From Bryobacterales bacterium (GTDB lineage: Bacteria > Acidobacteriota > Terriglobia > Bryobacterales > Bryobacteraceae), in NCBI GenBank assembly GCA_020851655.1, contig JADZCI010000306.1, positions 1-64,000 of the forward strand: DNA of 64,000 nucleotides, in the 5' to 3' direction. Below are positions 1-64,000 of the stretch, piece after piece. The translations under genes and the position numbers were made by a program. Every line of letters starts with the position of its first letter. Positions within the stretch are counted from its first letter, which is position 1. A model generated the notes under the pieces. That model was not told where the DNA came from. It made no database searches and saw only the letters and a program-made list of their open reading frames with translations.

Positions 1-32
1 CGACATCTACTTGGATATCTAAGACAGCCCGG

Positions 33-1460
33 GTGCGCATCGAACACATCGACGACGTCCGCCACCGCATTCCGCGGAGCGCGCGGCCCGATATGCGAAC
101 CGATGTCGTGTTCTATGCCAACCGCGCGATTCTTGAACACATAGAGAAAGACCGTGCCTTGGAGCAAGCGGTCAATGTTGCCTGCATGCCCGGCTTGGTT
201 GGTCCAAGCCTGGCGATGCCCGACATTCATCAAGGCTATGGCTTCCCGATCGGCGGGGTGGCGGCCATGGATTTCACTCATGGCGTGGTCTCGCCGGGAG
301 GCGTCGGATACGACATCAACTGCGGCGTCCGGCTGGCGCGAACCAATCTTTCAGAAAGTGACATCCGCTCACGGTTGAAGGATCTCACTAGCCAGATTTT
401 TCGCGACGTACCTTGCGGCGTTGGCGGGCATGGGCGGGTCGCCATCACGGAACCGCAGTTGAAGCAGATCCTTCGTCAGGGCGCGGGATGGATGATCGAA
501 AACGGCTATGGAGAGCCGTCCGACGCCGAGCGCTCCGAGGAAGGCGGATGCCTGGATGATGCCGATCCCGGCGCCGTATCGGTCCGCGCGTTGGAACGGG
601 GACGGCCTCAGTTGGGAACGCTGGGGAGTGGCAACCATTTCCTTGAAGTTCAATACGTGGAGCGAATCGAAGATCCGCGAGCGGCACAGGCGCTCGGAAT
701 TCGTGAGCGCCAAGTGGTGGTCCTGATTCACTCGGGCTCCCGTGGTTTGGGCCATCAGGTCTGCACCGACTATCTGTCCCAAATGGGCGAAGCCATGCGC
801 CGTTACAACATCGTGCTGCCGGACCGCCAGCTTGCCTGTGTTCCCATCCGCAGCGCCGAGGGCCAGTCCTACCTTAAGGCCATGCGCGCGGCAGCCAATT
901 TTGCCTGGGCCAACCGCCAGGCTATTCTTCACTTCCTGCGCGGTTCATTCCGCAAGGTCTTCGGAGAAACGCCCGTCGGCCTGGTGTACGACGTTTGCCA
1001 CAACATTGCCAAGCGCGAGTCCCACACATGGGATGGACGCAAAGTCGATGTGCTGGTGCACCGCAAGGGCGCTACACGCGCCTTCCCGCCCGGCCACCGC
1101 GAAATTACGCCCGAATACCGGTCCTGCGGCCAGCCGGTCTTGATCCCCGGAAGCATGGGCACAGCTTCCTGGATCCTCTGCGGAGCCCCTGGCGCGATGC
1201 TCGAAACCTTTGGCAGCGTATGCCACGGCGCAGGCCGGCTCTTGAGCCGTGCCGCCGCCAGGCAGGGCCGGACCTCGCGTGATATTCAAGACCAGCTTGC
1301 CGCTCAGGGGATCCTGGTCAGAAGCGAAACACGCGACGGAATCCTCGAAGAAGCGCCTGAAGCCTATAAAGATGTTGACGCCGTTATCGAGACCGTTCAC
1401 CATGCCGGACTCGCCCGCAAAGTAGCCCGGCTCAGGCCCATGGCGGTAATCAAAGGGTGA
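33..1460 (+). CDS. rtcB: RNA-splicing ligase RtcB
   Basis: RtcB-family ligase of 475 residues. Known members join 2',3'-cyclic phosphate or 3'-phosphate RNA ends to 5'-OH ends using GTP and Mn2+. The metal-binding segment GGVGYDINCGVR (about 89-100, with Asp94 and Cys97), the GNHFLEVQ motif near 200, HSGSRGLGHQ near 235, HRKGATRAFPPGH near 345 (containing the His that is guanylylated in the family) and CHGAGR near 397 are all present. The length is the usual ~480. The start is a GTG at 33. No archease or RtcA gene follows within the window, so it would act in tRNA splicing-like repair or RNA damage repair on its own. Confidence 0.96.
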   Translation: MRIEHIDDVRHRIPRSARPDMRTDVVFYANRAILEHIEKDRALEQAVNVACMPGLVGPSLAMPDIHQGYGFPIGGVAAMDFTHGVVSPGGVGYDINCGVRLARTNLSESDIRSRLKDLTSQIFRDVPCGVGGHGRVAITEPQLKQILRQGAGWMIENGYGEPSDAERSEEGGCLDDADPGAVSVRALERGRPQLGTLGSGNHFLEVQYVERIEDPRAAQALGIRERQVVVLIHSGSRGLGHQVCTDYLSQMGEAMRRYNIVLPDRQLACVPIRSAEGQSYLKAMRAAANFAWANRQAILHFLRGSFRKVFGETPVGLVYDVCHNIAKRESHTWDGRKVDVLVHRKGATRAFPPGHREITPEYRSCGQPVLIPGSMGTASWILCGAPGAMLETFGSVCHGAGRLLSRAAARQGRTSRDIQDQLAAQGILVRSETRDGILEEAPEAYKDVDAVIETVHHAGLARKVARLRPMAVIKG

Positions 1461-1614
1461 TCCGAAGAAAGCAAGCGCGAACCACAAAAAAATGAAACGC
1501 GAGAACAAAGAAGCTAACCTTCGTTCAGTCCGCGAAACGTGAACGGAAAATAATGTATTGGCGCCGCACGGCTTGAGATCCCGGTTTCTTTTTCTCCACT
1601 AGTCCGGTAGGGTT

Positions 1615-2223
1615 ATGGCCTGCGTACTACCTCTGGAGGAGGTAACCGATTCACCGGCCGAAGTGCTGAATGCCATCGCTTCGCCGGTCTTTATCGTCGA
1701 TCACGATGCCCGGATCGTGTTCGCGAACGCGGAAGCGTCCCAGATGGCGCGAGCCAACGAGACATTGGGGCAGCGTGCCGGTGACGCTCTCAAGTGCGAG
1801 CTTGCCGTGCGATCGGCCGGCGGCTGCGGCACATCGCCCAGTTGCGGACAGTGCAAGCTCAGGCGCTCGGTTGCAGAAGCCGCTGGCGGCGTCAAATCCA
1901 AAGACCGGCTACACCGGACGACATGGATCACGTACGGCAAGGCGTCTCAGGTGACTCTGCTGATTTCGGCGTCCCCCATCTTCTGGAAGGGTGAGAAACG
2001 CGTGCTGGTCTTCTTAAAGGACATTACCGAACTAACCGCCCTGCGGGAGATCGTGCCGATCTGCATGTGCTGCCGCAAGGTGCGGGATGACGAGTCCTAT
2101 TGGAAGAGCGTGGAAGAGTACTTCCAGGAACGAATGAACGTGGACTTCTCGCATGGTGTTTGCCCGTCCTGCCATGAGCGCATGATGGCGGAACTGGTTT
2201 CCCCCGCATCATCACGGGACTGA
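1615..2223 (+). CDS. PAS-domain protein with C-terminal Cys cluster
   Basis: A 202-residue soluble protein. Residues ~15-140 look like a PAS sensor fold (ASPVFIVDHDARIVFANAEA and a late VLVFLKDITELTALREI). A Cys-rich stretch CGTSPSCGQCKLRR lies within the PAS region at about 64-79, which may bind a metal or cofactor. The C-terminus carries CMCCRKVRDDESYW and later CPSCHERMM, a four-Cys arrangement typical of a tail found on many PAS and receiver proteins. There is no kinase, cyclase or helix-turn-helix output domain, so it probably works by protein interaction. It lies 42 bases before the TopB-RecQ gene on the same strand. Family assignment is by pattern only. Confidence 0.8.
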   Translation: MACVLPLEEVTDSPAEVLNAIASPVFIVDHDARIVFANAEASQMARANETLGQRAGDALKCELAVRSAGGCGTSPSCGQCKLRRSVAEAAGGVKSKDRLHRTTWITYGKASQVTLLISASPIFWKGEKRVLVFLKDITELTALREIVPICMCCRKVRDDESYWKSVEEYFQERMNVDFSHGVCPSCHERMMAELVSPASSRD

Positions 2224-2265
2224 GTCCGCCCCAGACGCCACGCGGCGCACTTGAGAGAATGTGGG

Positions 2266-5200
2266 GTGGTGAACCCCGCGGCGGCAACGATAGCGATTGT
2301 GGCCGAAAAGCCTTCGGTTGGCCGCGATATCGCGCGCGTGGTGGGGGCCAATCAGCGGGGCGAAGGCTTCCTGCATGGCGGTGGATACGTGGTCACCTGG
2401 GCCATCGGCCACCTGGTCCAACTGGCGCAGCCTCACGAAATCAACCCCGGCTGGAAACGCTGGCGCGCCGACCTGCTGCCGATGCTTCCGCACGAATGGC
2501 CCCTGGTTGTCGGCGAGCAGACGAAGGATCAGTTTGAAGTCGTCCGCAGGATCCTGACGTCGCCGAAGGTCGGTGAAGTCGTGTGCGCGACAGACGCGGG
2601 GCGCGAAGGCGAGCTCATCTTCCGCTACATCTACGAAGCGGCGCACTGCGCCAAACCGGTAAAACGGCTGTGGGTGTCCTCGCTAACGCCGGATGCTATC
2701 CGTCACGGACTCGAGACGGCGAAGCCCGCCTCGGAGTACGATTCGCTGGCCGACGCCGCCCGCGGACGAAGCCGCGCGGACTGGCTGGTGGGCATGAACC
2801 TTTCGCGTGCCTATACCCTGGCGATGAACGAAGATCTGTCGGTGGGGCGCGTTCAGACGCCGACGCTGGCCATGCTGGTGGAGCGCGAGTTGGAGATCCG
2901 GGCGTTTGTTCCAGAGGACTACCGCGAAGTCGAGGCTACGTTTTCTCCCAATGGCGCGGACCGGTACAAGGGCACATGGTTCCGTCCGGGCGTGGAGCCT
3001 CTCGCCGCGGCAATGCGCCTGCCCGCGGAAGGCGAGGAAGCGGAGCAAATCGTCGCCCGCGCCCGCGGCGGCAAGGCGCACGTCGAATCCATGCGGGCGG
3101 AGACCCAGCGTATGGCTCCGCCGCTGCTCTACGACTTGACCGAGTTGCAGCGGCACGCCAACCGGCTGTTCGGGTTCAGCGCCCAGAAGACGCTGGAAGT
3201 GGCGCAGGCGCTCTATGAGCGGCACAAACTGATCAGCTACCCGCGAACCGACAGCCGGCATCTTTCGGCGGAGGTGGCCAAGACGCTGGCGAGGATTGTC
3301 GAAGTGATTCGCCCGGCATACGGAGATGCCGTTGCACCGGGCACGGGAGGGCGCCCGCTGGGGCGTCGCTACGTGGACGACTCCAAGGTCACGGACCACC
3401 ACGCCATCATTCCCACCGCCACCAAGCCGGGCGACCTGGATACCGGCGAACAGCGCATCTATGACATGATCTGCCGCCGCCTGCTCTCAGCATGGCATCA
3501 GGATTACCTATGGGCGGTGACCACCGTAATCACGCTCATCCGGAACGGCGAGATGGAAGACCGCTACCACTCAACCGGTACCCGGGTGGAGCAGGCGGGG
3601 TGGAAGGTCCTTGACGTGGCCCTACCCAAGCGAAAGAAGCAAGGCGGCGGGGAGGAAGCCTCCGAGCCGGACTCCAACGACCTGCCTGCTGTCCTCGCCA
3701 CCGGGCAGGAGCAACAGGTTCTCGACGTGGAGGCACGGCGCAAGAAGACGCGTCCGCCCAAACGGTTCACAGAAGCCACGCTGTTGACCGCGATGGAAAC
3801 CGCGGGCAAGACGCTGGATGAGAAAGAGCTGTCCGACGCGATGAAGGACAGCGGGCTGGGAACGCCGGCCACGCGCGCCGCCATCATCGAGATCCTGCTC
3901 AAACGCGGCTATGTCGAGCGCGACGGCAAATCGCTGTTGGCAACCGAAAAAGGGATTCGACTCATCGAGGTAGTTCACCCCGAGGTCAAGAGCCCGGCTA
4001 TGACGGGACAGTGGGAGGCGCGCTTGAAGAAGATTCATCGCGGCGCCGAACCGCTGCCGCCGTTCATGGACGGCATCGAGCGCTATGTCGAGGAAGTAGT
4101 GGGGAAGGTGAAAGCGGGAGGCGTGTGGCGGCCGGCGGTGACGGCCGCGGCCGCACCCCGTGGCGAAATGGCGCAGATGCCGGAACGGCGCGACAGCGCC
4201 GGGTTGGGTCCGGAGCGCCTGTTGCACGAACGTTTTGGGTTCGCCGCGTTCCGTCCCCATCAGCAGGAGGTCTGCGAAGCGCTGATCGGTGGCGAGGACG
4301 GCTTGCTGGTGATGCCGACGGGCGCGGGCAAGTCTCTCTGTTACCAGTTGCCGGGAATCGCTCGCGGCGGCACCACCCTGGTCATCAGCCCGTTGATCGC
4401 GCTGATGGAAGACCAGACGTCCAAGCTGCGTCAGTCGGGATTTCGCGCGGACCGGATTCACTCAGGACGAGACCGCGCGGCTTCGCGGCAGACCTGTATC
4501 GAGTACCTCAACGGGAGCTTGGATTTCCTGTTTATCGCACCGGAGCGCCTGCGCGTGCCGGGATTTCCGGAGATGTTGGCCAAGCGCAAGCCGGCGCTCA
4601 CCGCCATCGACGAAGCCCACTGCATTTCGCAATGGGGACACGATTTTCGTCCCGACTACCGGATGATCGGGCAATACCTGCCGTTGTTCCGCCCGGCTCC
4701 GGTGCTGGCCCTGACGGCAACGGCTACGGCTGTCGTACAGGAAGACATCGTTGGTCAACTGGCGCTGGAGACGCCACGGCGGTTCATTCACGGCTTCCGC
4801 CGGGAGAACCTGGCTATCGAGGTGGTGGAGGCGGCCCAGTCACGGCGCGCCGTCCTCGCCTCGGAACTGCTGCAACTCGAAGGACGCCTGCCCGCGATCG
4901 TCTATGTGCCGACGCGGCGGGCGGCCGAATCGCTGGCTGGGGAGTTGAGCGGCCTGTTCGCCGCCGCCTCATACCACGCGGGCCTCCTGCCCAAACGCCG
5001 CGACGAAGTGCAGACGGCGTTCCTGTCGGGCAAACTGCAGGTGATCGTCGCGACTATCGCGTTCGGGATGGGGATCGACAAGCCGGACATTCGTACCGTC
5101 ATTCACACGGCGATGCCCGGAAGCCTGGAAGGCTACTATCAGGAAATCGGCCGCGCCGGACGCGATGGCCTGCCGTCCCGCGTAATCCTGATGCAGGCCT

Positions 5201-6261
5201 ACTCCGACCGCCACACTCATGATTACTTTTTCGAACGCGACTACCCGGACACGGGTGTTCCGCGCCGGATCTTCGATTGCCTGGGCGAACAGCCGCTTCC
5301 GAAGGAGGCGCTCAGCCAAAAAGCCCGGCTGTACGGCGAAGAGTTCGATATTGCGCTAGAGAAGTTGTGGATTCACGGCGGCGCGGTCATCGACTACGCC
5401 GAGAACGTGACAGCGGGGACGGGCCAATGGGTGGAGTCGTACGAGGCCCAACGGCGCCAGCGGGAAATCCAGTTGGACCAGGTTCTGCGCTTTGCCGAAT
5501 GCAACCAGTGCCGCATGCAGGCGCTGGTGCGGCATTTCGGCGACCGCGGAGACCGCAAAGGCCCCTGCGGGATCTGCGATTTCTGCGCACCCGGCGACTG
5601 CCTGGCGCAGGCGTTCCGGCCCGCTTCGCATTCCGAAATCGAGGCGGCCACGGCCGTTGTCGCCGCACTGCGGAAAACCGGTAGCCTGGCCACCGGACGC
5701 CTGCATACCGACCTCGGGGGTGAGGCGACGATTCCGCGTAGGGATTTCGAGCGGTTGCTCGGCGGCATGGCGCGCGCGGGATGGGTCGAACTGGTGGATG
5801 CGACGTTTGAGAAGGGCGGCAAGAAGATCGATTTCCGGAAAGCGGCGCTGACACAACAGGGCCGTGACTTGGAGCCCGCCGCCTCGCTTTCGTTCACCGT
5901 GACCGAACCTTTGCAGTCCGTCCGGAGAGAACGCAAGCCGCGCAAGAGACGCGAGGCCAGGAAAGCCGGGGCCAAGAGGGCGCCGGCCGCCGTTGAGGCG
6001 CCGGCTGGGAAGCGCCCGGCGGTGAAAGCAGCCTCCGCGAATCACGAAGGTCTGATTAAGGCGCTCAAGGCGTGGCGCTTGGCCGAGGCCAGGCGGAAGG
6101 ATGTTCCCGCGTTTCGAATTCTCACCGACAAGACGCTGGAGGCGATTGCGGCAACTCAGCCTAAGAGCACGGCGGAACTACTAGCCATTTCGGGCATGGG
6201 GCTGCGGACGGTGGAGCAGTACGGTTCGGCGCTTTTCGAGATTTTGCGCCGGGCGGGTTAG
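2266..6261 (+). CDS. Fused DNA topoisomerase III - RecQ helicase
   Basis: One open frame of about 1,330 residues. Residue numbers here count from the TTG at 2251. Residues ~10-600 are a type IA topoisomerase of the TopB class: TOPRIM segment IAIVAEKPSVGRDIARV, the DAGREGE motif near 115, and the active-site segment ISYPRTDSRHLS with the catalytic Tyr near 330. A ~35-residue Ala/Pro/Arg linker follows. Residues ~655-1336 are RecQ: MPTGAGKSLCYQLP (Walker A, ~688), IDEAHCISQWGHDFRPDY (~785), TATAT motif, EIGRAGRDG (motif VI), the RQC zinc cysteines CNQC...CGICDFC (~1085-1120), a winged-helix-like part, a Lys/Arg-rich linker and an HRDC domain (~1265-1336). I prefer GTG 2266; GTG 2269 and TTG 2251 are alternatives. 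The predicted role is to dissolve double Holliday junctions or converge forks in one chain. Confidence 0.93.
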   Translation: MVNPAAATIAIVAEKPSVGRDIARVVGANQRGEGFLHGGGYVVTWAIGHLVQLAQPHEINPGWKRWRADLLPMLPHEWPLVVGEQTKDQFEVVRRILTSPKVGEVVCATDAGREGELIFRYIYEAAHCAKPVKRLWVSSLTPDAIRHGLETAKPASEYDSLADAARGRSRADWLVGMNLSRAYTLAMNEDLSVGRVQTPTLAMLVERELEIRAFVPEDYREVEATFSPNGADRYKGTWFRPGVEPLAAAMRLPAEGEEAEQIVARARGGKAHVESMRAETQRMAPPLLYDLTELQRHANRLFGFSAQKTLEVAQALYERHKLISYPRTDSRHLSAEVAKTLARIVEVIRPAYGDAVAPGTGGRPLGRRYVDDSKVTDHHAIIPTATKPGDLDTGEQRIYDMICRRLLSAWHQDYLWAVTTVITLIRNGEMEDRYHSTGTRVEQAGWKVLDVALPKRKKQGGGEEASEPDSNDLPAVLATGQEQQVLDVEARRKKTRPPKRFTEATLLTAMETAGKTLDEKELSDAMKDSGLGTPATRAAIIEILLKRGYVERDGKSLLATEKGIRLIEVVHPEVKSPAMTGQWEARLKKIHRGAEPLPPFMDGIERYVEEVVGKVKAGGVWRPAVTAAAAPRGEMAQMPERRDSAGLGPERLLHERFGFAAFRPHQQEVCEALIGGEDGLLVMPTGAGKSLCYQLPGIARGGTTLVISPLIALMEDQTSKLRQSGFRADRIHSGRDRAASRQTCIEYLNGSLDFLFIAPERLRVPGFPEMLAKRKPALTAIDEAHCISQWGHDFRPDYRMIGQYLPLFRPAPVLALTATATAVVQEDIVGQLALETPRRFIHGFRRENLAIEVVEAAQSRRAVLASELLQLEGRLPAIVYVPTRRAAESLAGELSGLFAAASYHAGLLPKRRDEVQTAFLSGKLQVIVATIAFGMGIDKPDIRTVIHTAMPGSLEGYYQEIGRAGRDGLPSRVILMQAYSDRHTHDYFFERDYPDTGVPRRIFDCLGEQPLPKEALSQKARLYGEEFDIALEKLWIHGGAVIDYAENVTAGTGQWVESYEAQRRQREIQLDQVLRFAECNQCRMQALVRHFGDRGDRKGPCGICDFCAPGDCLAQAFRPASHSEIEAATAVVAALRKTGSLATGRLHTDLGGEATIPRRDFERLLGGMARAGWVELVDATFEKGGKKIDFRKAALTQQGRDLEPAASLSFTVTEPLQSVRRERKPRKRREARKAGAKRAPAAVEAPAGKRPAVKAASANHEGLIKALKAWRLAEARRKDVPAFRILTDKTLEAIAATQPKSTAELLAISGMGLRTVEQYGSALFEILRRAG

Positions 6262-7364
6262 CCCTTCCGGCTCGCGACCGAACGCTCCCTATCGATCAGG
6301 GCGCGTTTGCGGTCCAGGCCCCAGCGATAGCCGCCCAGTTCTCCGGTTCCGCGAATGACGCGGTGGCAGGGAATGACCAGGGCGACGCGATTGCAGGCGC
6401 AAGCCCGGGCGACAGCGCGGGCCGCCTTGGGCCGGCCCAAGCCCTCCGCTACTTCCCGATACGATTGCACGGCGCCATACGGAATGCCTTGCAGGTAGCG
6501 CCATACCTGCATCTGGAACGCGGTCGCGCGTAAGTCGAGAGGGAGTTCCAACACCCGGCGCTGGCCGGCGAGGTGTTCCCGCAAAGCCTCCATCCACTGA
6601 TCGAAGTCGTGGGAGAAGGGCTCAGGCATGGGCTCGATGCGCGCCGCCGGGTATTCGGCGCGCAGCATCGCAAGCAACTCTTCGTCCCGTTCGGCGAATT
6701 GCAGAAAGCACAATCCACGGTCGGTGGCGCCGATCATCATCCGGCCAAGCGGGCCGTCCACCGCGGCGTAGGAGATGGTGAGCCCTTCGCCGCCGCGCCG
6801 GTATTGGGCCGGAGTCATGCCCAGGCGCGTGTCAGCGCGCTCGTAGGCGCGGCTCAGTGAGCTGAACCCGGCTTCAAACGACGCATCGGTGACGGAGCGA
6901 TTCGTGCGCAGTTGGCCTTTCCAGGCGCCAACGCGGCAGGCGTCGAGAAACTGTTTGGGAGTGACGCCCACGATGGCTTTGAAGGTGCGGTGAAAGTGGA
7001 ACGGGCTTAGGCCCGCGCGCTCCGCCAATCCGGCGAGCGAGAGCGGTTCGGCGGCGTTCCGGCGGACATAGTCGCACACGTCACGAATGCGTTCGGTATC
7101 CGGGTGGGGGCCGCCCGCGGTCTTGGGATGGCAGCGCAGGCAGGCGCGGAGCCCGGCGCGTTCGGCCGCTTCGGGAGTGGAGAAGAACCGCACGTTGCGG
7201 CGCAGAGCCGGACGGCTGGGACACGACGGGCGGCAGTAGATTCCGGTGGTCATCACGCCCACGTAGAACTTGCCGTCCCAGGAGCGGTCACGGTCCCGAA
7301 CCGCTTTCCACAACAGCTCTTCCTGAAAGAGCCCCGTTGCTTCGCCCGCCTGAGTTCGCTTCAT
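6258..7364 (-). CDS. ada: Bifunctional DNA-repair methyltransferase / regulator Ada
   Basis: A 368-residue full-length Ada. The N-terminal zinc-binding domain has Cys44, Cys48, Cys75 and Cys78, matching the four-Cys set of E. coli Ada, where one Cys accepts methyl groups from phosphotriesters. An AraC-type helix-turn-helix (~95-195) follows, then the O6-methylguanine methyltransferase domain with the acceptor motif IPCHRV, Cys333. The start is an ATG at 7364. The stop overlaps that of the converging topoisomerase-helicase gene in the four bases TTAG. In E. coli the methylated protein activates its own gene. A plausible self-regulated promoter would lie in the 65 bases before the start, but I see no clear operator. 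Confidence 0.96.
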   Translation of the reverse strand: MKRTQAGEATGLFQEELLWKAVRDRDRSWDGKFYVGVMTTGIYCRPSCPSRPALRRNVRFFSTPEAAERAGLRACLRCHPKTAGGPHPDTERIRDVCDYVRRNAAEPLSLAGLAERAGLSPFHFHRTFKAIVGVTPKQFLDACRVGAWKGQLRTNRSVTDASFEAGFSSLSRAYERADTRLGMTPAQYRRGGEGLTISYAAVDGPLGRMMIGATDRGLCFLQFAERDEELLAMLRAEYPAARIEPMPEPFSHDFDQWMEALREHLAGQRRVLELPLDLRATAFQMQVWRYLQGIPYGAVQSYREVAEGLGRPKAARAVARACACNRVALVIPCHRVIRGTGELGGYRWGLDRKRALIDRERSVASRKG

Positions 7365-7429
7365 ACTCTCTACAATGCGCCCGAGGGGCCGGCTCCGCCT
7401 ACCCGGTTCTTGCGCTCAGAGTGAAATAG

Positions 7430-8884
7430 CTACTCGAGCCGGTAGTTGGGAGCTTCCTTGGTGATGATGACGTCGTGGACGTGGCTCTCTTTAAGTCCGG
7501 CGATGGTGACGCGGACAAACTGGGCGTGCTCCTGGAGTTCTGAGATCGTGCGCACGCCGCAATAGCCCATGCCCGCGCGCAGACCGCCGACAAGCTGGTA
7601 GACAAGTTCCGCCAGCGGGCCCTTGGAAGGCACGCGGCCTTCGATGCCTTCCGGCACCAGCTTGCCTCCGGCCTCCTGGGAGTAGCGGTCGGAACTGCCT
7701 TGCGACATTGCGCCAAGCGAGCCCATGCCGCGATAGGCCTTGAACGTGCGGCCCTGGTAGAGGATCATCTCGCCGGGACTCTCGTCGGTGCCGGCGAACA
7801 AGCTGCCAATCATCACGGAATCCGCACCGGCGGCGATGGCCTTGCTGACGTCGCCGGAGTACTTGATGCCGCCGTCGGAAATGACGGGGACCCCCGTGCC
7901 GCGCGCCGCCTTGGCGCTTTCGGCGATGGCGGTGATTTGCGGCACACCTGCTCCGCTGACGACCCGCGTCGTGCAGATCGATCCGGGGCCGATCCCCACT
8001 TTGATGCCATCCAGCCCCAGGGCGATCAGGTCGCGCGCGCCTTCGTATGTCGCCACGTTGCCCGCCACCAGGTCCACTTGCGGCAAGTGACGCTTGATGG
8101 TGACCACCGCGTGCATCACCCGCTCACTGTGGCCATGCGCGGAATCGATCACAATGACGTCGACTTTTCGCTTGACCAGTTCCTGCGCCCGCTCCAGGAA
8201 GTCCCCGGTCGATCCCAGCGCCGCGCCGACGCGCAAACGCCCCTGATTATCCTTGGCGGCGTTGGGGTATTTCAGTTTCTTCTGGATGTCCTTAACCGTG
8301 ATCAAGCCTTTGAGGCGGAACTGATCGTCGACCACCAGCAACTTCTCGACCCGGTGTTTGTGAAGTTCCTTCTGCGCCTCCTCGAGCGTCGTGCCTACCG
8401 GGACCGTGAACAGCGGTTCCTTGGTCATGACTTCGTGGATAGGCAGGTCGTGGCGGGTTTCGAACCGCAAGTCGCGATTGGTCAGGATACCGACCAGCTT
8501 GTTGTCCTTAACCACCGGAACGCCGGAGATCCGGTAGCGGGCCATGATGTCCAACGCGTCGCTGATCCGCTTGTCGGGTTCGACGGTGACCGGATCGACG
8601 ATCATTCCGGACTCGCTGCGCTTCACCTTGTCGACTTCCTCAGCTTGGCGCTCAATCGGCATGTTGCGGTGCATGATGCCGATGCCGCCCTGTTGAGCGA
8701 GGGCGATGGCGAGGTGAGATTCGGTCACCGTGTCCATGGCGGAACTGGTGATCGGAATGTTGAGTTGAATATTGCGTGTAAACAGCGTCCGTGTATCACA
8801 CTCCGCCGGGACAACGTTGCTCCGCGACGGTTTCAGCAGGACATCGTCAAAAGTAAGACCTTCTTCCAAGCGCTCTGGCAGCAT
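7430..8884 (-). CDS. guaB: Inosine-5'-monophosphate dehydrogenase
   Basis: IMPDH of 484 residues, catalysing NAD-dependent oxidation of IMP to XMP, the committed step to GMP. The barrel is split by two CBS domains (~95-205: [20 protein letters not shown] and [19 protein letters not shown]). The catalytic loop [20 protein letters not shown] holds the nucleophilic Cys near 300, and the mobile flap with [10 protein letters not shown] and DRYSQ is present. It lies upstream of ada on the same strand with a 65-base gap. An opposite-strand open frame is only its shadow. Confidence 0.97.
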
Positions 8885-8963
8885 CGATTTCCTTTCATGG
8901 TAACGCAGGGCCTCTGCCTAGCCCCACTTGCGGCAGGGTGTTTCGAGTCCCCGCGGCGGACGG

Positions 8964-10049
8964 TCAAAAACCCGCTGCTGAGAGGTACAGCGAGGTCACG
9001 CGGTCGAGAGAATGCGTGTGTTCAATGTGCCAGGCCGCGCGCCGCCCGATGGCGCGGGCTTCACCGGGATTCCGCACCATCCAGAGCATGGCCTCGCGGA
9101 GCATCTCTTCTTCGGCCAGACCCGGGTCTACGGGAAAGACGATGGCCGCGGGCCAGCCGGATGTGTCTTCGTTGGCCGTGACGATGGTGGGTTTGCCGAG
9201 CCCCATCAACCGGACGCCGATGCCCGAACTCTCGCCAGCCGATGGATAACGAAGATTGATGCCGCAATCGGCGGCGGCGAGCAAGAGCGAGAACAGGCGG
9301 GGGTCCGTGTGGCCGTACCGCAGTATGCGTGGATGGCCGAGCCACGGCGCCGCCGCGCGCTCCAACTCGGGCGAGGCGAACTCGCCCGCGAGAATCAACC
9401 GCGCGTCGATGTCCTCTAGCGAGGCGAACGCGCGGAGCACGCTCAACACGCGCTTCGACTCGCGAAGGTATCCAAATAGCCCGAAAACATAGGTGTCAAC
9501 CGTGATCCGGTTCCGCTGCTGCCAGCCGATGAGTTCGATTTCGTCATGCCCGGGGCCGGGATGGTAGAAATGGGGGATTTCGTGGACTTCGGCGGTGGGG
9601 CAGTGTTCGTGAACCATGCGCGCAGCCGACCGGTTGTGGACGATGAATGCGCGAGAGCGCTCGCAGATACGCTTGAGCAGGGGATAGTTGAAGTAGTCCG
9701 GATCCCCGGCGGAGCGCGACCTCCGGCGGTACAGGTCCGCCGCGTATTCGGCGTTCCAGCCGCCGTAGTTGTGTTGGAACTCTTCGACAAACTCCGCTTC
9801 CGTCATTGATCCCAGAAAGAAATGCATCAGCACCGCATCATGAAGGACGATGACGCCAGGGTTGGCGAGCGCGCGGCGATGGATGGGCGCGTGTAACTGG
9901 TTGTTGCCGAGATGGTAGATCCAGCGGTCCGCCGCCTCGCCCGGCAGCGCCACCGGCACGCGCTGCCGCAGGCTCTCCAGCAGAATCTGCGCGTAGTCCG
10001 CCACGCCCGTCCTGAGCGGAGGCAGCGGCGCGTCCCAGCCGAGCGTCAC
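8964..10049 (-). CDS. Glycosyltransferase, GT4-like
   Basis: A 361-residue protein with a GT-B layout. The N-terminal half begins with LGWDAPLPPLRTGVADYA (acceptor-side Rossmann domain). The C-terminal half has VFGLFGYLRESKRV, LILAGEF and the ESSGIGVRLMGLGKPTI segment that binds the nucleotide sugar in family 4 enzymes. No signal peptide or membrane segment is visible, so it is cytosolic. The donor and acceptor cannot be read from the sequence. The GTG start overlaps the stop of the PLP-homeostasis gene (GTGA at 10046-10049), implying translational coupling. Confidence 0.85.
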   Translation of the reverse strand: MTLGWDAPLPPLRTGVADYAQILLESLRQRVPVALPGEAADRWIYHLGNNQLHAPIHRRALANPGVIVLHDAVLMHFFLGSMTEAEFVEEFQHNYGGWNAEYAADLYRRRSRSAGDPDYFNYPLLKRICERSRAFIVHNRSAARMVHEHCPTAEVHEIPHFYHPGPGHDEIELIGWQQRNRITVDTYVFGLFGYLRESKRVLSVLRAFASLEDIDARLILAGEFASPELERAAAPWLGHPRILRYGHTDPRLFSLLLAAADCGINLRYPSAGESSGIGVRLMGLGKPTIVTANEDTSGWPAAIVFPVDPGLAEEEMLREAMLWMVRNPGEARAIGRRAAWHIEHTHSLDRVTSLYLSAAGF

Positions 10050-10735
10050 GCTTTTTTCCGGGAGCCGAACAGCGCTGTGCCGATGCGAATGATGGTGGCG
10101 CCCTCTTCGATGGCGGCTTCCAGGTCGTGAGACATGCCCATCGAAAGCCCGTTGAGCCCGTGACGGTCCGCGAGCAATCGCAACTGGCGGAAGTACGGGC
10201 GCGTCTGTTCGGGATCGTCAGACCATGGAGGCATCGTCATCAAGCCGCTTAACGTGAGGTTGGACTGGCTGCCGATGACGTCGATTAGCGCGGACAGTCC
10301 GGCGGGGTCGCAGCCATACTTGGACTCCTCGGGGGAGAGTTTCACCTCGATCATCACATCCAATGGGCTGGCACACTCGCCGAGGCGGCGTGCGAGTTTC
10401 GGGCTATCGACGGTTTGAATGAGTTGGAACAGCTCCGCGGCGCGGCGGGACTTATTGGACTGCAAGTGGCCGATCAGGTGAAAGCGCGCCCCGGCAAGGG
10501 TGGACACTTCGGCTGCTTTGGTTTCAAACTCCTGGACGTAATTCTCGCCAAACTCGCGAAGCCCCAAGTCCCAAGCGTGCCGGATTACTGACGCGGGAAA
10601 GACCTTGGTGACCGCCAGCAACAGGATCTCCTCGCGCCGCCGCCCGGCGCGCGCACAGGCGTTGGCGATGCGCGTTTCGACAGCCTCCAGCCTTTGCGCG
10701 AGCGTGGGCGCGCTCGCTGTTGGGTTTTCAGCCAC
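10046..10735 (-). CDS. YggS/PROSC family PLP homeostasis protein
   Basis: A YggS-type protein of 229 residues, a single-domain PLP-binding barrel that buffers pyridoxal phosphate and has no known catalytic activity. The PLP-lysine segment LLLAVTKVFP, GENYVQE, FHLIGHLQSNK, GLMTMPPW, LSMGMSHDLEAAIEEGATIIRIGTALFG are all recognisable. The open frame continues upstream, but homology begins after VAENP, so I place the start at the GTG at 10735. This GTG sits exactly 7 bases after a perfect TATAAT, suggesting a leaderless mRNA. Coupled downstream to the glycosyltransferase. Confidence 0.93.
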   Translation of the reverse strand: MAENPTASAPTLAQRLEAVETRIANACARAGRRREEILLLAVTKVFPASVIRHAWDLGLREFGENYVQEFETKAAEVSTLAGARFHLIGHLQSNKSRRAAELFQLIQTVDSPKLARRLGECASPLDVMIEVKLSPEESKYGCDPAGLSALIDVIGSQSNLTLSGLMTMPPWSDDPEQTRPYFRQLRLLADRHGLNGLSMGMSHDLEAAIEEGATIIRIGTALFGSRKKA

Positions 10736-10742
10736 TGTCCAA

Positions 10743-10750
10743 ATTATAAT
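10743..10750. promoter_or_regulatory. Palindromic double -10 element between divergent genes
   Basis: The octamer ATTATAAT is its own reverse complement, so each strand reads TATAAT. On the plus strand it ends 7 bases before the GTG at 10758. On the minus strand it ends 7 bases before the GTG at 10735. Transcription starting at the normal distance from each box would begin on those GTG codons, giving two leaderless messages. No convincing -35 hexamer is visible on either side. Confidence 0.45.
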
Positions 10751-11993
10751 GAGGGCGGTGTCACCCGGCACTCTGAAGGGCGAGATCGAGAGTTTTCTGC
10801 GATCCTGCCGCCTGCCCGCTGCCCTGGAGCAGGGCGAACCGCCGTTCCCGCTGCAACCGGACTTCTTTGCGCTGGAAGCGCGCCAGGCGGACGTGCTGCT
10901 GGAAGTTTGGGACGACAAGCGGCATCTGGCGCGGCGCATCCGGTCCATCGAGCAGCAGCGGCCCGGACGCCTTCAGATGTGTGTCGAGCGCTTTGGCGGC
11001 AAGCCGGGCAGTTTGACGCTGGTTGACCTGGACCGGCCCCAGAATGCGCCCGCGGTCCGGGCCGGCGAACGGTCTGTTTTCCTGGAGCAATTCCGGCGCT
11101 TCGTATCCCGCCAGTTCCCGCGGTGGACCATTCGCGAACTCACCAATGGCGCGGACCTGTGCCATACGCTTTCCCCTTCCTATCCGAGAGCCCTGCTGTC
11201 GCGAGGCACGCATGCGGTCGCCGCGCTGGCGGCATCGCCGGACCACGCCGACCATGCGCTCGCCTTCGGCCTCATCTGGCTGGACCATCTGCGGCAACTC
11301 CATCGCCGCCTGACGGTGGAAAGCCTGGCGCTGTTCCTGCCCTTGGGGAATCATAAGACCACGTGTCTGCGGCTCCGGCACCTCAACGCCGGGCGCGTCC
11401 GGCCGCTGCTATTCCTGTACGACGAATCGGGATTTGAGCAGCAGGCGGACCCCGCGGACCACGGAAACCTGGAGACGCAACTCTTTCCCGCCGATGAGCC
11501 CGTGCCAAGGATCCTTTGTGGGCCGGAGGCTCAGTTGGAAGCCTGTGTCCGGCGCGAGATTCAAGTCGTCGATGCGGGGCTGTTGCCGGAGCCGGTTTAT
11601 GGGCAAGTGTGTTCGCTCGCCGGCCTCGATCGCGGCTTGCTGGACCTGCTCGCCGTCGATCGATCTGGACGGCTGGCGGTGATCGAATTGAAGGCCAGCG
11701 AAGACGTTCAACTTCCGGTTCAAGCCCTGGATTACTGGATGCGCGTGGCGTGGCATGCGCGGCAAGGCGAATTTCGGCGCGCCGGCTATTTTCCGGGGAT
11801 CGAGATCCGGACCACCCCGCCGCGCTTGTTCCTGGTTGCCCCCGCCCTGCAGTTCCATCCGCGCACCGAGACGTTGTTGAGTTACATCGACCCCGCGGTT
11901 CCGGTGGAGCGCGTAGGCCTCAGCGTAGAATGGCAGCATAGGCTGCGAGTGGTGTTCCGGGCGGAACTGGCTGTGCGTCCGGATGGCCGGTGA
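10749..11993 (+). CDS. PD-(D/E)XK nuclease-like protein
   Basis: Protein of 414 residues, with no close family recognised. The only clear motif is near 297-330: LLDLLAVDRSGRLAVIELKA followed by a Gln and Tyr in a helix (VQALDYW). This is the D...ELK...Q layout of PD-(D/E)XK nuclease folds such as the DUF91/NucS-like group. No helicase, ATPase or membrane segment is seen. The ATG at 10749 overlaps the -10-like box, and the GTG at 10758 (starting VSPGTLKGE) may be the real start. It opens an operon whose next gene overlaps it by 11 bases. Nuclease activity is an inference; the fold is also used by non-nucleases. Confidence 0.72.
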   Translation: MRAVSPGTLKGEIESFLRSCRLPAALEQGEPPFPLQPDFFALEARQADVLLEVWDDKRHLARRIRSIEQQRPGRLQMCVERFGGKPGSLTLVDLDRPQNAPAVRAGERSVFLEQFRRFVSRQFPRWTIRELTNGADLCHTLSPSYPRALLSRGTHAVAALAASPDHADHALAFGLIWLDHLRQLHRRLTVESLALFLPLGNHKTTCLRLRHLNAGRVRPLLFLYDESGFEQQADPADHGNLETQLFPADEPVPRILCGPEAQLEACVRREIQVVDAGLLPEPVYGQVCSLAGLDRGLLDLLAVDRSGRLAVIELKASEDVQLPVQALDYWMRVAWHARQGEFRRAGYFPGIEIRTTPPRLFLVAPALQFHPRTETLLSYIDPAVPVERVGLSVEWQHRLRVVFRAELAVRPDGR

Positions 11994-12903
11994 CATGCCG
12001 CGGGTAGAAACCATGGGAATCATTCAGAGCGTCCGGACTGCGATCTCCAACTTGAATCCGGCCGAGATTCGTGAGGAAGCCGGAGTCCCCATCCAGGTGT
12101 TGAGCGTGGCTTCGTCAGCCGAAGCCTACTCCGCACTGGAGGACTTTCTCACGCCGCGGGCGATGTCGGAGAAGCGGCGATGGGTCGGCCATCACGCCAT
12201 GTCCCGCGCGATTGACGCCGATGCGAAACGGCACGATTTGCTGTTTATCGAAAGCGGGCTGGCGTTGCCGGATGGCTGGGAGCCCGGCAAGACGGCCTTC
12301 CGGTTTGATCCACTGGCGCTGGAGAGGCTGCCCAAAGCAATCCGGCAGGACCACCCCGGGCTGCTTCTGCCGCTGGCAAAGCGCTTTGCGCCATTCCGCA
12401 AGGAGGCGATTCAGAACGCCATTCTGACGGTGGCCCGCGAGAATGCGTTCTTCAGCCTGGCTACGGCGCTGCCCAATGTGCTGCCGAGCTTCATGTCGCT
12501 TCCCTGGGCTGCGAGCGAGTTCGCGTCGGACACCGCTGTTCTGACGGCAAACCAGATCCGCATGGCGTTTCTGCTGGCCGCCGCCAGCGACCGCGATGTC
12601 GGCTACAGCCAACAGAAGACCGAGATCGGAGGCATTATCGCGGGCGCGCTGGGGTGGCGCTCGCTGGCCCGCGAATTGGTGGGTAAGATCCCGTTTGGCG
12701 GCGGGCTGATTCCCAAAGCGGCGGTGGCCTACGCCGGCACCTATGTCGTCGGGCAGTCGCTCGAACGCCTGTACCGCTCCGGCTACGGATTCTCCGGGGA
12801 CGAAAAGAAACAAGCATTCCACTCCGCCTTCCACAAAGGCAAGGAAGTCGCCGGCGAACTGCTGGAGCGGCTGAAGAAAGACGAACCAAAAGCGAAATCA
12901 TGA
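11983..12903 (+). CDS. DUF697 / EcsC-like membrane-associated protein
   Basis: A 306-residue protein. The C-terminal half (TEIGGIIAGALGWRSLARELVG, then IPFGGGLIPKAAVAYAGTYVVG) matches the hydrophobic DUF697-type domain often attached to small GTPases, but no GTPase motif is present here. The N-terminal 150 residues are not recognised. Two moderately hydrophobic segments (about 155-175 and 210-260) suggest membrane association. The ATG at 11983 overlaps the previous stop by 11 bases; later ATGs at 11995 and 12013 are possible. The stop overlaps the next start in ATGA. Confidence 0.75.
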   Translation: MAGDMPRVETMGIIQSVRTAISNLNPAEIREEAGVPIQVLSVASSAEAYSALEDFLTPRAMSEKRRWVGHHAMSRAIDADAKRHDLLFIESGLALPDGWEPGKTAFRFDPLALERLPKAIRQDHPGLLLPLAKRFAPFRKEAIQNAILTVARENAFFSLATALPNVLPSFMSLPWAASEFASDTAVLTANQIRMAFLLAAASDRDVGYSQQKTEIGGIIAGALGWRSLARELVGKIPFGGGLIPKAAVAYAGTYVVGQSLERLYRSGYGFSGDEKKQAFHSAFHKGKEVAGELLERLKKDEPKAKS

Positions 12904-13466
12904 GGTCCCTGCTATTGCTTTTCCCCCCGGTTGTGTTCGCGCAAGGCCTCGTCGAAGGAAATCCACAAAGCCCAGTGCGCGTTGCTGTTTACGAGGATCT
13001 TCAGTGTTCGGACTGCGCGGTGTTTCGCCAGATGATGGACGAAAAGCTGCTGCCCAGGTACTCCGCAACCGTGGCGTTTGAGCACAAGGACTTCCCTCTA
13101 GCCAAACACGCCTGGGCGATGGACGCGGCCATCGCCGCCCGGTACTTGCAGAGCCTTGATCCGCGGGTTGCGGTCGAGTACAGGCGGGACACCATGACGA
13201 ATCAGAAGCTGATCACCAAAGACAGCTTTCAGGATCACCTGGTGGCGTTCGCGCTAAAGAAGAAGCTGGATCCGGAGAAAATCAAGGCGGCGTTGAAAGA
13301 AGAGCGCTGGCGCAAGCAGGTGCAAGAAGACGTCGAAGACGGCGTCGCGCGAGGCATCGCGCGGACACCCACGGTTCTCGTCAATGGCGACCCGTTCATC
13401 GAGACGTTCACCTATGAGGAGATCGCCAAGGCGATCGATTCCCACCTGGCGGCGGTGAAGAAGTGA
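12900..13466 (+). CDS. Periplasmic DsbA-like thioredoxin-fold protein
   Basis: A 188-residue protein with a short signal peptide (MRSLLLLFPPVVFAQG) and a thioredoxin fold of the DsbA/DsbG-like "thioredoxin_4" type. The redox motif is CSDC (Cys36, Cys39), preceded by VAVYEDLQ. The cis-Pro segment RTPTVLVNGDPF lies near 160. It would oxidise or isomerise disulfides in the periplasm. It sits in an operon by start/stop overlaps on both sides: ATGA with the DUF697 gene and GTGA with the SDR gene. No DsbB partner is visible. Confidence 0.88.
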   Translation: MRSLLLLFPPVVFAQGLVEGNPQSPVRVAVYEDLQCSDCAVFRQMMDEKLLPRYSATVAFEHKDFPLAKHAWAMDAAIAARYLQSLDPRVAVEYRRDTMTNQKLITKDSFQDHLVAFALKKKLDPEKIKAALKEERWRKQVQEDVEDGVARGIARTPTVLVNGDPFIETFTYEEIAKAIDSHLAAVKK

Positions 13467-14197
13467 AGGCCGTCGCGATCGTCACCGGCGCAAGCCGGGG
13501 AATCGGGCGCGGCATCGCGCTGGAACTCGCGCGCACGCACACCGTCATTGCGACCTACAAAGGACGGCGGGATGCCGCCGAGTCTCTCGCCGCCGGGTGC
13601 GGAGCCGATATTGTCCAGTGCGACGTGGGCAGCCTCTCGGACCGGGCGCGCCTCATCGAACACGCGCGAAACAACTATGGCCGGCTGGACCTGCTGGTGA
13701 ACAATGCCGGCATCGCGCCCCGCGAGCGGCGCGACATGCTCGAAGCCACCGAAGAAAGCTTCGACGAACTGATGGCCACCAACCTGAAAGGCCCGCATTT
13801 CCTGACGCAGCAGGCCTCGCGATGGATGGCCGCGCAAGGCAGCGGCAGAATCGTGTTTGTCACCTCCATCTCGGCCTATGCGGTGTCGGTCAACCGGGCC
13901 GAATACTGTGTGTCGAAGGCGGCCCTCAGCATGTCCGTGGCCCTCTATGCGCAGCGTCTGGCGAGCCACAATGTCCAGGTTTTCGAAATCCGGCCCGGCA
14001 TCATCCGGACGGACATGATCGCCAAAGTCGAGCAGGTCTACGAGGAGAAGATCCGGGCGGGGCTTCTGCCACAGGGCCGGATGGGCGAATCGTCGGACAT
14101 CGCCAAGGCGGTGCGCGCCATCGCCGACGGGCTGCTCGACTACTCGACGGGCACGGTGATCAACGTGGATGGCGGGTTCCACTTGAGGTCGCTGTAA
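13463..14197 (+). CDS. SDR-family oxidoreductase (FabG-like)
   Basis: A 244-residue short-chain dehydrogenase. The NAD(P) motif GASRGIGRGIA is at the N-terminus, LVNNAGIAPRERRD follows, and the catalytic Ser and YCVSK (Tyr-x-x-x-Lys) are near 140-157. The C-terminus has STGTVINVDGG as in 3-oxoacyl-ACP reductases. The substrate is unknown; the neighbours do not indicate fatty-acid synthesis. The start is a GTG overlapping the DsbA-like stop, and the stop shares one base with the proC start (TAATG). Confidence 0.9.
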   Translation: MKAVAIVTGASRGIGRGIALELARTHTVIATYKGRRDAAESLAAGCGADIVQCDVGSLSDRARLIEHARNNYGRLDLLVNNAGIAPRERRDMLEATEESFDELMATNLKGPHFLTQQASRWMAAQGSGRIVFVTSISAYAVSVNRAEYCVSKAALSMSVALYAQRLASHNVQVFEIRPGIIRTDMIAKVEQVYEEKIRAGLLPQGRMGESSDIAKAVRAIADGLLDYSTGTVINVDGGFHLRSL

Positions 14198-15036
14198 TGC
14201 CGAAAACGTTCGCCGTGATTGGCGCCGGAAACATGGGCGGCGCGCTGATAGGCGGCATGCTGAAGGCCGGAGTGGCGGCGGCGTCCGGCATCCGCGCCAC
14301 GACGAAATCCGAAGAGCACGCCGCGGCATTACGAACAAAGTTCGGGATTCAGGAGACCGCGGGGGGCAATCGCGAGGCGGCCGAGGCTGCCGGCGTCGTG
14401 ATTCTCGCGGTCAAGCCCTCCACAGTGCCTGCCGTCGTTGAGGAGATTCGCGACGTCCTGCGGGAAGATCAGATCCTGCTGTCCCTGGCCGCGTCGCTCC
14501 CCATCGGTGTTGTAGAGCGTCTGGCCGGCAAGCGTCTGGCTGTGTGCCGCGCGATGCCGAACATCCCCGTGGTGGTGGAAGAGGGCGCGACAGCCGTGGC
14601 ATGTAATCAAGCCGCCAAGCCCGAAGATCGCGCGGTGGTCGAGGGCATTTTCCGGGCGGTTGGCGTGGTCTGCTTCGTCGAAGAAGAGGCGATGGACGCC
14701 GTGACCGCGCTGTCCGGCAGCGGCCCGGCATACATCTACATGGTGATCGAGGCCCTCATCGCGGGCGGGCTCAAGATGGGCCTGTCGCGGGAAATCGCCA
14801 CCAAACTGGCCGAGCAAACGGTCTTGGGCGCGGCCAAACTCGTCCGCGAGACCGGGTTGCATCCGGCGGTCTTGAGGGACCAGGTGATTACGCCCGGCGG
14901 AGTCACGATTTCCGCAATTCACGAACTCGAACGCCACGGCCTTCGCGCCATGCTGATTTCGGCGGTGGAGACCGCGACGGGTTCGGCGCGGCAGCGCACT
15001 CGGGCGATCATGGACAAGCTGAAGACGGAGGGATAG
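14197..15036 (+). CDS. proC: Pyrroline-5-carboxylate reductase
   Basis: ProC of 279 residues, catalysing the last step of proline synthesis (P5C to proline with NADPH). The N-terminal Rossmann motif is VIGAGNMGGALIGGM. The segments CRAMPNIPVVVEEGATAV, TALSGSGPAYIYMVIEAL, and the C-terminal DQVITPGGVTISAIHELERHG signature are typical. Length is as usual for the family. It is the last gene of the five-gene run beginning at 10749. Confidence 0.96.
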   Translation: MPKTFAVIGAGNMGGALIGGMLKAGVAAASGIRATTKSEEHAAALRTKFGIQETAGGNREAAEAAGVVILAVKPSTVPAVVEEIRDVLREDQILLSLAASLPIGVVERLAGKRLAVCRAMPNIPVVVEEGATAVACNQAAKPEDRAVVEGIFRAVGVVCFVEEEAMDAVTALSGSGPAYIYMVIEALIAGGLKMGLSREIATKLAEQTVLGAAKLVRETGLHPAVLRDQVITPGGVTISAIHELERHGLRAMLISAVETATGSARQRTRAIMDKLKTEG

Positions 15037-15111
15037 TTCGGCCAAGTGGCTCGCTGCCGTGGATGCTTTCATCCGGCGTCGCGCACTGATTTCGCCAGCG
15101 CACCCCTGCCC

Positions 15112-15708
15112 TCACTTGCGGGCATTCTTCCCAGCCAACTCCCGGAAGAGCCACGTCTTGGCAACCCGCCAGTCGCGTGTCACGGTTTCCTCGGAAATCC
15201 CGAGTACTTCGGCTGTCTCTTCGACGCTCAGGCCGCCGAAGAACCGCATCTCGACAACCAGGCTCTTGCGGGGATCCACTTTGGCGAGCCCGGTCAGCGC
15301 CTCATCCAATAGCTCCAAGTCAATGCCGTGTGCTTTGCTTCCCAGCAAGGCTTCGTCCAGCGGTATTTCCATCTGTCCGCCGCCCCGTTTGGCACACCGC
15401 TGCTTGCGCGCGTGATCCACCAGTATCCGGCGGATCATTTGGGCGCACAGCGCGAAGAAGTGCGCCCGGTTCTGGCAGCGGATGCCGCGCGTGTGGACCA
15501 GTTTCAGGTAGGCCTCGTGCGCAAGAGTGCCGGAGGATGGCAGGACGCGGCCGGGCGACTGGCGTAGCTGCCGCCTGGCAATTCCCCGGAGGTCTTCGTA
15601 AATCATTGGCATCACATCATTTAAGGCAGTCTCGTTCCCGCGGCTCCAGGCCACAAGCAGGCTGCTGATGTCCTCCGGCGTCCTGACCGTCATGATGGGA
15701 GGCAGCAT
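15112..15708 (-). CDS. ECF-type RNA polymerase sigma factor
   Basis: Sigma-70 family ECF factor of about 193-198 residues. Region 2 includes MIYEDLRGIARRQLR and LAHEAYLKLV, with RAHFFALCAQMIRRILVDHARKQ. Region 4 is LVVEMRFFGGLSVEETAEVLGISEETVTRDWRVAKTWL. This layout is the subgroup abundant in Acidobacteria and Planctomycetes, which usually pairs with a Ser/Thr kinase rather than an anti-sigma factor. The kinase gene lies divergently 176 bases away. Start is ATG 15708 or ATG 15693; neither has a clear Shine-Dalgarno. Confidence 0.93.
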   Translation of the reverse strand: MLPPIMTVRTPEDISSLLVAWSRGNETALNDVMPMIYEDLRGIARRQLRQSPGRVLPSSGTLAHEAYLKLVHTRGIRCQNRAHFFALCAQMIRRILVDHARKQRCAKRGGGQMEIPLDEALLGSKAHGIDLELLDEALTGLAKVDPRKSLVVEMRFFGGLSVEETAEVLGISEETVTRDWRVAKTWLFRELAGKNARK

Positions 15709-15735
15709 ACCACAATACGATTTCCAGGTCTTTAT

Positions 15736-15756
15736 GACGGTTTTACCGACGGTTTT
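15736..15756. repeat. Direct repeat of GACGGTTTT in the sigma/kinase spacer
   Basis: GACGGTTTT occurs at 15736-15744 and again at 15748-15756, with a 12-base period. The repeat lies between the divergent ECF sigma and kinase genes. A second pair of repeats, GAATTAC at 15811-15817 and 15822-15828, and a small inverted repeat CAGGG/CCCTG at 15828-15843, lie nearer the kinase. They could be regulatory sites, but chance is not excluded. Confidence 0.35.
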
Positions 15757-15884
15757 TCGGTATAGAGACGGAAGGAGGCCTCACGATCGTTGCGAGCGAA
15801 GCCGTTCAGCGAATTACTAGGGAATTACAGGGTTGATTCCCTGACCAGAAGGCGTTACGCTTGCGCGAGTGCGGGAGTAAGAAC

Positions 15885-18407
15885 ATGGTGATCAGCAGGT
15901 GGCGACAGATCGAAAGCATTCTTCACGCCGCGCAAGGCAAGACGATCGAGGAGCGTATGCGTCTTCTTGAGGAAGCTTGTGGCAGCGACCAGACGCTCCG
16001 CCGCGAGGTGGAGACGCTGCTGGCATGCGAGGATTCGGCAGCTACGTTCCTCGAGTCGGACGGCGCGGGCGGTTCTCCCCCGCCGGCCGCCGCCGAGCCG
16101 ATTTCCATCGGCGAACAGATCGGGCCGTACGCGATTCTGGAGTTGCTCGGCGCCGGCGGTATGGGTCGCGTGTATAAGGCGCAGGATAAGCGCTTGGACC
16201 GCCAGGTAGCCATCAAGTTTCTGGCGCATTCCACAGGCGACCACTCGGTCCAGGAGCGCTTCAAGCGCGAGGCCCGCGCGGCTTCGGCTCTGAACCATCC
16301 GAATATCTGCACGGTTCACGATATCGGGGAGTCCCAGGGGCGCCCGTTCATCGTCATGGAACTGTTGGAAGGCCAATCGCTCAAAGAGCGGACCGCTGGA
16401 AAAGCGCTTCCGCTGGAGGAGGCCGCCGCCGTCACGCGGCAGGTTTGCGCCGCGCTCGAAGCGGCGCATGCCAAAGGCATTGTGCACCGGGACGTCAAAC
16501 CGGCCAACATCTTCATTACGCACGGCGGGCAAGTGAAGATACTCGATTTCGGCTTGGCCAAACGAGGCGCTGAGTCTCTGGGCGCGTCCGGTGCGGCGCG
16601 TTCTCCGCATGGGAGCACTCGCACTCTCTCGCTGACCGCGAGTGGGACGATTGCGGGAACCCTCGCCTACATGTCCCCGGAACAGGCCCTGGGTGACAAC
16701 GTCGACGCGCGCAGCGACATCTTCTCCCTGGGAGTCGTGCTCTATGAGATGGCAACCGGGGAGCCTCCGTTTCACGGCAAGACCGCCGCGGGCATCCTGG
16801 GCTCGATCCTCACCGAATCTCCTCGGACACCGTCTGACGTGAATGCGGCTATCCCAGCGGCGCTGGATAAAGTAATCCTGACGGCCCTCGAGAAGGATCG
16901 CAAAGACCGCTACCAATCGGTCTCAGGCTTGTCCGCCGGTCTCGAACAATGGGTGCGATCGGAAACAGGCGGCGCGGCGCCAATGACGCGCCGCTGGTTG
17001 CTGACCGCGGCCGGAGCCGGCGCCGCCAGCATCGCGGGCGGAGCGTTTCTCGTGCGGCGGTCGTTCTTTCCGCCGGAACGCCGGGCCATTCTGGCGGTGC
17101 TCCCAATTGAAAATGCCGGGGGAAACCCACAGGATGCCGTGTTGGCAGATGGTCTCCATCAAGATATGATCTCGGTTCTCAACCGGCTCTATCCCAATCG
17201 CTTGGGAGTCATCGGCCGCACATCGGTCAAGCGTTATCAGGGTACCGGCGCCAGCATCGGGCAGATCGCTCAGGATCTGAAGGCCGCCTATATCGTTGAA
17301 GGAGGCGTCCAACGGGAGGGAGTCCGGGCCCGCATCACTGCCCGGTTGATCCGCGCCAGCGATCAGACCACGCTCTGGACCGGGACGTACGACCGCGACC
17401 TGGGCGAAGTCCTGGCCACACAGGCGGAAATCGCCCAAGCCATTGCCCGTGGGATCGGGCGTGGCCTGCGGCCCGAGACGCAGGTATCGGCATCGCTTGC
17501 CAGACCATTGGATGCGGCGGCGCATGAAGCGTACCTGCGCCGGGATTACGCCAAGGCCATTGACCTGGACCCCGCTTATGCGGCCGCGTTCACAGGCTTA
17601 GCCAACAGCTTGTATTATCCCGCCCTGTTCGGCTTCCTTCCGCCGCGCGGGGCCTTCACCAAGATGACCAATGCCGCTTCCAGGGCACTCGAACTGGATC
17701 AGACCCAGGCTCTTGCGCATGCCTGTCTCTCGATGGGCAAACTGCACCTCGAATGGAACTGGTCCGGCGCGGAGACCGGTCTTCGCCGGGCCGTGGGCCT
17801 CGATCCCGCCGATGGCGAGGTACGGCACTTCTTCGCCCATATCCTGCTGTGGACTGGCCACGCGGAGAAGTCCGCCCAGGAGTGCCGCCGCGCCCTGGAA
17901 CTCGATCCGTTCAACTCGGCCTTGTACTCCTGTCTGGGCTTCCACCACCTGCTGGCCGGCGACGAAGAAAGTGCCTTTGAAGCCACGCAACAGGCGTTGG
18001 CGTTTGACCCCAAGCAGGGGTGGGCACTGATGACTCTGGGTTGGATCTACGAGGAACGGGGCAAATTCGAAGAGGCGCTTGCCGCGCTGCGGAAATCGTG
18101 GAACATCACCATACAAAGGGCATCCATTGCCCACGCGTTTGCGCGCTCGGGGAACCGGCCCCCGGCGGAGAAGATATTAGAGGACCTGCTGGCTGAGTCG
18201 AAGCGCAAATACGTTTCACCATATGACATTGCGGTAGTCCACGCTGGGCTCAACAATCGGGACCAGACCCTCGAGTGGCTGAACAAGGCCTACGAGGAGC
18301 GTACGGGCTTTCTGGTGTTCGTGAACTCGGACCCGCGGTTCAAGCTGCTCCGGTCCGACGAACGCTTCAGGGATCTGGTGCGCCGCATGCGGTTTCCCAC
18401 GGCATAG
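15885..18407 (+). CDS. Transmembrane Ser/Thr protein kinase with TPRs
   Basis: About 840 residues. The kinase domain (~80-350) has the Gly loop LGAGGMGRVYKA, the VAIKFL lysine, HRDVKPANIF, DFGLAK and GTLAYMSPEQA, so it should be active. A single hydrophobic segment (~367-392, WLLTAAGAGAASIAGGAFLV) would anchor it in the membrane. The outer part starts with a TolB-like domain (ILAVLPIENAGGN...LADGLHQDMISVLNRL) often found in these kinases, then several TPR helices to the end. ATG 15885 is chosen for its GGGAG ribosome site. It probably works with the divergent ECF sigma factor. Confidence 0.93.
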   Translation: MVISRWRQIESILHAAQGKTIEERMRLLEEACGSDQTLRREVETLLACEDSAATFLESDGAGGSPPPAAAEPISIGEQIGPYAILELLGAGGMGRVYKAQDKRLDRQVAIKFLAHSTGDHSVQERFKREARAASALNHPNICTVHDIGESQGRPFIVMELLEGQSLKERTAGKALPLEEAAAVTRQVCAALEAAHAKGIVHRDVKPANIFITHGGQVKILDFGLAKRGAESLGASGAARSPHGSTRTLSLTASGTIAGTLAYMSPEQALGDNVDARSDIFSLGVVLYEMATGEPPFHGKTAAGILGSILTESPRTPSDVNAAIPAALDKVILTALEKDRKDRYQSVSGLSAGLEQWVRSETGGAAPMTRRWLLTAAGAGAASIAGGAFLVRRSFFPPERRAILAVLPIENAGGNPQDAVLADGLHQDMISVLNRLYPNRLGVIGRTSVKRYQGTGASIGQIAQDLKAAYIVEGGVQREGVRARITARLIRASDQTTLWTGTYDRDLGEVLATQAEIAQAIARGIGRGLRPETQVSASLARPLDAAAHEAYLRRDYAKAIDLDPAYAAAFTGLANSLYYPALFGFLPPRGAFTKMTNAASRALELDQTQALAHACLSMGKLHLEWNWSGAETGLRRAVGLDPADGEVRHFFAHILLWTGHAEKSAQECRRALELDPFNSALYSCLGFHHLLAGDEESAFEATQQALAFDPKQGWALMTLGWIYEERGKFEEALAALRKSWNITIQRASIAHAFARSGNRPPAEKILEDLLAESKRKYVSPYDIAVVHAGLNNRDQTLEWLNKAYEERTGFLVFVNSDPRFKLLRSDERFRDLVRRMRFPTA

Positions 18408-18408
18408 C

Positions 18409-18437
18409 CGCTGGCCTTACCTGGCGCTGGCCTTACC
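18409..18437. repeat. 13-bp direct repeat after the kinase gene
   Basis: CGCTGGCCTTACC occurs at 18409-18421 and 18425-18437, directly after the kinase stop. It may be a replication-slippage duplication; no hairpin or T-run makes it a terminator. Confidence 0.5.
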
Positions 18438-18527
18438 CGGACTGTGCCCGGCGGAGACTGATATATTTGTGCCTTGCAATCGCTTTCAGCCCACACGGAC
18501 GCTCTTGGGCGCGATAGGCTATAACCC

Positions 18528-20243
18528 ATGCTCAGTGTCTCCAGTCTGCTGGTTCTGGCAACTCCGTCGCGGCTGATTTCGCTTAGCGCCATCGACACGG
18601 TCATCATCGCCATTTACTTCGCCGTGGTGATTGCGATCGGCTTCTACCTGAAGGGCCAGGCCGAAACCGGCGAAGACTTCTTCATGGCTGGCCGGGAGAT
18701 GACGGCCTGGATTGCCGGGTTGAGTTTCCTTTCCGCCAATCTCGGATCGCTCGAGTTGATGGGCTGGGCCGCCGCGTCGTATCAGTACGGCATCCTGGCG
18801 ACGCATTGGTATTGGATTGGAGCGATTCCGGCGATGCTGTTTCTCGGCATCGTAATGATGCCGTTTTACTACATTTCCAAGACACACTCGGTGCCGGGAT
18901 ACTTGCAACTCCGTTTTGGCGAGTCGAGCCGCGGGCTGGCCGCGGTGTCTTTCGCCTTCATGACCGTGCTGATGAGCGGCATCAACATGTACTCGATGGC
19001 GCTGGTGATGAAGGTCGTGCTCGGCTGGGACATCAACTTCAGCATCTGGGTCTCCTCCCTTACCGTGGCCGTCTACGTAGCGCTGGGCGGGTTGCGCTCG
19101 GCGATCTTCAACGAGGTTCTCCAGTTCGTGCTGATCTGGTTTGGCGCGCTGCTGATCCCGATCCTCGGCCTGGTGGAGGCGGGTGGGTGGGGACCGCTGA
19201 AACAGAAAATCGCGGAAAATCTCGGCCGGACCGACTACACCCACCTGTGGCAGACGCTGGGCAGCTTCACCGGCAATCCGATGGGCATTCACTGGACGGG
19301 GATTGTTCTCGGGTTGGGTTGGGTGATTTCGTTCGGCTACTGGACGACGGACTTTTTGGTCGTCCAACGTGTGTTGGCGGCCAGGGACCTTCGTTCCGCG
19401 CAGATGGCGCCTATCATTGGCGCGGCCTTCAAGATGCTGGTGCCGTTTATCGTCATCATGCCGGGGTTGCTGGGCTTGGCGTTGCTGCCGGAAAAGCTGA
19501 TGGGCGAGGCGGAAGCCGTGGCGCAAGGCGCCCACTCCTACAACGAAGTGTTGCCGCTGATGCTGGCCCGGTACTGCGGTCCGGGGCTGCTGGGATTGGG
19601 CATTACGGCGCTGATTGCCGGCTTCATGTCGGGAATGGCGGGCAACGTCAGCGCGTTTGCGACGGTCTGGACCTACGACATCTACCGGGCGTTCTTCAAG
19701 AGGTCGGCGACGGACGCTCATTACGTGAGCATGGGCCGGTGGTGCACGATTGTCGGCGTGCTGGTCAGTATCGGCACCGCGTACCTGGTCATGCAGTTCG
19801 AGAGCATCATGGACTATGTTCAGGCGCTCTTCAGTTTCTTCATCGCGCCCTTGTTTGGAACCGTGTTGCTGGGCATGCTGTGGAAACGAGCCACGCCGGC
19901 GGGCGGCTTCTGGGGCTTGCTGGCGGGCACCGGCTCGTCCATCGCCATGTGGGCGTGGGTGAAGGTCGATCCCAGCGCGCTCGCGGTCATCGCCTTGTCT
20001 TCGAACGCCAAAGATATGGCCGAGAACATGTACCGAGCGCTGTGGTCGTGGATCGTGTGCGTTGTGGTGACCGTGGTGGTCAGCTACATAACCAAGCCGA
20101 AGCCGGAGAGCGAACTGGCCGGGTTGGTATACGGGTGCACGGAGGTGCCCTCGGAAGGAAATCTGCCGCTGATTCAGCGCCCGATCTTCTGGGCAATTGT
20201 GGTGGCGGTGGTTCTCATCGTTTTGAACATCGTTCTCTGGTAA
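18528..20243 (+). CDS. Sodium:solute symporter (SSS family)
   Basis: A 571-residue integral membrane protein with about 13-14 hydrophobic segments, of the SglT/PutP family that uses a Na+ gradient to import sugars or other solutes. The early segments AGREMTAWIAGLSFLSANLGSLELMGWAAASYQYGI and later GLGITALIAGFMSGMAGNVSAFATVWTYDIYR are typical. The stop is immediately followed by the isomerase start. Being first in an operon with isomerase, ribulokinase and epimerase genes, it likely imports L-arabinose or a related sugar. Confidence 0.93.
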   Translation: MLSVSSLLVLATPSRLISLSAIDTVIIAIYFAVVIAIGFYLKGQAETGEDFFMAGREMTAWIAGLSFLSANLGSLELMGWAAASYQYGILATHWYWIGAIPAMLFLGIVMMPFYYISKTHSVPGYLQLRFGESSRGLAAVSFAFMTVLMSGINMYSMALVMKVVLGWDINFSIWVSSLTVAVYVALGGLRSAIFNEVLQFVLIWFGALLIPILGLVEAGGWGPLKQKIAENLGRTDYTHLWQTLGSFTGNPMGIHWTGIVLGLGWVISFGYWTTDFLVVQRVLAARDLRSAQMAPIIGAAFKMLVPFIVIMPGLLGLALLPEKLMGEAEAVAQGAHSYNEVLPLMLARYCGPGLLGLGITALIAGFMSGMAGNVSAFATVWTYDIYRAFFKRSATDAHYVSMGRWCTIVGVLVSIGTAYLVMQFESIMDYVQALFSFFIAPLFGTVLLGMLWKRATPAGGFWGLLAGTGSSIAMWAWVKVDPSALAVIALSSNAKDMAENMYRALWSWIVCVVVTVVVSYITKPKPESELAGLVYGCTEVPSEGNLPLIQRPIFWAIVVAVVLIVLNIVLW

Positions 20244-21659
20244 ATGGACATGTCGAAGAATACATTCGGACTGATAGTGGGAAACCGGGGCTTCTTCCCC
20301 GATCACCTGGCCAAGAGCGGCCGTGAAGAGATGATCGCGACGCTGGAAAGATCCGGCTACGGCGTTGTGTGCCCGGCGCCGGAAGATACCAAGCACGGCG
20401 CGGTCGAGACACGCGCCGAGGCGCGCAAGTGCGCGGACCTGTTCCGCTCAAGGGCCGCCGAGATCGGCGGCATCATCGTGACGCTGCCGAACTTCGGAGA
20501 CGAGCGCGGCGTCGCCGAGACCATCCGGATGGCGAATCTCAACGTCCCGGTGCTGGTGCAGGCGTTTCCGGACACGGCGTCAAAGATGACCATTGCGGAC
20601 CGCCGGGACAGTTTCTGCGGCAAGATGAGCGCGTGCAACAATCTGTCGCAATACCGGATTCCCTTCTCGCTAACCACGCTGCACACCGAGGCTCCATCGT
20701 CGGCGGAGTTTGCCCGGGACATGGCGTGGTTTAGCGCCGTTTGCCGTGTGGTCAATGGCATGCGCAACCTGCGTGTGGGTGCGATTGGCGCCCGGCCTTC
20801 GGCTTTCAACACAGTGCGGTACAGCGAAAAGATTCTAGAAGCGAACGGAATCACGATCGAGCCGATCGACCTGTCTGAGATCTTCGGACGCATCGCGCGG
20901 ATGAAGGACGACGATCCGGCCGCTCAAGCCAAGCTCGCCGCCATCCAGAACTACGTTTCGACTGCTGGAATTCCGGTCGAGGCCCTGCTTAAGATGGCCA
21001 AGCTGGGGGCGGTCATCGACAAGTGGATGGCGGACAACGAGCTGTTGGTCAGCGCCGTACAGTGCTGGACTTCGATGGAAGAATATTTTGGCGTGGTGCC
21101 CTGCACCGTGATGAGCATGATGAGCGACGGGCTGTCCTCGTCGGCCTGCGAAGTCGATATCCCCGGCGTTCTGGGCATGCACGCGCTCCGTCTGGCCACG
21201 GGCACGCCGAGCGCCCTGCTGGATTGGAATAACAACTACGGCGACGACCCCAACAAGGCGGTGTGCTTCCATTGCAGCAACCTGCCCAAGCACTTCTTCG
21301 CCGATGTGCGAATGGACTTCCAGGAGATCATCGCCGGCACGGTGGGCAAGCTGAACACGTTTGGGACATGCGTGGGCCGGGTGAAGGAATCGCCGATGAG
21401 CTTCGCGCGGTTCTCAACAAGCGATGTCACGGGCAAGGTCCGCGGCTACGTGGGCGTGGGGCGGTTCACCGGCGACCCGCTGGAGACCTTCGGCGGGGCG
21501 GGAGTCGTGGAAATACAGAAAATGCAGGACCTGCTGCGGTACATCTGTGAGCAGGGTTTCGAGCACCATGTCGCCGCCAACCTGGACGAGTCCGGCGCGG
21601 CCGCCGTGTATGAAGCCGCCACCCGTTACTTAGGGTGGGATGTCTACTGGCACAAGTGA
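20244..21659 (+). CDS. L-fucose/L-arabinose isomerase-family protein
   Basis: A 471-residue protein of the fucose isomerase-related family (COG2407 type), not the classical AraA family. Recognisable parts are GLIVGNRGFFP, the GGIIVTLPNFGDE segment, VGAIGARPSAFNTVRYSEKIL and CEVDIPGVLGMHALRLATG. Glu, Asp and His residues in this last part and near AVCFHCSNLPKHF would bind the metal. Its place before ribulokinase and ribulose-5-P epimerase genes suggests it makes the ketose for them, such as L-ribulose from L-arabinose. That substrate is inferred. The start directly follows the symporter stop. Confidence 0.87.
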   Translation: MDMSKNTFGLIVGNRGFFPDHLAKSGREEMIATLERSGYGVVCPAPEDTKHGAVETRAEARKCADLFRSRAAEIGGIIVTLPNFGDERGVAETIRMANLNVPVLVQAFPDTASKMTIADRRDSFCGKMSACNNLSQYRIPFSLTTLHTEAPSSAEFARDMAWFSAVCRVVNGMRNLRVGAIGARPSAFNTVRYSEKILEANGITIEPIDLSEIFGRIARMKDDDPAAQAKLAAIQNYVSTAGIPVEALLKMAKLGAVIDKWMADNELLVSAVQCWTSMEEYFGVVPCTVMSMMSDGLSSSACEVDIPGVLGMHALRLATGTPSALLDWNNNYGDDPNKAVCFHCSNLPKHFFADVRMDFQEIIAGTVGKLNTFGTCVGRVKESPMSFARFSTSDVTGKVRGYVGVGRFTGDPLETFGGAGVVEIQKMQDLLRYICEQGFEHHVAANLDESGAAAVYEAATRYLGWDVYWHK

Positions 21660-21666
21660 GTCAGCC

Positions 21667-23244
21667 ATGGCAATCGTAGCGGGAGTGGATTTTGGGACGT
21701 TGAGCGTCCGCGTGTCGATCTTCGACAGCGTTAAGGGAAGGATTGGTTCCGCCACGGCGGACTATCCGCTACACCGGAAGAAAGAAGACCCCGACCACGC
21801 GACGCAGAGCCATGCGCATCACATGGACGCGCTGGTGAAGGCGATGAAGGGCGCGCTGGAGGCCGCGGCCGTGGCGGGCCAGGCCGTCGAAGCAATTGCC
21901 CTGGATACGACGGGTTCGAGCGTCATTCCGGTCGGCGCCTCCCTGGAGCCTCTGGACGACTATTACCTCTGGTGCGACCACCGGGCCTGGCGCGAAGCGT
22001 CGCTCATTACGGCGGCGGCCCATGCGCAGAACCTGCAGGCCATCGAGTGGTGCGGCGGCACGTATTCGTCGGAATGGGGTTTTTCCAAGCTGCTGCACTG
22101 GCTGCGGAACAACCCGGAGAAGCGCGGCCAGATGGCGGCGGCGCTCGAGCATTGCGATATGGTGGCGGCCGTGCTGTGCGGGATCACCGATCCGCAACAG
22201 GTTCCGCGGTCCATCTGCGCCATGGGCCACAAGTGGATGTGGAACGCGTCGCTGGGCGGTTTTCCTTCCGATGAGTTCCTGGCGTCGGTCGATCCGTTGT
22301 TCGCCGGGATCGGCGCGAAGTTGAAGGGCCGTTTTGCGGCTTCGGACACGCTCGCCGGGCGTCTGTCGCCGGAGTGGGCGTCGAAATTAGGCTTGCGAGC
22401 CGGCATTCCGATTCCAGTGGGCGCCTTCGATGCTCACTGGGACGCCATCGGAGCGGGCGTGCGGCGGGGCGACGTGGTCAATGTAATCGGCACGTCGACC
22501 TGCATCATGGCCATTTCCGACGAGACACGGCTGGTGCCCGGCGTGTGCGGAGTGGTTCAGGGTTCGATTCATCCCGGAATGGCCGGGATCGAAGCAGGAC
22601 TGTCGGCGACGGGAGACATTTTCGACGCCATTGCCCGCCGTGCGGGAACTACGGTGGCGGCTTTGTCAAAGGGCCTGGATGCCTACCGTGCCGGCCAGAC
22701 CGGATTGTTGCGCCTCACCTGGGACAACGGGGACAGAACGGTTCTGGTCAACCCGGAATTGGGCGGCATCACGCTGGGATGGAAACTCACCCACACCGCC
22801 GAAGACGAACTCTTTGCCGCCATCGAAGGAACGGCGTTCCACACGCGCGTGATCCTGGAGCGCATGGAGGAATATGGAGTTCCCATCCAGCGCGTGATCA
22901 ACGGCGGAGGCATTCCACAGAAGAATGAAGTCCTGAACTACGTCTACGCCAATGTGCTGAACAAGCCGGTGCTGGCGCCGGAGACTGAAGTGACCAGCCT
23001 GGGGTCAGCCATCTTCGCGTTTCTCGCCGCCGGCGCCTTCAAGACCGTCGAAGAGGCGCAGGACGCGCTCTGCCCGAAATACCGGGTCTATCAACCCGAT
23101 GCCCGTTCCGCGGAAACCTATCAGGAACTCTACGGCCTCTACCGCACGCTGTACTTCAGCTTTGGCCAGCCGGGTTCGGACGCGGCCGCCATCGGCGACG
23201 TCCTGCCCACGCTGCGGAACATCGCCGCAAGGGTACGATCTTGA
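21667..23244 (+). CDS. araB: Ribulokinase
   Basis: FGGY-family kinase of 525 residues. N-terminal GVDFGTLSVRVSIFD is the AraB version of the phosphate loop (Asp-Phe-Gly-Thr-Leu-Ser). IALDTTGSSVIPV, CDHRAWREA, GAFDAHWDAIGAGV, VIGTSTCIM, and INGGGIPQKNEVLNYVYANVLNKPV match ribulokinases, which phosphorylate L-ribulose with ATP. The start ATG 21667 lies just after the isomerase stop. It belongs to the four-gene sugar operon from 18528 to 23955. Confidence 0.95.
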   Translation: MAIVAGVDFGTLSVRVSIFDSVKGRIGSATADYPLHRKKEDPDHATQSHAHHMDALVKAMKGALEAAAVAGQAVEAIALDTTGSSVIPVGASLEPLDDYYLWCDHRAWREASLITAAAHAQNLQAIEWCGGTYSSEWGFSKLLHWLRNNPEKRGQMAAALEHCDMVAAVLCGITDPQQVPRSICAMGHKWMWNASLGGFPSDEFLASVDPLFAGIGAKLKGRFAASDTLAGRLSPEWASKLGLRAGIPIPVGAFDAHWDAIGAGVRRGDVVNVIGTSTCIMAISDETRLVPGVCGVVQGSIHPGMAGIEAGLSATGDIFDAIARRAGTTVAALSKGLDAYRAGQTGLLRLTWDNGDRTVLVNPELGGITLGWKLTHTAEDELFAAIEGTAFHTRVILERMEEYGVPIQRVINGGGIPQKNEVLNYVYANVLNKPVLAPETEVTSLGSAIFAFLAAGAFKTVEEAQDALCPKYRVYQPDARSAETYQELYGLYRTLYFSFGQPGSDAAAIGDVLPTLRNIAARVRS

Positions 23245-23265
23245 TTGCGGACCACTGAGACCATC

Positions 23266-23955
23266 ATGCTCGAAACACTTCGTCAGGAAGTCTTCGACGC
23301 CAACCTGGAACTGGTGCGGCGCGGACTTGTGCTGTACACGTTCGGCAACGCCAGCGCAATCGACCGGGGCCGGGGCTTGGTGGTGATCAAGCCGAGCGGC
23401 GTTCCATACGAAACCATGACGGCGGCGGATATGGTGGTGGTGGACCTGGACGGCAGGGCGGTCGAAGGCGATCTTCGGCCTTCGTCCGACTTGGCCACCC
23501 ACCTGGTTCTTTACAAGGCTTTCCCGGCGATTGGCGGCGTGGTTCACACGCACTCACGGCAAGCGACCTCGTGGGCGCAGGCGCGGCGTGAAATCCCCTG
23601 TTTCGGGACCACCCACGCGGATTACTTCTATGGACCGGTGCCCGTCACCCCTCCGCTGACTCGCGACGAGATCGAGTCGGATTATGAGGTCAACACAGGC
23701 CACGTGATCGTGCGCCGTTTTCGCGACCTCGATCCACTGGCGGTTCCCGCGGTGCTGGTCGGCAACCACGCGCCGTTCTGCTGGGGCAAGACCGTGGCGG
23801 AAGCGGCCTACATGGCCGTCGTGCTGGAAGAAGTGGCGGCCATGGCCACCCAGACGCTGATCGCCAATCCTAACGCCGAACCCGTCGCGCAAGCCTTGCT
23901 GGACAAGCATTATTTCCGCAAGCACGGCGCCACGGCGTATTACGGGCAGAAGTAA
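23266..23955 (+). CDS. araD: L-ribulose-5-phosphate 4-epimerase
   Basis: Class II aldolase/epimerase of 229 residues. It converts L-ribulose-5-P to D-xylulose-5-P, the entry to the pentose phosphate pathway. The segments TFGNASAID, VVIKPSGVPYE, LRPSSDLATHLVLYKAFP, the zinc-site GGVVHTHSRQATSWAQARREIPCFGTTHADYFYG and VLVGNHAPFCWGKT are typical. I chose ATG 23266, where homology begins, 21 bases after the kinase stop. Last gene of the operon. Confidence 0.95.
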   Translation: MLETLRQEVFDANLELVRRGLVLYTFGNASAIDRGRGLVVIKPSGVPYETMTAADMVVVDLDGRAVEGDLRPSSDLATHLVLYKAFPAIGGVVHTHSRQATSWAQARREIPCFGTTHADYFYGPVPVTPPLTRDEIESDYEVNTGHVIVRRFRDLDPLAVPAVLVGNHAPFCWGKTVAEAAYMAVVLEEVAAMATQTLIANPNAEPVAQALLDKHYFRKHGATAYYGQK

Positions 23956-23956
23956 T

Positions 23957-24424
23957 TCACGGCTGACGGTCGCATTCGGCGATCGCGTCCTGCGCCACCT
24001 TCAAACGCTGGGCGGTTTCGGCCGTTTGGGGTTGCCAGTTTTTCCACCGGGCGGCATTCTTCTGGAACATCTGGCGCGCCCAAACGGGGTGCTTGTTGGC
24101 CAGCAGCATTCGGCCGTAGAGGTCATCCATGTCGGAAGCCGCTTCGACCGCCGCAAGGGTCGGCTTGGGGACCTGGAGCACACGGTTCAGCAAGGGCTGG
24201 CCTTTCAAAATCAACCCGGACGCTTCCTCTGGCCGGCCACTCCGGTACAGACGAAGCGCGTCGCGATGCAGGGCGGTGATTTCGGCAACGGTCACCGGGT
24301 ACCAGGATTCCGTGGTGGGATCCGGGGGAGGAGTTTCGGCCACCGGCGCAGGCGTTTTGGCGCAGCCAGTAAGGATTCCGGCCGCTACCAGGATGGCGAG
24401 GTGGCAAGGCGCGTTCACACCCAT
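23957..24424 (-). CDS. Small lipoprotein of unknown function
   Basis: About 155 residues. The start at ATG 24424 gives a signal peptide MGVNAPCHLAILVAAGILTGCAK with the lipobox LTGC, so the mature N-terminal Cys would be lipidated. A short Pro-rich linker follows, then an all-helical domain (TALHRDALRLYRSGRPEEASGLILKGQPLL) that resembles a TPR-like pair. Function is not recognised. It is convergent with araD (one base between stops) and divergent from the HIBADH-family gene. Confidence 0.72.
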   Translation of the reverse strand: MGVNAPCHLAILVAAGILTGCAKTPAPVAETPPPDPTTESWYPVTVAEITALHRDALRLYRSGRPEEASGLILKGQPLLNRVLQVPKPTLAAVEAASDMDDLYGRMLLANKHPVWARQMFQKNAARWKNWQPQTAETAQRLKVAQDAIAECDRQP

Positions 24425-24467
24425 GAGTTGAATTCTCTCGCAATCCGGTGGTACTGTCGCTAAGGTC

Positions 24468-25370
24468 ATGGCAAATCTTGGATTCTTAGGACTCGGCATC
24501 ATGGGTTACCCCATGGCGCGCAATCTTTGCAAGGCGGGCCACCATGTGGCCGTGTGGTCGCACACGGCGGCCAAAGCGGAGCAATTGGCGCAAGAAGCGG
24601 GTGCGGCGGCCTGTGTCTCCCCGCGAGAAGTGGCAGAGAAGTCTGACGTGATTTTCCTCTGTGTCGGAGATACCGGCATGAGCGCGCGGGTCACGCTGGG
24701 CGCTGAAGGGCTGATTGACGGGATCCGGCCCGGAGCGGTAGTGGCCGATTGCTCGACCGTTGCGCCCACGTACGCCCGCCGCGCCGCTACTGAATTGAAA
24801 ACAAAGGGTGCGGAATTCCTGGATGCTCCCTGTACCGGCTCCAAGCCAGGGGCCGAGGGTGCGACCCTGACTTTCATGATCGGCGGCGATCCCGCAGTCT
24901 ATGAAAAAGTGAAGCCTTTCTTCGAGGTTATGGGCAAACGGCTGTATTATTGTGGCGTGACTGGCCTGGGCCTGCATGCCAAACTGTCTCAGAACCTCAT
25001 TCTTTCTAATCTGTTACAAGCATTCAACGAAGGTATGGTGCTGGCTGCCAAGGCCGGTGTGAACCCGGAGTTGATGCTCGACATCCTGGACAACAGCGCG
25101 GCCAAGAGCGGATTGGTGTCGTATAAGGCTCCATTCGTGTTCCGGCGTGACTTTACTACCAATTTTTCAGTGAGATGGATGCACAAGGACATCGGTTTGA
25201 TGCTGGAGACCGGGGAGGAATTGGGCGTACCCTTGCCGTTGACTGCCTTGACCCAACAAATGTTCCGTACCGCCATGGCTCAAGGCCTGACGGATGAAGA
25301 TATGTGTTCTACAATCAAGGTTTTAGAGAAAGTAGTCGGCGTGGAAGTGCGATCCTCCAAAAAATTGTAG
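24468..25370 (+). CDS. 3-hydroxyisobutyrate dehydrogenase-family oxidoreductase
   Basis: A 300-residue beta-hydroxyacid dehydrogenase. The N-terminus has the NAD(P) motif LGFLGLGIMGYPMARNL, the substrate-binding LDAPCTGSKPGAEGATLTFMIGG, and the helix with catalytic Lys GLGLHAKLSQNLIL near 165-178. The family reduces or oxidises 3-hydroxyisobutyrate, tartronate semialdehyde or similar; the substrate cannot be told from the sequence. It is alone on its strand and divergent from the lipoprotein. Confidence 0.9.
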   Translation: MANLGFLGLGIMGYPMARNLCKAGHHVAVWSHTAAKAEQLAQEAGAAACVSPREVAEKSDVIFLCVGDTGMSARVTLGAEGLIDGIRPGAVVADCSTVAPTYARRAATELKTKGAEFLDAPCTGSKPGAEGATLTFMIGGDPAVYEKVKPFFEVMGKRLYYCGVTGLGLHAKLSQNLILSNLLQAFNEGMVLAAKAGVNPELMLDILDNSAAKSGLVSYKAPFVFRRDFTTNFSVRWMHKDIGLMLETGEELGVPLPLTALTQQMFRTAMAQGLTDEDMCSTIKVLEKVVGVEVRSSKKL

Positions 25371-25415
25371 ATTTCTCTTGCAATCCGGCGCTGCTTATCC
25401 TAGAATTGGAAGTAA

Positions 25416-25493
25416 GCCAGGGAGGCAACTCCCACCAAAGCGAGACTAACCTCAAAAGACCCCTGAAGCAACCTCCCTGGCGCCCTTAGGGGT
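25416..25493 (+). promoter_or_regulatory. Candidate pseudoknotted leader RNA upstream of dxr
   Basis: GCCAGGGAGG (25416-25425) pairs perfectly with CCTCCCTGGC (25472-25481), 10 bp. ACCCCT (25459-25464), inside that loop, pairs with AGGGGT (25488-25493), outside it, so the two helices interleave as a pseudoknot. A competing 5-bp hairpin GGGAG-GCAA-CTCCC (25420-25433, GNRA loop) uses the same 5' strand as the long helix. No T-run follows, so it is not a standard terminator. It lies 60 bases before the dxr start. I do not recognise a known riboswitch class. Confidence 0.5.
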
Positions 25494-25552
25494 TTCCCAC
25501 CAAACAAGGTTCAAAAGCCGAAGCCGCCAGTGCGTAGAAACAATCCAGTGAT

Positions 25553-26749
25553 ATGATGGGCAACGGTGCGCCGTTGAGAACACTCACTCTTCTTGGTTCA
25601 ACCGGAAGCATTGGCCAGAGCACCCTGGATGTGGTTCGGCGCCGGCGCGACGAATATCGGATTTTCGCGCTGGTAGCGGGAAAGAACCTGGACCTTCTCG
25701 CCCAACAGATTTTGGAATTCCAGCCACAATTTGCGGTTGTCGCAGACGAAAAGGATATTGAAGGTCTGCGCAGCCGCCTCAACCGGGGCGTGCCGCCCGA
25801 GATCCTGGCCGGTCCGAGAGCGCGTGTGGAGGTGTCTACTGCACCGGAAGTCGATTTTGTCATGTCTGCCATTGTGGGAGTTGCGGGCATGGAAGCCACG
25901 TATGAGGCGGTCCGCCAAAAAAAACGCATAGGTCTGGCAAATAAAGAAACATTAGTCGCGGGCGGGCGTCTAGTGATTCAGGCAGCCCGGGATTCACAAG
26001 CGGAGATCATCCCAGTGGACAGCGAGCACAACGGGGCTCATCAGTGCCTGCGGGCGGGAAGGCGGCACGAAGTTACCCGGCTTCTGCTTACGGCATCGGG
26101 TGGCCCGTTTCGTAAGACTCCCAAAGCGGAATTGGCAAGTGTGACACCGGCGCAGGCCTTGAATCATCCAACCTGGAGGATGGGCCAGCGAATCACCATA
26201 GATTCGGCGACCCTGATGAACAAGGGTTTTGAAGTCATTGAGGCCTGCTGGTTGTTTGATCTGCCGGCATCCCAGGTGGATGTGGTGGTGCACCCGCAGT
26301 CCAGCGTGCACGCAATGGTGGAATACAATGATGGCAGCGTTGTGGCGCAGATTTCGGCTACCGATATGCGGATGCCGATTCAGTACGCGCTGACGTATCC
26401 GGAGCGCGGCGACGCGCCCGTGCCAAGGCTGGATTGGACCGAAGCCCGGACATGGGAGTTCCATGCGCCGGATCCTGACCGCTTTCCGCTCTTGCGGCTT
26501 GCTTATCAAGCCCAGGAGGCGGGCGGGTCGGCCACGTGCACGCTCAACGCAGCCGATGAAGTAGCCGTGGAAGCGTTCTTGAACGAGCAGATTTCATTTA
26601 CCGCGATCGCATCTGTTGTTGAGGAAACGCTGGCGGAGGTCCCTTCGCGCAATGCGTCCTCGATTGGTGAGTTACTCGAGATTGATCGCGAATCACGCCG
26701 GGTGGCACGCCAGATAGCCGGCGGTAAACCTGTGAGGACGGCCGTTTAG
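25553..26749 (+). CDS. dxr: 1-deoxy-D-xylulose 5-phosphate reductoisomerase
   Basis: DXR of 398 residues, NADPH-dependent conversion of DXP to MEP in the isoprenoid pathway. The N-terminal motif LTLLGSTGSIGQSTLDVVRR, the GLANKETLVAGG segment, the metal/substrate-binding IPVDSEHNGAHQCL, ASGGPFRKTP, WRMGQRITIDSATLMNKGFEVIEACWLFD and VHPQSSVHAMVEY are all present. The start is ATG 25553 or the adjacent ATG 25556. A candidate structured leader precedes it. The RseP-type protease gene follows, a common dxr-rseP arrangement. Confidence 0.97.
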   Translation: MMGNGAPLRTLTLLGSTGSIGQSTLDVVRRRRDEYRIFALVAGKNLDLLAQQILEFQPQFAVVADEKDIEGLRSRLNRGVPPEILAGPRARVEVSTAPEVDFVMSAIVGVAGMEATYEAVRQKKRIGLANKETLVAGGRLVIQAARDSQAEIIPVDSEHNGAHQCLRAGRRHEVTRLLLTASGGPFRKTPKAELASVTPAQALNHPTWRMGQRITIDSATLMNKGFEVIEACWLFDLPASQVDVVVHPQSSVHAMVEYNDGSVVAQISATDMRMPIQYALTYPERGDAPVPRLDWTEARTWEFHAPDPDRFPLLRLAYQAQEAGGSATCTLNAADEVAVEAFLNEQISFTAIASVVEETLAEVPSRNASSIGELLEIDRESRRVARQIAGGKPVRTAV

Positions 26750-26767
26750 GGCTGAGGTTCTTGAGTC

Positions 26768-28087
26768 ATGACAGCTTTTTCTAACTTTGGATGGTTTCTC
26801 GTCCTCATCGGGGTGATGATCGTCATCCACGAGCTGGGCCACTATTGGGCCGCGCGCTTTTTCGATGTGCGCATCGATACGTTCAGTATCGGTTTCGGCC
26901 CGCGGCTTTTCGGCTTTAAGCGCGGTGAGACCGACTTCCGCATTTCGCTCATCCCGTTTGGCGGCTACGTCCGCATGGCGGGTGAGCATCCAACCGATCA
27001 GCCCGACCCGCGAGGGTTGCTCTCCAAACCTCGATGGCAGCGTCTGATTGTCGTGTTCGCAGGTCCCGCCATGAATATGGTCTTGGCGGTGGCGATCCTG
27101 ACCGGCCTGTACATGACCAAGTACCCAAAGCTGGCCAGCGCGGAATCGAAGGCCGTCATCGGCGCGATCGTTCCGGACTCGCCCGCGGCCAAGGCCGGCC
27201 TGCACGAAGGCGACCGCATCGTTCAGATCGACGATGAGCAGGACCCGGATTGGGAAGACGTATTTCTGAAAGAAGTTTCCAGCGCCAACCGTGAACTTCC
27301 GTTACTGGTCAGCCGCGACGGAGCGCTGGTGCGGGCCGTCGTGACGCCTAATATGGATAGTACGAATGGCGTCGGTTCGGCCGGGTGGGTTCCGGAAACC
27401 GAAGTAGAGATCCACGGGGTGGAACCCGGCATGGAGGCCGAGCGCAAGGGTCTCCGCAAGGGCGACATCATCCTCAGCGTCAACGGCCAGTTGGCGCGTA
27501 CGACGCCCAAGGTTCACGAAATGATCCGCTCCTCAGAAGGCAAGCCGCTGGCTGTGGTCTATCAAAGAGACGGCCGCACGGCGCAGGTCACCTTGGAGCC
27601 GGCATTCAAGAATACCGATGGAACCCCGCGCTGGATGATCGGCGCTCAAATCGGTCCTCGGATCATCTACTCCAAGCTGGGCCTGGTGGATGCCGCCAAG
27701 GAATCGGTCAGCCAGAACGTCAAAGGCGCCAGTTTGATCTTCCAGTTCCTGCGAGGCATTGTCGAGCGCCGCATGTCGGCCAAGTCGCTGGAGGGTCCCA
27801 TCCGTATCGCCCAACTATCGGGCGAAGCGGCGCGCGAGGGCGCGATAACCTATATCGGCCTGATGGCGACGGTGAGCCTCAACCTGGCGTTGTTCAACCT
27901 GCTGCCCATCCCCATCCTCGACGGCGGCGTCATCCTGCTGCTGCTGATCGAAATGTTGATCCGCCGCGACCTCAGCCAACCCATCAAGGAGACGGTGTTC
28001 AAGCTGGGCTTTGTGTTCCTGATGATGGTGGTCGTCTTTGTGCTGTACAACGACATCTCCAAGGTCCTGCCCGGCGGTCACGGCTGA
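26768..28087 (+). CDS. rseP: RseP-type intramembrane zinc protease (site-2 family)
   Basis: M50 metalloprotease of 439 residues. The first membrane helix has the zinc motif HELGH (VIHELGHYWAARFF), and the C-terminal membrane part has NLLPIPILDGG supplying the third ligand. Two PDZ-like regions lie between (SPAAKAGLHEGDRIVQID and GMEAERKGLRKGDIILSVNG). It would cut anti-sigma factors or leftover signal peptides in the membrane. The gene lies 18 bases after dxr. Confidence 0.95.
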   Translation: MTAFSNFGWFLVLIGVMIVIHELGHYWAARFFDVRIDTFSIGFGPRLFGFKRGETDFRISLIPFGGYVRMAGEHPTDQPDPRGLLSKPRWQRLIVVFAGPAMNMVLAVAILTGLYMTKYPKLASAESKAVIGAIVPDSPAAKAGLHEGDRIVQIDDEQDPDWEDVFLKEVSSANRELPLLVSRDGALVRAVVTPNMDSTNGVGSAGWVPETEVEIHGVEPGMEAERKGLRKGDIILSVNGQLARTTPKVHEMIRSSEGKPLAVVYQRDGRTAQVTLEPAFKNTDGTPRWMIGAQIGPRIIYSKLGLVDAAKESVSQNVKGASLIFQFLRGIVERRMSAKSLEGPIRIAQLSGEAAREGAITYIGLMATVSLNLALFNLLPIPILDGGVILLLLIEMLIRRDLSQPIKETVFKLGFVFLMMVVVFVLYNDISKVLPGGHG

Positions 28088-28104
28088 TTGGCCGGAACGC
28101 CTCG

Positions 28105-28875
28105 CTAACGGATCGGAGAGTAGGCCGAAGCCCGGAACAGCGAAATCTGAATCACGGACGCGATCTGTCCATGCTTGTCGATGGATTCCTTGCGCACCTT
28201 GATCCACTCCGGATCGGCGCCGAACGCATTCCAGGCCTTTTCACGTTCGCTGAGACCCTCAAACGGCGTCAGGTAGACGAGGTTGGGCTTGTGAGGACCG
28301 GTGAGCGTTGAGGTGTACAGCAACGGGTGAATTCCCAAGCGGTGGAAGATGGGGATTTCGGGTCCCGCAAATCTCTCATGCAAGGCCTTCAGTTGCCGTT
28401 CTGTGGGCGAGTGGTACAGCCTTAACTCGAAAACGCGGGAGGTCTTGCGCTCCGCCTCGGGCGCGGGAAGCGCGGGGGAGTAATCGGTGGCTTCGAGCAG
28501 CGTCTCAGCGTGGCTCTCATACGGGGCTTCCTCGCCGGATTCCCAGGCGGCCAGAGCTTTCCTCCAGGCGGAATCGGCTCGCAGGCTGGCGCGGGTGGCA
28601 AAGATCTGTTCCTGCGCCGCGTACGGAGTGACGGTCAACACCTGGGGCATGTGCGCGGCTACGAGCGCTTCGAGCACGATCGCGGGACCGGGGACTTCAA
28701 GGCGCCGTGCCGCCGGAATCAGCCCGTTCCGCAGGTACTCGGCCAGCCTGTCGCCCTGGCTGCCGTTCTTCAGGTAATAATTATCCAGGACATAGTACCG
28801 GGCGCGCGCGGGCGCCGCGGCCGCGGTGCTCATCATTGTTGCTCCAACACAACCAAGGAATGCTCGCCGTTGCAT
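28105..28875 (-). CDS. NIPSNAP family protein, exported
   Basis: About 256 residues, starting at ATG 28875. MQRRAFLGCVGATMMSTAAAAPARA looks like a Tat signal (Arg-Arg followed by a hydrophobic stretch and AxA). The mature part has two related ferredoxin-like halves (RYYVLDNYYLKNGSQGDRL and RVFELRLYHSPTERQLKALHERF), with the C-terminal half closest to NIPSNAP. The activity of the family is not known. Its start is only 7-16 bases from that of the divergent phosphoesterase gene. Confidence 0.85.
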   Translation of the reverse strand: MQRRAFLGCVGATMMSTAAAAPARARYYVLDNYYLKNGSQGDRLAEYLRNGLIPAARRLEVPGPAIVLEALVAAHMPQVLTVTPYAAQEQIFATRASLRADSAWRKALAAWESGEEAPYESHAETLLEATDYSPALPAPEAERKTSRVFELRLYHSPTERQLKALHERFAGPEIPIFHRLGIHPLLYTSTLTGPHKPNLVYLTPFEGLSEREKAWNAFGADPEWIKVRKESIDKHGQIASVIQISLFRASAYSPIR

Positions 28876-28882
28876 GATAGTA

Positions 28883-31558
28883 ATGGCGCGAATGCGAATT
28901 GCACTCCTATTATGTCTCAGCGTTACGCTGGCAGCCGCCGATTTCCGGCCGCCGGCGGGCATGCGCGCCGCATCGCGGCGCCCTGGCATTCAGAGCGTCC
29001 TTCCAGGCGGGCGAATGATCGATCCCATGGGACGCCATTTCGTCACCGGGCCGGGACCCTTTGGCCTTGTCCTTTCTCCGGATGCGCGTTTTGCGGTCAC
29101 GGCCAACGGCGGACCAAATCGTTACTCGCTCTCCGTTCTCGATCGCGGCGGACGCCAATGGCAGATGCTTCAGATCGAAGCGCAGAGCCGGCCGGAAAAG
29201 GCCGGCGATGACGATTTCACCAGTGTGTTTCTCGGACTGGCGTTTGCGGACAACAGCACGTTGTATGCCTCAGAGGGCAATTCCGGGCGTGTAAGGCTGA
29301 TCTCGGTGCCGGGCGGCAAGGTGCAGGATGTCTTGCATCTCAACCAGGGGCCGTGGCGCGACAGTTTCTCCGGCGATCTCGCTTACGACGCCCGCCGGGG
29401 GCTGCTTTACGTGGCCGACCAGGCGCACTTCACCGTGGCGGTGTTCCAGGGGCGGAACAAGAAGATGGTCTCCTCCATCAAAGTGGGACGGCTGCCATTC
29501 CGCCTGGCGCTCTCGCCGGATGGCCGCAGGTTGTATGTGACCAACGTGGGGATGTTTCAGTACAGTGTGATCCCTGGCGCCGATGCCAAACAGGCACGCG
29601 AGACAGGGTTGCCCTTCCCGGCGTTTGGATTTCCATCACAAGAAGCCGAGAGGGGTGCGCGGCGTGAGACACAACGAGGTCCGGTGGCCGTTCCGGGCCT
29701 AGGAGACCCGAACGTGGCTGAATCGAATTCCCTGGCTGCCATCGATGTCTCCAACCCGGCAGCCCCCAAACTCATCGGCTTTACCCGCACCGGCCTGCCT
29801 TTCGGACCGCGCAGTGCCGGCGGAAGCAGCCCATCCGGTCTGCTGGTGACTGCCGATTCGATCTTCGTTTCCAACGCCAACCAGGATTCCATCACGGTGA
29901 TCGACCCGGCCACTTTGAAAGTCCGCCGGGAGATCCCGCTGCGCATCCCGGGTTTGGAATCATTGCGCGGAGTGCTGCCGCTGGGGATGGCATTTCATGC
30001 CACGACGGGATGGCTGCTGGTGGCCGAAGCCGGGATTAACGCAATTGGTGTCGTCGAACCGGCTTCCGGCAAGGTCCTGGGCCACCTGCCCACCGCGTGG
30101 TTTCCGACCTCAGTTGCGCTGGATAACGGCACGGTTTTTGTGAGTTCCGCCAAAGGCTTTGGCACTGGGCCGAACGCCTCGAAAACAGGACCCTTGCCGA
30201 GGAGTTTTCAGGCGGAGTTGCGAAACGGATCACTCGGCATCCTCGATGTACCCGCGGCGGCGGATTTGCCCGCCGGCACGTCACGGGTGATGATGCTGAA
30301 CGGGTTCAATCCTCAAAAGGAGGAGCCCGCGCCATTGCCGGCCGAGATCCGGCACGTCGTGCTCATTGTCAAGGAGAACCGCACCTACGACGAGGTTTTC
30401 GGAGGTCTGGCGGAGGCGTCGAACGGCCCGCTCAACGGTGCGCCGGAACTGGCTCGGTTAGGAAGCCGGGGCTGGGTGACATGGGACCGCAGCGAATTGC
30501 TGATCCGGCTGGGCAAGAATTTTTACAACGTCACACCCAACCACCAGGCGATGGCGGCGCGCTGGGCCTTCAGCGACAACTTCTACGCCGACTCGGAGGT
30601 GAGCGTCGACGGCCACCACTGGCTGGTCGGTTCCTATCCAAACGCCTGGACGGAAACCACGCTGCGCAGCGCCTATGGGGGACAGAAAGACTTCCGGCTT
30701 AACCCGGAGGCTCCTGGCAGGCTGCTTTTCGCCGGCAGCAACTCCTCGGTTCATCCCGAAGAACTGCTGGAAGCCGGGACGCTGTGGCATCACCTGGACC
30801 GTCATGGGATCACGTTCCGCAACTTCGGGGAAGGCTTTGAACTGGCCGGCGCGGACGAGGGAGCGGGACTGAAGCCCACGGGCGCCCGCTATCTGACCAA
30901 TGTTCCGATGCCCGACGTCCTGTACCGCAACACGTCGCGCAACTATCCCAATTACAACACCAATATCCCGGATCAATTCCGGGCCAATCAATTCATCGCC
31001 GAGATCGAAAGCCTGTATGTGAAGCCGGGCAGGGAATTGCCCCGCTTCCTGTACATACACCTTCCCAACGATCATATGGCCCGGGCGCGCCCGGAAGACG
31101 GATATCCCTTCCCCGCCTCCTACGTCGCCGACAACGACTATGCGCTGGGACGGATTGTCGACTACCTTTCACATACCCCCTGGTGGAAGCAAATGGTCAT
31201 CTTCGTGACGGAAGATGATGCTCAAGGAGGGATCGATCATGTCGATTCACATCGAACCGTGCTGCTTGTCGCTGGTCCCTACGCGAAAAAGAACTATGCG
31301 ACTCACGTCAACCGGAGCTTCGGGGCGATACTCAAGACGATCTTCCGGCTGTTCCACCTGCCCGCTTTGAACCAGTTTGACGCTGTGGCGGCCGATCTTT
31401 CCGACTGTTTCACGGCGGCGCCGGACTTCACGCCATTTCAGGTCCAGCCGGCTGATCGGGAGATCTTTGTGCCGGAAAAGGCGCGCGACCCGCTGGACCC
31501 GAAGCCGGGGCCGCCGATGGACGACCCCACGTTCCTCCGCCAACAACACCAACGGTAG
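28883..31558 (+). CDS. YncE-like propeller fused to phosphoesterase domain
   Basis: Exported protein of about 890 residues with signal peptide MRIALLLCLSVTLAAA. The N-terminal ~470 residues are a seven-bladed-propeller-like region with repeats (GPFGLVLSPDARFAVTANGG, LPFRLALSPDGRRLYVTNVG). The C-terminal part is a phosphoesterase/alkaline-phosphatase-superfamily domain: VVLIVKENRTYDEVFGGL, DNFYADSEVSVDGHHWLVG, FLYIHLPNDHMARARPEDGYP and EDDAQGGIDHVDSHRTVLLVAGPYAKK supply the metal ligands. It probably hydrolyses a phosphate ester in the periplasm. ATG 28883 or 28892 could be the start. Confidence 0.9.
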   Translation: MARMRIALLLCLSVTLAAADFRPPAGMRAASRRPGIQSVLPGGRMIDPMGRHFVTGPGPFGLVLSPDARFAVTANGGPNRYSLSVLDRGGRQWQMLQIEAQSRPEKAGDDDFTSVFLGLAFADNSTLYASEGNSGRVRLISVPGGKVQDVLHLNQGPWRDSFSGDLAYDARRGLLYVADQAHFTVAVFQGRNKKMVSSIKVGRLPFRLALSPDGRRLYVTNVGMFQYSVIPGADAKQARETGLPFPAFGFPSQEAERGARRETQRGPVAVPGLGDPNVAESNSLAAIDVSNPAAPKLIGFTRTGLPFGPRSAGGSSPSGLLVTADSIFVSNANQDSITVIDPATLKVRREIPLRIPGLESLRGVLPLGMAFHATTGWLLVAEAGINAIGVVEPASGKVLGHLPTAWFPTSVALDNGTVFVSSAKGFGTGPNASKTGPLPRSFQAELRNGSLGILDVPAAADLPAGTSRVMMLNGFNPQKEEPAPLPAEIRHVVLIVKENRTYDEVFGGLAEASNGPLNGAPELARLGSRGWVTWDRSELLIRLGKNFYNVTPNHQAMAARWAFSDNFYADSEVSVDGHHWLVGSYPNAWTETTLRSAYGGQKDFRLNPEAPGRLLFAGSNSSVHPEELLEAGTLWHHLDRHGITFRNFGEGFELAGADEGAGLKPTGARYLTNVPMPDVLYRNTSRNYPNYNTNIPDQFRANQFIAEIESLYVKPGRELPRFLYIHLPNDHMARARPEDGYPFPASYVADNDYALGRIVDYLSHTPWWKQMVIFVTEDDAQGGIDHVDSHRTVLLVAGPYAKKNYATHVNRSFGAILKTIFRLFHLPALNQFDAVAADLSDCFTAAPDFTPFQVQPADREIFVPEKARDPLDPKPGPPMDDPTFLRQQHQR

Positions 31559-34500
31559 TCAGAATTTGTAGAACAGCCCGAACTGCACCAACCGGGTTGA
31601 CACGCCGTCGCCGCCGCCTGTCATCGACGTGATCCGTCCAAAGCTTGTGCTGTTGATATTGTGGTCGCCGCCGGCGAGGTCGGTGCTAGGCCAGAAGTTC
31701 GGGTGGTTGAACAGGTTATAGAAGTCGACCCGGAACTGAATGCTCTGGCGCTCGGTGAACTTTGTGTCCTTCTGAACCGAGAAGTTGTAGTTCCAGAAGC
31801 CCGGACCATCCAGGTAGCGCCTCTGCAACCCTCCCACATCGCCCGGACCCGGATTGGAGAAGAGTTGCCCTTCGAATGGCGCCTGGCCGTCGGGAGCAAC
31901 ACCGCGGCCGTCCGGACCGATGTGCCGCGGATCAATCCAGTACACGCCGTTGCCGTTCTTGAACAGGCCAGTGGTTTCGCGCAACTCATCGCCGTTGGCG
32001 ATGGTGTTGGCTGTCGCCACTCCGGTGGAACGCGGGCCGCGATTCAGGGTGCCGCGGTTGGAAAGCACCGAGACGGGCTGGCCGGATTGAATGATGAGAA
32101 ACCCGCTGAGAGCCCATCCCCCGGCCAGGAAGTTGACCAGGCGGTTGCCCGGGTCAAAACGCTGGCCTTTCCCAAACGGCAGGGGTACGTAGTGGTTCAG
32201 CTTGAAGGCGTGAGCGAGGTCATAAGGGGAGCGAGCCCGTTCGAGGGACCGGTTGTTGTTATCGAGCTGAGCTTCCAGTCCGCGGAAGGCGGCCGCGGTA
32301 CTGATGGCTTTCGAGAACGTGTAGTTCGCCTGGAGATGCACGCCGCCGCGCATGCGGCGCGCAACTTCAAACTGGCCGCTGTTGTAATTGGAGCGCGCGG
32401 CGTTGGCGAGCAGGCTCGAATACAGCGCGAGCGGGTTCGGGAAATAGCTGAAGCCCGCGTAGGGGAACAGGAGGTTGGATTGATAGGTCTGGCCGAGCGT
32501 TCCGATTTCGCCGGTCTGTATCAGTCCCACCACTCCGGGATTGGTCAGCAGCGCCCCGCGGGGCAGCTTGTCGAAGAAAGGTAGCGGGCGGCTGCCGGAT
32601 ACCGCGGGATTGTAACGCGGATCAAAGCGTCCCAACTGCTGGCGTGCGAGGAAGCCGTTGTTGCGCGCGGCCTTGAAGTCCTGCAAGAACGTGTCCTGGA
32701 ACACGTTGATCTGGTTGTAGTCGATCTGCCGCAACTGCCCGGTGGTGTTGTTGCCGAGGTAGCGCGCGGTGAAGAGGTACCCTTTCCATTCGTGCTCGAC
32801 GCTCAAGTTCCACTGCTGCGTGTAGGGCATTCGCAGGTTGGGATCGATGACGCCCTCCACCGGCGCCGAGCTCGGCGAGAGGTTGAACTGATCCCGCAGG
32901 GTCGTCGGCAGCCCGAACGGAGGCGTCTTGATGGGCGGCGGCGAAGCGCCCGCGGTTCCGTTCAGGTTCGCCGCATTCAGGTTGCTGCTGAGCCCGTTGT
33001 TGGCGGTGTACGTGATCCAGGCGCTGTTGATGTTGTTGTCGTTGGCGTAGGCGATCGAGTAGGCGCCGCGAACCGCGGTACGTCCTGTGCCGAAGACATC
33101 CCAGGCAAAACCGGCATTGGGCGCCCAGTTGTTGCGGTCCGGGTTGTACATGCCGCCGGGAACGAAGTCGATGGTTGGATTGCCCAGCAACGCATCAATG
33201 TAATTGCCGCTGGGCGTGCGCGGCTGGATGTAGAGACCGTTCGGCTCGTCGACCGGGCTGAAGTACTCGTAACGCAATCCCAGGTTGAGGGTCAGGTTCC
33301 GGCGAATCTTCCAGGTGTCGTTGAAGTAGGGCGCCAGGTTGTTCATGTTGAGGTGGTAGTTGTATGGCGCCCCGGGAACAAAGCCGGAAGTTGGACTCGT
33401 GATGTTGAACGTCTGGCCAGAGTGGCTGATCAAGCCGCCCAGCGCCGCCAGGAGCCGGTTGGCGGTGTTGGTGTCGCTGGCGCTCGCGCCCGGTATGTCG
33501 CCGAGCGCGAAACCCTGCGGAATGTTGGCGGAGTTGATGCTGAGAGTATAAGTGGGCACGGTGCCTCCGTAGCCGAAAACCGCCGTGCGCCAGAGCGTCG
33601 CCTGGAATCCGAAGGCCAGCGAGTGCTTCCCCTTGATCCACGTCGCATTGTCCTGAATGCTGTAGGAGTTCGTGTCGCGCCCTTCGGGCAGCGTCTCGTT
33701 GACCGGTGAGTTGAAGATCAGGGGCAGGTTGTTGGAGTTGTTCGCGACAAAAAAGGCAGGCAAATCGGTGCGTCGCTTGAACGTGCCGCGAACGCGGTTT
33801 AGCCCGCCCCGTAGCTCGTTGGTCATCGCCGGCGCGGGGTTCCAGCGCCAGGCCGCGGAAAAGAAATTGCCGAGGTTGTCGTTGTAGATGGGCGGCTCCA
33901 GTGTGTAGAAACTGCCCGATGTGGGACGGTCCTGAACGTCGCGGTTGAAGATGTAGCTGCCCGAGAATGTGTGGCTCGTGGACAGGTAGTAATCGACCTT
34001 GCCGGTCACGTTGTCACGGGTTGTATTGTTGCGGGCGTTGAACGAGTACCCGGTGGTGTTCAGATTATCGCCGAGTCCGGCGAAATTGCCCTCCGCCGGC
34101 GTCTGCCGCAGCAAGCTCTGCACAAAGGGATCCGGTGGGGTCTGCTGATTGCTCAGGACATTGAAACTCTGCGTCTGCCCCGCGGCGTTCCGGTACCGCA
34201 GAATCCCCTGGCGCGCCTCGGGAGTGAGAATCGTACGTTGCACCGGTGTGGTCTGGCGCATCCGGTAGGCTTCGTAATTGGAGTAGAAGAACAGCTTGTC
34301 CTTGATGGCTGGACCGCCGATGGACCCGCCAAGCTGATTCAGGTTCAGGAATGGGCGTGCAATTCCGCTTTGATTGTTGAACCAGTCGTTGGCGCCAAAG
34401 AAACTGTTGCGGTTATACCAGTACGCATTCCCGTGGTATTCATTGGTTCCCGAAGGAGTCGTCAGGCTGATGGTGTTGGCGTTGCCCCCGATGGTGGGGT

Positions 34501-35170
34501 TCACGTTCGCCGTCGCCATCGTGATGTCGGCAATCTGGCCGATTGTGAGGCGGTTGGGGACAAAGTCGAGGGGGTTGGTGCGCACCGAATCCTGCACGTT
34601 GACGCCGTCCAGCAGCAGGTTGGTATAACTCGGGCGGAGCCCGTTAATCGTGGTGGCGGTCCGCGCAGCGGTAACCCCGGCCTGGGTATTGAACAGGAAG
34701 TTGACCTGCCGGTCGAGCACCGGGAGCGTGTCCACCTGAGTCCGGGTAATGGTGACCGCGACTTCGGCGGTTGACGTCTGCACGATGGCGGTGTGACCCA
34801 CGACGTCCACCGAGAAGGTGGTTGTCGCTGCGACTTGCAGGGTGACTTGGGGGATCGCGGTTTCCTTCGAAGGATCCACTTTGATCCCAGGCAACTTGAC
34901 CGAATCGAAGCCCGGCGCTTCGATGACGACGTCGTAATACTCGGGCCGGACGGCGGGGATGGTGATCAGCCCATCGCTTGTCGTTTGGGTTGTCAGGAGC
35001 GCGCTGCCGCCGCCTTGAAGAAACAGGCTGACCTTGGCGTTCGGCACTCCCGCGCCGGTGGCATCCACCACCGAACCCGTGATTCTTCCGGCTACCTGGG
35101 CGCTAACGGGGTAAGACGCCCCGACAAGCAGGACCAGGACAAGCACCCACCGGGCTCGAGCCCTCCGCAT
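31559..35170 (-). CDS. Oar-like TonB-dependent outer membrane receptor
   Basis: A 1,203-residue protein with a signal peptide (RWVLVLVLLVGASYPVSAQV) and a carboxypeptidase-regulatory-like domain at ~27-110 (GSVVDATGAGVPNAKVSLF). A plug domain (~120-230, QAGVTAARTATTINGLRPSY) and a long beta-barrel follow, ending in aromatic FGLFYKF. Such proteins are abundant in Acidobacteria and import oligosaccharides or other polymers; the ligand is unknown. The start has a strong ribosome site, GGAGGAGG, about 6 bases upstream. The downstream end meets the phosphoesterase gene with adjacent stops. Confidence 0.93.
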   Translation of the reverse strand: MRRARARWVLVLVLLVGASYPVSAQVAGRITGSVVDATGAGVPNAKVSLFLQGGGSALLTTQTTSDGLITIPAVRPEYYDVVIEAPGFDSVKLPGIKVDPSKETAIPQVTLQVAATTTFSVDVVGHTAIVQTSTAEVAVTITRTQVDTLPVLDRQVNFLFNTQAGVTAARTATTINGLRPSYTNLLLDGVNVQDSVRTNPLDFVPNRLTIGQIADITMATANVNPTIGGNANTISLTTPSGTNEYHGNAYWYNRNSFFGANDWFNNQSGIARPFLNLNQLGGSIGGPAIKDKLFFYSNYEAYRMRQTTPVQRTILTPEARQGILRYRNAAGQTQSFNVLSNQQTPPDPFVQSLLRQTPAEGNFAGLGDNLNTTGYSFNARNNTTRDNVTGKVDYYLSTSHTFSGSYIFNRDVQDRPTSGSFYTLEPPIYNDNLGNFFSAAWRWNPAPAMTNELRGGLNRVRGTFKRRTDLPAFFVANNSNNLPLIFNSPVNETLPEGRDTNSYSIQDNATWIKGKHSLAFGFQATLWRTAVFGYGGTVPTYTLSINSANIPQGFALGDIPGASASDTNTANRLLAALGGLISHSGQTFNITSPTSGFVPGAPYNYHLNMNNLAPYFNDTWKIRRNLTLNLGLRYEYFSPVDEPNGLYIQPRTPSGNYIDALLGNPTIDFVPGGMYNPDRNNWAPNAGFAWDVFGTGRTAVRGAYSIAYANDNNINSAWITYTANNGLSSNLNAANLNGTAGASPPPIKTPPFGLPTTLRDQFNLSPSSAPVEGVIDPNLRMPYTQQWNLSVEHEWKGYLFTARYLGNNTTGQLRQIDYNQINVFQDTFLQDFKAARNNGFLARQQLGRFDPRYNPAVSGSRPLPFFDKLPRGALLTNPGVVGLIQTGEIGTLGQTYQSNLLFPYAGFSYFPNPLALYSSLLANAARSNYNSGQFEVARRMRGGVHLQANYTFSKAISTAAAFRGLEAQLDNNNRSLERARSPYDLAHAFKLNHYVPLPFGKGQRFDPGNRLVNFLAGGWALSGFLIIQSGQPVSVLSNRGTLNRGPRSTGVATANTIANGDELRETTGLFKNGNGVYWIDPRHIGPDGRGVAPDGQAPFEGQLFSNPGPGDVGGLQRRYLDGPGFWNYNFSVQKDTKFTERQSIQFRVDFYNLFNHPNFWPSTDLAGGDHNINSTSFGRITSMTGGGDGVSTRLVQFGLFYKF

Positions 35171-35338
35171 ACTTACCTCCTCCCGAGACAGTCTCTTAAC
35201 TCTATTACCTACGCCCTAAATGCGTAAACCAGGCAACTTTTGTGTCGGAGTTTACGCCTGCGGCGGCGTTTTGTTACATTTGGCGCACTTTGGCGTCCTT
35301 GCGGCGCCGTGCTCTAAGGGTTGCCGGTCTCGCGAGAC

Positions 35339-36492
35339 CTATCGTCCGCCGTCGTGCTTTCGCGCGAGCAGCCGTATAGCCGAATCCATGGCGGGATCGC
35401 GGCCCGCGGCGACGTCTTCGTCCCGAAATAGCTCACGGGGATGTCCGGCGGAATACCCGTAACGTCGAACGCCCGTCCATCGGGGATACGATATACGGCA
35501 TTCGGTAGTCCGAATGCCCAGCCGTTTGGCAAATGTCTATCCAGCACGTCGCAGAAGACTCCTTGGGTGTTCTCCCCGATCTTCAGAACCGCCGGAGTCC
35601 TCTCCATTGAGAGCTAAGGTGAAGGTCTCGGCTGCGCTCATCGTAATCGGCCCGATCAGTTCGACCACCGGTCCGCTGAATAGCGGCTCTTTTCCCGGCC
35701 GCACCCGGACGGGCGTATCGCGGTTTGGCGCAAGGGGGCGGATCGCACTTGTATCCCGTAGGCCAAGTACTCTCTTGCAGTAAGCCGGCCCGCAATTGCC
35801 AGCCCAAGGCCGTCATCGCCGCCAAAGGAGAGGTAGGTCGATGATCAGAGCACGAAGCGATCCGTCCCCAAGGATCCGGTCAAGGGCGCGATTGAGCGCC
35901 CGGACATCGGCGTCGTATTCACCATGGCCGTAGTCGCCAAACCCAAAGATCCGGAGGTATCCGACGCCATTCCCAGCTTTGCCATACTGCCACTCACCGC
36001 GGCAGAAATCGACCACTGGACCATGGAGATGTCGGCGATCCGTAACCGCCGCCAACTTTCTTCGACCCGCCTTGGCGAACCAACCGATGTCGCCGTGAAC
36101 ACCTCAAAGTTGTTCAACAAGGTATTTGCCGTGGGCGGCGTGCACGGCTTTGGCAGCGACCCGATTCGCTCGATAGCGATGCTGGTGAGTCCTCTTGGCG
36201 CCGTAATCCGTTTGTGTTCGCTGCCGGCGCCGTCCACGATCGAAAACAGATTTCCGTGCCGGATCTGGAAAGTCACGCCGTTTCCTGGGCGGCCGCTGGC
36301 TACCCGTTTCGCCTTGAAGCCCGCCACACAGGTCTTGCTCGTCACCTCGTACGCCTGCCAGTCCGCGCCTTGAACCTGGTACACGAATCCCCAGCCCTGA
36401 CTCCGCCAGGCGCCGTCGAGCGCTCCGGAGGCGGCGGCACAGCCATCCGCCAGAGTCGCGGTCAATATGACTTGCAGGACTTTAGCGTACAC
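35339..36492 (-). pseudogene. Decayed S41-family peptidase gene
   Basis: Six reading-frame fragments line up in order as one S41 (tail-specific protease-like) protein. The N-terminal piece (36492 to ~36090) has a start, signal-like sequence and GAWRSQGWGFVYQVQGADW. The next fragments are GNGVGYLRIFGFGDYG...LRALIID (~36030-35830), FGGDDGLGLAIAGRLTAREYLAY (~35830-35760), GPVVELIGPITMSAAETFTLAL (~35690-35605, with the catalytic-Ser region), TPAVLKIGENTQGVFCDVL...IPPDIPV (~35600-35430) and DPAMDSAIRLLARK (to the stop at 35339). At least five frameshifts are needed. The region between FEVFTATS and the propeller-like GNGV part also seems shortened compared with the family. No intact product is possible. 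Confidence 0.85.
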
Positions 36493-36534
36493 AAAGGGCT
36501 ATTTTATGATTGACGGATCAGCCGCCACGCCCCC

Positions 36535-38355
36535 ATGCCAGGTGGCCGCGCCACGCCCTACCCGGCGGCTCACAAAACGGCACGCCGCAATGGTAGGCTC
36601 CGGGAAGTGGTGTTTCCCGTTCGGGTTCCGTCCGCATTCGCGTCCGCACTGCTTACGCCCGCGCGCCCCCCTGCCGCCAACCGGTTGGTGCGCGGTGTCA
36701 ATCTGGCGGGCGCCGAGTTCGGCGCGGATAACCTGCCGGGAGTCGAGAACCGGGACTTCGTCTTCAACTCCGACGCCACTTTCCAATACTTTTCCCAACA
36801 AGGGCTGAACGTCTTTCGAATCCCTTTCCGCTGGGAACGTCTGCAACCGCTTCTGGGCGGACCTCTGGACGCCGCCTATCTGGCTGGGTTGCGCCGTAAT
36901 GCCGGCGCTGCCCGGCGCCATGGCGGCGCCGTCATCATCGAGCCGCATAACTTCGGACGCTACCGGATCAATGAGAACGGCGCGCTCCGCGAATACGTGA
37001 TCGACAACCGGTACAACGGCGAGGTGAAGGTCAGCCGCGGGCATTTCGCGGATTTTTGGAGGCGCGTGTCGGCCGAATTCAAGGACTGCGAGGATATCTG
37101 GGCATACAACCTGATGAACGAGCCCCACGACATGGGAGACGGTGACTGGAGATTGATTTCCCAAACGGCTGTGGACGCGATCCGGGCGAATGAGGACGGC
37201 CGGCGAATCCTGGCGCCAGGACTCGCCTGGTCCAACTCTCACGTGTGGCCGCAAGTCCACGGCGCGGAGAGTTGGATTGAAGATCCGTACAACAACACCG
37301 AATACGAGGCGCACATCTACTTCGACCGCGATTTCAGTGGAACCTATGCCATGCCGTATGACGGCGAACTCAGTCTCAACCCGGACTTGGCCAACATCGG
37401 CCCCGCGAGGCTACAGCCGTTTGTCGCCTGGTGCCGTGCGAACAACGTGCGCGGCATGCTGGGCGAGTACGGCATACCGTCCACGGATGCGCGCTGGCTG
37501 GCGGTGCTGGACACTTTCCTTTCGGCCCTCGATGAAGCCGGGGCGTCCGGAGCCTATTGGGCGGGTGGCGAATGGTGGGGAGACTCGGCGCTCTCCGTTC
37601 AACCCGGCGGCAACTTCACCACCGGCCGCCCGCAAATGGAGATCCTGTCCCGGCGCCTGCCATGGGAAACGTTCTGGACTTCCCCGGCGGCGGGCAACGC
37701 GGGACCCGCCCTGGCGCCCGGTTCGCTCGCTTCCGGGTGCGGACCGGTGCTGGCGGAGAAGACCGTTCAGGCGGACTCCCTTCCGTGGCCCGCCGAACTC
37801 GCCGGCATCAAAGTGACGCTGACCGGACAGGACGGTGTCCCGGCGCCTGCGCCGCTGCTGGCGGTGAGTCCGGCGCAGATCCACTATCTCGTGCCGGAGA
37901 GCCTGGCGCGAGGCTGGGCCCGAGTCAGCGTCGCCCGCGAGGGTGTGGACGTTGCGGCCGGACGCGTTTGGATCGAGCCGGTCGCACCCGCCCTGTTTTC
38001 CGCCGATGGCAGCGGTTGCGGCCCGGCGGCGGCGAATGTCCTTCGTGTCCTGGCCGGCGGTAGGAGTACACTTGAACCGGCAGACCAACCCATCGATTTC
38101 GGCGCCGCCGGCGATCGCTTGTTGCTAATCCTCTGGGGGTCCGGATTTCGGGGAGTAAACTCGTCAACGCGGGTGTCGCTCCGGATTGGACCGGCGGAGG
38201 CGCCCGTGCTCTATGCCGGTTGGGGATACGAGATTCCGGGTGTCGACCAGTTAGTGGCCGAACTTCCACGCTCGCTCGCGAACCGTGGACGGCAATCCGT
38301 GGTCTTCCGGGCCGATGGCAAAGCGTCGAACCTGGTGAGTGTTACGTTCCGTTAG
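36535..38355 (+). CDS. GH5-like cellulase with Solibacter-type C-terminal domain
   Basis: About 580-606 residues. The catalytic barrel (~50-385) has RGVNLAGAEFG, FRIPFRWERLQP, the acid/base Glu196 in NLMNEPHD, HIYFD and the nucleophile Glu311 in GEYGIP, consistent with GH5 endoglucanases. Residues ~420-606 (LLAVSPAQIHYLVPE, LFSADGSGCGPAAANV, LLILWGSGFRG, YEIPGVDQLVAELP) match the uncharacterised C-terminal domain repeated across Solibacter proteins. The start is uncertain: ATG 36535 gives an Arg-rich leader, and GTG 36607 or 36610 would give a more signal-like N-terminus. It ends one helix-turn from the next gene's ribosome site. Confidence 0.88.
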   Translation: MPGGRATPYPAAHKTARRNGRLREVVFPVRVPSAFASALLTPARPPAANRLVRGVNLAGAEFGADNLPGVENRDFVFNSDATFQYFSQQGLNVFRIPFRWERLQPLLGGPLDAAYLAGLRRNAGAARRHGGAVIIEPHNFGRYRINENGALREYVIDNRYNGEVKVSRGHFADFWRRVSAEFKDCEDIWAYNLMNEPHDMGDGDWRLISQTAVDAIRANEDGRRILAPGLAWSNSHVWPQVHGAESWIEDPYNNTEYEAHIYFDRDFSGTYAMPYDGELSLNPDLANIGPARLQPFVAWCRANNVRGMLGEYGIPSTDARWLAVLDTFLSALDEAGASGAYWAGGEWWGDSALSVQPGGNFTTGRPQMEILSRRLPWETFWTSPAAGNAGPALAPGSLASGCGPVLAEKTVQADSLPWPAELAGIKVTLTGQDGVPAPAPLLAVSPAQIHYLVPESLARGWARVSVAREGVDVAAGRVWIEPVAPALFSADGSGCGPAAANVLRVLAGGRSTLEPADQPIDFGAAGDRLLLILWGSGFRGVNSSTRVSLRIGPAEAPVLYAGWGYEIPGVDQLVAELPRSLANRGRQSVVFRADGKASNLVSVTFR

Positions 38356-38366
38356 GAGGTGCATCA

Positions 38367-38831
38367 ATGAAGCGAGCCGTCCTGCTGCTGCTGATCCTGC
38401 TGGCCGGTGTGATCTGGTATTTTTCCGCAACCCGCAAGAAGCCCACCGCCACCGAGAGCGAACGGAACCGCACTTTTGCGGAATCCATGTCGGGGGTCAC
38501 GCTCGTTGGCCATTCCACGATGTCGAACCGGGAAGGTCTTTCCAACGAAGAACGGTACCGCATCGAGAAGGTGACTCATCTTTCGGGCGACACATGGCTG
38601 TTTCACGCGCGGCTCAGCTTTGAAGGGCACGACGTTCCTGTCCCCATCCCTTTGAACGTGCAATGGGCCGGCGACACGCCGGTGATTACGCTCACAGACC
38701 TGACGATTCCCGGCCTTGGCGCCTATACCGCGCGCGTGGTTCTCTATCAGGACCAATATGCCGGAACCTGGAAATCCAAGTCGGCCACCGGGCAACTGTT
38801 CGGCCGGATCGTGCGCGAGGCAAAGCCTTGA
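38367..38831 (+). CDS. Small single-pass membrane protein
   Basis: A 154-residue protein of unrecognised family. It starts with a membrane anchor (MKRAVLLLLILLAGVIWYFSATRKK), followed by an extracytoplasmic beta-rich domain containing SGVTLVGHSTMSNREG and PLNVQWAGDTPVITLTDLTIPGLGAYTARVVLY. A textbook AGGAGGT site at 38354-38360 overlaps the stop of the GH5 gene, so the two are probably cotranscribed and coupled. No function is known to me. Confidence 0.82.
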   Translation: MKRAVLLLLILLAGVIWYFSATRKKPTATESERNRTFAESMSGVTLVGHSTMSNREGLSNEERYRIEKVTHLSGDTWLFHARLSFEGHDVPVPIPLNVQWAGDTPVITLTDLTIPGLGAYTARVVLYQDQYAGTWKSKSATGQLFGRIVREAKP

Positions 38832-38837
38832 GCGTGG

Positions 38838-39464
38838 CTAGCGGGCCGAGGCGGCGCGGTTCGGCTGCCACAACACTTCTTCCGCACCGAGTTGGCGGTT
38901 TGCCCAGCGGCTCCACACAAAGAATGCGTCACTGAGGCGGTTGAGGTATTGGATGGCCATGCCGTCCGCCTCTTCGGCGTGACTCAGTGAGACGAGCACA
39001 CGCTCGGCGCGGCGGCAGATGGTGCGGCAGACGTGCAGTTCGGCGCTAAGCCTCGACCCTCCGGGCAACACGAAACTGCGCAATGAAGGGAGACCAGAAT
39101 TCAGAGCGTCCAGGTCCCGTTCCAACTGCTTTACCTCGGCCTCCGTGATCCGCGGCTGCTTCGGATGCAGGTCGGCCGGCAAAGTCGCCAGTAACGAACC
39201 GAGGTTGAAGAGCTCGTGTTGGACGCGCTCCAGCATGCCGGCCAACTGATCCAAGGCCGGATGCGCGGGGATGAGTTCCTTGGCCGATACGCAGGCCAAA
39301 CCCACAAACGAGTTCAGCTCGTCGATGGTCCCGTAGCACTCGATCCTGAGAGCATCTTTCCGGACACGCTGGCCGCTGGCCAGACTGGTCTCTCCCTTGT
39401 CTCCGCCTTTCGTGTAGATGCGGTTGAGCACGAGCCGCGGCTCGTCGAACGGCTTTTCACTCAT
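38838..39464 (-). CDS. PduO-type ATP:cob(I)alamin adenosyltransferase
   Basis: A 208-residue protein of the PduO/MMAB type that makes adenosylcobalamin from cob(I)alamin and ATP. The N-terminal IYTKGGDKGETSLASGQRV is the ATP-binding signature. The segments ECYGTIDELNSFVGLA, FVLPGGSRLSAELHVCRTICRRAERVLV and IQYLNRLSDAFFVWSRWAN are typical. Its divergent neighbour is a B12-dependent mutase, which needs this cofactor. Start ATG at 39464. Confidence 0.95.
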   Translation of the reverse strand: MSEKPFDEPRLVLNRIYTKGGDKGETSLASGQRVRKDALRIECYGTIDELNSFVGLACVSAKELIPAHPALDQLAGMLERVQHELFNLGSLLATLPADLHPKQPRITEAEVKQLERDLDALNSGLPSLRSFVLPGGSRLSAELHVCRTICRRAERVLVSLSHAEEADGMAIQYLNRLSDAFFVWSRWANRQLGAEEVLWQPNRAASAR

Positions 39465-39557
39465 CGCACCTTCATTGTAGTGGGCGTCCAGTGGCGCGGG
39501 TAGGCGGGCAACGCGAAATGCCTCGTGATCGGGCCCCGGGCTAGAATCGAGCTAGCA

Positions 39558-41126
39558 ATGGTGAAAACCACTCTGGGCGAGATCCCCGTCGAAGCGTGCT
39601 ACGGGCCGGAGCACATGCGGGGGGACGCACCTCCTCTGCCGGGGCAGTTCCCTTACACGCGGGGGATCCACCCGTCGATGTACCGGGAACGCCTGTGGAC
39701 CATGCGGCAATTTTCGGGGTTCGCCACGCCCGAGGAGACCAACCAACGGTACCGCTACCTGCTGAGCCAGGGGCAATCCGGATTGTCGGTGGCGTTCGAC
39801 CTGCCAACGTTAATGGGCTGCGACCCGGACGATCCGGCGGCGCTTGGCGAGGTTGGCAAATGCGGCGCATCGATCGCCTCGCTCGCCGACATGGAGACGT
39901 TGTTCGACCAGATTCCGCTGGGCGAGGTAAGCGTTTCGATGACCATCAACTCTCCCGCGGCGGTGCTGTGGGCCATGTACCTGGTGGCCGGCGAAAAGCA
40001 GGGCGTGAGCTGGGACTCCCTGAACGGAACCCTCCAGAACGACATCCTCAAAGAGTACATCGCTCAGAAGGAGTATCTATACCCACCCAAGCCATCGGTC
40101 CGGTTGGTGACCGACGTCATCGAGTACGCCGCGCGTCACGTGCCCCGGTACAATCCGGTGTCCATCAGCGGGTATCACATCCGCGAGGCCGGCTCGACCG
40201 CGGTGCAGGAGTTGGCGTTTACGCTGCGCGACGGCATCGAGTACGTGGAGTGGACCCTGGAACGCGGACTGCCGGCCGACTCCTTCGCACCCCGGCTGAG
40301 TTTCTTTTTCAATGCGCACAACGACTTTTTTGAGGAGATAGCCAAGTACCGGGCGGCTCGAAAGATCTGGGCAGAGACGATGCGCGGCAGGTTTGGCGCC
40401 AAGGACGAACGCAGCCTCAAGCTGCGGTTCCATGCTCAGACAGCCGGCTGCTCGCTGACCTGGCAGCAACCCTACAACAACGTGGTACGCACGGCGATCC
40501 AGGCTCTGGCGGCGGTGCTGGGCGGCACGCAATCGCTGCATACCAACTCGCTCGACGAAGCCTATGCGCTGCCGAGCGAAGAAGCCGTGACCATCGCCCT
40601 GCGGACTCAGCAGATTATCGCGCACGAAAGCGGAGTCACTTCGGTAGCCGACCCGCTGGGCGGGAGCTATTACGTGGAGGCTTTGACGGCGGAAATGGAG
40701 GAACGCGCCGTCTCTTACATCCGCAAGATCGACGAGATGGGCGGAATGATTTCCGCGATTGAGCGCGGCTTCCCGCAAAGGGAAATCGCCGAAGCCAGCT
40801 ACCGTTACCAGCGCGGCATCGAGACCGGCGAGCGCGTCATCGTGGGCGTGAACCAGTTTGAGCGCGAAGAGCCGGAATCGATTCCGCTGCTGCGCATCGA
40901 CAGGGAAGCCGAAGAGACGCAGGTGCGGAAGGTTCGCCGTCTGCGAGAGGAGCGCGATAACGAGAGAGTCCGCGCCGCCTTGGACGCAATTCGACTGGCC
41001 GCGGAGAGTAAAGTAAACACAATGCCCCAAATCCTGGACGCAGTGCGAGTTTATGCAACCGTGGGCGAAATCTGTTCCGCCTTCCGCGACGTCTTCGGCG
41101 GCTGGACCGAATCCAGTATCCTATAG
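39558..41126 (+). CDS. Acyl-CoA mutase large subunit, isobutyryl-CoA mutase-like
   Basis: The barrel subunit of an adenosylcobalamin-dependent acyl-CoA mutase, 522 residues. It has [81 protein letters not shown] and the [20 protein letters not shown] segment. In methylmalonyl-CoA mutase the residues corresponding to Phe52 and Gln170 are Tyr89 and Arg207; isobutyryl-CoA mutases have Phe and Gln, as here. This points to isobutyryl-/n-butyryl-CoA rather than methylmalonyl-CoA, though methylmalonyl annotation is common. The B12 domain is encoded by the next gene, 14 bases away. I chose ATG 39558. Confidence 0.9.
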
Positions 41127-41140
41127 GTAGGCTTCAATAC

Positions 41141-41542
41141 ATGGTTCCGAGGATCCGTGTGTTAGTGGCCAAAGCCGGGCTCGACGGCCATGACCGCGGA
41201 GCCAAGGTAATCGCCCGCGCCCTGAGGGACGCCGGCATGGAGGTAATCTACACCGGACTCCGGCAGTCGCCGGAGATGATCGTTAACGCAGCCCTCCAGG
41301 AGGACGTTCAAGTGATCGGACTTTCGATCCTGTCCGGCGCGCACAACGCGATTGTGCCGCGCATCCTTGAGTTGCTGCGGGAAAAGGAAATGGACGACGT
41401 TCTGGTGGTCGTCGGCGGCACCATCCCTGATGGAGATGCCGCGGAACTGAAACAAATGGGAGTCGCCGCAGTCTTTCAACCCGGCGCCGCACTGGGTGCT
41501 ATCGTTGATTTCATCCGCGGTTCTGTCCGGCAGCCGCTCTGA
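41141..41542 (+). CDS. B12-binding small subunit of acyl-CoA mutase
   Basis: A 133-residue cobalamin-binding protein. [34 protein letters not shown] contains the DGHDRG (DxHxxG) motif whose His ligates cobalt; [16 protein letters not shown] and [11 protein letters not shown] complete the Rossmann-like fold. Paired with the large subunit upstream, it forms the two-gene type of isobutyryl- or methylmalonyl-CoA mutase. Confidence 0.95.
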
Positions 41543-41599
41543 AGAACTGAATTTCAGGCTTTACTCCCGGCGAACATTTTGTAAGGATTCTGTTTAGAC

Positions 41600-42949
41600 A
41601 TGCAAGACAGACAAAATATTGCGGTGTTTGTCGACTACGACAACATCGAGATTGGGATCAAGTCCACGCTGCGGCGCGAGTTTGACGTTTCGCTGGTGCT
41701 GGACGCCCTCAAGGAGCGTGGCGACATCGTGGCCAAGTTCGCGTACGCGAACTGGAGCCGCCAGGAAGGCGCAGCCCGGCAAATGGCGGAAAACGCCGTA
41801 CAGATGGTGCAGCGCTTGCCATCGCCGCGTGGCGACAAAAACGGGGGAGACATTAACCTGGCGCTGGATGCGCTGGAAATGGCGTTCACGCACGACCACG
41901 TCAATTCCTTCGCGATTGTGAGCGGTGACAGCGACTTTATCCCGCTGGTGAACAAGCTGCGCGAGTACGGCAAGACCGTGTACGTCGTAGGCGGCAGGGC
42001 CTTCACCTCCACCATCCTGCAGCAGAACTGCCACGAGTTCATCAGCTTTGAATCGTTGATGGATATTGACGTTTCCAAGCTGCCACCGCCGCCGCCACCG
42101 CCGCAGGCTGTCCAGGCGGCACAGCAAGAGCGCCGGTTCGAACGCCCCCCGCGCGACCGCGACCGGGACCGGGACCGGGACCGTCAACAACAGCAGCAAA
42201 AGCAAAGACCGGCGCCGCTCGACCTGGCTCAGGCGCTTCCGCTGGTGGAGCGTGCGCTGCAAGTGCTCGAGCGGCGGAGCGTACAGCCGCAGTTGGGTTT
42301 GCTCAAGTCCACGATGCTGCAGTTGGACTCCACGTTCAACGAGAGCGCGTACGGCGCCCGGAGCTTCTCCGATTTTGTTGAGAAACTGAAACGGGCCGAC
42401 CTCGTCCACGTGCGTGGAACCGGCGGGCGGTACTTCATCGAGCGCAAGCACGGCGGCCCGGCGAAGGACATGCCCAAGCCCGAAGAGGCGCTGCCCCTTC
42501 TGCGCGACGTTCTCGAGATTCACCGGCTTGAACTCGAAGATGGTTGTCCGGCCGACCAGCTCGCAAACTGGATGCTGGAAGAGCATCCCTCCTTCGACCA
42601 CAAACGGTACGGGTATCAGGAATTTTCCGAATTCCTCAACTTCGCTCAAGACAAGGGTGTCGTGCGGAACGTGCCTTCCGCGGATCAAGGTTTGACGGTA
42701 TACCTGGGCTCCGAGTTCTATCCTCCGGCTCCGCCGAAATCGGATACTCCCGAGGAGGAAGTGCTCACCGAGCACGATATCCGCCAGCCGATCGTCCGAG
42801 GCCAGCCGACCGCTACCGGCGAGATTCCCGTAATCGACGAACCGCCGCCCACCAAAGGGCGCAAGCGGGCGCCGCGCAAAAAGGTGAACGGCAACGCGGA
42901 CAGGCCGGCCCGCCGGCCGCCGGCCCGGCGCAAAAAGCCCTCCGTCTAA
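41600..42949 (+). CDS. NYN-domain ribonuclease-like protein with LOTUS/OST-HTH domains
   Basis: A 449-residue protein. Residues ~5-155 are a NYN/LabA-like PIN-fold domain: NIAVFVDYDNIEIG, GGDINLALDALEMAF and AIVSGDSDFIPLVNKLREYGKTV keep the acidic residues expected of a metal-dependent RNase. A Pro run and an (Asp-Arg)5/Gln-rich linker (~161-205) follow. Two winged-helix OST-HTH (LOTUS) modules are then likely: ~215-290 (LVERALQVLERRSVQPQLGLLKSTMLQLD...FSDFVEKLKRADLV) and ~300-370 (LRDVLEIHRLELEDG...FSEFLNFAQDKGVV). LOTUS domains bind RNA or protein partners. The C-terminus is Lys/Arg-rich. A Shine-Dalgarno-like TAAGGA precedes the start. Confidence 0.88.
   Translation: MQDRQNIAVFVDYDNIEIGIKSTLRREFDVSLVLDALKERGDIVAKFAYANWSRQEGAARQMAENAVQMVQRLPSPRGDKNGGDINLALDALEMAFTHDHVNSFAIVSGDSDFIPLVNKLREYGKTVYVVGGRAFTSTILQQNCHEFISFESLMDIDVSKLPPPPPPPQAVQAAQQERRFERPPRDRDRDRDRDRQQQQQKQRPAPLDLAQALPLVERALQVLERRSVQPQLGLLKSTMLQLDSTFNESAYGARSFSDFVEKLKRADLVHVRGTGGRYFIERKHGGPAKDMPKPEEALPLLRDVLEIHRLELEDGCPADQLANWMLEEHPSFDHKRYGYQEFSEFLNFAQDKGVVRNVPSADQGLTVYLGSEFYPPAPPKSDTPEEEVLTEHDIRQPIVRGQPTATGEIPVIDEPPPTKGRKRAPRKKVNGNADRPARRPPARRKKPSV
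42155..42184 (+). repeat. Hexameric microsatellite inside the NYN gene
   Basis: Five copies of GACCGN in frame encode alternating Asp-Arg in the linker between the NYN and LOTUS parts. Because the unit is 6 bases, slippage changes linker length without breaking the frame. Confidence 0.85.
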
Positions 42950-42965
42950 CGGATACACTCAGCAC

Positions 42966-43358
42966 ATGATCGAACGGATCTTTCCACCCGATGCTCCGCG
43001 TCCGCGCGGAGCCTACTCTCCCGCGGTGCGGGCCGGCGATTTCCTCTTTGTCTCCGGACAACTTGCAGTCGATCCGGTGACGAACGAAACGTCTTTCGGC
43101 GATATTCGCCACGAGACCCGCGTGACGCTGAACAACATCAAGCGGATCCTGGAGGCGGCCGGCGCCTCGTTGGCGGACGTCGTGAAGTGTTCGGTTTTTC
43201 TGAAGTACGGGACCGAATTCCCGGCGATGAATGAGGTATACTCCGAGTTCTTCGGCGAACAGAAACCCGCCCGGACGACCGTGGAGGTGAAGTTCGCAAA
43301 TCCCGACATGAGGATTGAAATCGACTGCATCGCATTTCATCCGAAGGAGCACGCATGA
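42966..43358 (+). CDS. RidA/YjgF family enamine deaminase
   Basis: A 130-residue RidA-family protein. PRPRGAYSPAVRAGDFLFVSGQLAVDP, TRVTLNNIKRILEAAG and VVKCSVFLKYGTEFPAMNEVYSEFF, plus PARTTVEVKFANPDMRIEIDCIAF, with the conserved active-site Arg in PARTTVEV, match the family that deaminates reactive enamine/imine intermediates. Its stop overlaps the next start (ATGA at 43355-43358). Confidence 0.92.
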   Translation: MIERIFPPDAPRPRGAYSPAVRAGDFLFVSGQLAVDPVTNETSFGDIRHETRVTLNNIKRILEAAGASLADVVKCSVFLKYGTEFPAMNEVYSEFFGEQKPARTTVEVKFANPDMRIEIDCIAFHPKEHA

Positions 43359-44110
43359 ACCTGACCGCAATTGCGCAAACACTGACTGACTCGTTGCATC
43401 TGAGCCTCCAACCGGTGGCGGTAACCTTTGCCGCTGAACCGCCCCAGGGGGTCCGCGCCTTCAGCGGACGCGTGGTGGCAGGGTGCCAGTTCTGGCAGGA
43501 AGGCGCAAGCAGGACATTCTATACCGCGCAATCGGACCACGAGCTTTGTTCGATCGGGCAGTACACTCACAATCTTGGGTTCAGCGCGGCGAGCGAAACG
43601 GATCTCAAAGACACGCTCAAGGTACTGGGGGAATTGTCCTATGTTCGCGAAGAGGACATTCCACAAATTCCCGTTCTACACACCTCGCCCAAGTACGTGG
43701 TGTACGGACCATTGGGCCAAGCCGCCGCGGTCCCCGACGTGGTTCTGCTCTTTGTGCGGGCGGACCAGCAGTTGATCCTGACGGAAGCGACTCAGCAGGT
43801 GGAGGGGGGATTGGCCCCGGCCATGGGGCGTCCGGCATGCGCCGTGATTCCGCACGCCGCCAATACGGCCAAGGCGGCACTCAGTCTGGGGTGCTGCGGA
43901 GCGCGGGCCTATGTGGACGCGCTAACGCCGGAGGTGGCCATCTACGCGATTCCGGGCGCCAAGCTTGCGCCTTACACGGACCGCATCGCGGCGCTGGCGC
44001 TGGCCAACGAAGTGTTAACCAAGTTCCACGGTTTGCGCCGCAAGGATGTCGAAGCGGGCAAGTCGCCCACAGTCCAGGAATCGCTCGCCGCGCTGGCCGC
44101 CAGCAACTAA
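43355..44110 (+). CDS. DUF169 family protein
   Basis: A 251-residue cytosolic protein. Segments LSLQPVAVTFAAEPPQGVRAF, CQFWQEGASRTFYTAQSDHELCSIGQYTHNLGF, and GGLAPAMGRPACAVIPHAANTAKAALSLGCCGARAYVDALTPEVAIYAIPG match DUF169, whose conserved Cys residues may hold a cofactor. No function is established. It is coupled to the RidA gene. Confidence 0.88.
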   Translation: MNLTAIAQTLTDSLHLSLQPVAVTFAAEPPQGVRAFSGRVVAGCQFWQEGASRTFYTAQSDHELCSIGQYTHNLGFSAASETDLKDTLKVLGELSYVREEDIPQIPVLHTSPKYVVYGPLGQAAAVPDVVLLFVRADQQLILTEATQQVEGGLAPAMGRPACAVIPHAANTAKAALSLGCCGARAYVDALTPEVAIYAIPGAKLAPYTDRIAALALANEVLTKFHGLRRKDVEAGKSPTVQESLAALAASN

Positions 44111-44136
44111 TACGAACGGGGCCGTGGCCCCGTATC

Positions 44137-47100
44137 TCAGAAGCTCAAACGCAGCCCGAACCTGAACCGCCTTTCAGAGGGCGAGGTCAGGGCCGTCTGA
44201 GTGCTCGTAATCGACGAAAAGTTGTTCAATGTTTGAACGGAACCATCGGCGTTCAGACGCATGCTGGCGACGCCCGCTCCGGGGTTCGCGAACTTCGGGG
44301 TGTTGGTGATATTGAAGCTCTCCGCTTTGAACTCCAACTTCCACCTCTCGGTGATCGAGAAGGTGCGGAAGAGGCTAAGATCCAGGTTCCACATTCCTGG
44401 GCCTCGCAGCGTGTTGCGGCCGGTTGTGCCGAACCGGACCCCGGTTGGCTGCCGGAAGGCGAGTGGATCGAACCAGGACTTGTTTGCGCCGATCTCGCCG
44501 GGTACGGCCACCTTTCCGGGCTTCACCTGGTCTGCGGTCTGTGAACTGCCCGGAGCGTTCAACGATGCGCCATCGGCGGAGATCGTGAACGGAGTCCCGG
44601 TGTAGATGTTATAGACGCCGTTCATCCGCCAACCGCGCAACAGCCACGATCCGAAGCCACCCTGAACCCACTTTTGTCCCGGACCAAATGGCAGGTCATA
44701 GAGGAACCCCAGGGTGAACATGTGAGTCCGGTCATAGCCGGCGACGGCCCGGTTCCGCAGCAACGCGGGCGCCCAGTTGGTCACGGGCAAGCCCGCCCAG
44801 CCATCTTCGTCGGTCCAGTTGATCGTCTTCGACCAGGTGTAGGCGCCCTTCAGGAACAACCCCTTCGAAAACTGCCGGTTCAATGCTGTCTGCAATGAAT
44901 GGTAGTTGCCGTTCACCCACCCATCCCACATCAGCGCCGCGATCCGGCGGTTCTGTGTTGCCGCCAGCGGCCGGCCCGCCGGTCCGGTACCAGGAGGCGC
45001 GGCATTGATGTCGAGATCCGCCATCTGGCGGACAGTCTGTGTTCCGACGTAGGCGACCGAGGTCACCAGGTCCAGCGGCAGCCTTCGCTCCACGGTGAAG
45101 TTCCACGACTGCACGTAGCCCCGATGCAACTCTCCACCCCACGGGCTTCTGGGGCCCATGTCAACCGTGGGCGGCAGCGTCAGGATTCCGGTGCTGATAT
45201 CCGGCAGCGGCACTGCCGGGATCCCCTTGTCCAGCGTGTCCGCGTAGGCGTAGGGTCCTGAGGAAACCCAGGACGCGGTGATCGTCGCCGGATACAGGCC
45301 GCGCAAGGGACGCGAGAACGGCAGCGGGTCAAAGGTAATACCGTATCCGCTCCGGATGACCGTGTTCTCCGACAGGCGGTACGCGAAACCGATCCGCGGA
45401 GCAATCAATTTCTTGCTGGTGGTGATGCCCACGTTGTTCGGATTACCGCCGATGCCGCCCAGATAGACGAGGTTGGTCGCCGGGTCCCACCGCTCGATCC
45501 CACGATTGGCTCGCGAGATCAGGGGATAGTATTCGTAGCGCGCGCCCAAGTTGAGCGTGAGCTTCCGGGTGATCTGCCAGCGATCCCGGAAATACCAGCC
45601 AAACTGCCACTCACGGTTGGTCATCTGGAAGAACTGGACGGTCTTGCCCATGGAAGTCGTCAGTCCAAGCAGGTAAGTCGCATAGGAATTCAGGTAGTTG
45701 GCGGTGTAGCCTGTAGTGCCCGTCGCATTCGCGCTAAAGGTCAGACTTCCGCGCGGGCCCGATCCCGTTTCCGGCTGCCAGTGGTCCATGTGATAGCGAA
45801 CCATGTCGAAGCCCCACCGGAATTCATGCGCGCCCTTGATTTTCGACATGTTTGTCGTAAACGTGTACGACTTCTCGTTGCGGAACAGCGGCAGGTAGCC
45901 AAAGCTGTTGCCCCACCCGGTGAAGCCGTGGGTGATGGTTGGCATTCCGCTGTAACACTTCCCTTCCGCCGACGGAGGGCAGGCTTTCTTCACCTCTTCC
46001 GCCCCCTGCGCGTAGCCACTGACGACGGGATCGTTTGTATTCGGGATTCCCCATACCTCTGTGCCGATGTTCTCTCCGAAGTCCGGAGCGTACCGCGTCT
46101 GTTGAAAGGGTGTCACCGCAAAAGTGCTGTCCATGACGAACGTCGGCGATATCGTCCAGGTGTGTCCGAACGTGTAGATGCTGACGTCCATCACGTTCGT
46201 GCCTGGGCTGCCCGCCTTGCTGAGACCTGGCCCGCCGACGGCGCCGAGTGCGAAGGGGGCGTTCCAGTAGCCGTCCATGCGGCTGTACTTGCCCCAAATC
46301 GACAGGTTTGTACGCGGGTTCCAGTTGATCTTGATGTCGTAGTTCTCGCGGTCCAGTTGCTCGGTGGCCGAGTTGTAGTAGTTGTTCAGGGTGCCGAATG
46401 AAGTCCCCTCCATGTTGGGCAGCGGAGCATCCTGCTGAATCCGCTTGCTGATCGAACTGATCCGGTTGCCAGGCACCTGGTTGCCAGCAAATGGACTTCT
46501 TCCGGCCCCATTGGCTTGCCCGGTCAGCGGATCGTAGATGGTGGCCCCCAGGCCCGCGAAATTGCCGTTGCGAATCGCCTGAGTCGGAACCGAGTACGGC
46601 GTGGGCGAGATGCCCGCGCGTTCCCTCGTCGCTTCCACGCTGCCGAAGAAGAACAGCTTGTCCTTGATGATCGGCCCTCCAATGGTTCCGCCGAAGATGT
46701 TGAAGATCGACTTTGCTTTGCCTTGGTTGGCGGGAAGGAAGAAGTTCCGTGCATAGAGATGCTGGTTGTCGTGGTAATGGTAGGCGACGCCATGCACTTC
46801 GTTCGTCCCGCTCTTGGTTGCGACCGTCATCGCGGCGCCGCCTGCCATCCCCTGCTCGGCGTCAAATGACCCGGTCGTGACATTTACCGTTTCGATCGAT
46901 TCGACGGGCGGGACATAGACCAGGTGCTGGGGCAGCCAGATGAAGACGTTCGTCGCGCCGTCGACACGAGTCCGGTTGTTGTTCATCGCCGTCCCGTTCA
47001 CGTTGGTCCCCAGCGCGCGGCCGATGGCGTCGCCCAGGTGTTGGAAGTTGGTTGGCGTCGCTCCCGGCACGAGATTCAGCAGGCTCTGGAAGTTGCGATA

Positions 47101-47547
47101 GTTCGAGAGCGGCAGATTGCTGATCTCCCGGCTGGTGATCTCCGTCCGCACGTCCGATTTGTCTGTTTGCAGCAACGTGGTGGCCGCCGATACGGTGATG
47201 TTCTCGGTCATGGTGCCGACTTCCAGTTGGAGATCAACCCGCGTCACCATGTTGATGGTTACTTGCACCCCTTCGCGTGTCATTGTGCGGAATCCCTGGG
47301 CTGTCACGCGGATGTCATACGTGCCCGGAAGAACGTTGACCAGCGAGTACCGTCCGCCGGAATCGGCTGTTGTCTCGCGGACGGCGCCAGTCCCCTTGCT
47401 CACGGCGGAAATTTTGGCGTTCGGAATCACCGCGTCGCTTGGGTCCACGACCGTCCCGACGATCGAGCCGTACAGTACTTGGGCGCCGGCCGAAGGGGCC
47501 GTCAGCCCGGCTAGCGCAAGCGCCAGCGCAAACCCTGAAGCCTTCAT
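44137..47547 (-). CDS. Oar-like TonB-dependent outer membrane receptor
   Basis: A 1,136-residue protein with a signal peptide (ALALALAGLTAPSAGAQV), a carboxypeptidase-regulatory-like domain (~25-110, GTVVDPSDAVIPNAKIS...YSLVNVLPGTYDIRVTAQGFR), a plug (~115-250), and a beta-barrel ending in FGLRLSF. It is a distant paralogue of the receptor at 31559-35170. The ribosome site GGAGGTAAGGG precedes the start. Ligand unknown. An inverted repeat (47642-47660) lies upstream. Confidence 0.93.
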   Translation of the reverse strand: MKASGFALALALAGLTAPSAGAQVLYGSIVGTVVDPSDAVIPNAKISAVSKGTGAVRETTADSGGRYSLVNVLPGTYDIRVTAQGFRTMTREGVQVTINMVTRVDLQLEVGTMTENITVSAATTLLQTDKSDVRTEITSREISNLPLSNYRNFQSLLNLVPGATPTNFQHLGDAIGRALGTNVNGTAMNNNRTRVDGATNVFIWLPQHLVYVPPVESIETVNVTTGSFDAEQGMAGGAAMTVATKSGTNEVHGVAYHYHDNQHLYARNFFLPANQGKAKSIFNIFGGTIGGPIIKDKLFFFGSVEATRERAGISPTPYSVPTQAIRNGNFAGLGATIYDPLTGQANGAGRSPFAGNQVPGNRISSISKRIQQDAPLPNMEGTSFGTLNNYYNSATEQLDRENYDIKINWNPRTNLSIWGKYSRMDGYWNAPFALGAVGGPGLSKAGSPGTNVMDVSIYTFGHTWTISPTFVMDSTFAVTPFQQTRYAPDFGENIGTEVWGIPNTNDPVVSGYAQGAEEVKKACPPSAEGKCYSGMPTITHGFTGWGNSFGYLPLFRNEKSYTFTTNMSKIKGAHEFRWGFDMVRYHMDHWQPETGSGPRGSLTFSANATGTTGYTANYLNSYATYLLGLTTSMGKTVQFFQMTNREWQFGWYFRDRWQITRKLTLNLGARYEYYPLISRANRGIERWDPATNLVYLGGIGGNPNNVGITTSKKLIAPRIGFAYRLSENTVIRSGYGITFDPLPFSRPLRGLYPATITASWVSSGPYAYADTLDKGIPAVPLPDISTGILTLPPTVDMGPRSPWGGELHRGYVQSWNFTVERRLPLDLVTSVAYVGTQTVRQMADLDINAAPPGTGPAGRPLAATQNRRIAALMWDGWVNGNYHSLQTALNRQFSKGLFLKGAYTWSKTINWTDEDGWAGLPVTNWAPALLRNRAVAGYDRTHMFTLGFLYDLPFGPGQKWVQGGFGSWLLRGWRMNGVYNIYTGTPFTISADGASLNAPGSSQTADQVKPGKVAVPGEIGANKSWFDPLAFRQPTGVRFGTTGRNTLRGPGMWNLDLSLFRTFSITERWKLEFKAESFNITNTPKFANPGAGVASMRLNADGSVQTLNNFSSITSTQTALTSPSERRFRFGLRLSF

Positions 47548-47641
47548 ATCCCTTACCTCCCCACAACGCGTCCAGGGTCACCCTGAGGGCTCACCCGTCG
47601 AACCCGCTGGGGGTGTTACAGCTAACCCTGGTTTAAGTTGT

Positions 47642-47660
47642 ACGGGTATCATACACCCGT
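47642..47660. repeat. Short inverted repeat between gpmA and receptor
   Basis: ACGGGT (47642-47647) and ACCCGT (47655-47660) form a 6-bp inverted repeat with a 7-base spacer. It lies after the gpmA stop and before the receptor start. It could be an operator or a weak hairpin; it has no T-run. Confidence 0.35.
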
Positions 47661-47697
47661 TAGCGCGCCGGAGGAACCCAACTTCGGCTGGGAAAGT

Positions 47698-48447
47698 TCA
47701 GGTTTGTTTCTTGCCTTGCTTGGCGACGGCTTCCATTGCCGCCTTGACCTTTTCGGGGTCACCCAGGTAGTAAGACTTGACCGGCTTGAGGTTCCCGTCA
47801 AGTTCATACACGAGTGGCATACCTGTCGGGATGTTTAATTCCACGATGGCGGCGTCGGAGACGCCGTCCAGGTACTTCACCAGCGCGCGCAGGCTGTTGC
47901 CGTGCGCCGCAATCAGGACCCGCCGGCCAGCTTGGATGGCCGGTGAGATGGTCTCATGCCAGTACGGCAGGAAACGCGCGACGGTGTCTTTCAGGCATTC
48001 GGTGAGCGGGAGGTCTTTACCGTCTAGCCCGGCATAGCGGGGATCTCTTCCGGGGTACCGTTCGTCGTCAGGCGTCAAGGGTGGAGGAGGGATGTCATAG
48101 CTCCGCCGCCAGATTTTCACCTGGTCTTCTCCGAACTTGGCGGCTGTTTCGGACTTGTTGAGGCCTTGTAGCGCGCCGTAGTGCCGCTCGTTCAGGCGCC
48201 ATGAGCGCTCTACTGGAATCCACAGCAGGTCCATCTGCTCACAAACGATGTTATACGTCCGGATCGCCCGCTTAAGGACCGAAGTAAATCCCAAATCGAA
48301 GGTGAAGCCCTCCTTCTTGAGTACCTGGCCGCCTTCGATCGCCTCCTCAATTCCTTTCCCGCTGAGATCGACGTCAGTCCAGCCAGTAAATCGATTCTCT
48401 TTGTTCCACGTGCTTTCGCCGTGCCGCAGTAAGACGACTCTGTACAT
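47698..48447 (-). CDS. gpmA: 2,3-bisphosphoglycerate-dependent phosphoglycerate mutase
   Basis: A 249-residue dPGM that interconverts 3- and 2-phosphoglycerate. The N-terminus [15 protein letters not shown] has the phospho-His motif [24 protein letters not shown] and [14 protein letters not shown] are conserved. Start at ATG 48447 with the ribosome site GGGAGG. The enolase gene ends 10 bases upstream, so two successive glycolytic enzymes are encoded together. Confidence 0.96.
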
Positions 48448-48457
48448 AGCCTCCCCC

Positions 48458-49792
<1,335 letters not shown>

Positions 49793-49859
49793 TCATATTG
49801 CGGCGCCCGCAAGGCGTGAATGTAACAAGGCGTTACCGGCGAATAAGCCAACTTTGGCG

Positions 49860-51788
49860 CTATTCTTCGTCATTCTGCGCGGCGAGGCGTGTTACAACGG
49901 TCAGGTCCTCCAGCGTCGTGACATCTCCGGTCACGGTGCGCGTCGTTACGATCTCACGAAGTAGCCGGCGCATGATTTTTCCACTGCGCGTTTTTGGAAG
50001 CGCCTCGGCGAAACGAATCTCCTCCGGACGCGCGAACGCGCCGATTTCGTGCGCCACCCATTGCCGCAGTTCCTTGTTCAAGGCGGGAAGATCGTAGTCG
50101 CCCGCTTTCAGCGTGACGAAGCAGCACACGGCTTGCCCCGTGATTTCGTGGGGCTTGCCCACGACAGCCGCCTCGGCCACGGCAGGGTGCCGGACCAGCG
50201 CGGACTCGACTTCCATCGTGGAAAGACGGTGGCCGCTGACATTCATGACGTCGTCCACACGGCCAAGAATCCAGAAGTAACCGTCCTCGTCCTGCCGCGC
50301 CGCGTCTCCGGTGAAATAGACACCAGGGATCCGGCTGAAGTATTGCTGTTGAAAACGCTCCGGATCACCCCAGATGGTCCGGATCATGCTCGGCCAGGGA
50401 CGCTTGATGATGAGGAAGCCTTCCTGATTGGCGGCTACGGGGTTTCCAGAGAAATCGACCACCTCGGCGATGATTCCGGGCAACGGCAAAGTTCCCGAAC
50501 CGGGTTTCAACGGCACGGCGCCGGGCATGGGCGCAATCAGGATTCCTCCCGTCTCCGTTTGCCACCACGTATCGACAATCGGGCAGCGGTTCTTGCCAAT
50601 CACGCGGTAATACCATTCCCAGGCGGCGGGGTTGATGGGTTCGCCCACCGAACCGAGCAAGCGGAGGCTTGAGAGGTCGTGCATCGCGGGCCATTTCTCA
50701 CCCTGCTTGATCAGGGCGCGAATCGCCGTCGGTGATGAGTAAAAAATCGATACCTTGTGCTTCGCCACGGTCTGCCAGAACCGCCCGTAGTCCGGATAAT
50801 CGGGCGCACCTTCGTACATCACGGTCGTGGCGCCCGCCGCAAGCGGAGCGTATACGACATAGCTATGTCCGGTGACCCAACCGATATCGGCGGTGCACCA
50901 GTACACGTCTTCCTCCCTGAGATCGAACACCCACTTCATCGTCATCAGGATCGCCGTCAGGTAACCGCCGGTCGTATGCAGGATGCCTTTGGGTTGTCCC
51001 GTCGTGCCGGATGTGTAGAGGACATACAGCGGGTGTTCGGAATCAACGGGCACAGCGGGACAATCGTCTGAAACGCCCTCCTCAAGCTCGTGCCACCAGT
51101 GATCGCGTCCTTCCCGCATCGGGATTTGCGACTTGGTGCGCTGGTGGACGATCACGTTTTGAACTCCGGGACACTCCTGTACGGCTTCATCGACGGCGTC
51201 CTTGAGGCGTACTTCCTTCCCGCGCCGCCAGCCTCCATCGGCAGTGATGACCATACAGGCGTCCAGGTCCTGGATCCGTGCTTTGAGCGCCTCAGCCGAG
51301 AATCCGCCAAAGACGACGCTGTGGATAACGCCCAGGCGCGCGCAAGCCAGCAGCGCCACCGGCAGTTCCGGGACCATCGGCATATAGACGATTGCCCTGT
51401 CCCCGGTTTTCAGTCCGCGGGCTTTCAACACGTTCGCAAAACGGCAGACCAGCCGGTGCAATTCCTTGTAAGTGATCTCGCGGACGTCTCCCGGTTCACC
51501 TTCCCAAAGGATCGCGACTTTGTCTCCCCGCGCTTCAAGATGCCGGTCAATGCAGTTGTAGGCGGCATTCGTCTTGGCGCCGGCGAACCATTTCACAAAT
51601 GGCGGGTTCCACTCAAAGACGTGGTCCCAGGGCTCGAACCAATGAATCTCGCGCTTGGCGATGTCAGCCCAAAATGCCTCGGGGTTGCCGGCGGCTTCAC
51701 GATAGAGCTTTCGATACTGCTCCATGCCTTGAACGTGGGCTTTGCTAACAAACTCGGGTGAGGGTGGGAAAATGGCGTTCTCTGACAT
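49860..51788 (-). CDS. acs: Acetyl-CoA synthetase
   Basis: A 642-residue acetate-CoA ligase (AMP-forming). The motif [52 protein letters not shown], and [16 protein letters not shown] with the acetylatable Lys are all present. I chose ATG 51788 (MSENAIFPP) rather than an upstream frame extension. Activates acetate for the TCA cycle or lipid synthesis. Confidence 0.96.
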
Positions 51789-51889
51789 GTTTTGTGTCGA
51801 GTGTAGCAAACCGTTCGCGCTACAATCAGAAAGCTTATGCCGGCCCAGCCTAGCCACGACGGGGCAATTCAAGAGAGGTCCAAATCCTG

Positions 51890-52249
51890 ATGCTCGTTAC
51901 TGACCTGAAATCTCTTCACTCCACATACGCCGAGCTTTTCAACAACGGCGATGCCGGTGGATTGGCGTCTTTGTACGGCGGCGATGCCGTTTTTGTGCCT
52001 CAACCCGGGGTGGAACTCCGGGGCGCCGAGGCAATCCGCGCGGCCATCCAAGGTTTTCTCGGCACCGGTTTCAAGATGACGATGACCACGGTTTTTGTTC
52101 TCGACAGCGGTGACCTGGCGCTGCTTTCCGGTGAGTGGAAGCTCACAGACAATGGCCAGACGGCGATGTCGGGCAAATCATCCGAGGTAGTGCGCCGGGG
52201 CAGCGACGGCGGTTGGCGCTACGTCATCGACAACCCGTTCTCGGCTTAG
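51890..52249 (+). CDS. SnoaL/NTF2-like (DUF4440) small protein
   Basis: A 119-residue protein with the NTF2-like fold: [32 protein letters not shown] followed by [14 protein letters not shown] and beta strands to [10 protein letters not shown]. Members include ketosteroid isomerase-like enzymes and unknowns. GAGAGG precedes the start. The stop overlaps that of the converging STAND gene by four bases (TTAG). Confidence 0.85.
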
Positions 52250-55200
52250 CCGCGGCGTTTCGACGTAGTTCCCAGGGAGTCCCGAACCGCCTCAAAAAGC
52301 GCCGGCTCCACAGATGCGGGAGCCGTGTTGATCGCACGAATCAGGTTGACGAGTGCTGCCTGCTGCGGGGACGGTGGGACGCGCCGTTCAAGGTAGTGCA
52401 CTGTGCCGCCGTATACCCAATCGGGGGCGCTTTTCCTTCCGCGAAACGCTCGCGCGTACAGGGTCTCGACCTGGAGGAGAGTATCCGACGCCTTGCCATT
52501 GTCTTTTTCAACAACCTGTGCGATGAGGGTGAACAGATACATCGCCATCTGCCAGTCGTGGTTGCTGATGCGCGCCGCCAGCGCCGGCGCGCGTTCGATC
52601 ACCTCCGCGTAGCGCCCGGTGGTCAAACTGCATTCGAGCAGGTTGGCTTCAGTCGAATCGGCTTCCGCGGGGTTGGACCTCTTCTGAATTTCCAGCAGCT
52701 TGCGGTTCGACTGGTATGCCTGTTCATAGGCGGACGGATCTTTTGGCGCAATTCGCTCGTGATAGACGTAGGCAAGCTGGGCATAGATCTCGCCCACTTC
52801 CGGATACAGTTCTCGCAAGCGGTTCAATTCCGCAACGGCCTCTTTATCGCGTGACTGCGCAACGTAAATTTCCCGAAGCAAGCGATAGGTCCACGGGAAA
52901 GAAGGGTCGGTCCGCAGGGCTTCCCTCATAGGCGCCTCGGCGGCGCGGAATCGCCCTTGATCCCGGAGGATCAACGCTTGCATGTAGTACGCCCAACTGT
53001 AACCAGGCCACAGGCGCGTCGCTTCCTGGAACTGCCTGTAGGCTTCGCTCTTGCGATTCAGTTCATAAAGAATTGAACCCAGAGTGCCGTGCGCATCCGG
53101 TAGCTGCTGGTCCGCTCTAACCGCTCCTTCAGCTTTCTTCAGCGCTTCGGCCAGATTTCCCCGCGTCTGCAGCCGCTGCGCTTCGACATTGAGTTGCGTG
53201 GCGGCTTCGCGACCCGTGGGCTGAAGCTTGGCCGACAATTCTGGAGGCAGACGTTTGGCTTGTTCCTGAAGATCGCGGATGGCATTGGCTGCTTCGGGCG
53301 TGTCCATATCCCGCAACAACTCGGCAGCGGCGCCGCGCGCGTCCCTTTGGACTGTCGAGAGGTTCACTACGTCTCGTGTGCGGGCCGGGTCGTTGGCCGC
53401 GTTTTCGCGGCTCGCCGTCTGGAGCGGCAACCCGTCAAACAAGACGAAGCTCTTCAGAGCATTCACGGCCCGCGGGTCTTTGGATGCGGCCAGCGCGCGC
53501 ATAATCTGGCGCTTCACCTCGATCTCGGGCGAAGTCTGCAAGGCGCCCCTGAGGATCTCCGCCCGCTGGCCAACCACCTCCTGCGACTTTGGGACGTTAC
53601 CGATGGTGTGTGACAGCATGGCTGCAATCGCACCGGCAAACTGTTGATTGTCGAGCGCTGCCTCGGTCTCCGATCGGCCCGCATTCAACAACACCGGTTT
53701 GGCAAGTAGCTGGTCCAGGCCGGCGACGAGTTCGGGAGAGCCGCCGATTTCCGACGCATGACGCAACGAGTCTTGCGATGCCGTGCGTTTATCCTTGTCC
53801 CCGAGTCCGCCAATCAACGCGGCGACGGCCAGGCTTCGCGCCGCGCTGGCTTCCTCCAATCCCTGGCGAACCTGCCGGGTTTCCCAAGCTTCTTTCGGAT
53901 CCTGCCACCAGTAGCGCCGTTCCCTCTTCTGGAATTCCTCTTCCGCGTGGCGATCGTAATTACCAGCGACCTTTGCCAGGCTCCGGCCCAGACCGCTTGC
54001 GTGCGCCGCGTCACACTGCCCGAACAGGCTGGCCAGTTCCGCCGCGGATTTCCGCGGATACCGGACTGCCAGAAACTCCGCGGTCACCGACAGATCGCTG
54101 ATCTCTGACGGGCTGAGCGAGCCCGACAATTCCTTCAGCTCCTTGATCTGCGGCCACCCTGGGTTGTGTAAAGTTCTCAGTCCGTCGGTAATGAGCAGGA
54201 GAGCCAGTAGCGCCAGGCCCACCGCGGCCACCTTCACCAGCGGCGGCCAGCCACGGAAGGGACGCACCCAGGCAGCCATCCAGAAGCGCAAGCGGTCAAC
54301 ACCCAGCAAGGCGCTCCGCCGGGCGGACAAGGCCTGTATTGAGCCTTCGGTCGGGTACTTGGCCAGGAGCCGGACGGCCACGGTTCTCTCCTGAGGCCCA
54401 CCATCGTCGAACATTTCGCCGAGTTCGGTGACGACCCTCTCGTAGCCCTTGCGGTCCTTGTACCGCGCAATGCAGTCCAGCATCTCTTTCGGCGTTTGCG
54501 ATTGGTTTTGCCGCAGGACACGCAACAAGTCCGATCCGGGAATGGAATCGCCGAAGTGGGCGAGCCACCGGCGCGCGTGGCGCGATTCTTTGGCATCCGA
54601 GCTCTGAAGGCGGCGCAGCAACACGCCGGATGATACGGGACTGGCCAATAGCGACCGTAGAACGCCGCAGTGGGCGGGAGAACGCCAAGGACCGCGCCGC
54701 CCCCATCGTTCTCCTTCGACCAGGGACGCCGCCGCCGCCAACCACGACAAAACCAGGCCGCCATACCGGTAGAGGAACAGCAGCGCCGTCGAGAACCGGT
54801 CGAGTCCGCTTTGAACGGAGCCGACCGCAAAGAGGTGCTCCAAGGCGAAAGTCGAAACCAGGGCCAGAATCGCCAGCAATTCAATGCCGAAGAAGCGGAC
54901 CGCTTTCCGCCGCCGGCCGGTGATCCAGTGTCCGGCGCCGTGAAGCGCAAGGCCGCTGCTCAGCATGACGCCCGCCAGCAGGACGTTGGACAATGTTCGC
55001 GAAAAGGTGCCGGGTGCGGCGGGTTTCCGTCTTGATTCCCACGAGGCGGCGAGCGTAGCGGCGAGCCCGTTCACCAGCCACAAGGGCACCACCAGCCAGG
55101 CGGGCGCAGGTATCGCTTCGAACATCCCCAGAACTGCAAAAGCTTCGACCGCCAGGAATGCCGCCCCCCAACGCCAGCGCTTCAGGAAGAACAGAGCCAG

Positions 55201-56988
55201 GCCGTGGATCCAGAAGTTGGAGAACAGGATCAGGATCGCCGGCGGCCAATGGCCCAGGCGCGTCCACCAACCCCCTTCGGGCCGCTTTGGAAGCCCCGCA
55301 TAGTAATCGCGTTCGGCATCCGAAATGCCGAATTCGACGAGATGCTCGGTCGTTAAACCGCTCAGCGCTTCACGGGCGCGCTCGCGGTCCGCCTCATCCT
55401 GATCGCCGAGCGCGATGCGCACCAACGCGGCAACGCCAGCCTCGCAATTCGTGTTTGCCAGGGCGTCGATTGCCGCCTCACGGACCGGCGCATCGGTGGG
55501 GCCGGAGATGACGGACTCGAGAAACCCCGCGCAGCGTTCGTCCGGGAATATTCGCAGCGCTTGAATAGCCCGAATGCACGAGTGACTTGGACCGCCGGAG
55601 GCGGCCGCGGCCAGGACATGGTAGATCGGTTCCTTGTTGGCGAAGCGCGCCAGGCTCTCCCATGCCTGCCGGCGGACCTTCGCGTCGGCGTCTTCGAGCG
55701 CCAGCCGGCACAAGTGGCCGTGAACACGGGGTTCGTCGTAACCGCCCAGCATGTTAGCCGCGCGCTGGCGGGCGGCGGGGATGGGATCCGCCAGCGCTTC
55801 TGTGAGCGTTTGAACCTCCAGCGCGCAATCCCCGATGCGGCGGAACCAGTAATTAACCGGCCCCGGATCGTGAACCGGGTAGAAACGCAGAGCGCACAGC
55901 GTTAGAAAGGACGCCTGCTCGGGCGTAACGGGAAGCAGCCGCTGCTGTGCGTTGACATCGTGAAACCGGTCGCGTGGCAGAAGAGTGCCGAGCTTCTGCC
56001 GGCCCTCAATGCCGTCGGCCAGAAGCCGCTCCGCCTTTCCGCAGAGATCGCGGTCCTCCTCGATCCAGCTCTTTACGATCTCGCGCAGTTGCGGAGGATC
56101 GAACTGCCAGCCATCGGCTTCACAAAAGCGCACAACGCCACTGCTCTTGAGCAGCCACTGAAGGCACGCCTCGGGCACACCCGAGGCAACGTCTAGTTGT
56201 TCGGCCAATCCCGCCAGGCCCGGCATGGCGCGTTGCGAGCCCGTCAGGACCACTGCCTTTAGAACCGCCCTGGCGACGTACGCCGCGCCGTCTCCAAAAC
56301 CAGGCTGGCTATCGAGTGCGCTGAGAATGGTATCGAAATGAGCGTCGAGCAAGCCACGCAAACCGCGTTCGGGGCGATAGAGGCCCGCGCGATAACCGTG
56401 GTCAACGATCTCAGCCAGCCGGAATGTCACCGCCGGCACGTCGAACTGCGCTAAGTCATTTTCCAGCGCATCCAGGGTCGCGGGATGGTATTCAACGGGC
56501 GGTTGAGAGACGGCTCCCAATCGCACCAGTTCGCCGCTCAGGCGGAGTTGCGTGAGCTCGAACAGATGATCCAGAATCGCAGGCTCTAGTTTTCGGAGCG
56601 CAAAGAAGTCTCCCAGGCAATGTGTCGCGGCGACCAACACGAGAGTGGCCCGCCGGGTTTGAGTGAAGAGAGCGTCCAGGTCCGCCTTGGCGTGGGTGTC
56701 GGTGCTCTTGAGCACCCGGTCAAAGCTATCCAGAATGACAACGCCTGCTTCGCCCAACAGATCGAATGAGTCTCTGACCGGCCGCAAAGCGCAGTCAATG
56801 ATCTGCGCGCGTTGGGCCGTTGCGAGTGCCGGCCAAAGTTTCGCCTCGATGAATCTCGACTTCCCCGAAACACGGGGCCCCAGAACCACCACCACCTGCC
56901 CCGGCGCGCCCTCAATTAACTCGACGAGCGCTTCGGCGTCGTTGCGGCGGTCGGCGGCGGCTCCCGCACCAACGGCGTCAGCCTCCAT
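52246..56988 (-). CDS. Membrane STAND-like ATPase with HEAT and TPR repeats
   Basis: A 1,580-residue protein. Residues 33-50 (VVVLGPRVSGKSRFIE) are a Walker A loop (Gly37-Ser44) and 83-90 (VVILDSFD) a Walker B, so an N-terminal P-loop NTPase of STAND type. HEAT-like helical pairs lie at ~400-560 (ARQRAANMLGGYDEPRVHGHLCRLALEDADAKVRRQAWESLARF). About four to five hydrophobic segments at ~580-757 and one more at ~918-936 would embed it in the membrane. A second helical HEAT-like part (~1000-1250) and TPRs (~1270-1500, LPDAHGTLGSILYELNRKSEAYRQFQEATRL) follow. Its start overlaps the SIR2 gene's end by 11 bases. No close family recognised; a sensor/effector role is inferred. Confidence 0.8.
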   Translation of the reverse strand: MEADAVGAGAAADRRNDAEALVELIEGAPGQVVVVLGPRVSGKSRFIEAKLWPALATAQRAQIIDCALRPVRDSFDLLGEAGVVILDSFDRVLKSTDTHAKADLDALFTQTRRATLVLVAATHCLGDFFALRKLEPAILDHLFELTQLRLSGELVRLGAVSQPPVEYHPATLDALENDLAQFDVPAVTFRLAEIVDHGYRAGLYRPERGLRGLLDAHFDTILSALDSQPGFGDGAAYVARAVLKAVVLTGSQRAMPGLAGLAEQLDVASGVPEACLQWLLKSSGVVRFCEADGWQFDPPQLREIVKSWIEEDRDLCGKAERLLADGIEGRQKLGTLLPRDRFHDVNAQQRLLPVTPEQASFLTLCALRFYPVHDPGPVNYWFRRIGDCALEVQTLTEALADPIPAARQRAANMLGGYDEPRVHGHLCRLALEDADAKVRRQAWESLARFANKEPIYHVLAAAASGGPSHSCIRAIQALRIFPDERCAGFLESVISGPTDAPVREAAIDALANTNCEAGVAALVRIALGDQDEADRERAREALSGLTTEHLVEFGISDAERDYYAGLPKRPEGGWWTRLGHWPPAILILFSNFWIHGLALFFLKRWRWGAAFLAVEAFAVLGMFEAIPAPAWLVVPLWLVNGLAATLAASWESRRKPAAPGTFSRTLSNVLLAGVMLSSGLALHGAGHWITGRRRKAVRFFGIELLAILALVSTFALEHLFAVGSVQSGLDRFSTALLFLYRYGGLVLSWLAAAASLVEGERWGRRGPWRSPAHCGVLRSLLASPVSSGVLLRRLQSSDAKESRHARRWLAHFGDSIPGSDLLRVLRQNQSQTPKEMLDCIARYKDRKGYERVVTELGEMFDDGGPQERTVAVRLLAKYPTEGSIQALSARRSALLGVDRLRFWMAAWVRPFRGWPPLVKVAAVGLALLALLLITDGLRTLHNPGWPQIKELKELSGSLSPSEISDLSVTAEFLAVRYPRKSAAELASLFGQCDAAHASGLGRSLAKVAGNYDRHAEEEFQKRERRYWWQDPKEAWETRQVRQGLEEASAARSLAVAALIGGLGDKDKRTASQDSLRHASEIGGSPELVAGLDQLLAKPVLLNAGRSETEAALDNQQFAGAIAAMLSHTIGNVPKSQEVVGQRAEILRGALQTSPEIEVKRQIMRALAASKDPRAVNALKSFVLFDGLPLQTASRENAANDPARTRDVVNLSTVQRDARGAAAELLRDMDTPEAANAIRDLQEQAKRLPPELSAKLQPTGREAATQLNVEAQRLQTRGNLAEALKKAEGAVRADQQLPDAHGTLGSILYELNRKSEAYRQFQEATRLWPGYSWAYYMQALILRDQGRFRAAEAPMREALRTDPSFPWTYRLLREIYVAQSRDKEAVAELNRLRELYPEVGEIYAQLAYVYHERIAPKDPSAYEQAYQSNRKLLEIQKRSNPAEADSTEANLLECSLTTGRYAEVIERAPALAARISNHDWQMAMYLFTLIAQVVEKDNGKASDTLLQVETLYARAFRGRKSAPDWVYGGTVHYLERRVPPSPQQAALVNLIRAINTAPASVEPALFEAVRDSLGTTSKRRG

Positions 56989-58798
56989 GACTTGACTCCT
57001 TGGTCATGTGGCTGAACGTGGGGAACAGGTCGCAAAAATGCGACGCCAGGCATTCCGCCATGTTCTTCTGGCCTTCCTTGGAGATTACCTTCATCATGCG
57101 GGGCAGGAGCGCGCGAGCCTTCTCGTCCAGCGGGATATCTTCAAAGAAGCCAATGACGTCGTATTGATTGATGATCCGGTTGAGCGTTTCTCCGTGATCG
57201 TCGAGTGTGCGCTTCAGGCCGGCCGGGGACATATCTCCCGAGTCATACAGCAGATGACACACCGCATTGACGTGGGCCAGCGTAAAGGGTTCCGCCAGGT
57301 CGCTGTTGTCGTAGCGGTCCAACAATTGCTTCGTGCTGTCAGGACCCAGCGGCAGTCCAGCGGACTGCGCCAGGTTCTGAATAACCGTTCCGATCGCCTG
57401 AGACTCCAGCGGCTGAATCGTCATGCAATGTTGCGCCAGCCCCAGGGTGATCAGCGTTGAAAGAAACAATTCGTCCGACGTGCTGACAAACACGACCGTC
57501 ATGCCATCCGGAATCGCGGCCACGAAACCCTTCATCAGCGCGAGAAACTCCGTCCGGCCTTTGGGACGCTTGTCGAACCGGCGCACGACCCGTTCAAACT
57601 GATCGAGGATGAGCACCACGCGGCTCCCGGCGCCTTCGACAAGCGCCTTCAACGCCACGGCCATTTCTGGCGCCGAAGACCAGCCGTGCCGCCGCGCCAG
57701 TTCCCCCGGGAGCCAGGTCTCGAAGTCTGCCTGGCATCGGAAATAGAGCGGTTCCAGTTGAAAGAGCGGAACCAATCCGGCACGGACAAGCGAAGTCTTG
57801 CCGGCTTTCGACGGCCCGGCCACAAACGCCGCTTTCGGAGACTGCGCCACGAATCGCAGGTTGGCCTCTTCCAATGATTCGTCCCGGCCCAGAAAGACGG
57901 CCCGGTCCTCGGCCCGGTAAGCTTCGAGGAATTTGAAGGGATTTCTGCCGGTGGGACGCGTCCGCTTCTCTGGTTCGAGCGCGGCGGCCAGCTTATCGAA
58001 GAACTCGTCGAAACGTCCTTCCACGCCCGAGAACACGAACTGGCCTTTTCGCTTCTCGGCCACGTCCAACAGCATGCGCGGCGGGTTCGGGTTGATCACG
58101 ACGACGTTGCCTTTGCCGCTTTTGGAAAAGCTCGTGATCACGCACTGGTCGCCGTAGGCGTAGCCGCAGACCATGATGTCGCCGGCGGTGAGTTTCTCGA
58201 GCGTGCCGCCGATGGGTGTGGGGTATTCGACCAGTTCCTCACGCGTGAAGATGAAGTTGCTGACGCCCTTGAGGCTCCCATGGAGCTTGACTACTTTGAC
58301 GCCGGGCTGTTCGACCGCGTCCGGGAGCAGGTGATCGGCGATTTCACCTCGAATGATGGTCGTGAAGTCGTGGACTTCGGCCTCATGCAGCGCCTTCTCC
58401 AGCAGCAGGTCGAAATTGAAGGTGATGACCGTGTCGAAATAGCCTTGCTTGATGAGATGCGCCAGGCGCGCATAGCCGGCAGAAGGCGTCTTGTCCAGAT
58501 AGGGCTTCAGGATCGATCTGCGGTTCTCTTCCGGTCCCCGCATCAGCTTGTCGAACCGGTCCCCGACGTCGGCGCCATCGATGCGGCTGGCATGCTGTTC
58601 CACCACTTCCTTCATCATGGAGCGGGCGTCCGGAACCTTGGACGTGATCGAGGCGCCGGCGCCGAGCATGACCACAAACCGCTTGCCTTCGCCGCGGCGG
58701 ACCTTGATCAGGTTGGCCAGATCGGAAATCCCACTCATGTTGAAGACCATGCTGACATCGACAGCCATAGTCATGCAAGGAGTTCCTTGCTCCTCCAC
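56978..58798 (-). CDS. SIR2 domain - STAND NTPase fusion
   Basis: A 606-residue protein. Residues ~40-270 are a SIR2-type NAD-binding domain: GAGAS (46-50), TFNFD (126-130), KLHGS with the catalytic-type His173 (171-175), and INPNP (235-239). The rest (~285-580) is a STAND-like NTPase with Walker A GPSKAGKTSLVRAGL (328-342) and Walker B VVLILDQFE (394-402). SIR2-STAND proteins in known defence systems (for example Avs5-type) deplete NAD+ once a phage protein is sensed. ATG 58798 is used; MTMAVDV at 58774 is an alternative. The gene follows hypE by 39 bases on the same strand. Confidence 0.9.
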   Translation of the reverse strand: MEEQGTPCMTMAVDVSMVFNMSGISDLANLIKVRRGEGKRFVVMLGAGASITSKVPDARSMMKEVVEQHASRIDGADVGDRFDKLMRGPEENRRSILKPYLDKTPSAGYARLAHLIKQGYFDTVITFNFDLLLEKALHEAEVHDFTTIIRGEIADHLLPDAVEQPGVKVVKLHGSLKGVSNFIFTREELVEYPTPIGGTLEKLTAGDIMVCGYAYGDQCVITSFSKSGKGNVVVINPNPPRMLLDVAEKRKGQFVFSGVEGRFDEFFDKLAAALEPEKRTRPTGRNPFKFLEAYRAEDRAVFLGRDESLEEANLRFVAQSPKAAFVAGPSKAGKTSLVRAGLVPLFQLEPLYFRCQADFETWLPGELARRHGWSSAPEMAVALKALVEGAGSRVVLILDQFERVVRRFDKRPKGRTEFLALMKGFVAAIPDGMTVVFVSTSDELFLSTLITLGLAQHCMTIQPLESQAIGTVIQNLAQSAGLPLGPDSTKQLLDRYDNSDLAEPFTLAHVNAVCHLLYDSGDMSPAGLKRTLDDHGETLNRIINQYDVIGFFEDIPLDEKARALLPRMMKVISKEGQKNMAECLASHFCDLFPTFSHMTKESSHGG

Positions 58799-58837
58799 AA
58801 GAAGAGGCGCAAGCCGGATCCGGGAAGGGCCAGACGC

Positions 58838-59866
58838 CTAGCAGATCCTCGGCAACTGCTCACCGCTGAGCACATCCACAACCCGCGTGCCGCCAATGCG
58901 GCTGCGCATGGTCACAACCGGATCGAACGACGGCCCGGTCGAGCCGATCAGCGCCGCCTCCGGCAGCAGTTCCAGGACGCCGTCCGCCTGTCCAGCGGGT
59001 ACAAAGACGACGAATTTGCCCTCATTGGCCACATAAAGGGGGTCGAGGCCCAGGAACTCGCAAGCACCGCGGACCGCTTCACGTACAGGAATTCGGGATT
59101 CGTCGATCTGGATCGAGATGCCTCGAGTTTGAGCCAGTTCGTTCAATGCGCTGGACAACCCGCCGCGCGTCAGGTCCCGCAGGCAATGCACATCGATGCC
59201 GGCCCGGAACATACGGTCGACGGGTTCCCAAAGCGGGCGCGTGTCACTGGCGAGCGGCGCGTCGAACTCCAGCCCTTCGCGCACCGAAAGGATAGTAATG
59301 CCGTGGTCGCCCAAAGGGCCACTGACAATGACGGCGTCGCCGGGTTGAATTCCCACTGGGCCGGTGAAGGTATGCTCCACGGCGCCAATCCCCGAGGTGG
59401 TGATGAAGATGCCGTCACCCTTCCCCTTGTCCACGACCTTGGTATCGCCGGTGACCAGGGTGACGCCCGCCCGTTCGGCCGCAAGCCGCATCGATTCGAC
59501 CACCGCGCGAAGCGTTTCCATCGGCAGTCCCTCTTCGAGAATGAATGCCGCGCTGAGGTACAGAGGGCGCGCGCCGCACATGGCCAAGTCGTTGACCGTG
59601 CCATTGACCGCCAGGTCGCCAATTGTTCCGCCCGGAAAGATGAGCGGGCGAACCACGTAGGAATCGGTCGAAAACGCCAGACGCTGGCCATTGACGTTGA
59701 GCGCGGCTCCGTCGTGGCGCTCGTGCAGAGCCGGGTTTCCAAAAGCGGGCAGGAAGATCGTCTCGATGAGTCTTTGAGTGAGCCTCCCGCCGCCGCCATG
59801 GGCCAGGACAATGCGTTCATCAGACGGAAGCGGGACCGGACATTGGAGGGTGAAGTCAACGGGCAT
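58838..59866 (-). CDS. hypE: Hydrogenase maturation protein HypE
   Basis: A 342-residue HypE (AIR-synthase-like fold). It dehydrates the carbamoyl group on its C-terminal Cys to give the cyanide ligand of the NiFe site. [36 protein letters not shown], and [14 protein letters not shown] are seen, and the protein ends in PRIC with the acceptor Cys. I chose ATG 59866 (MPVDF); the reading frame extends farther upstream but inside hypD. The start overlaps the hypD stop by 11 bases. Confidence 0.96.
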
Positions 59867-60965
59867 GGGCGGGTTCGCGACGCTGCCTTCTGTAGAGATA
59901 GTACGCCGCGCAGGCGCCCTCCGATGAGACCATTGGCGCCCCGAGTGGATGTTCCGGCGTGCACCGCGCTCCAAACTCCGCGCATTCGACGGGCTTGCGG
60001 ATTCCACGCAACACCAGGCCGCTGATGCATTCGGCGGGCTCCGGCGCCGCCGTAACTTCGGCCGCAAACCGGTTCACAGCATCGAAGCGGCGGTAAGCCT
60101 CGCGCAGGCGCAAGCCGCTGCGAGGAATCTCGCCGATGCCCCGCCACACACGCTCCCCGATTTCAAACACTTCGTTGACGGCCTCCCGGGCCTGCCGGTT
60201 TCCCGAGCGTTGGACCGCGCGGCAATACTGATTCTCAACCTCGTGCCGTCCGGCTTCGAGTTGCATGACCGCCATCAGCACGCCTTCCAGCAGGTCGACC
60301 GGTTCGAAGCCGGTCACCACAATGGGCACGCGATAGCGTTGCGCCAGGGGTTCGTAGTCCTCAAAGCCTTCCACCGTGCAGACGTGCCCTGGCGCAAGAA
60401 ATGCCCGCACCTGGCAGGCGGGCGAGGCAAGAATGGCCTCCATCGCCGGAGGAACCAGAACGTGAGCCACCAGGACCGAGAAATTCTCCAGTCCCAGCCT
60501 GGCCGCCTGCCACACCGCCATAGCGTTGGGCGGGGCTGTGGTCTCAAAACCAACCGCAAAGAATACGACCTGCCGCTCCGGGTTCTCCCGAGCCAGTTTC
60601 ACGGCGTCGAGCGGCGAATAGACGATGCGAATGTCTGCGCCTTGGGCCTTGGCATCCAGCAGGCTGCGCGAGGAGCCCGGTACCCGGAGCATGTCTCCGA
60701 ACGACGTGAAAATGACTTCCGGGCGGCGGGAGATGGCAATCGCCGTATCGATCAACTCGATAGGCGTAACGCACACCGGACACCCAGGGCCATGAACCAG
60801 CCGGATCTCCGCCGGCAACAAGTCTTCCAGGCCGCTCTTGACAATGGTGTGCGTCTGCCCGCCGCAGACTTCCATGATGGTCCAGGGATGGTGTAAGGTG
60901 GCCTTGATCGCGGCGGCGAGCCGCCGCGACGCCTCCGCGTCCCGGTACTCATCCAGGAACTTCAT
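59856..60965 (-). CDS. hypD: Hydrogenase maturation protein HypD
   Basis: A 369-residue HypD, the [4Fe-4S] scaffold that builds Fe(CN)2CO with HypC. It has [74 protein letters not shown] and [13 protein letters not shown] with the conserved Cys residues. ATG 60965 (MKFLDEYRD) is the usual family start. It overlaps the end of hypC by 17 bases. Confidence 0.96.
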
Positions 60966-61206
60966 CGTCCGGGGTCTCCATCTCATCCAGCGCCTTCAGG
61001 GTCTCGAAGATCTTCCGCGCTTCGTCTTCATGCACAATCGAAAGTGCGAATCCGACGTGTACCAGCACGTAGTCTCCCGCTTTGGCTTCCGGCGTGAATG
61101 CCAGGCTGATGTCCTTCTTGACCCCGCCAAAATCGACTTTCCCGCGCAGGAAGGCGGGTTCCGGGCCTTCGACACTTTCGACACGTCCGGGAATCGCTAG
61201 GCACAT
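60949..61206 (-). CDS. hypC: Hydrogenase maturation chaperone HypC
   Basis: An 85-residue HypC/HybG chaperone. The N-terminal [14 protein letters not shown] carries the essential Cys2, and the small beta-barrel ([14 protein letters not shown]...[16 protein letters not shown]) follows. It carries the Fe(CN)2CO intermediate to the hydrogenase large subunit. Overlaps hypB by 10 bases and hypD by 17. Confidence 0.96.
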
Positions 61207-61862
61207 ATGGCGGCGGCCCTCGCCTCTCCTACTTTAGCCGTCAGCCATTCAAGCCAGGCATCCAGCCCTTCTCCTGTCCGGGACGAAACGGGGATGACCA
61301 CCGCGTTTGGGCTTACTGCCAGAACGTTGGCTTTGAGTTCCTCGACGGACACATCGGTATACGGCGCCAGATCGATCTTGTTGAGCACGACACAGTGCGA
61401 CTGGTAGAACATCCTGGGATACTTTCTCGGCTTCTCGGCGCCTTCGGGCACGCTGTATACCATCACGCGAAGGTTCTCGCCCAGGTCGTACGCCGCCGGG
61501 CACACCATGTTGCCCACGTTCTCGATGATGAGGAGTTCGACGCCGGTGATGGGGAACTGCCGCATCGCGTCGCCAATCATCTTGGCGTCCAGGTGGCAGC
61601 ATGTCGTGTTGATCTGGTGTGCCGGGATTCCCACCGCCCGGATCCGGTCGGCGTCGATGCTGGTTTGGATATCGCCCTCAATGACGGCGCACCGGAATGG
61701 GATGCGGTTCAAGGTCTTTTCGAGAAGCGTCGTCTTGCCCGCGCCGGGCGCCGACATGATGTTGACCGCTACGGCGCCGTTTTGTGCGAACAGGCTACGG
61801 TTTGCGGCCGCATACTCGTCGTTCTTTTTGAGGACAGGTGTTTCTAGCGAGACGCGCTGCAT
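61197..61862 (-). CDS. hypB: Hydrogenase nickel-insertion GTPase HypB
   Basis: A 221-residue HypB GTPase that helps HypA load nickel. The P-loop is MSAPGAGKTTLLEKTL; INTTCCHLDAKMI contains the metal-binding Cys-Cys-His; ENVGNMVCPAAYDLGE, and VVLNKIDLAPYTD (the NKxD guanine motif) are present. There is no long His-rich N-terminus. Overlaps hypA by 19 bases. Confidence 0.96.
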   Translation of the reverse strand: MQRVSLETPVLKKNDEYAAANRSLFAQNGAVAVNIMSAPGAGKTTLLEKTLNRIPFRCAVIEGDIQTSIDADRIRAVGIPAHQINTTCCHLDAKMIGDAMRQFPITGVELLIIENVGNMVCPAAYDLGENLRVMVYSVPEGAEKPRKYPRMFYQSHCVVLNKIDLAPYTDVSVEELKANVLAVSPNAVVIPVSSRTGEGLDAWLEWLTAKVGEARAAAICA

Positions 61863-62215
61863 GTCACCTCACTCACTTCCAGGTCGATTGAGACCACGTC
61901 CAACTCGGCGCCGGCTGTCACCTGTAGTGGACCACCGCACCGCGGGCACCACAACAGGATTGCTCCCTTCGGCCTGACGGATTGGTTGCATTGCGGGCAG
62001 TTTGCGGCCACCGGAACACGTTCGATTTCCAATCGCGCTCCCGCGGCAAGCGTTCCCGCTTTCAGCGCATCGAAAGCGAACTCCAGCGCTTCGGGCACAA
62101 CATTCGAAAAATCGCCCACACGGATGCAAATTCCCGCCACCGAAAAAGCGTTGCGCCGCTTGGCTTCGGTTTCGGCAATTTCGAGGATTCCGGCCGCGAT
62201 GCCAGTCTCGTGCAT
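61844..62215 (-). CDS. hypA: Hydrogenase nickel-incorporation protein HypA
   Basis: A 123-residue HypA. The start at ATG 62215 gives the conserved MHETG N-terminus, whose His2 binds nickel. The zinc site has two Cys pairs, CPQC and CPRC (in ANCPQCNQ and LLWCPRCGG). First gene of the hypABCDE run. A TTG at 62221 is in frame but would not give the usual N-terminus. Confidence 0.95.
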   Translation of the reverse strand: MHETGIAAGILEIAETEAKRRNAFSVAGICIRVGDFSNVVPEALEFAFDALKAGTLAAGARLEIERVPVAANCPQCNQSVRPKGAILLWCPRCGGPLQVTAGAELDVVSIDLEVSEVTCSASR

Positions 62216-62234
62216 ACCCAATCTCAGGGTAGCG

Positions 62235-64000
62235 CTAGAAGATGAAGCTCAGGCCGCCTCGAATGGTCCGCGGAAACTGCATTAGCAGGAGATTGCCTCC
62301 CGTGGTGACGCCGATTGGCACGTAGCCCTGGGCCAGCAGGTTGCGCAGTTCGGCATTCATCTCGATCCGGCCAGGCATTCCGAACGTAGGTAGATTCTGG
62401 CGAACCTGGAAGTTCAGGCCCATCAGCGGCTGATGCCGCTGCGTCAACGAGGCGTGATAGGGCGCCAACCCATCGCTGTCCGACCAGCCATATGAGCTGG
62501 TGAGGAAGGTACCGGTCTTGGCGATGGCGCCGCCGGCTCGCACCGATGCCCATTGCCGCCGGACAGGCCGGAAACTACTGCGCAGATCACTCGCGCCGCC
62601 GATGGAATCCAGGGGTCCGAGAGGCTCTAATGTGCCTCCCTGTCCGTAATAGACCGAGGCAAAAGCATGCTCCCCAAGTTGCCGCTCGCCCGTAACGACA
62701 AACCCCCGCGACTGGTACGAGCCCATGTTGACGATGGCGGCATCCGAGGCCAGGTCGGGCATCAGGTTCCACGAGTTGGAATAGCCGTCGAGTCCACCCA
62801 AGGGAATCGCCGGATCGCGGACATTGTCGATGAAAGCCGCGACACCGAAAGACTGCTTGCCGATCGATTTCCGGTAACCGGCTTCAATGGTGTCGGTGCC
62901 CTGGACCCTTACTTGCCCGGAGCGAAGCGAGATCCGTGGAAAGACGCCCAGGCCCGCCAGCGCTTCCTGTTCAGGGGTGTAACCGTAGCGGATGTCCGTC
63001 AGCAGAGACGTGGGCGTGGCCCCGGAAGAGTAGGCGAGCAGGAAGCTTCCCCAGGTTCTCGTATCAAAGCTCGCCCGGGCAAACGGGCTGAGGATGGTGA
63101 GGCGATCCATGAAGACGACCGACTCCGCCAACCCGCCGTACTCCAAGCCGAAATGGTCGCCAATTTGTGTTTTCTCTTCGACCTTGATCGACATCGTGCG
63201 AAGAAGCGGGGCATCGTGGCCGCCGCCCAAACCACCCAGCAATCCCGCCCCGGCATGTCCCCGGTAGGACGCTTGCCGGACTGTCAACTCGATATCGGGC
63301 GCGCCAAACTCGCCGCCAGTGCGCCGGTACCGCGTCCGGAATCCTCCGGTGGGCGTTCCCAGCCCGCTGGAGTATCCGAGCGCGCCGCTCAACTCAAAAT
63401 GATTCCGGCCGTGCAGCGACGTGGCAAGGGCGAAAGCCGTACCCAGATCCGCCTCTTGGCCGTTCGGTGACGACGCCGCCATGTCACCGGCGGAAACGGC
63501 CACTACACCGCGCGTCGACGAAAAGACCGAACCCGAGTTGCGCGTGGTCGAAATGGCGGGTTCCTTGGTCTGCACCATGCGCAGAACCGGCCTGGTGCTG
63601 GACGACGACCGGAGCGTATACTTCCAGTCCTCCGTGAGAAGGCCGCTCTGTCCCGCGGGCCGGTACACCAGTTCGATGGAACTGAAAATGTTTGCCAGTT
63701 GAACCGTCAGGAAGCTGTCGATTCCCGACTTGACGAAGACATTGCCTCGATAGGCGGGGACAAAACTGGAGGCTATGACACGGACTCCGTAAGTGTCCGG
63801 AAACAGACCGTCGAACCTGAACCTGCCCTGCGGATCGGTAAGCGCCCGCTGCAAGGTGCGCGCTTGCCGGTTCACCAGGGTCACGGTGGCGCCCATCTGC
63901 GCGACGCCGGCTTGGTTCTTGACTTGGCCTTCGATAGCGCCGAGCAGCTTGATCTCGGCCGCTGACGCAATTTGAGCGCCCATCACGACCGCAACGAAAC
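62235..64000 (-). CDS. Exported protein with carboxypeptidase-regulatory domain, 5' end outside window
   Basis: At least 583 residues. The frame is open to the window edge at 64000, and FVAVVMGAQIASAAE looks like the end of a signal peptide, so the true start lies outside. Next is a carboxypeptidase-regulatory-like domain (AIEGQVKNQAGVAQMGATVTLVNRQ...FRFDGLFPDTYGVRVIA), then a region with repeated beta-strand patterns ending in IRGGLSFIF, typical of an outer-membrane barrel. Much shorter than the two Oar-like receptors and without an obvious plug, so it may not be a transporter. It precedes hypA on the same strand, 19 bases apart. Confidence 0.8.
   Translation of the reverse strand, partial: FVAVVMGAQIASAAEIKLLGAIEGQVKNQAGVAQMGATVTLVNRQARTLQRALTDPQGRFRFDGLFPDTYGVRVIASSFVPAYRGNVFVKSGIDSFLTVQLANIFSSIELVYRPAGQSGLLTEDWKYTLRSSSSTRPVLRMVQTKEPAISTTRNSGSVFSSTRGVVAVSAGDMAASSPNGQEADLGTAFALATSLHGRNHFELSGALGYSSGLGTPTGGFRTRYRRTGGEFGAPDIELTVRQASYRGHAGAGLLGGLGGGHDAPLLRTMSIKVEEKTQIGDHFGLEYGGLAESVVFMDRLTILSPFARASFDTRTWGSFLLAYSSGATPTSLLTDIRYGYTPEQEALAGLGVFPRISLRSGQVRVQGTDTIEAGYRKSIGKQSFGVAAFIDNVRDPAIPLGGLDGYSNSWNLMPDLASDAAIVNMGSYQSRGFVVTGERQLGEHAFASVYYGQGGTLEPLGPLDSIGGASDLRSSFRPVRRQWASVRAGGAIAKTGTFLTSSYGWSDSDGLAPYHASLTQRHQPLMGLNFQVRQNLPTFGMPGRIEMNAELRNLLAQGYVPIGVTTGGNLLLMQFPRTIRGGLSFIF

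Follow-up and report, generated by a model that had tools for sequence, protein, structure and literature searches.

Organization of the fusion locus

The window (the whole stretch of DNA that was analysed, 64,000 nucleotides long) contains a single open frame of 1331 amino acids with zero internal stops at positions 2266-6261 of the forward strand. The open reading frame, together with Pfam and NCBIfam models, identifies it as a TopB–RecQ fusion gene with a GTG start. A longer frame (2251-6261) could begin at a TTG at 2251; the GTG at 2266 is preferred because a stretch resembling a ribosome-binding site, GAGAGA, was seen by eye at 2253-2259. All Pfam matches lie above cut-off and run along the chain in the order Toprim (residues 10-139), Topoisom_bac (157-595), DEAD (663-825), Helicase_C (869-968), RecQ_Zn_bind (1059-1107) and HRDC (1261-1326), with a TopB half at residues 1-615, a linker at 616-651 and a RecQ half at 652-1331. 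The claim of an earlier sequence-only reading that a topoisomerase and a RecQ share one chain is thus borne out by the uninterrupted frame and the domain models. A stop codon or frameshift in the linker, which would have spoken against it, was looked for in the fusion frame and is absent.

Genes for RtcB and a PAS protein lie 5' of the fusion. Beyond its end, the opposite strand carries an Ada-type alkylation-repair gene followed by IMP dehydrogenase, and the Ada gene converges on the fusion, its end overlapping the fusion stop by four bases (6258-6261). The gene guaB is found near the fusion (7430-8884), and Listeria likewise shows the order guaB-recQ-topB (plasmid record NZ_LR134400.1, L199); this shared proximity is probably a coincidence.

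The TopB half comprises a TOPRIM domain (2293-2682), assigned by Pfam and alignment, with Glu14 and the DAGREGE motif at residues 110-116 (2593-2613), and a type IA topoisomerase core (2734-4050), assigned by Pfam and structure comparison, with the active-site Tyr325 (3238-3240) and Arg327. It scores above the cut-offs of both NCBIfam topB TIGR01056 (570.2 against 515.75 bits) and PRK07726 (669.3 against 597 bits). Its nearest solved relative by sequence is E. coli topoisomerase III (E 2e-91), which its predicted structure also matches in fold. The decatenation-loop region is nearly equal in length to that of E. coli topoisomerase III at low identity, and several relatives have insertions there. 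A complete topoisomerase with TOPRIM, DAGREGE and a catalytic tyrosine near residue 330 had been proposed, and this stands, the tyrosine being residue 325.

In the RecQ half, Pfam and motif alignment place helicase lobe 1 at 4252-4740, with Walker A (4312-4347; residues 683-694), DEAH (4609-4620), an aromatic-rich loop and a TAT motif; lobe 2 at 4870-5169, with motifs V and VI (GRAGRDG); and a zinc-binding domain at 5440-5586, with Cys1082, Cys1101, Cys1104 and Cys1107. An HRDC domain closes the chain (6046-6243; PF00570, E 1e-20), preceded by a low-confidence Lys/Arg/Ala-rich stretch (5914-6033). Motifs I-VI, the aromatic-rich loop and the four zinc cysteines are all present and near-invariant. 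The nearest solved relative by sequence is E. coli RecQ (E 3e-88), and the predicted structure matches the fold of its core. While the half passes the family model recQ_fam TIGR00614 (372.7 bits against a cut-off of 219.8), it falls below the strict equivalog models TIGR01389 (478 against 640.2 bits) and PRK11057 (368.5 against 1015). Judged by these scores, it is a member of the RecQ family but not the canonical orthologue.

Two features set this sub-type apart. Firstly, motif VI and the first zinc cysteine lie 105-117 residues apart in the fusion sub-type and its stand-alone relatives, compared with 43-49 in Listeria and four other canonical-type RecQs. The longer spacing is due to an inserted module of three helices followed by two strands, located after lobe 2 and ahead of the zinc site (5251-5427), recognized by AlphaFold and spacing comparison and missing from canonical RecQs. 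This module of ~65 residues has no match in Pfam and is common to fused RecQs, stand-alone RecQs of the sub-type and their 39%-identical outgroup. Secondly, the Pfam RQC winged-helix model finds no match in the RecQ half, even though the RQC zinc cysteines are present. AlphaFold predicts a winged-helix-like topology at the RQC position (5611-5865), and the predicted structure matches the E. coli RecQ core in fold; a winged helix here would be divergent. The description of this half as a complete RecQ thus needs one correction: it is a sub-type, with the zinc cysteines in place, an extra module and no match to the RQC model.

The two halves are joined by a Pro/Ala/Arg-rich linker of 36 amino acids (4111-4218), with pLDDT below 50 at residues 619-641. 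The linkers of relatives range from 25 to 198 amino acids and are Pro/Ala-rich without sequence conservation. With such variable and unconserved linkers, this segment is best read as a flexible tether between the halves. A joint structure model reached a pTM of 0.53, and the relative orientation of the halves is without confidence.

Distribution and history in Acidobacteriota

Topoisomerase III of this kind occurs in 134 of 250 sampled genomes of the order, and about 100 of the matches are uninterrupted frames of at least 1200 amino acids. The same full-length frame thus recurs in many independent genomes at 49-69% identity, including assemblies of one to few contigs (G005, G008, G019, G060). 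This recurrence bears directly on the concern that a mis-assembly or sequencing error joined neighbouring topB and recQ genes by erasing the stop that parts them. In favour of such an artefact, the host genome is assembled in 392 contigs, and at four loci (L085, L110, L119, L120) the frame changes between the two halves or within one of them. Roughly one hundred genomes with an uninterrupted fused frame, some of them in few contigs, refute it, and its probability is now negligible. When 20 shorter or edge-near matches were fetched, 16 were found to reach a contig end and two (L119, L120) to be broken by frame changes. Another (L110) is split between the halves, as is L085, and the last (L112, in genome G608) is a topoisomerase half with a clean end and no RecQ after it. 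Here (G608:C173:2500-8000) the frame was seen by eye to stop just past the TopB domain and to be followed by a small MazF/PemK-type toxin-like gene. We regard this locus as a rare secondary split leaving a lone TopB.

A phylum-wide sample of 396 genomes revealed fused frames also in families f10, f37, f40, f50 and f76, and in f5 the loci L081 and L150 are likely one fusion cut by contig ends. Besides Acidobacteriota, the survey took in plasmids, phages and the phyla to which a Rhizobium and a Clostridia MAG belong. None of the topoisomerase III matches from the Rhizobium's phylum (398 genomes, E limit 1e-110) or from the Clostridia MAG's phylum (209 genomes, E limit 1e-60) lay in a fused frame. 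Spread of the fusion by phages or plasmids was considered and rejected, as neither gave a fused match; a scan of viral contigs yielded RecQ-like matches only, with search patterns that lay within the helicase. Separately, RecQ-like helicases in open frames of 1650-1810 amino acids were observed in the order's second family (G002:C169:24211, G029:C38:8419, G037:C211:14965, G021:C162:1038).

The same domain order, which the sequence-only reading had suggested seeking in Acidobacteria, is therefore found in about 100 genomes of the order and in further families, and the fusion is old and widespread in the phylum. That reading had also called the arrangement new unless already reported in this clade. 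No published description of a TopB–RecQ fusion was found in the openly accessible literature that was searched. The arrangement is not peculiar to this genome, and sequence databases probably already hold it under automatically assigned names.

All catalytic and zinc residues examined, among them Glu14, Asp110, Glu114, Glu116, Tyr325 and Arg327 of the TopB half, are invariant in 39/39 fusions from several families. The dN/dS ratio is ~0.03-0.2 in both halves, a rough range since several dS values are near saturation, and points to purifying selection on TopB and RecQ alike. The histories of the halves differ in quick trees supported by SH-aLRT only. Fused TopB halves group together in a single clade (SH-aLRT 99), whereas a single clade of fused RecQ halves is rejected (p-AU 1.6e-69), with stand-alone RecQs nesting among the fused ones, for example the copies of family f4 and L090 of f3. 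Because of this TopB tree and these nested stand-alone RecQs, the most economical history would be one old fusion followed by loss of the topoisomerase half in several lines. An ancestral free RecQ with several late fusions would be less economical, as fused TopBs form one clade and fused RecQs do not. No remnant of a topoisomerase was detected beside the fourteen stand-alone RecQs tested. As RecQ survives alone repeatedly, and the topoisomerase half stands alone in at least one genome (G608), the covalent linkage is not indispensable.

A different outcome is seen in two f4 genomes, G339 and G379, in which the fused TopB is kept while helicase lobe 1 is decayed and lobe 2 is gone (L082:2028-4721; L083:1928-4552). 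The decayed lobe has lost motifs Ia and III, and its DEAH has become EEAE; each genome also carries an intact stand-alone RecQ elsewhere. Compared between these two genomes, dN/dS is 0.13 for the decayed lobe and 0.07 for TopB. The lobe is still constrained and may therefore have a structural or DNA-binding role.

The host genome (5.7 Mb, 96.9% complete) was searched with profiles for a separate RecQ and TopB pair, the presence of which would have refuted the proposal of the sequence-only reading. Neither a second RecQ above the family cut-off nor a further type IA topoisomerase of any kind was found. The fusion is the sole type IA topoisomerase detected there, topA included among the missing; as most relatives carry topA, its absence is probably an assembly gap. 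In family f1, to which the host belongs, a canonical RecQ is present in 9 of 42 fusion carriers versus 22 of 38 non-carriers (Fisher p 0.0012; 0.009 on genus-collapsed counts), a contrast in which kinship is handled by genus collapse alone and carrier status was transcribed from tables. The states of fusion and canonical RecQ swap in genera g8, g11 and g27, and some relatives have a separate canonical RecQ alongside the fusion. The lower frequency of canonical RecQ among f1 carriers suggests that the fusion supplies RecQ function.

Function and relation to known systems

Partnership between RecQ and topoisomerase III is textbook knowledge in eukaryotes. The BLM/Sgs1–TOP3alpha–RMI1(–RMI2) dissolvasome likewise physically joins an HRDC-bearing RecQ to a type IA topoisomerase III, and the same logic of unwinding plus strand passage is expected of the fusion. 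The eukaryotic assembly is, however, non-covalent and bridged by RMI1, whereas the fusion is joined covalently and nothing RMI1-like was recognised in its chain. Even for the human complex, a review describes it as unknown if the catalytic domains of the two enzymes ever come into contact (PMC4109787).

The bacterial situation is less clear. Each half of the fusion is homologous to one of E. coli TopB and RecQ and shares all catalytic residues with it; the E. coli proteins are encoded by separate genes and form no stable complex, unlike the single chain with its module-bearing RecQ. Two papers cite co-action of E. coli RecQ and topoisomerase III in vitro (PMC4191389, PMC13244152). In E. coli genetics from 2026, by contrast, the partner of topoisomerase III is RecG rather than RecQ, and the same study states that physical RecQ–topoisomerase III interaction has never been observed (PMC13244152). 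A bacterial partnership is therefore not to be assumed. The Listeria recQ and topB genes are adjacent, 23 bp apart and probably form an operon; in contrast to the fusion, they encode two proteins, recQ comes first and the RecQ is of the canonical short-spacing type.

The fusion is probably a single-chain RecQ–topoisomerase III strand-passage enzyme that acts on intermediates of recombination and replication. The N-terminal half would cut one strand, pass another through and reseal the break. The C-terminal half, as an ATP-driven 3'-5' helicase, would open the duplex and bring two entangled helices together, and the flexible linker would hold the topoisomerase gate beside the single strand exposed by the helicase. 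Unwinding and decatenation could then proceed as one reaction, with the tethered topoisomerase acting where RecQ opens DNA. Candidate substrates include double Holliday junctions or hemicatenanes, D-loops and converging forks. From the intact active sites of both halves we strongly infer that both enzyme activities exist; we only infer that they would be coupled, and on which main DNA substrate. The 'preassembled dissolvasome' of the sequence-only reading, dissolving double Holliday junctions, may accordingly be put no higher than a plausible role.

A more ambitious proposal is an allosterically coupled single-chain dissolvasome that became fixed early on in several lineages of Acidobacteriota and took the place of canonical RecQ and free topoisomerase III, with the inserted module and the divergent winged helix adapted to the coupling. 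This is possible, though we hold it tentatively. Rather unlikely is a fusion for co-expression or co-targeting, in which each half has its own substrates and the link serves only to fix their stoichiometry or to recruit them together, the two not being mechanistically coupled. The highly variable and unconserved linker, the separation of the halves in several lineages and the low pTM of the joint model would all fit such an arrangement. However, RecQ and topoisomerase III are precisely the enzymes that cooperate in eukaryotes and, for the E. coli proteins, in vitro, and the single chain persists in several families of Acidobacteriota, in which neither active site varies. Further, coupling is compatible with a flexible tether.

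Reverse gyrase, which also combines an SF2 helicase and a type IA topoisomerase in a single chain, raises the thought of a machine for directional, ATP-dependent supercoiling change. Its helicase sits at the N-terminus and is not a true RecQ, and its topoisomerase is of a different sub-family from that of the fusion. The difference in order noted from the sequence is confirmed, the topoisomerase being N-terminal in the fusion, and kinship with reverse gyrase was rejected on the score of its model, far under the cut-off (TIGR01054, 107.4 against 471.7 bits). The halves resemble topoisomerase III and RecQ instead, and the hosts give no sign of hyperthermophily. The two halves of reverse gyrase are tightly packed, so the long and variable tether of the fusion also counts against a machine of this kind, which we consider very improbable.

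Significance for the RecQ–topoisomerase III partnership

For the single-chain strand-passage enzyme favoured above, the fusion makes the disputed bacterial partnership of RecQ and topoisomerase III directly testable. A two-enzyme strand-passage machine in one chain of 1331 residues, with 1:1 stoichiometry, would suit single-molecule and structural work, and its natural split and half-decayed versions offer built-in controls. The age and strong conservation of this natural fusion are evidence that RecQ and topoisomerase III act as a unit in one bacterial phylum.
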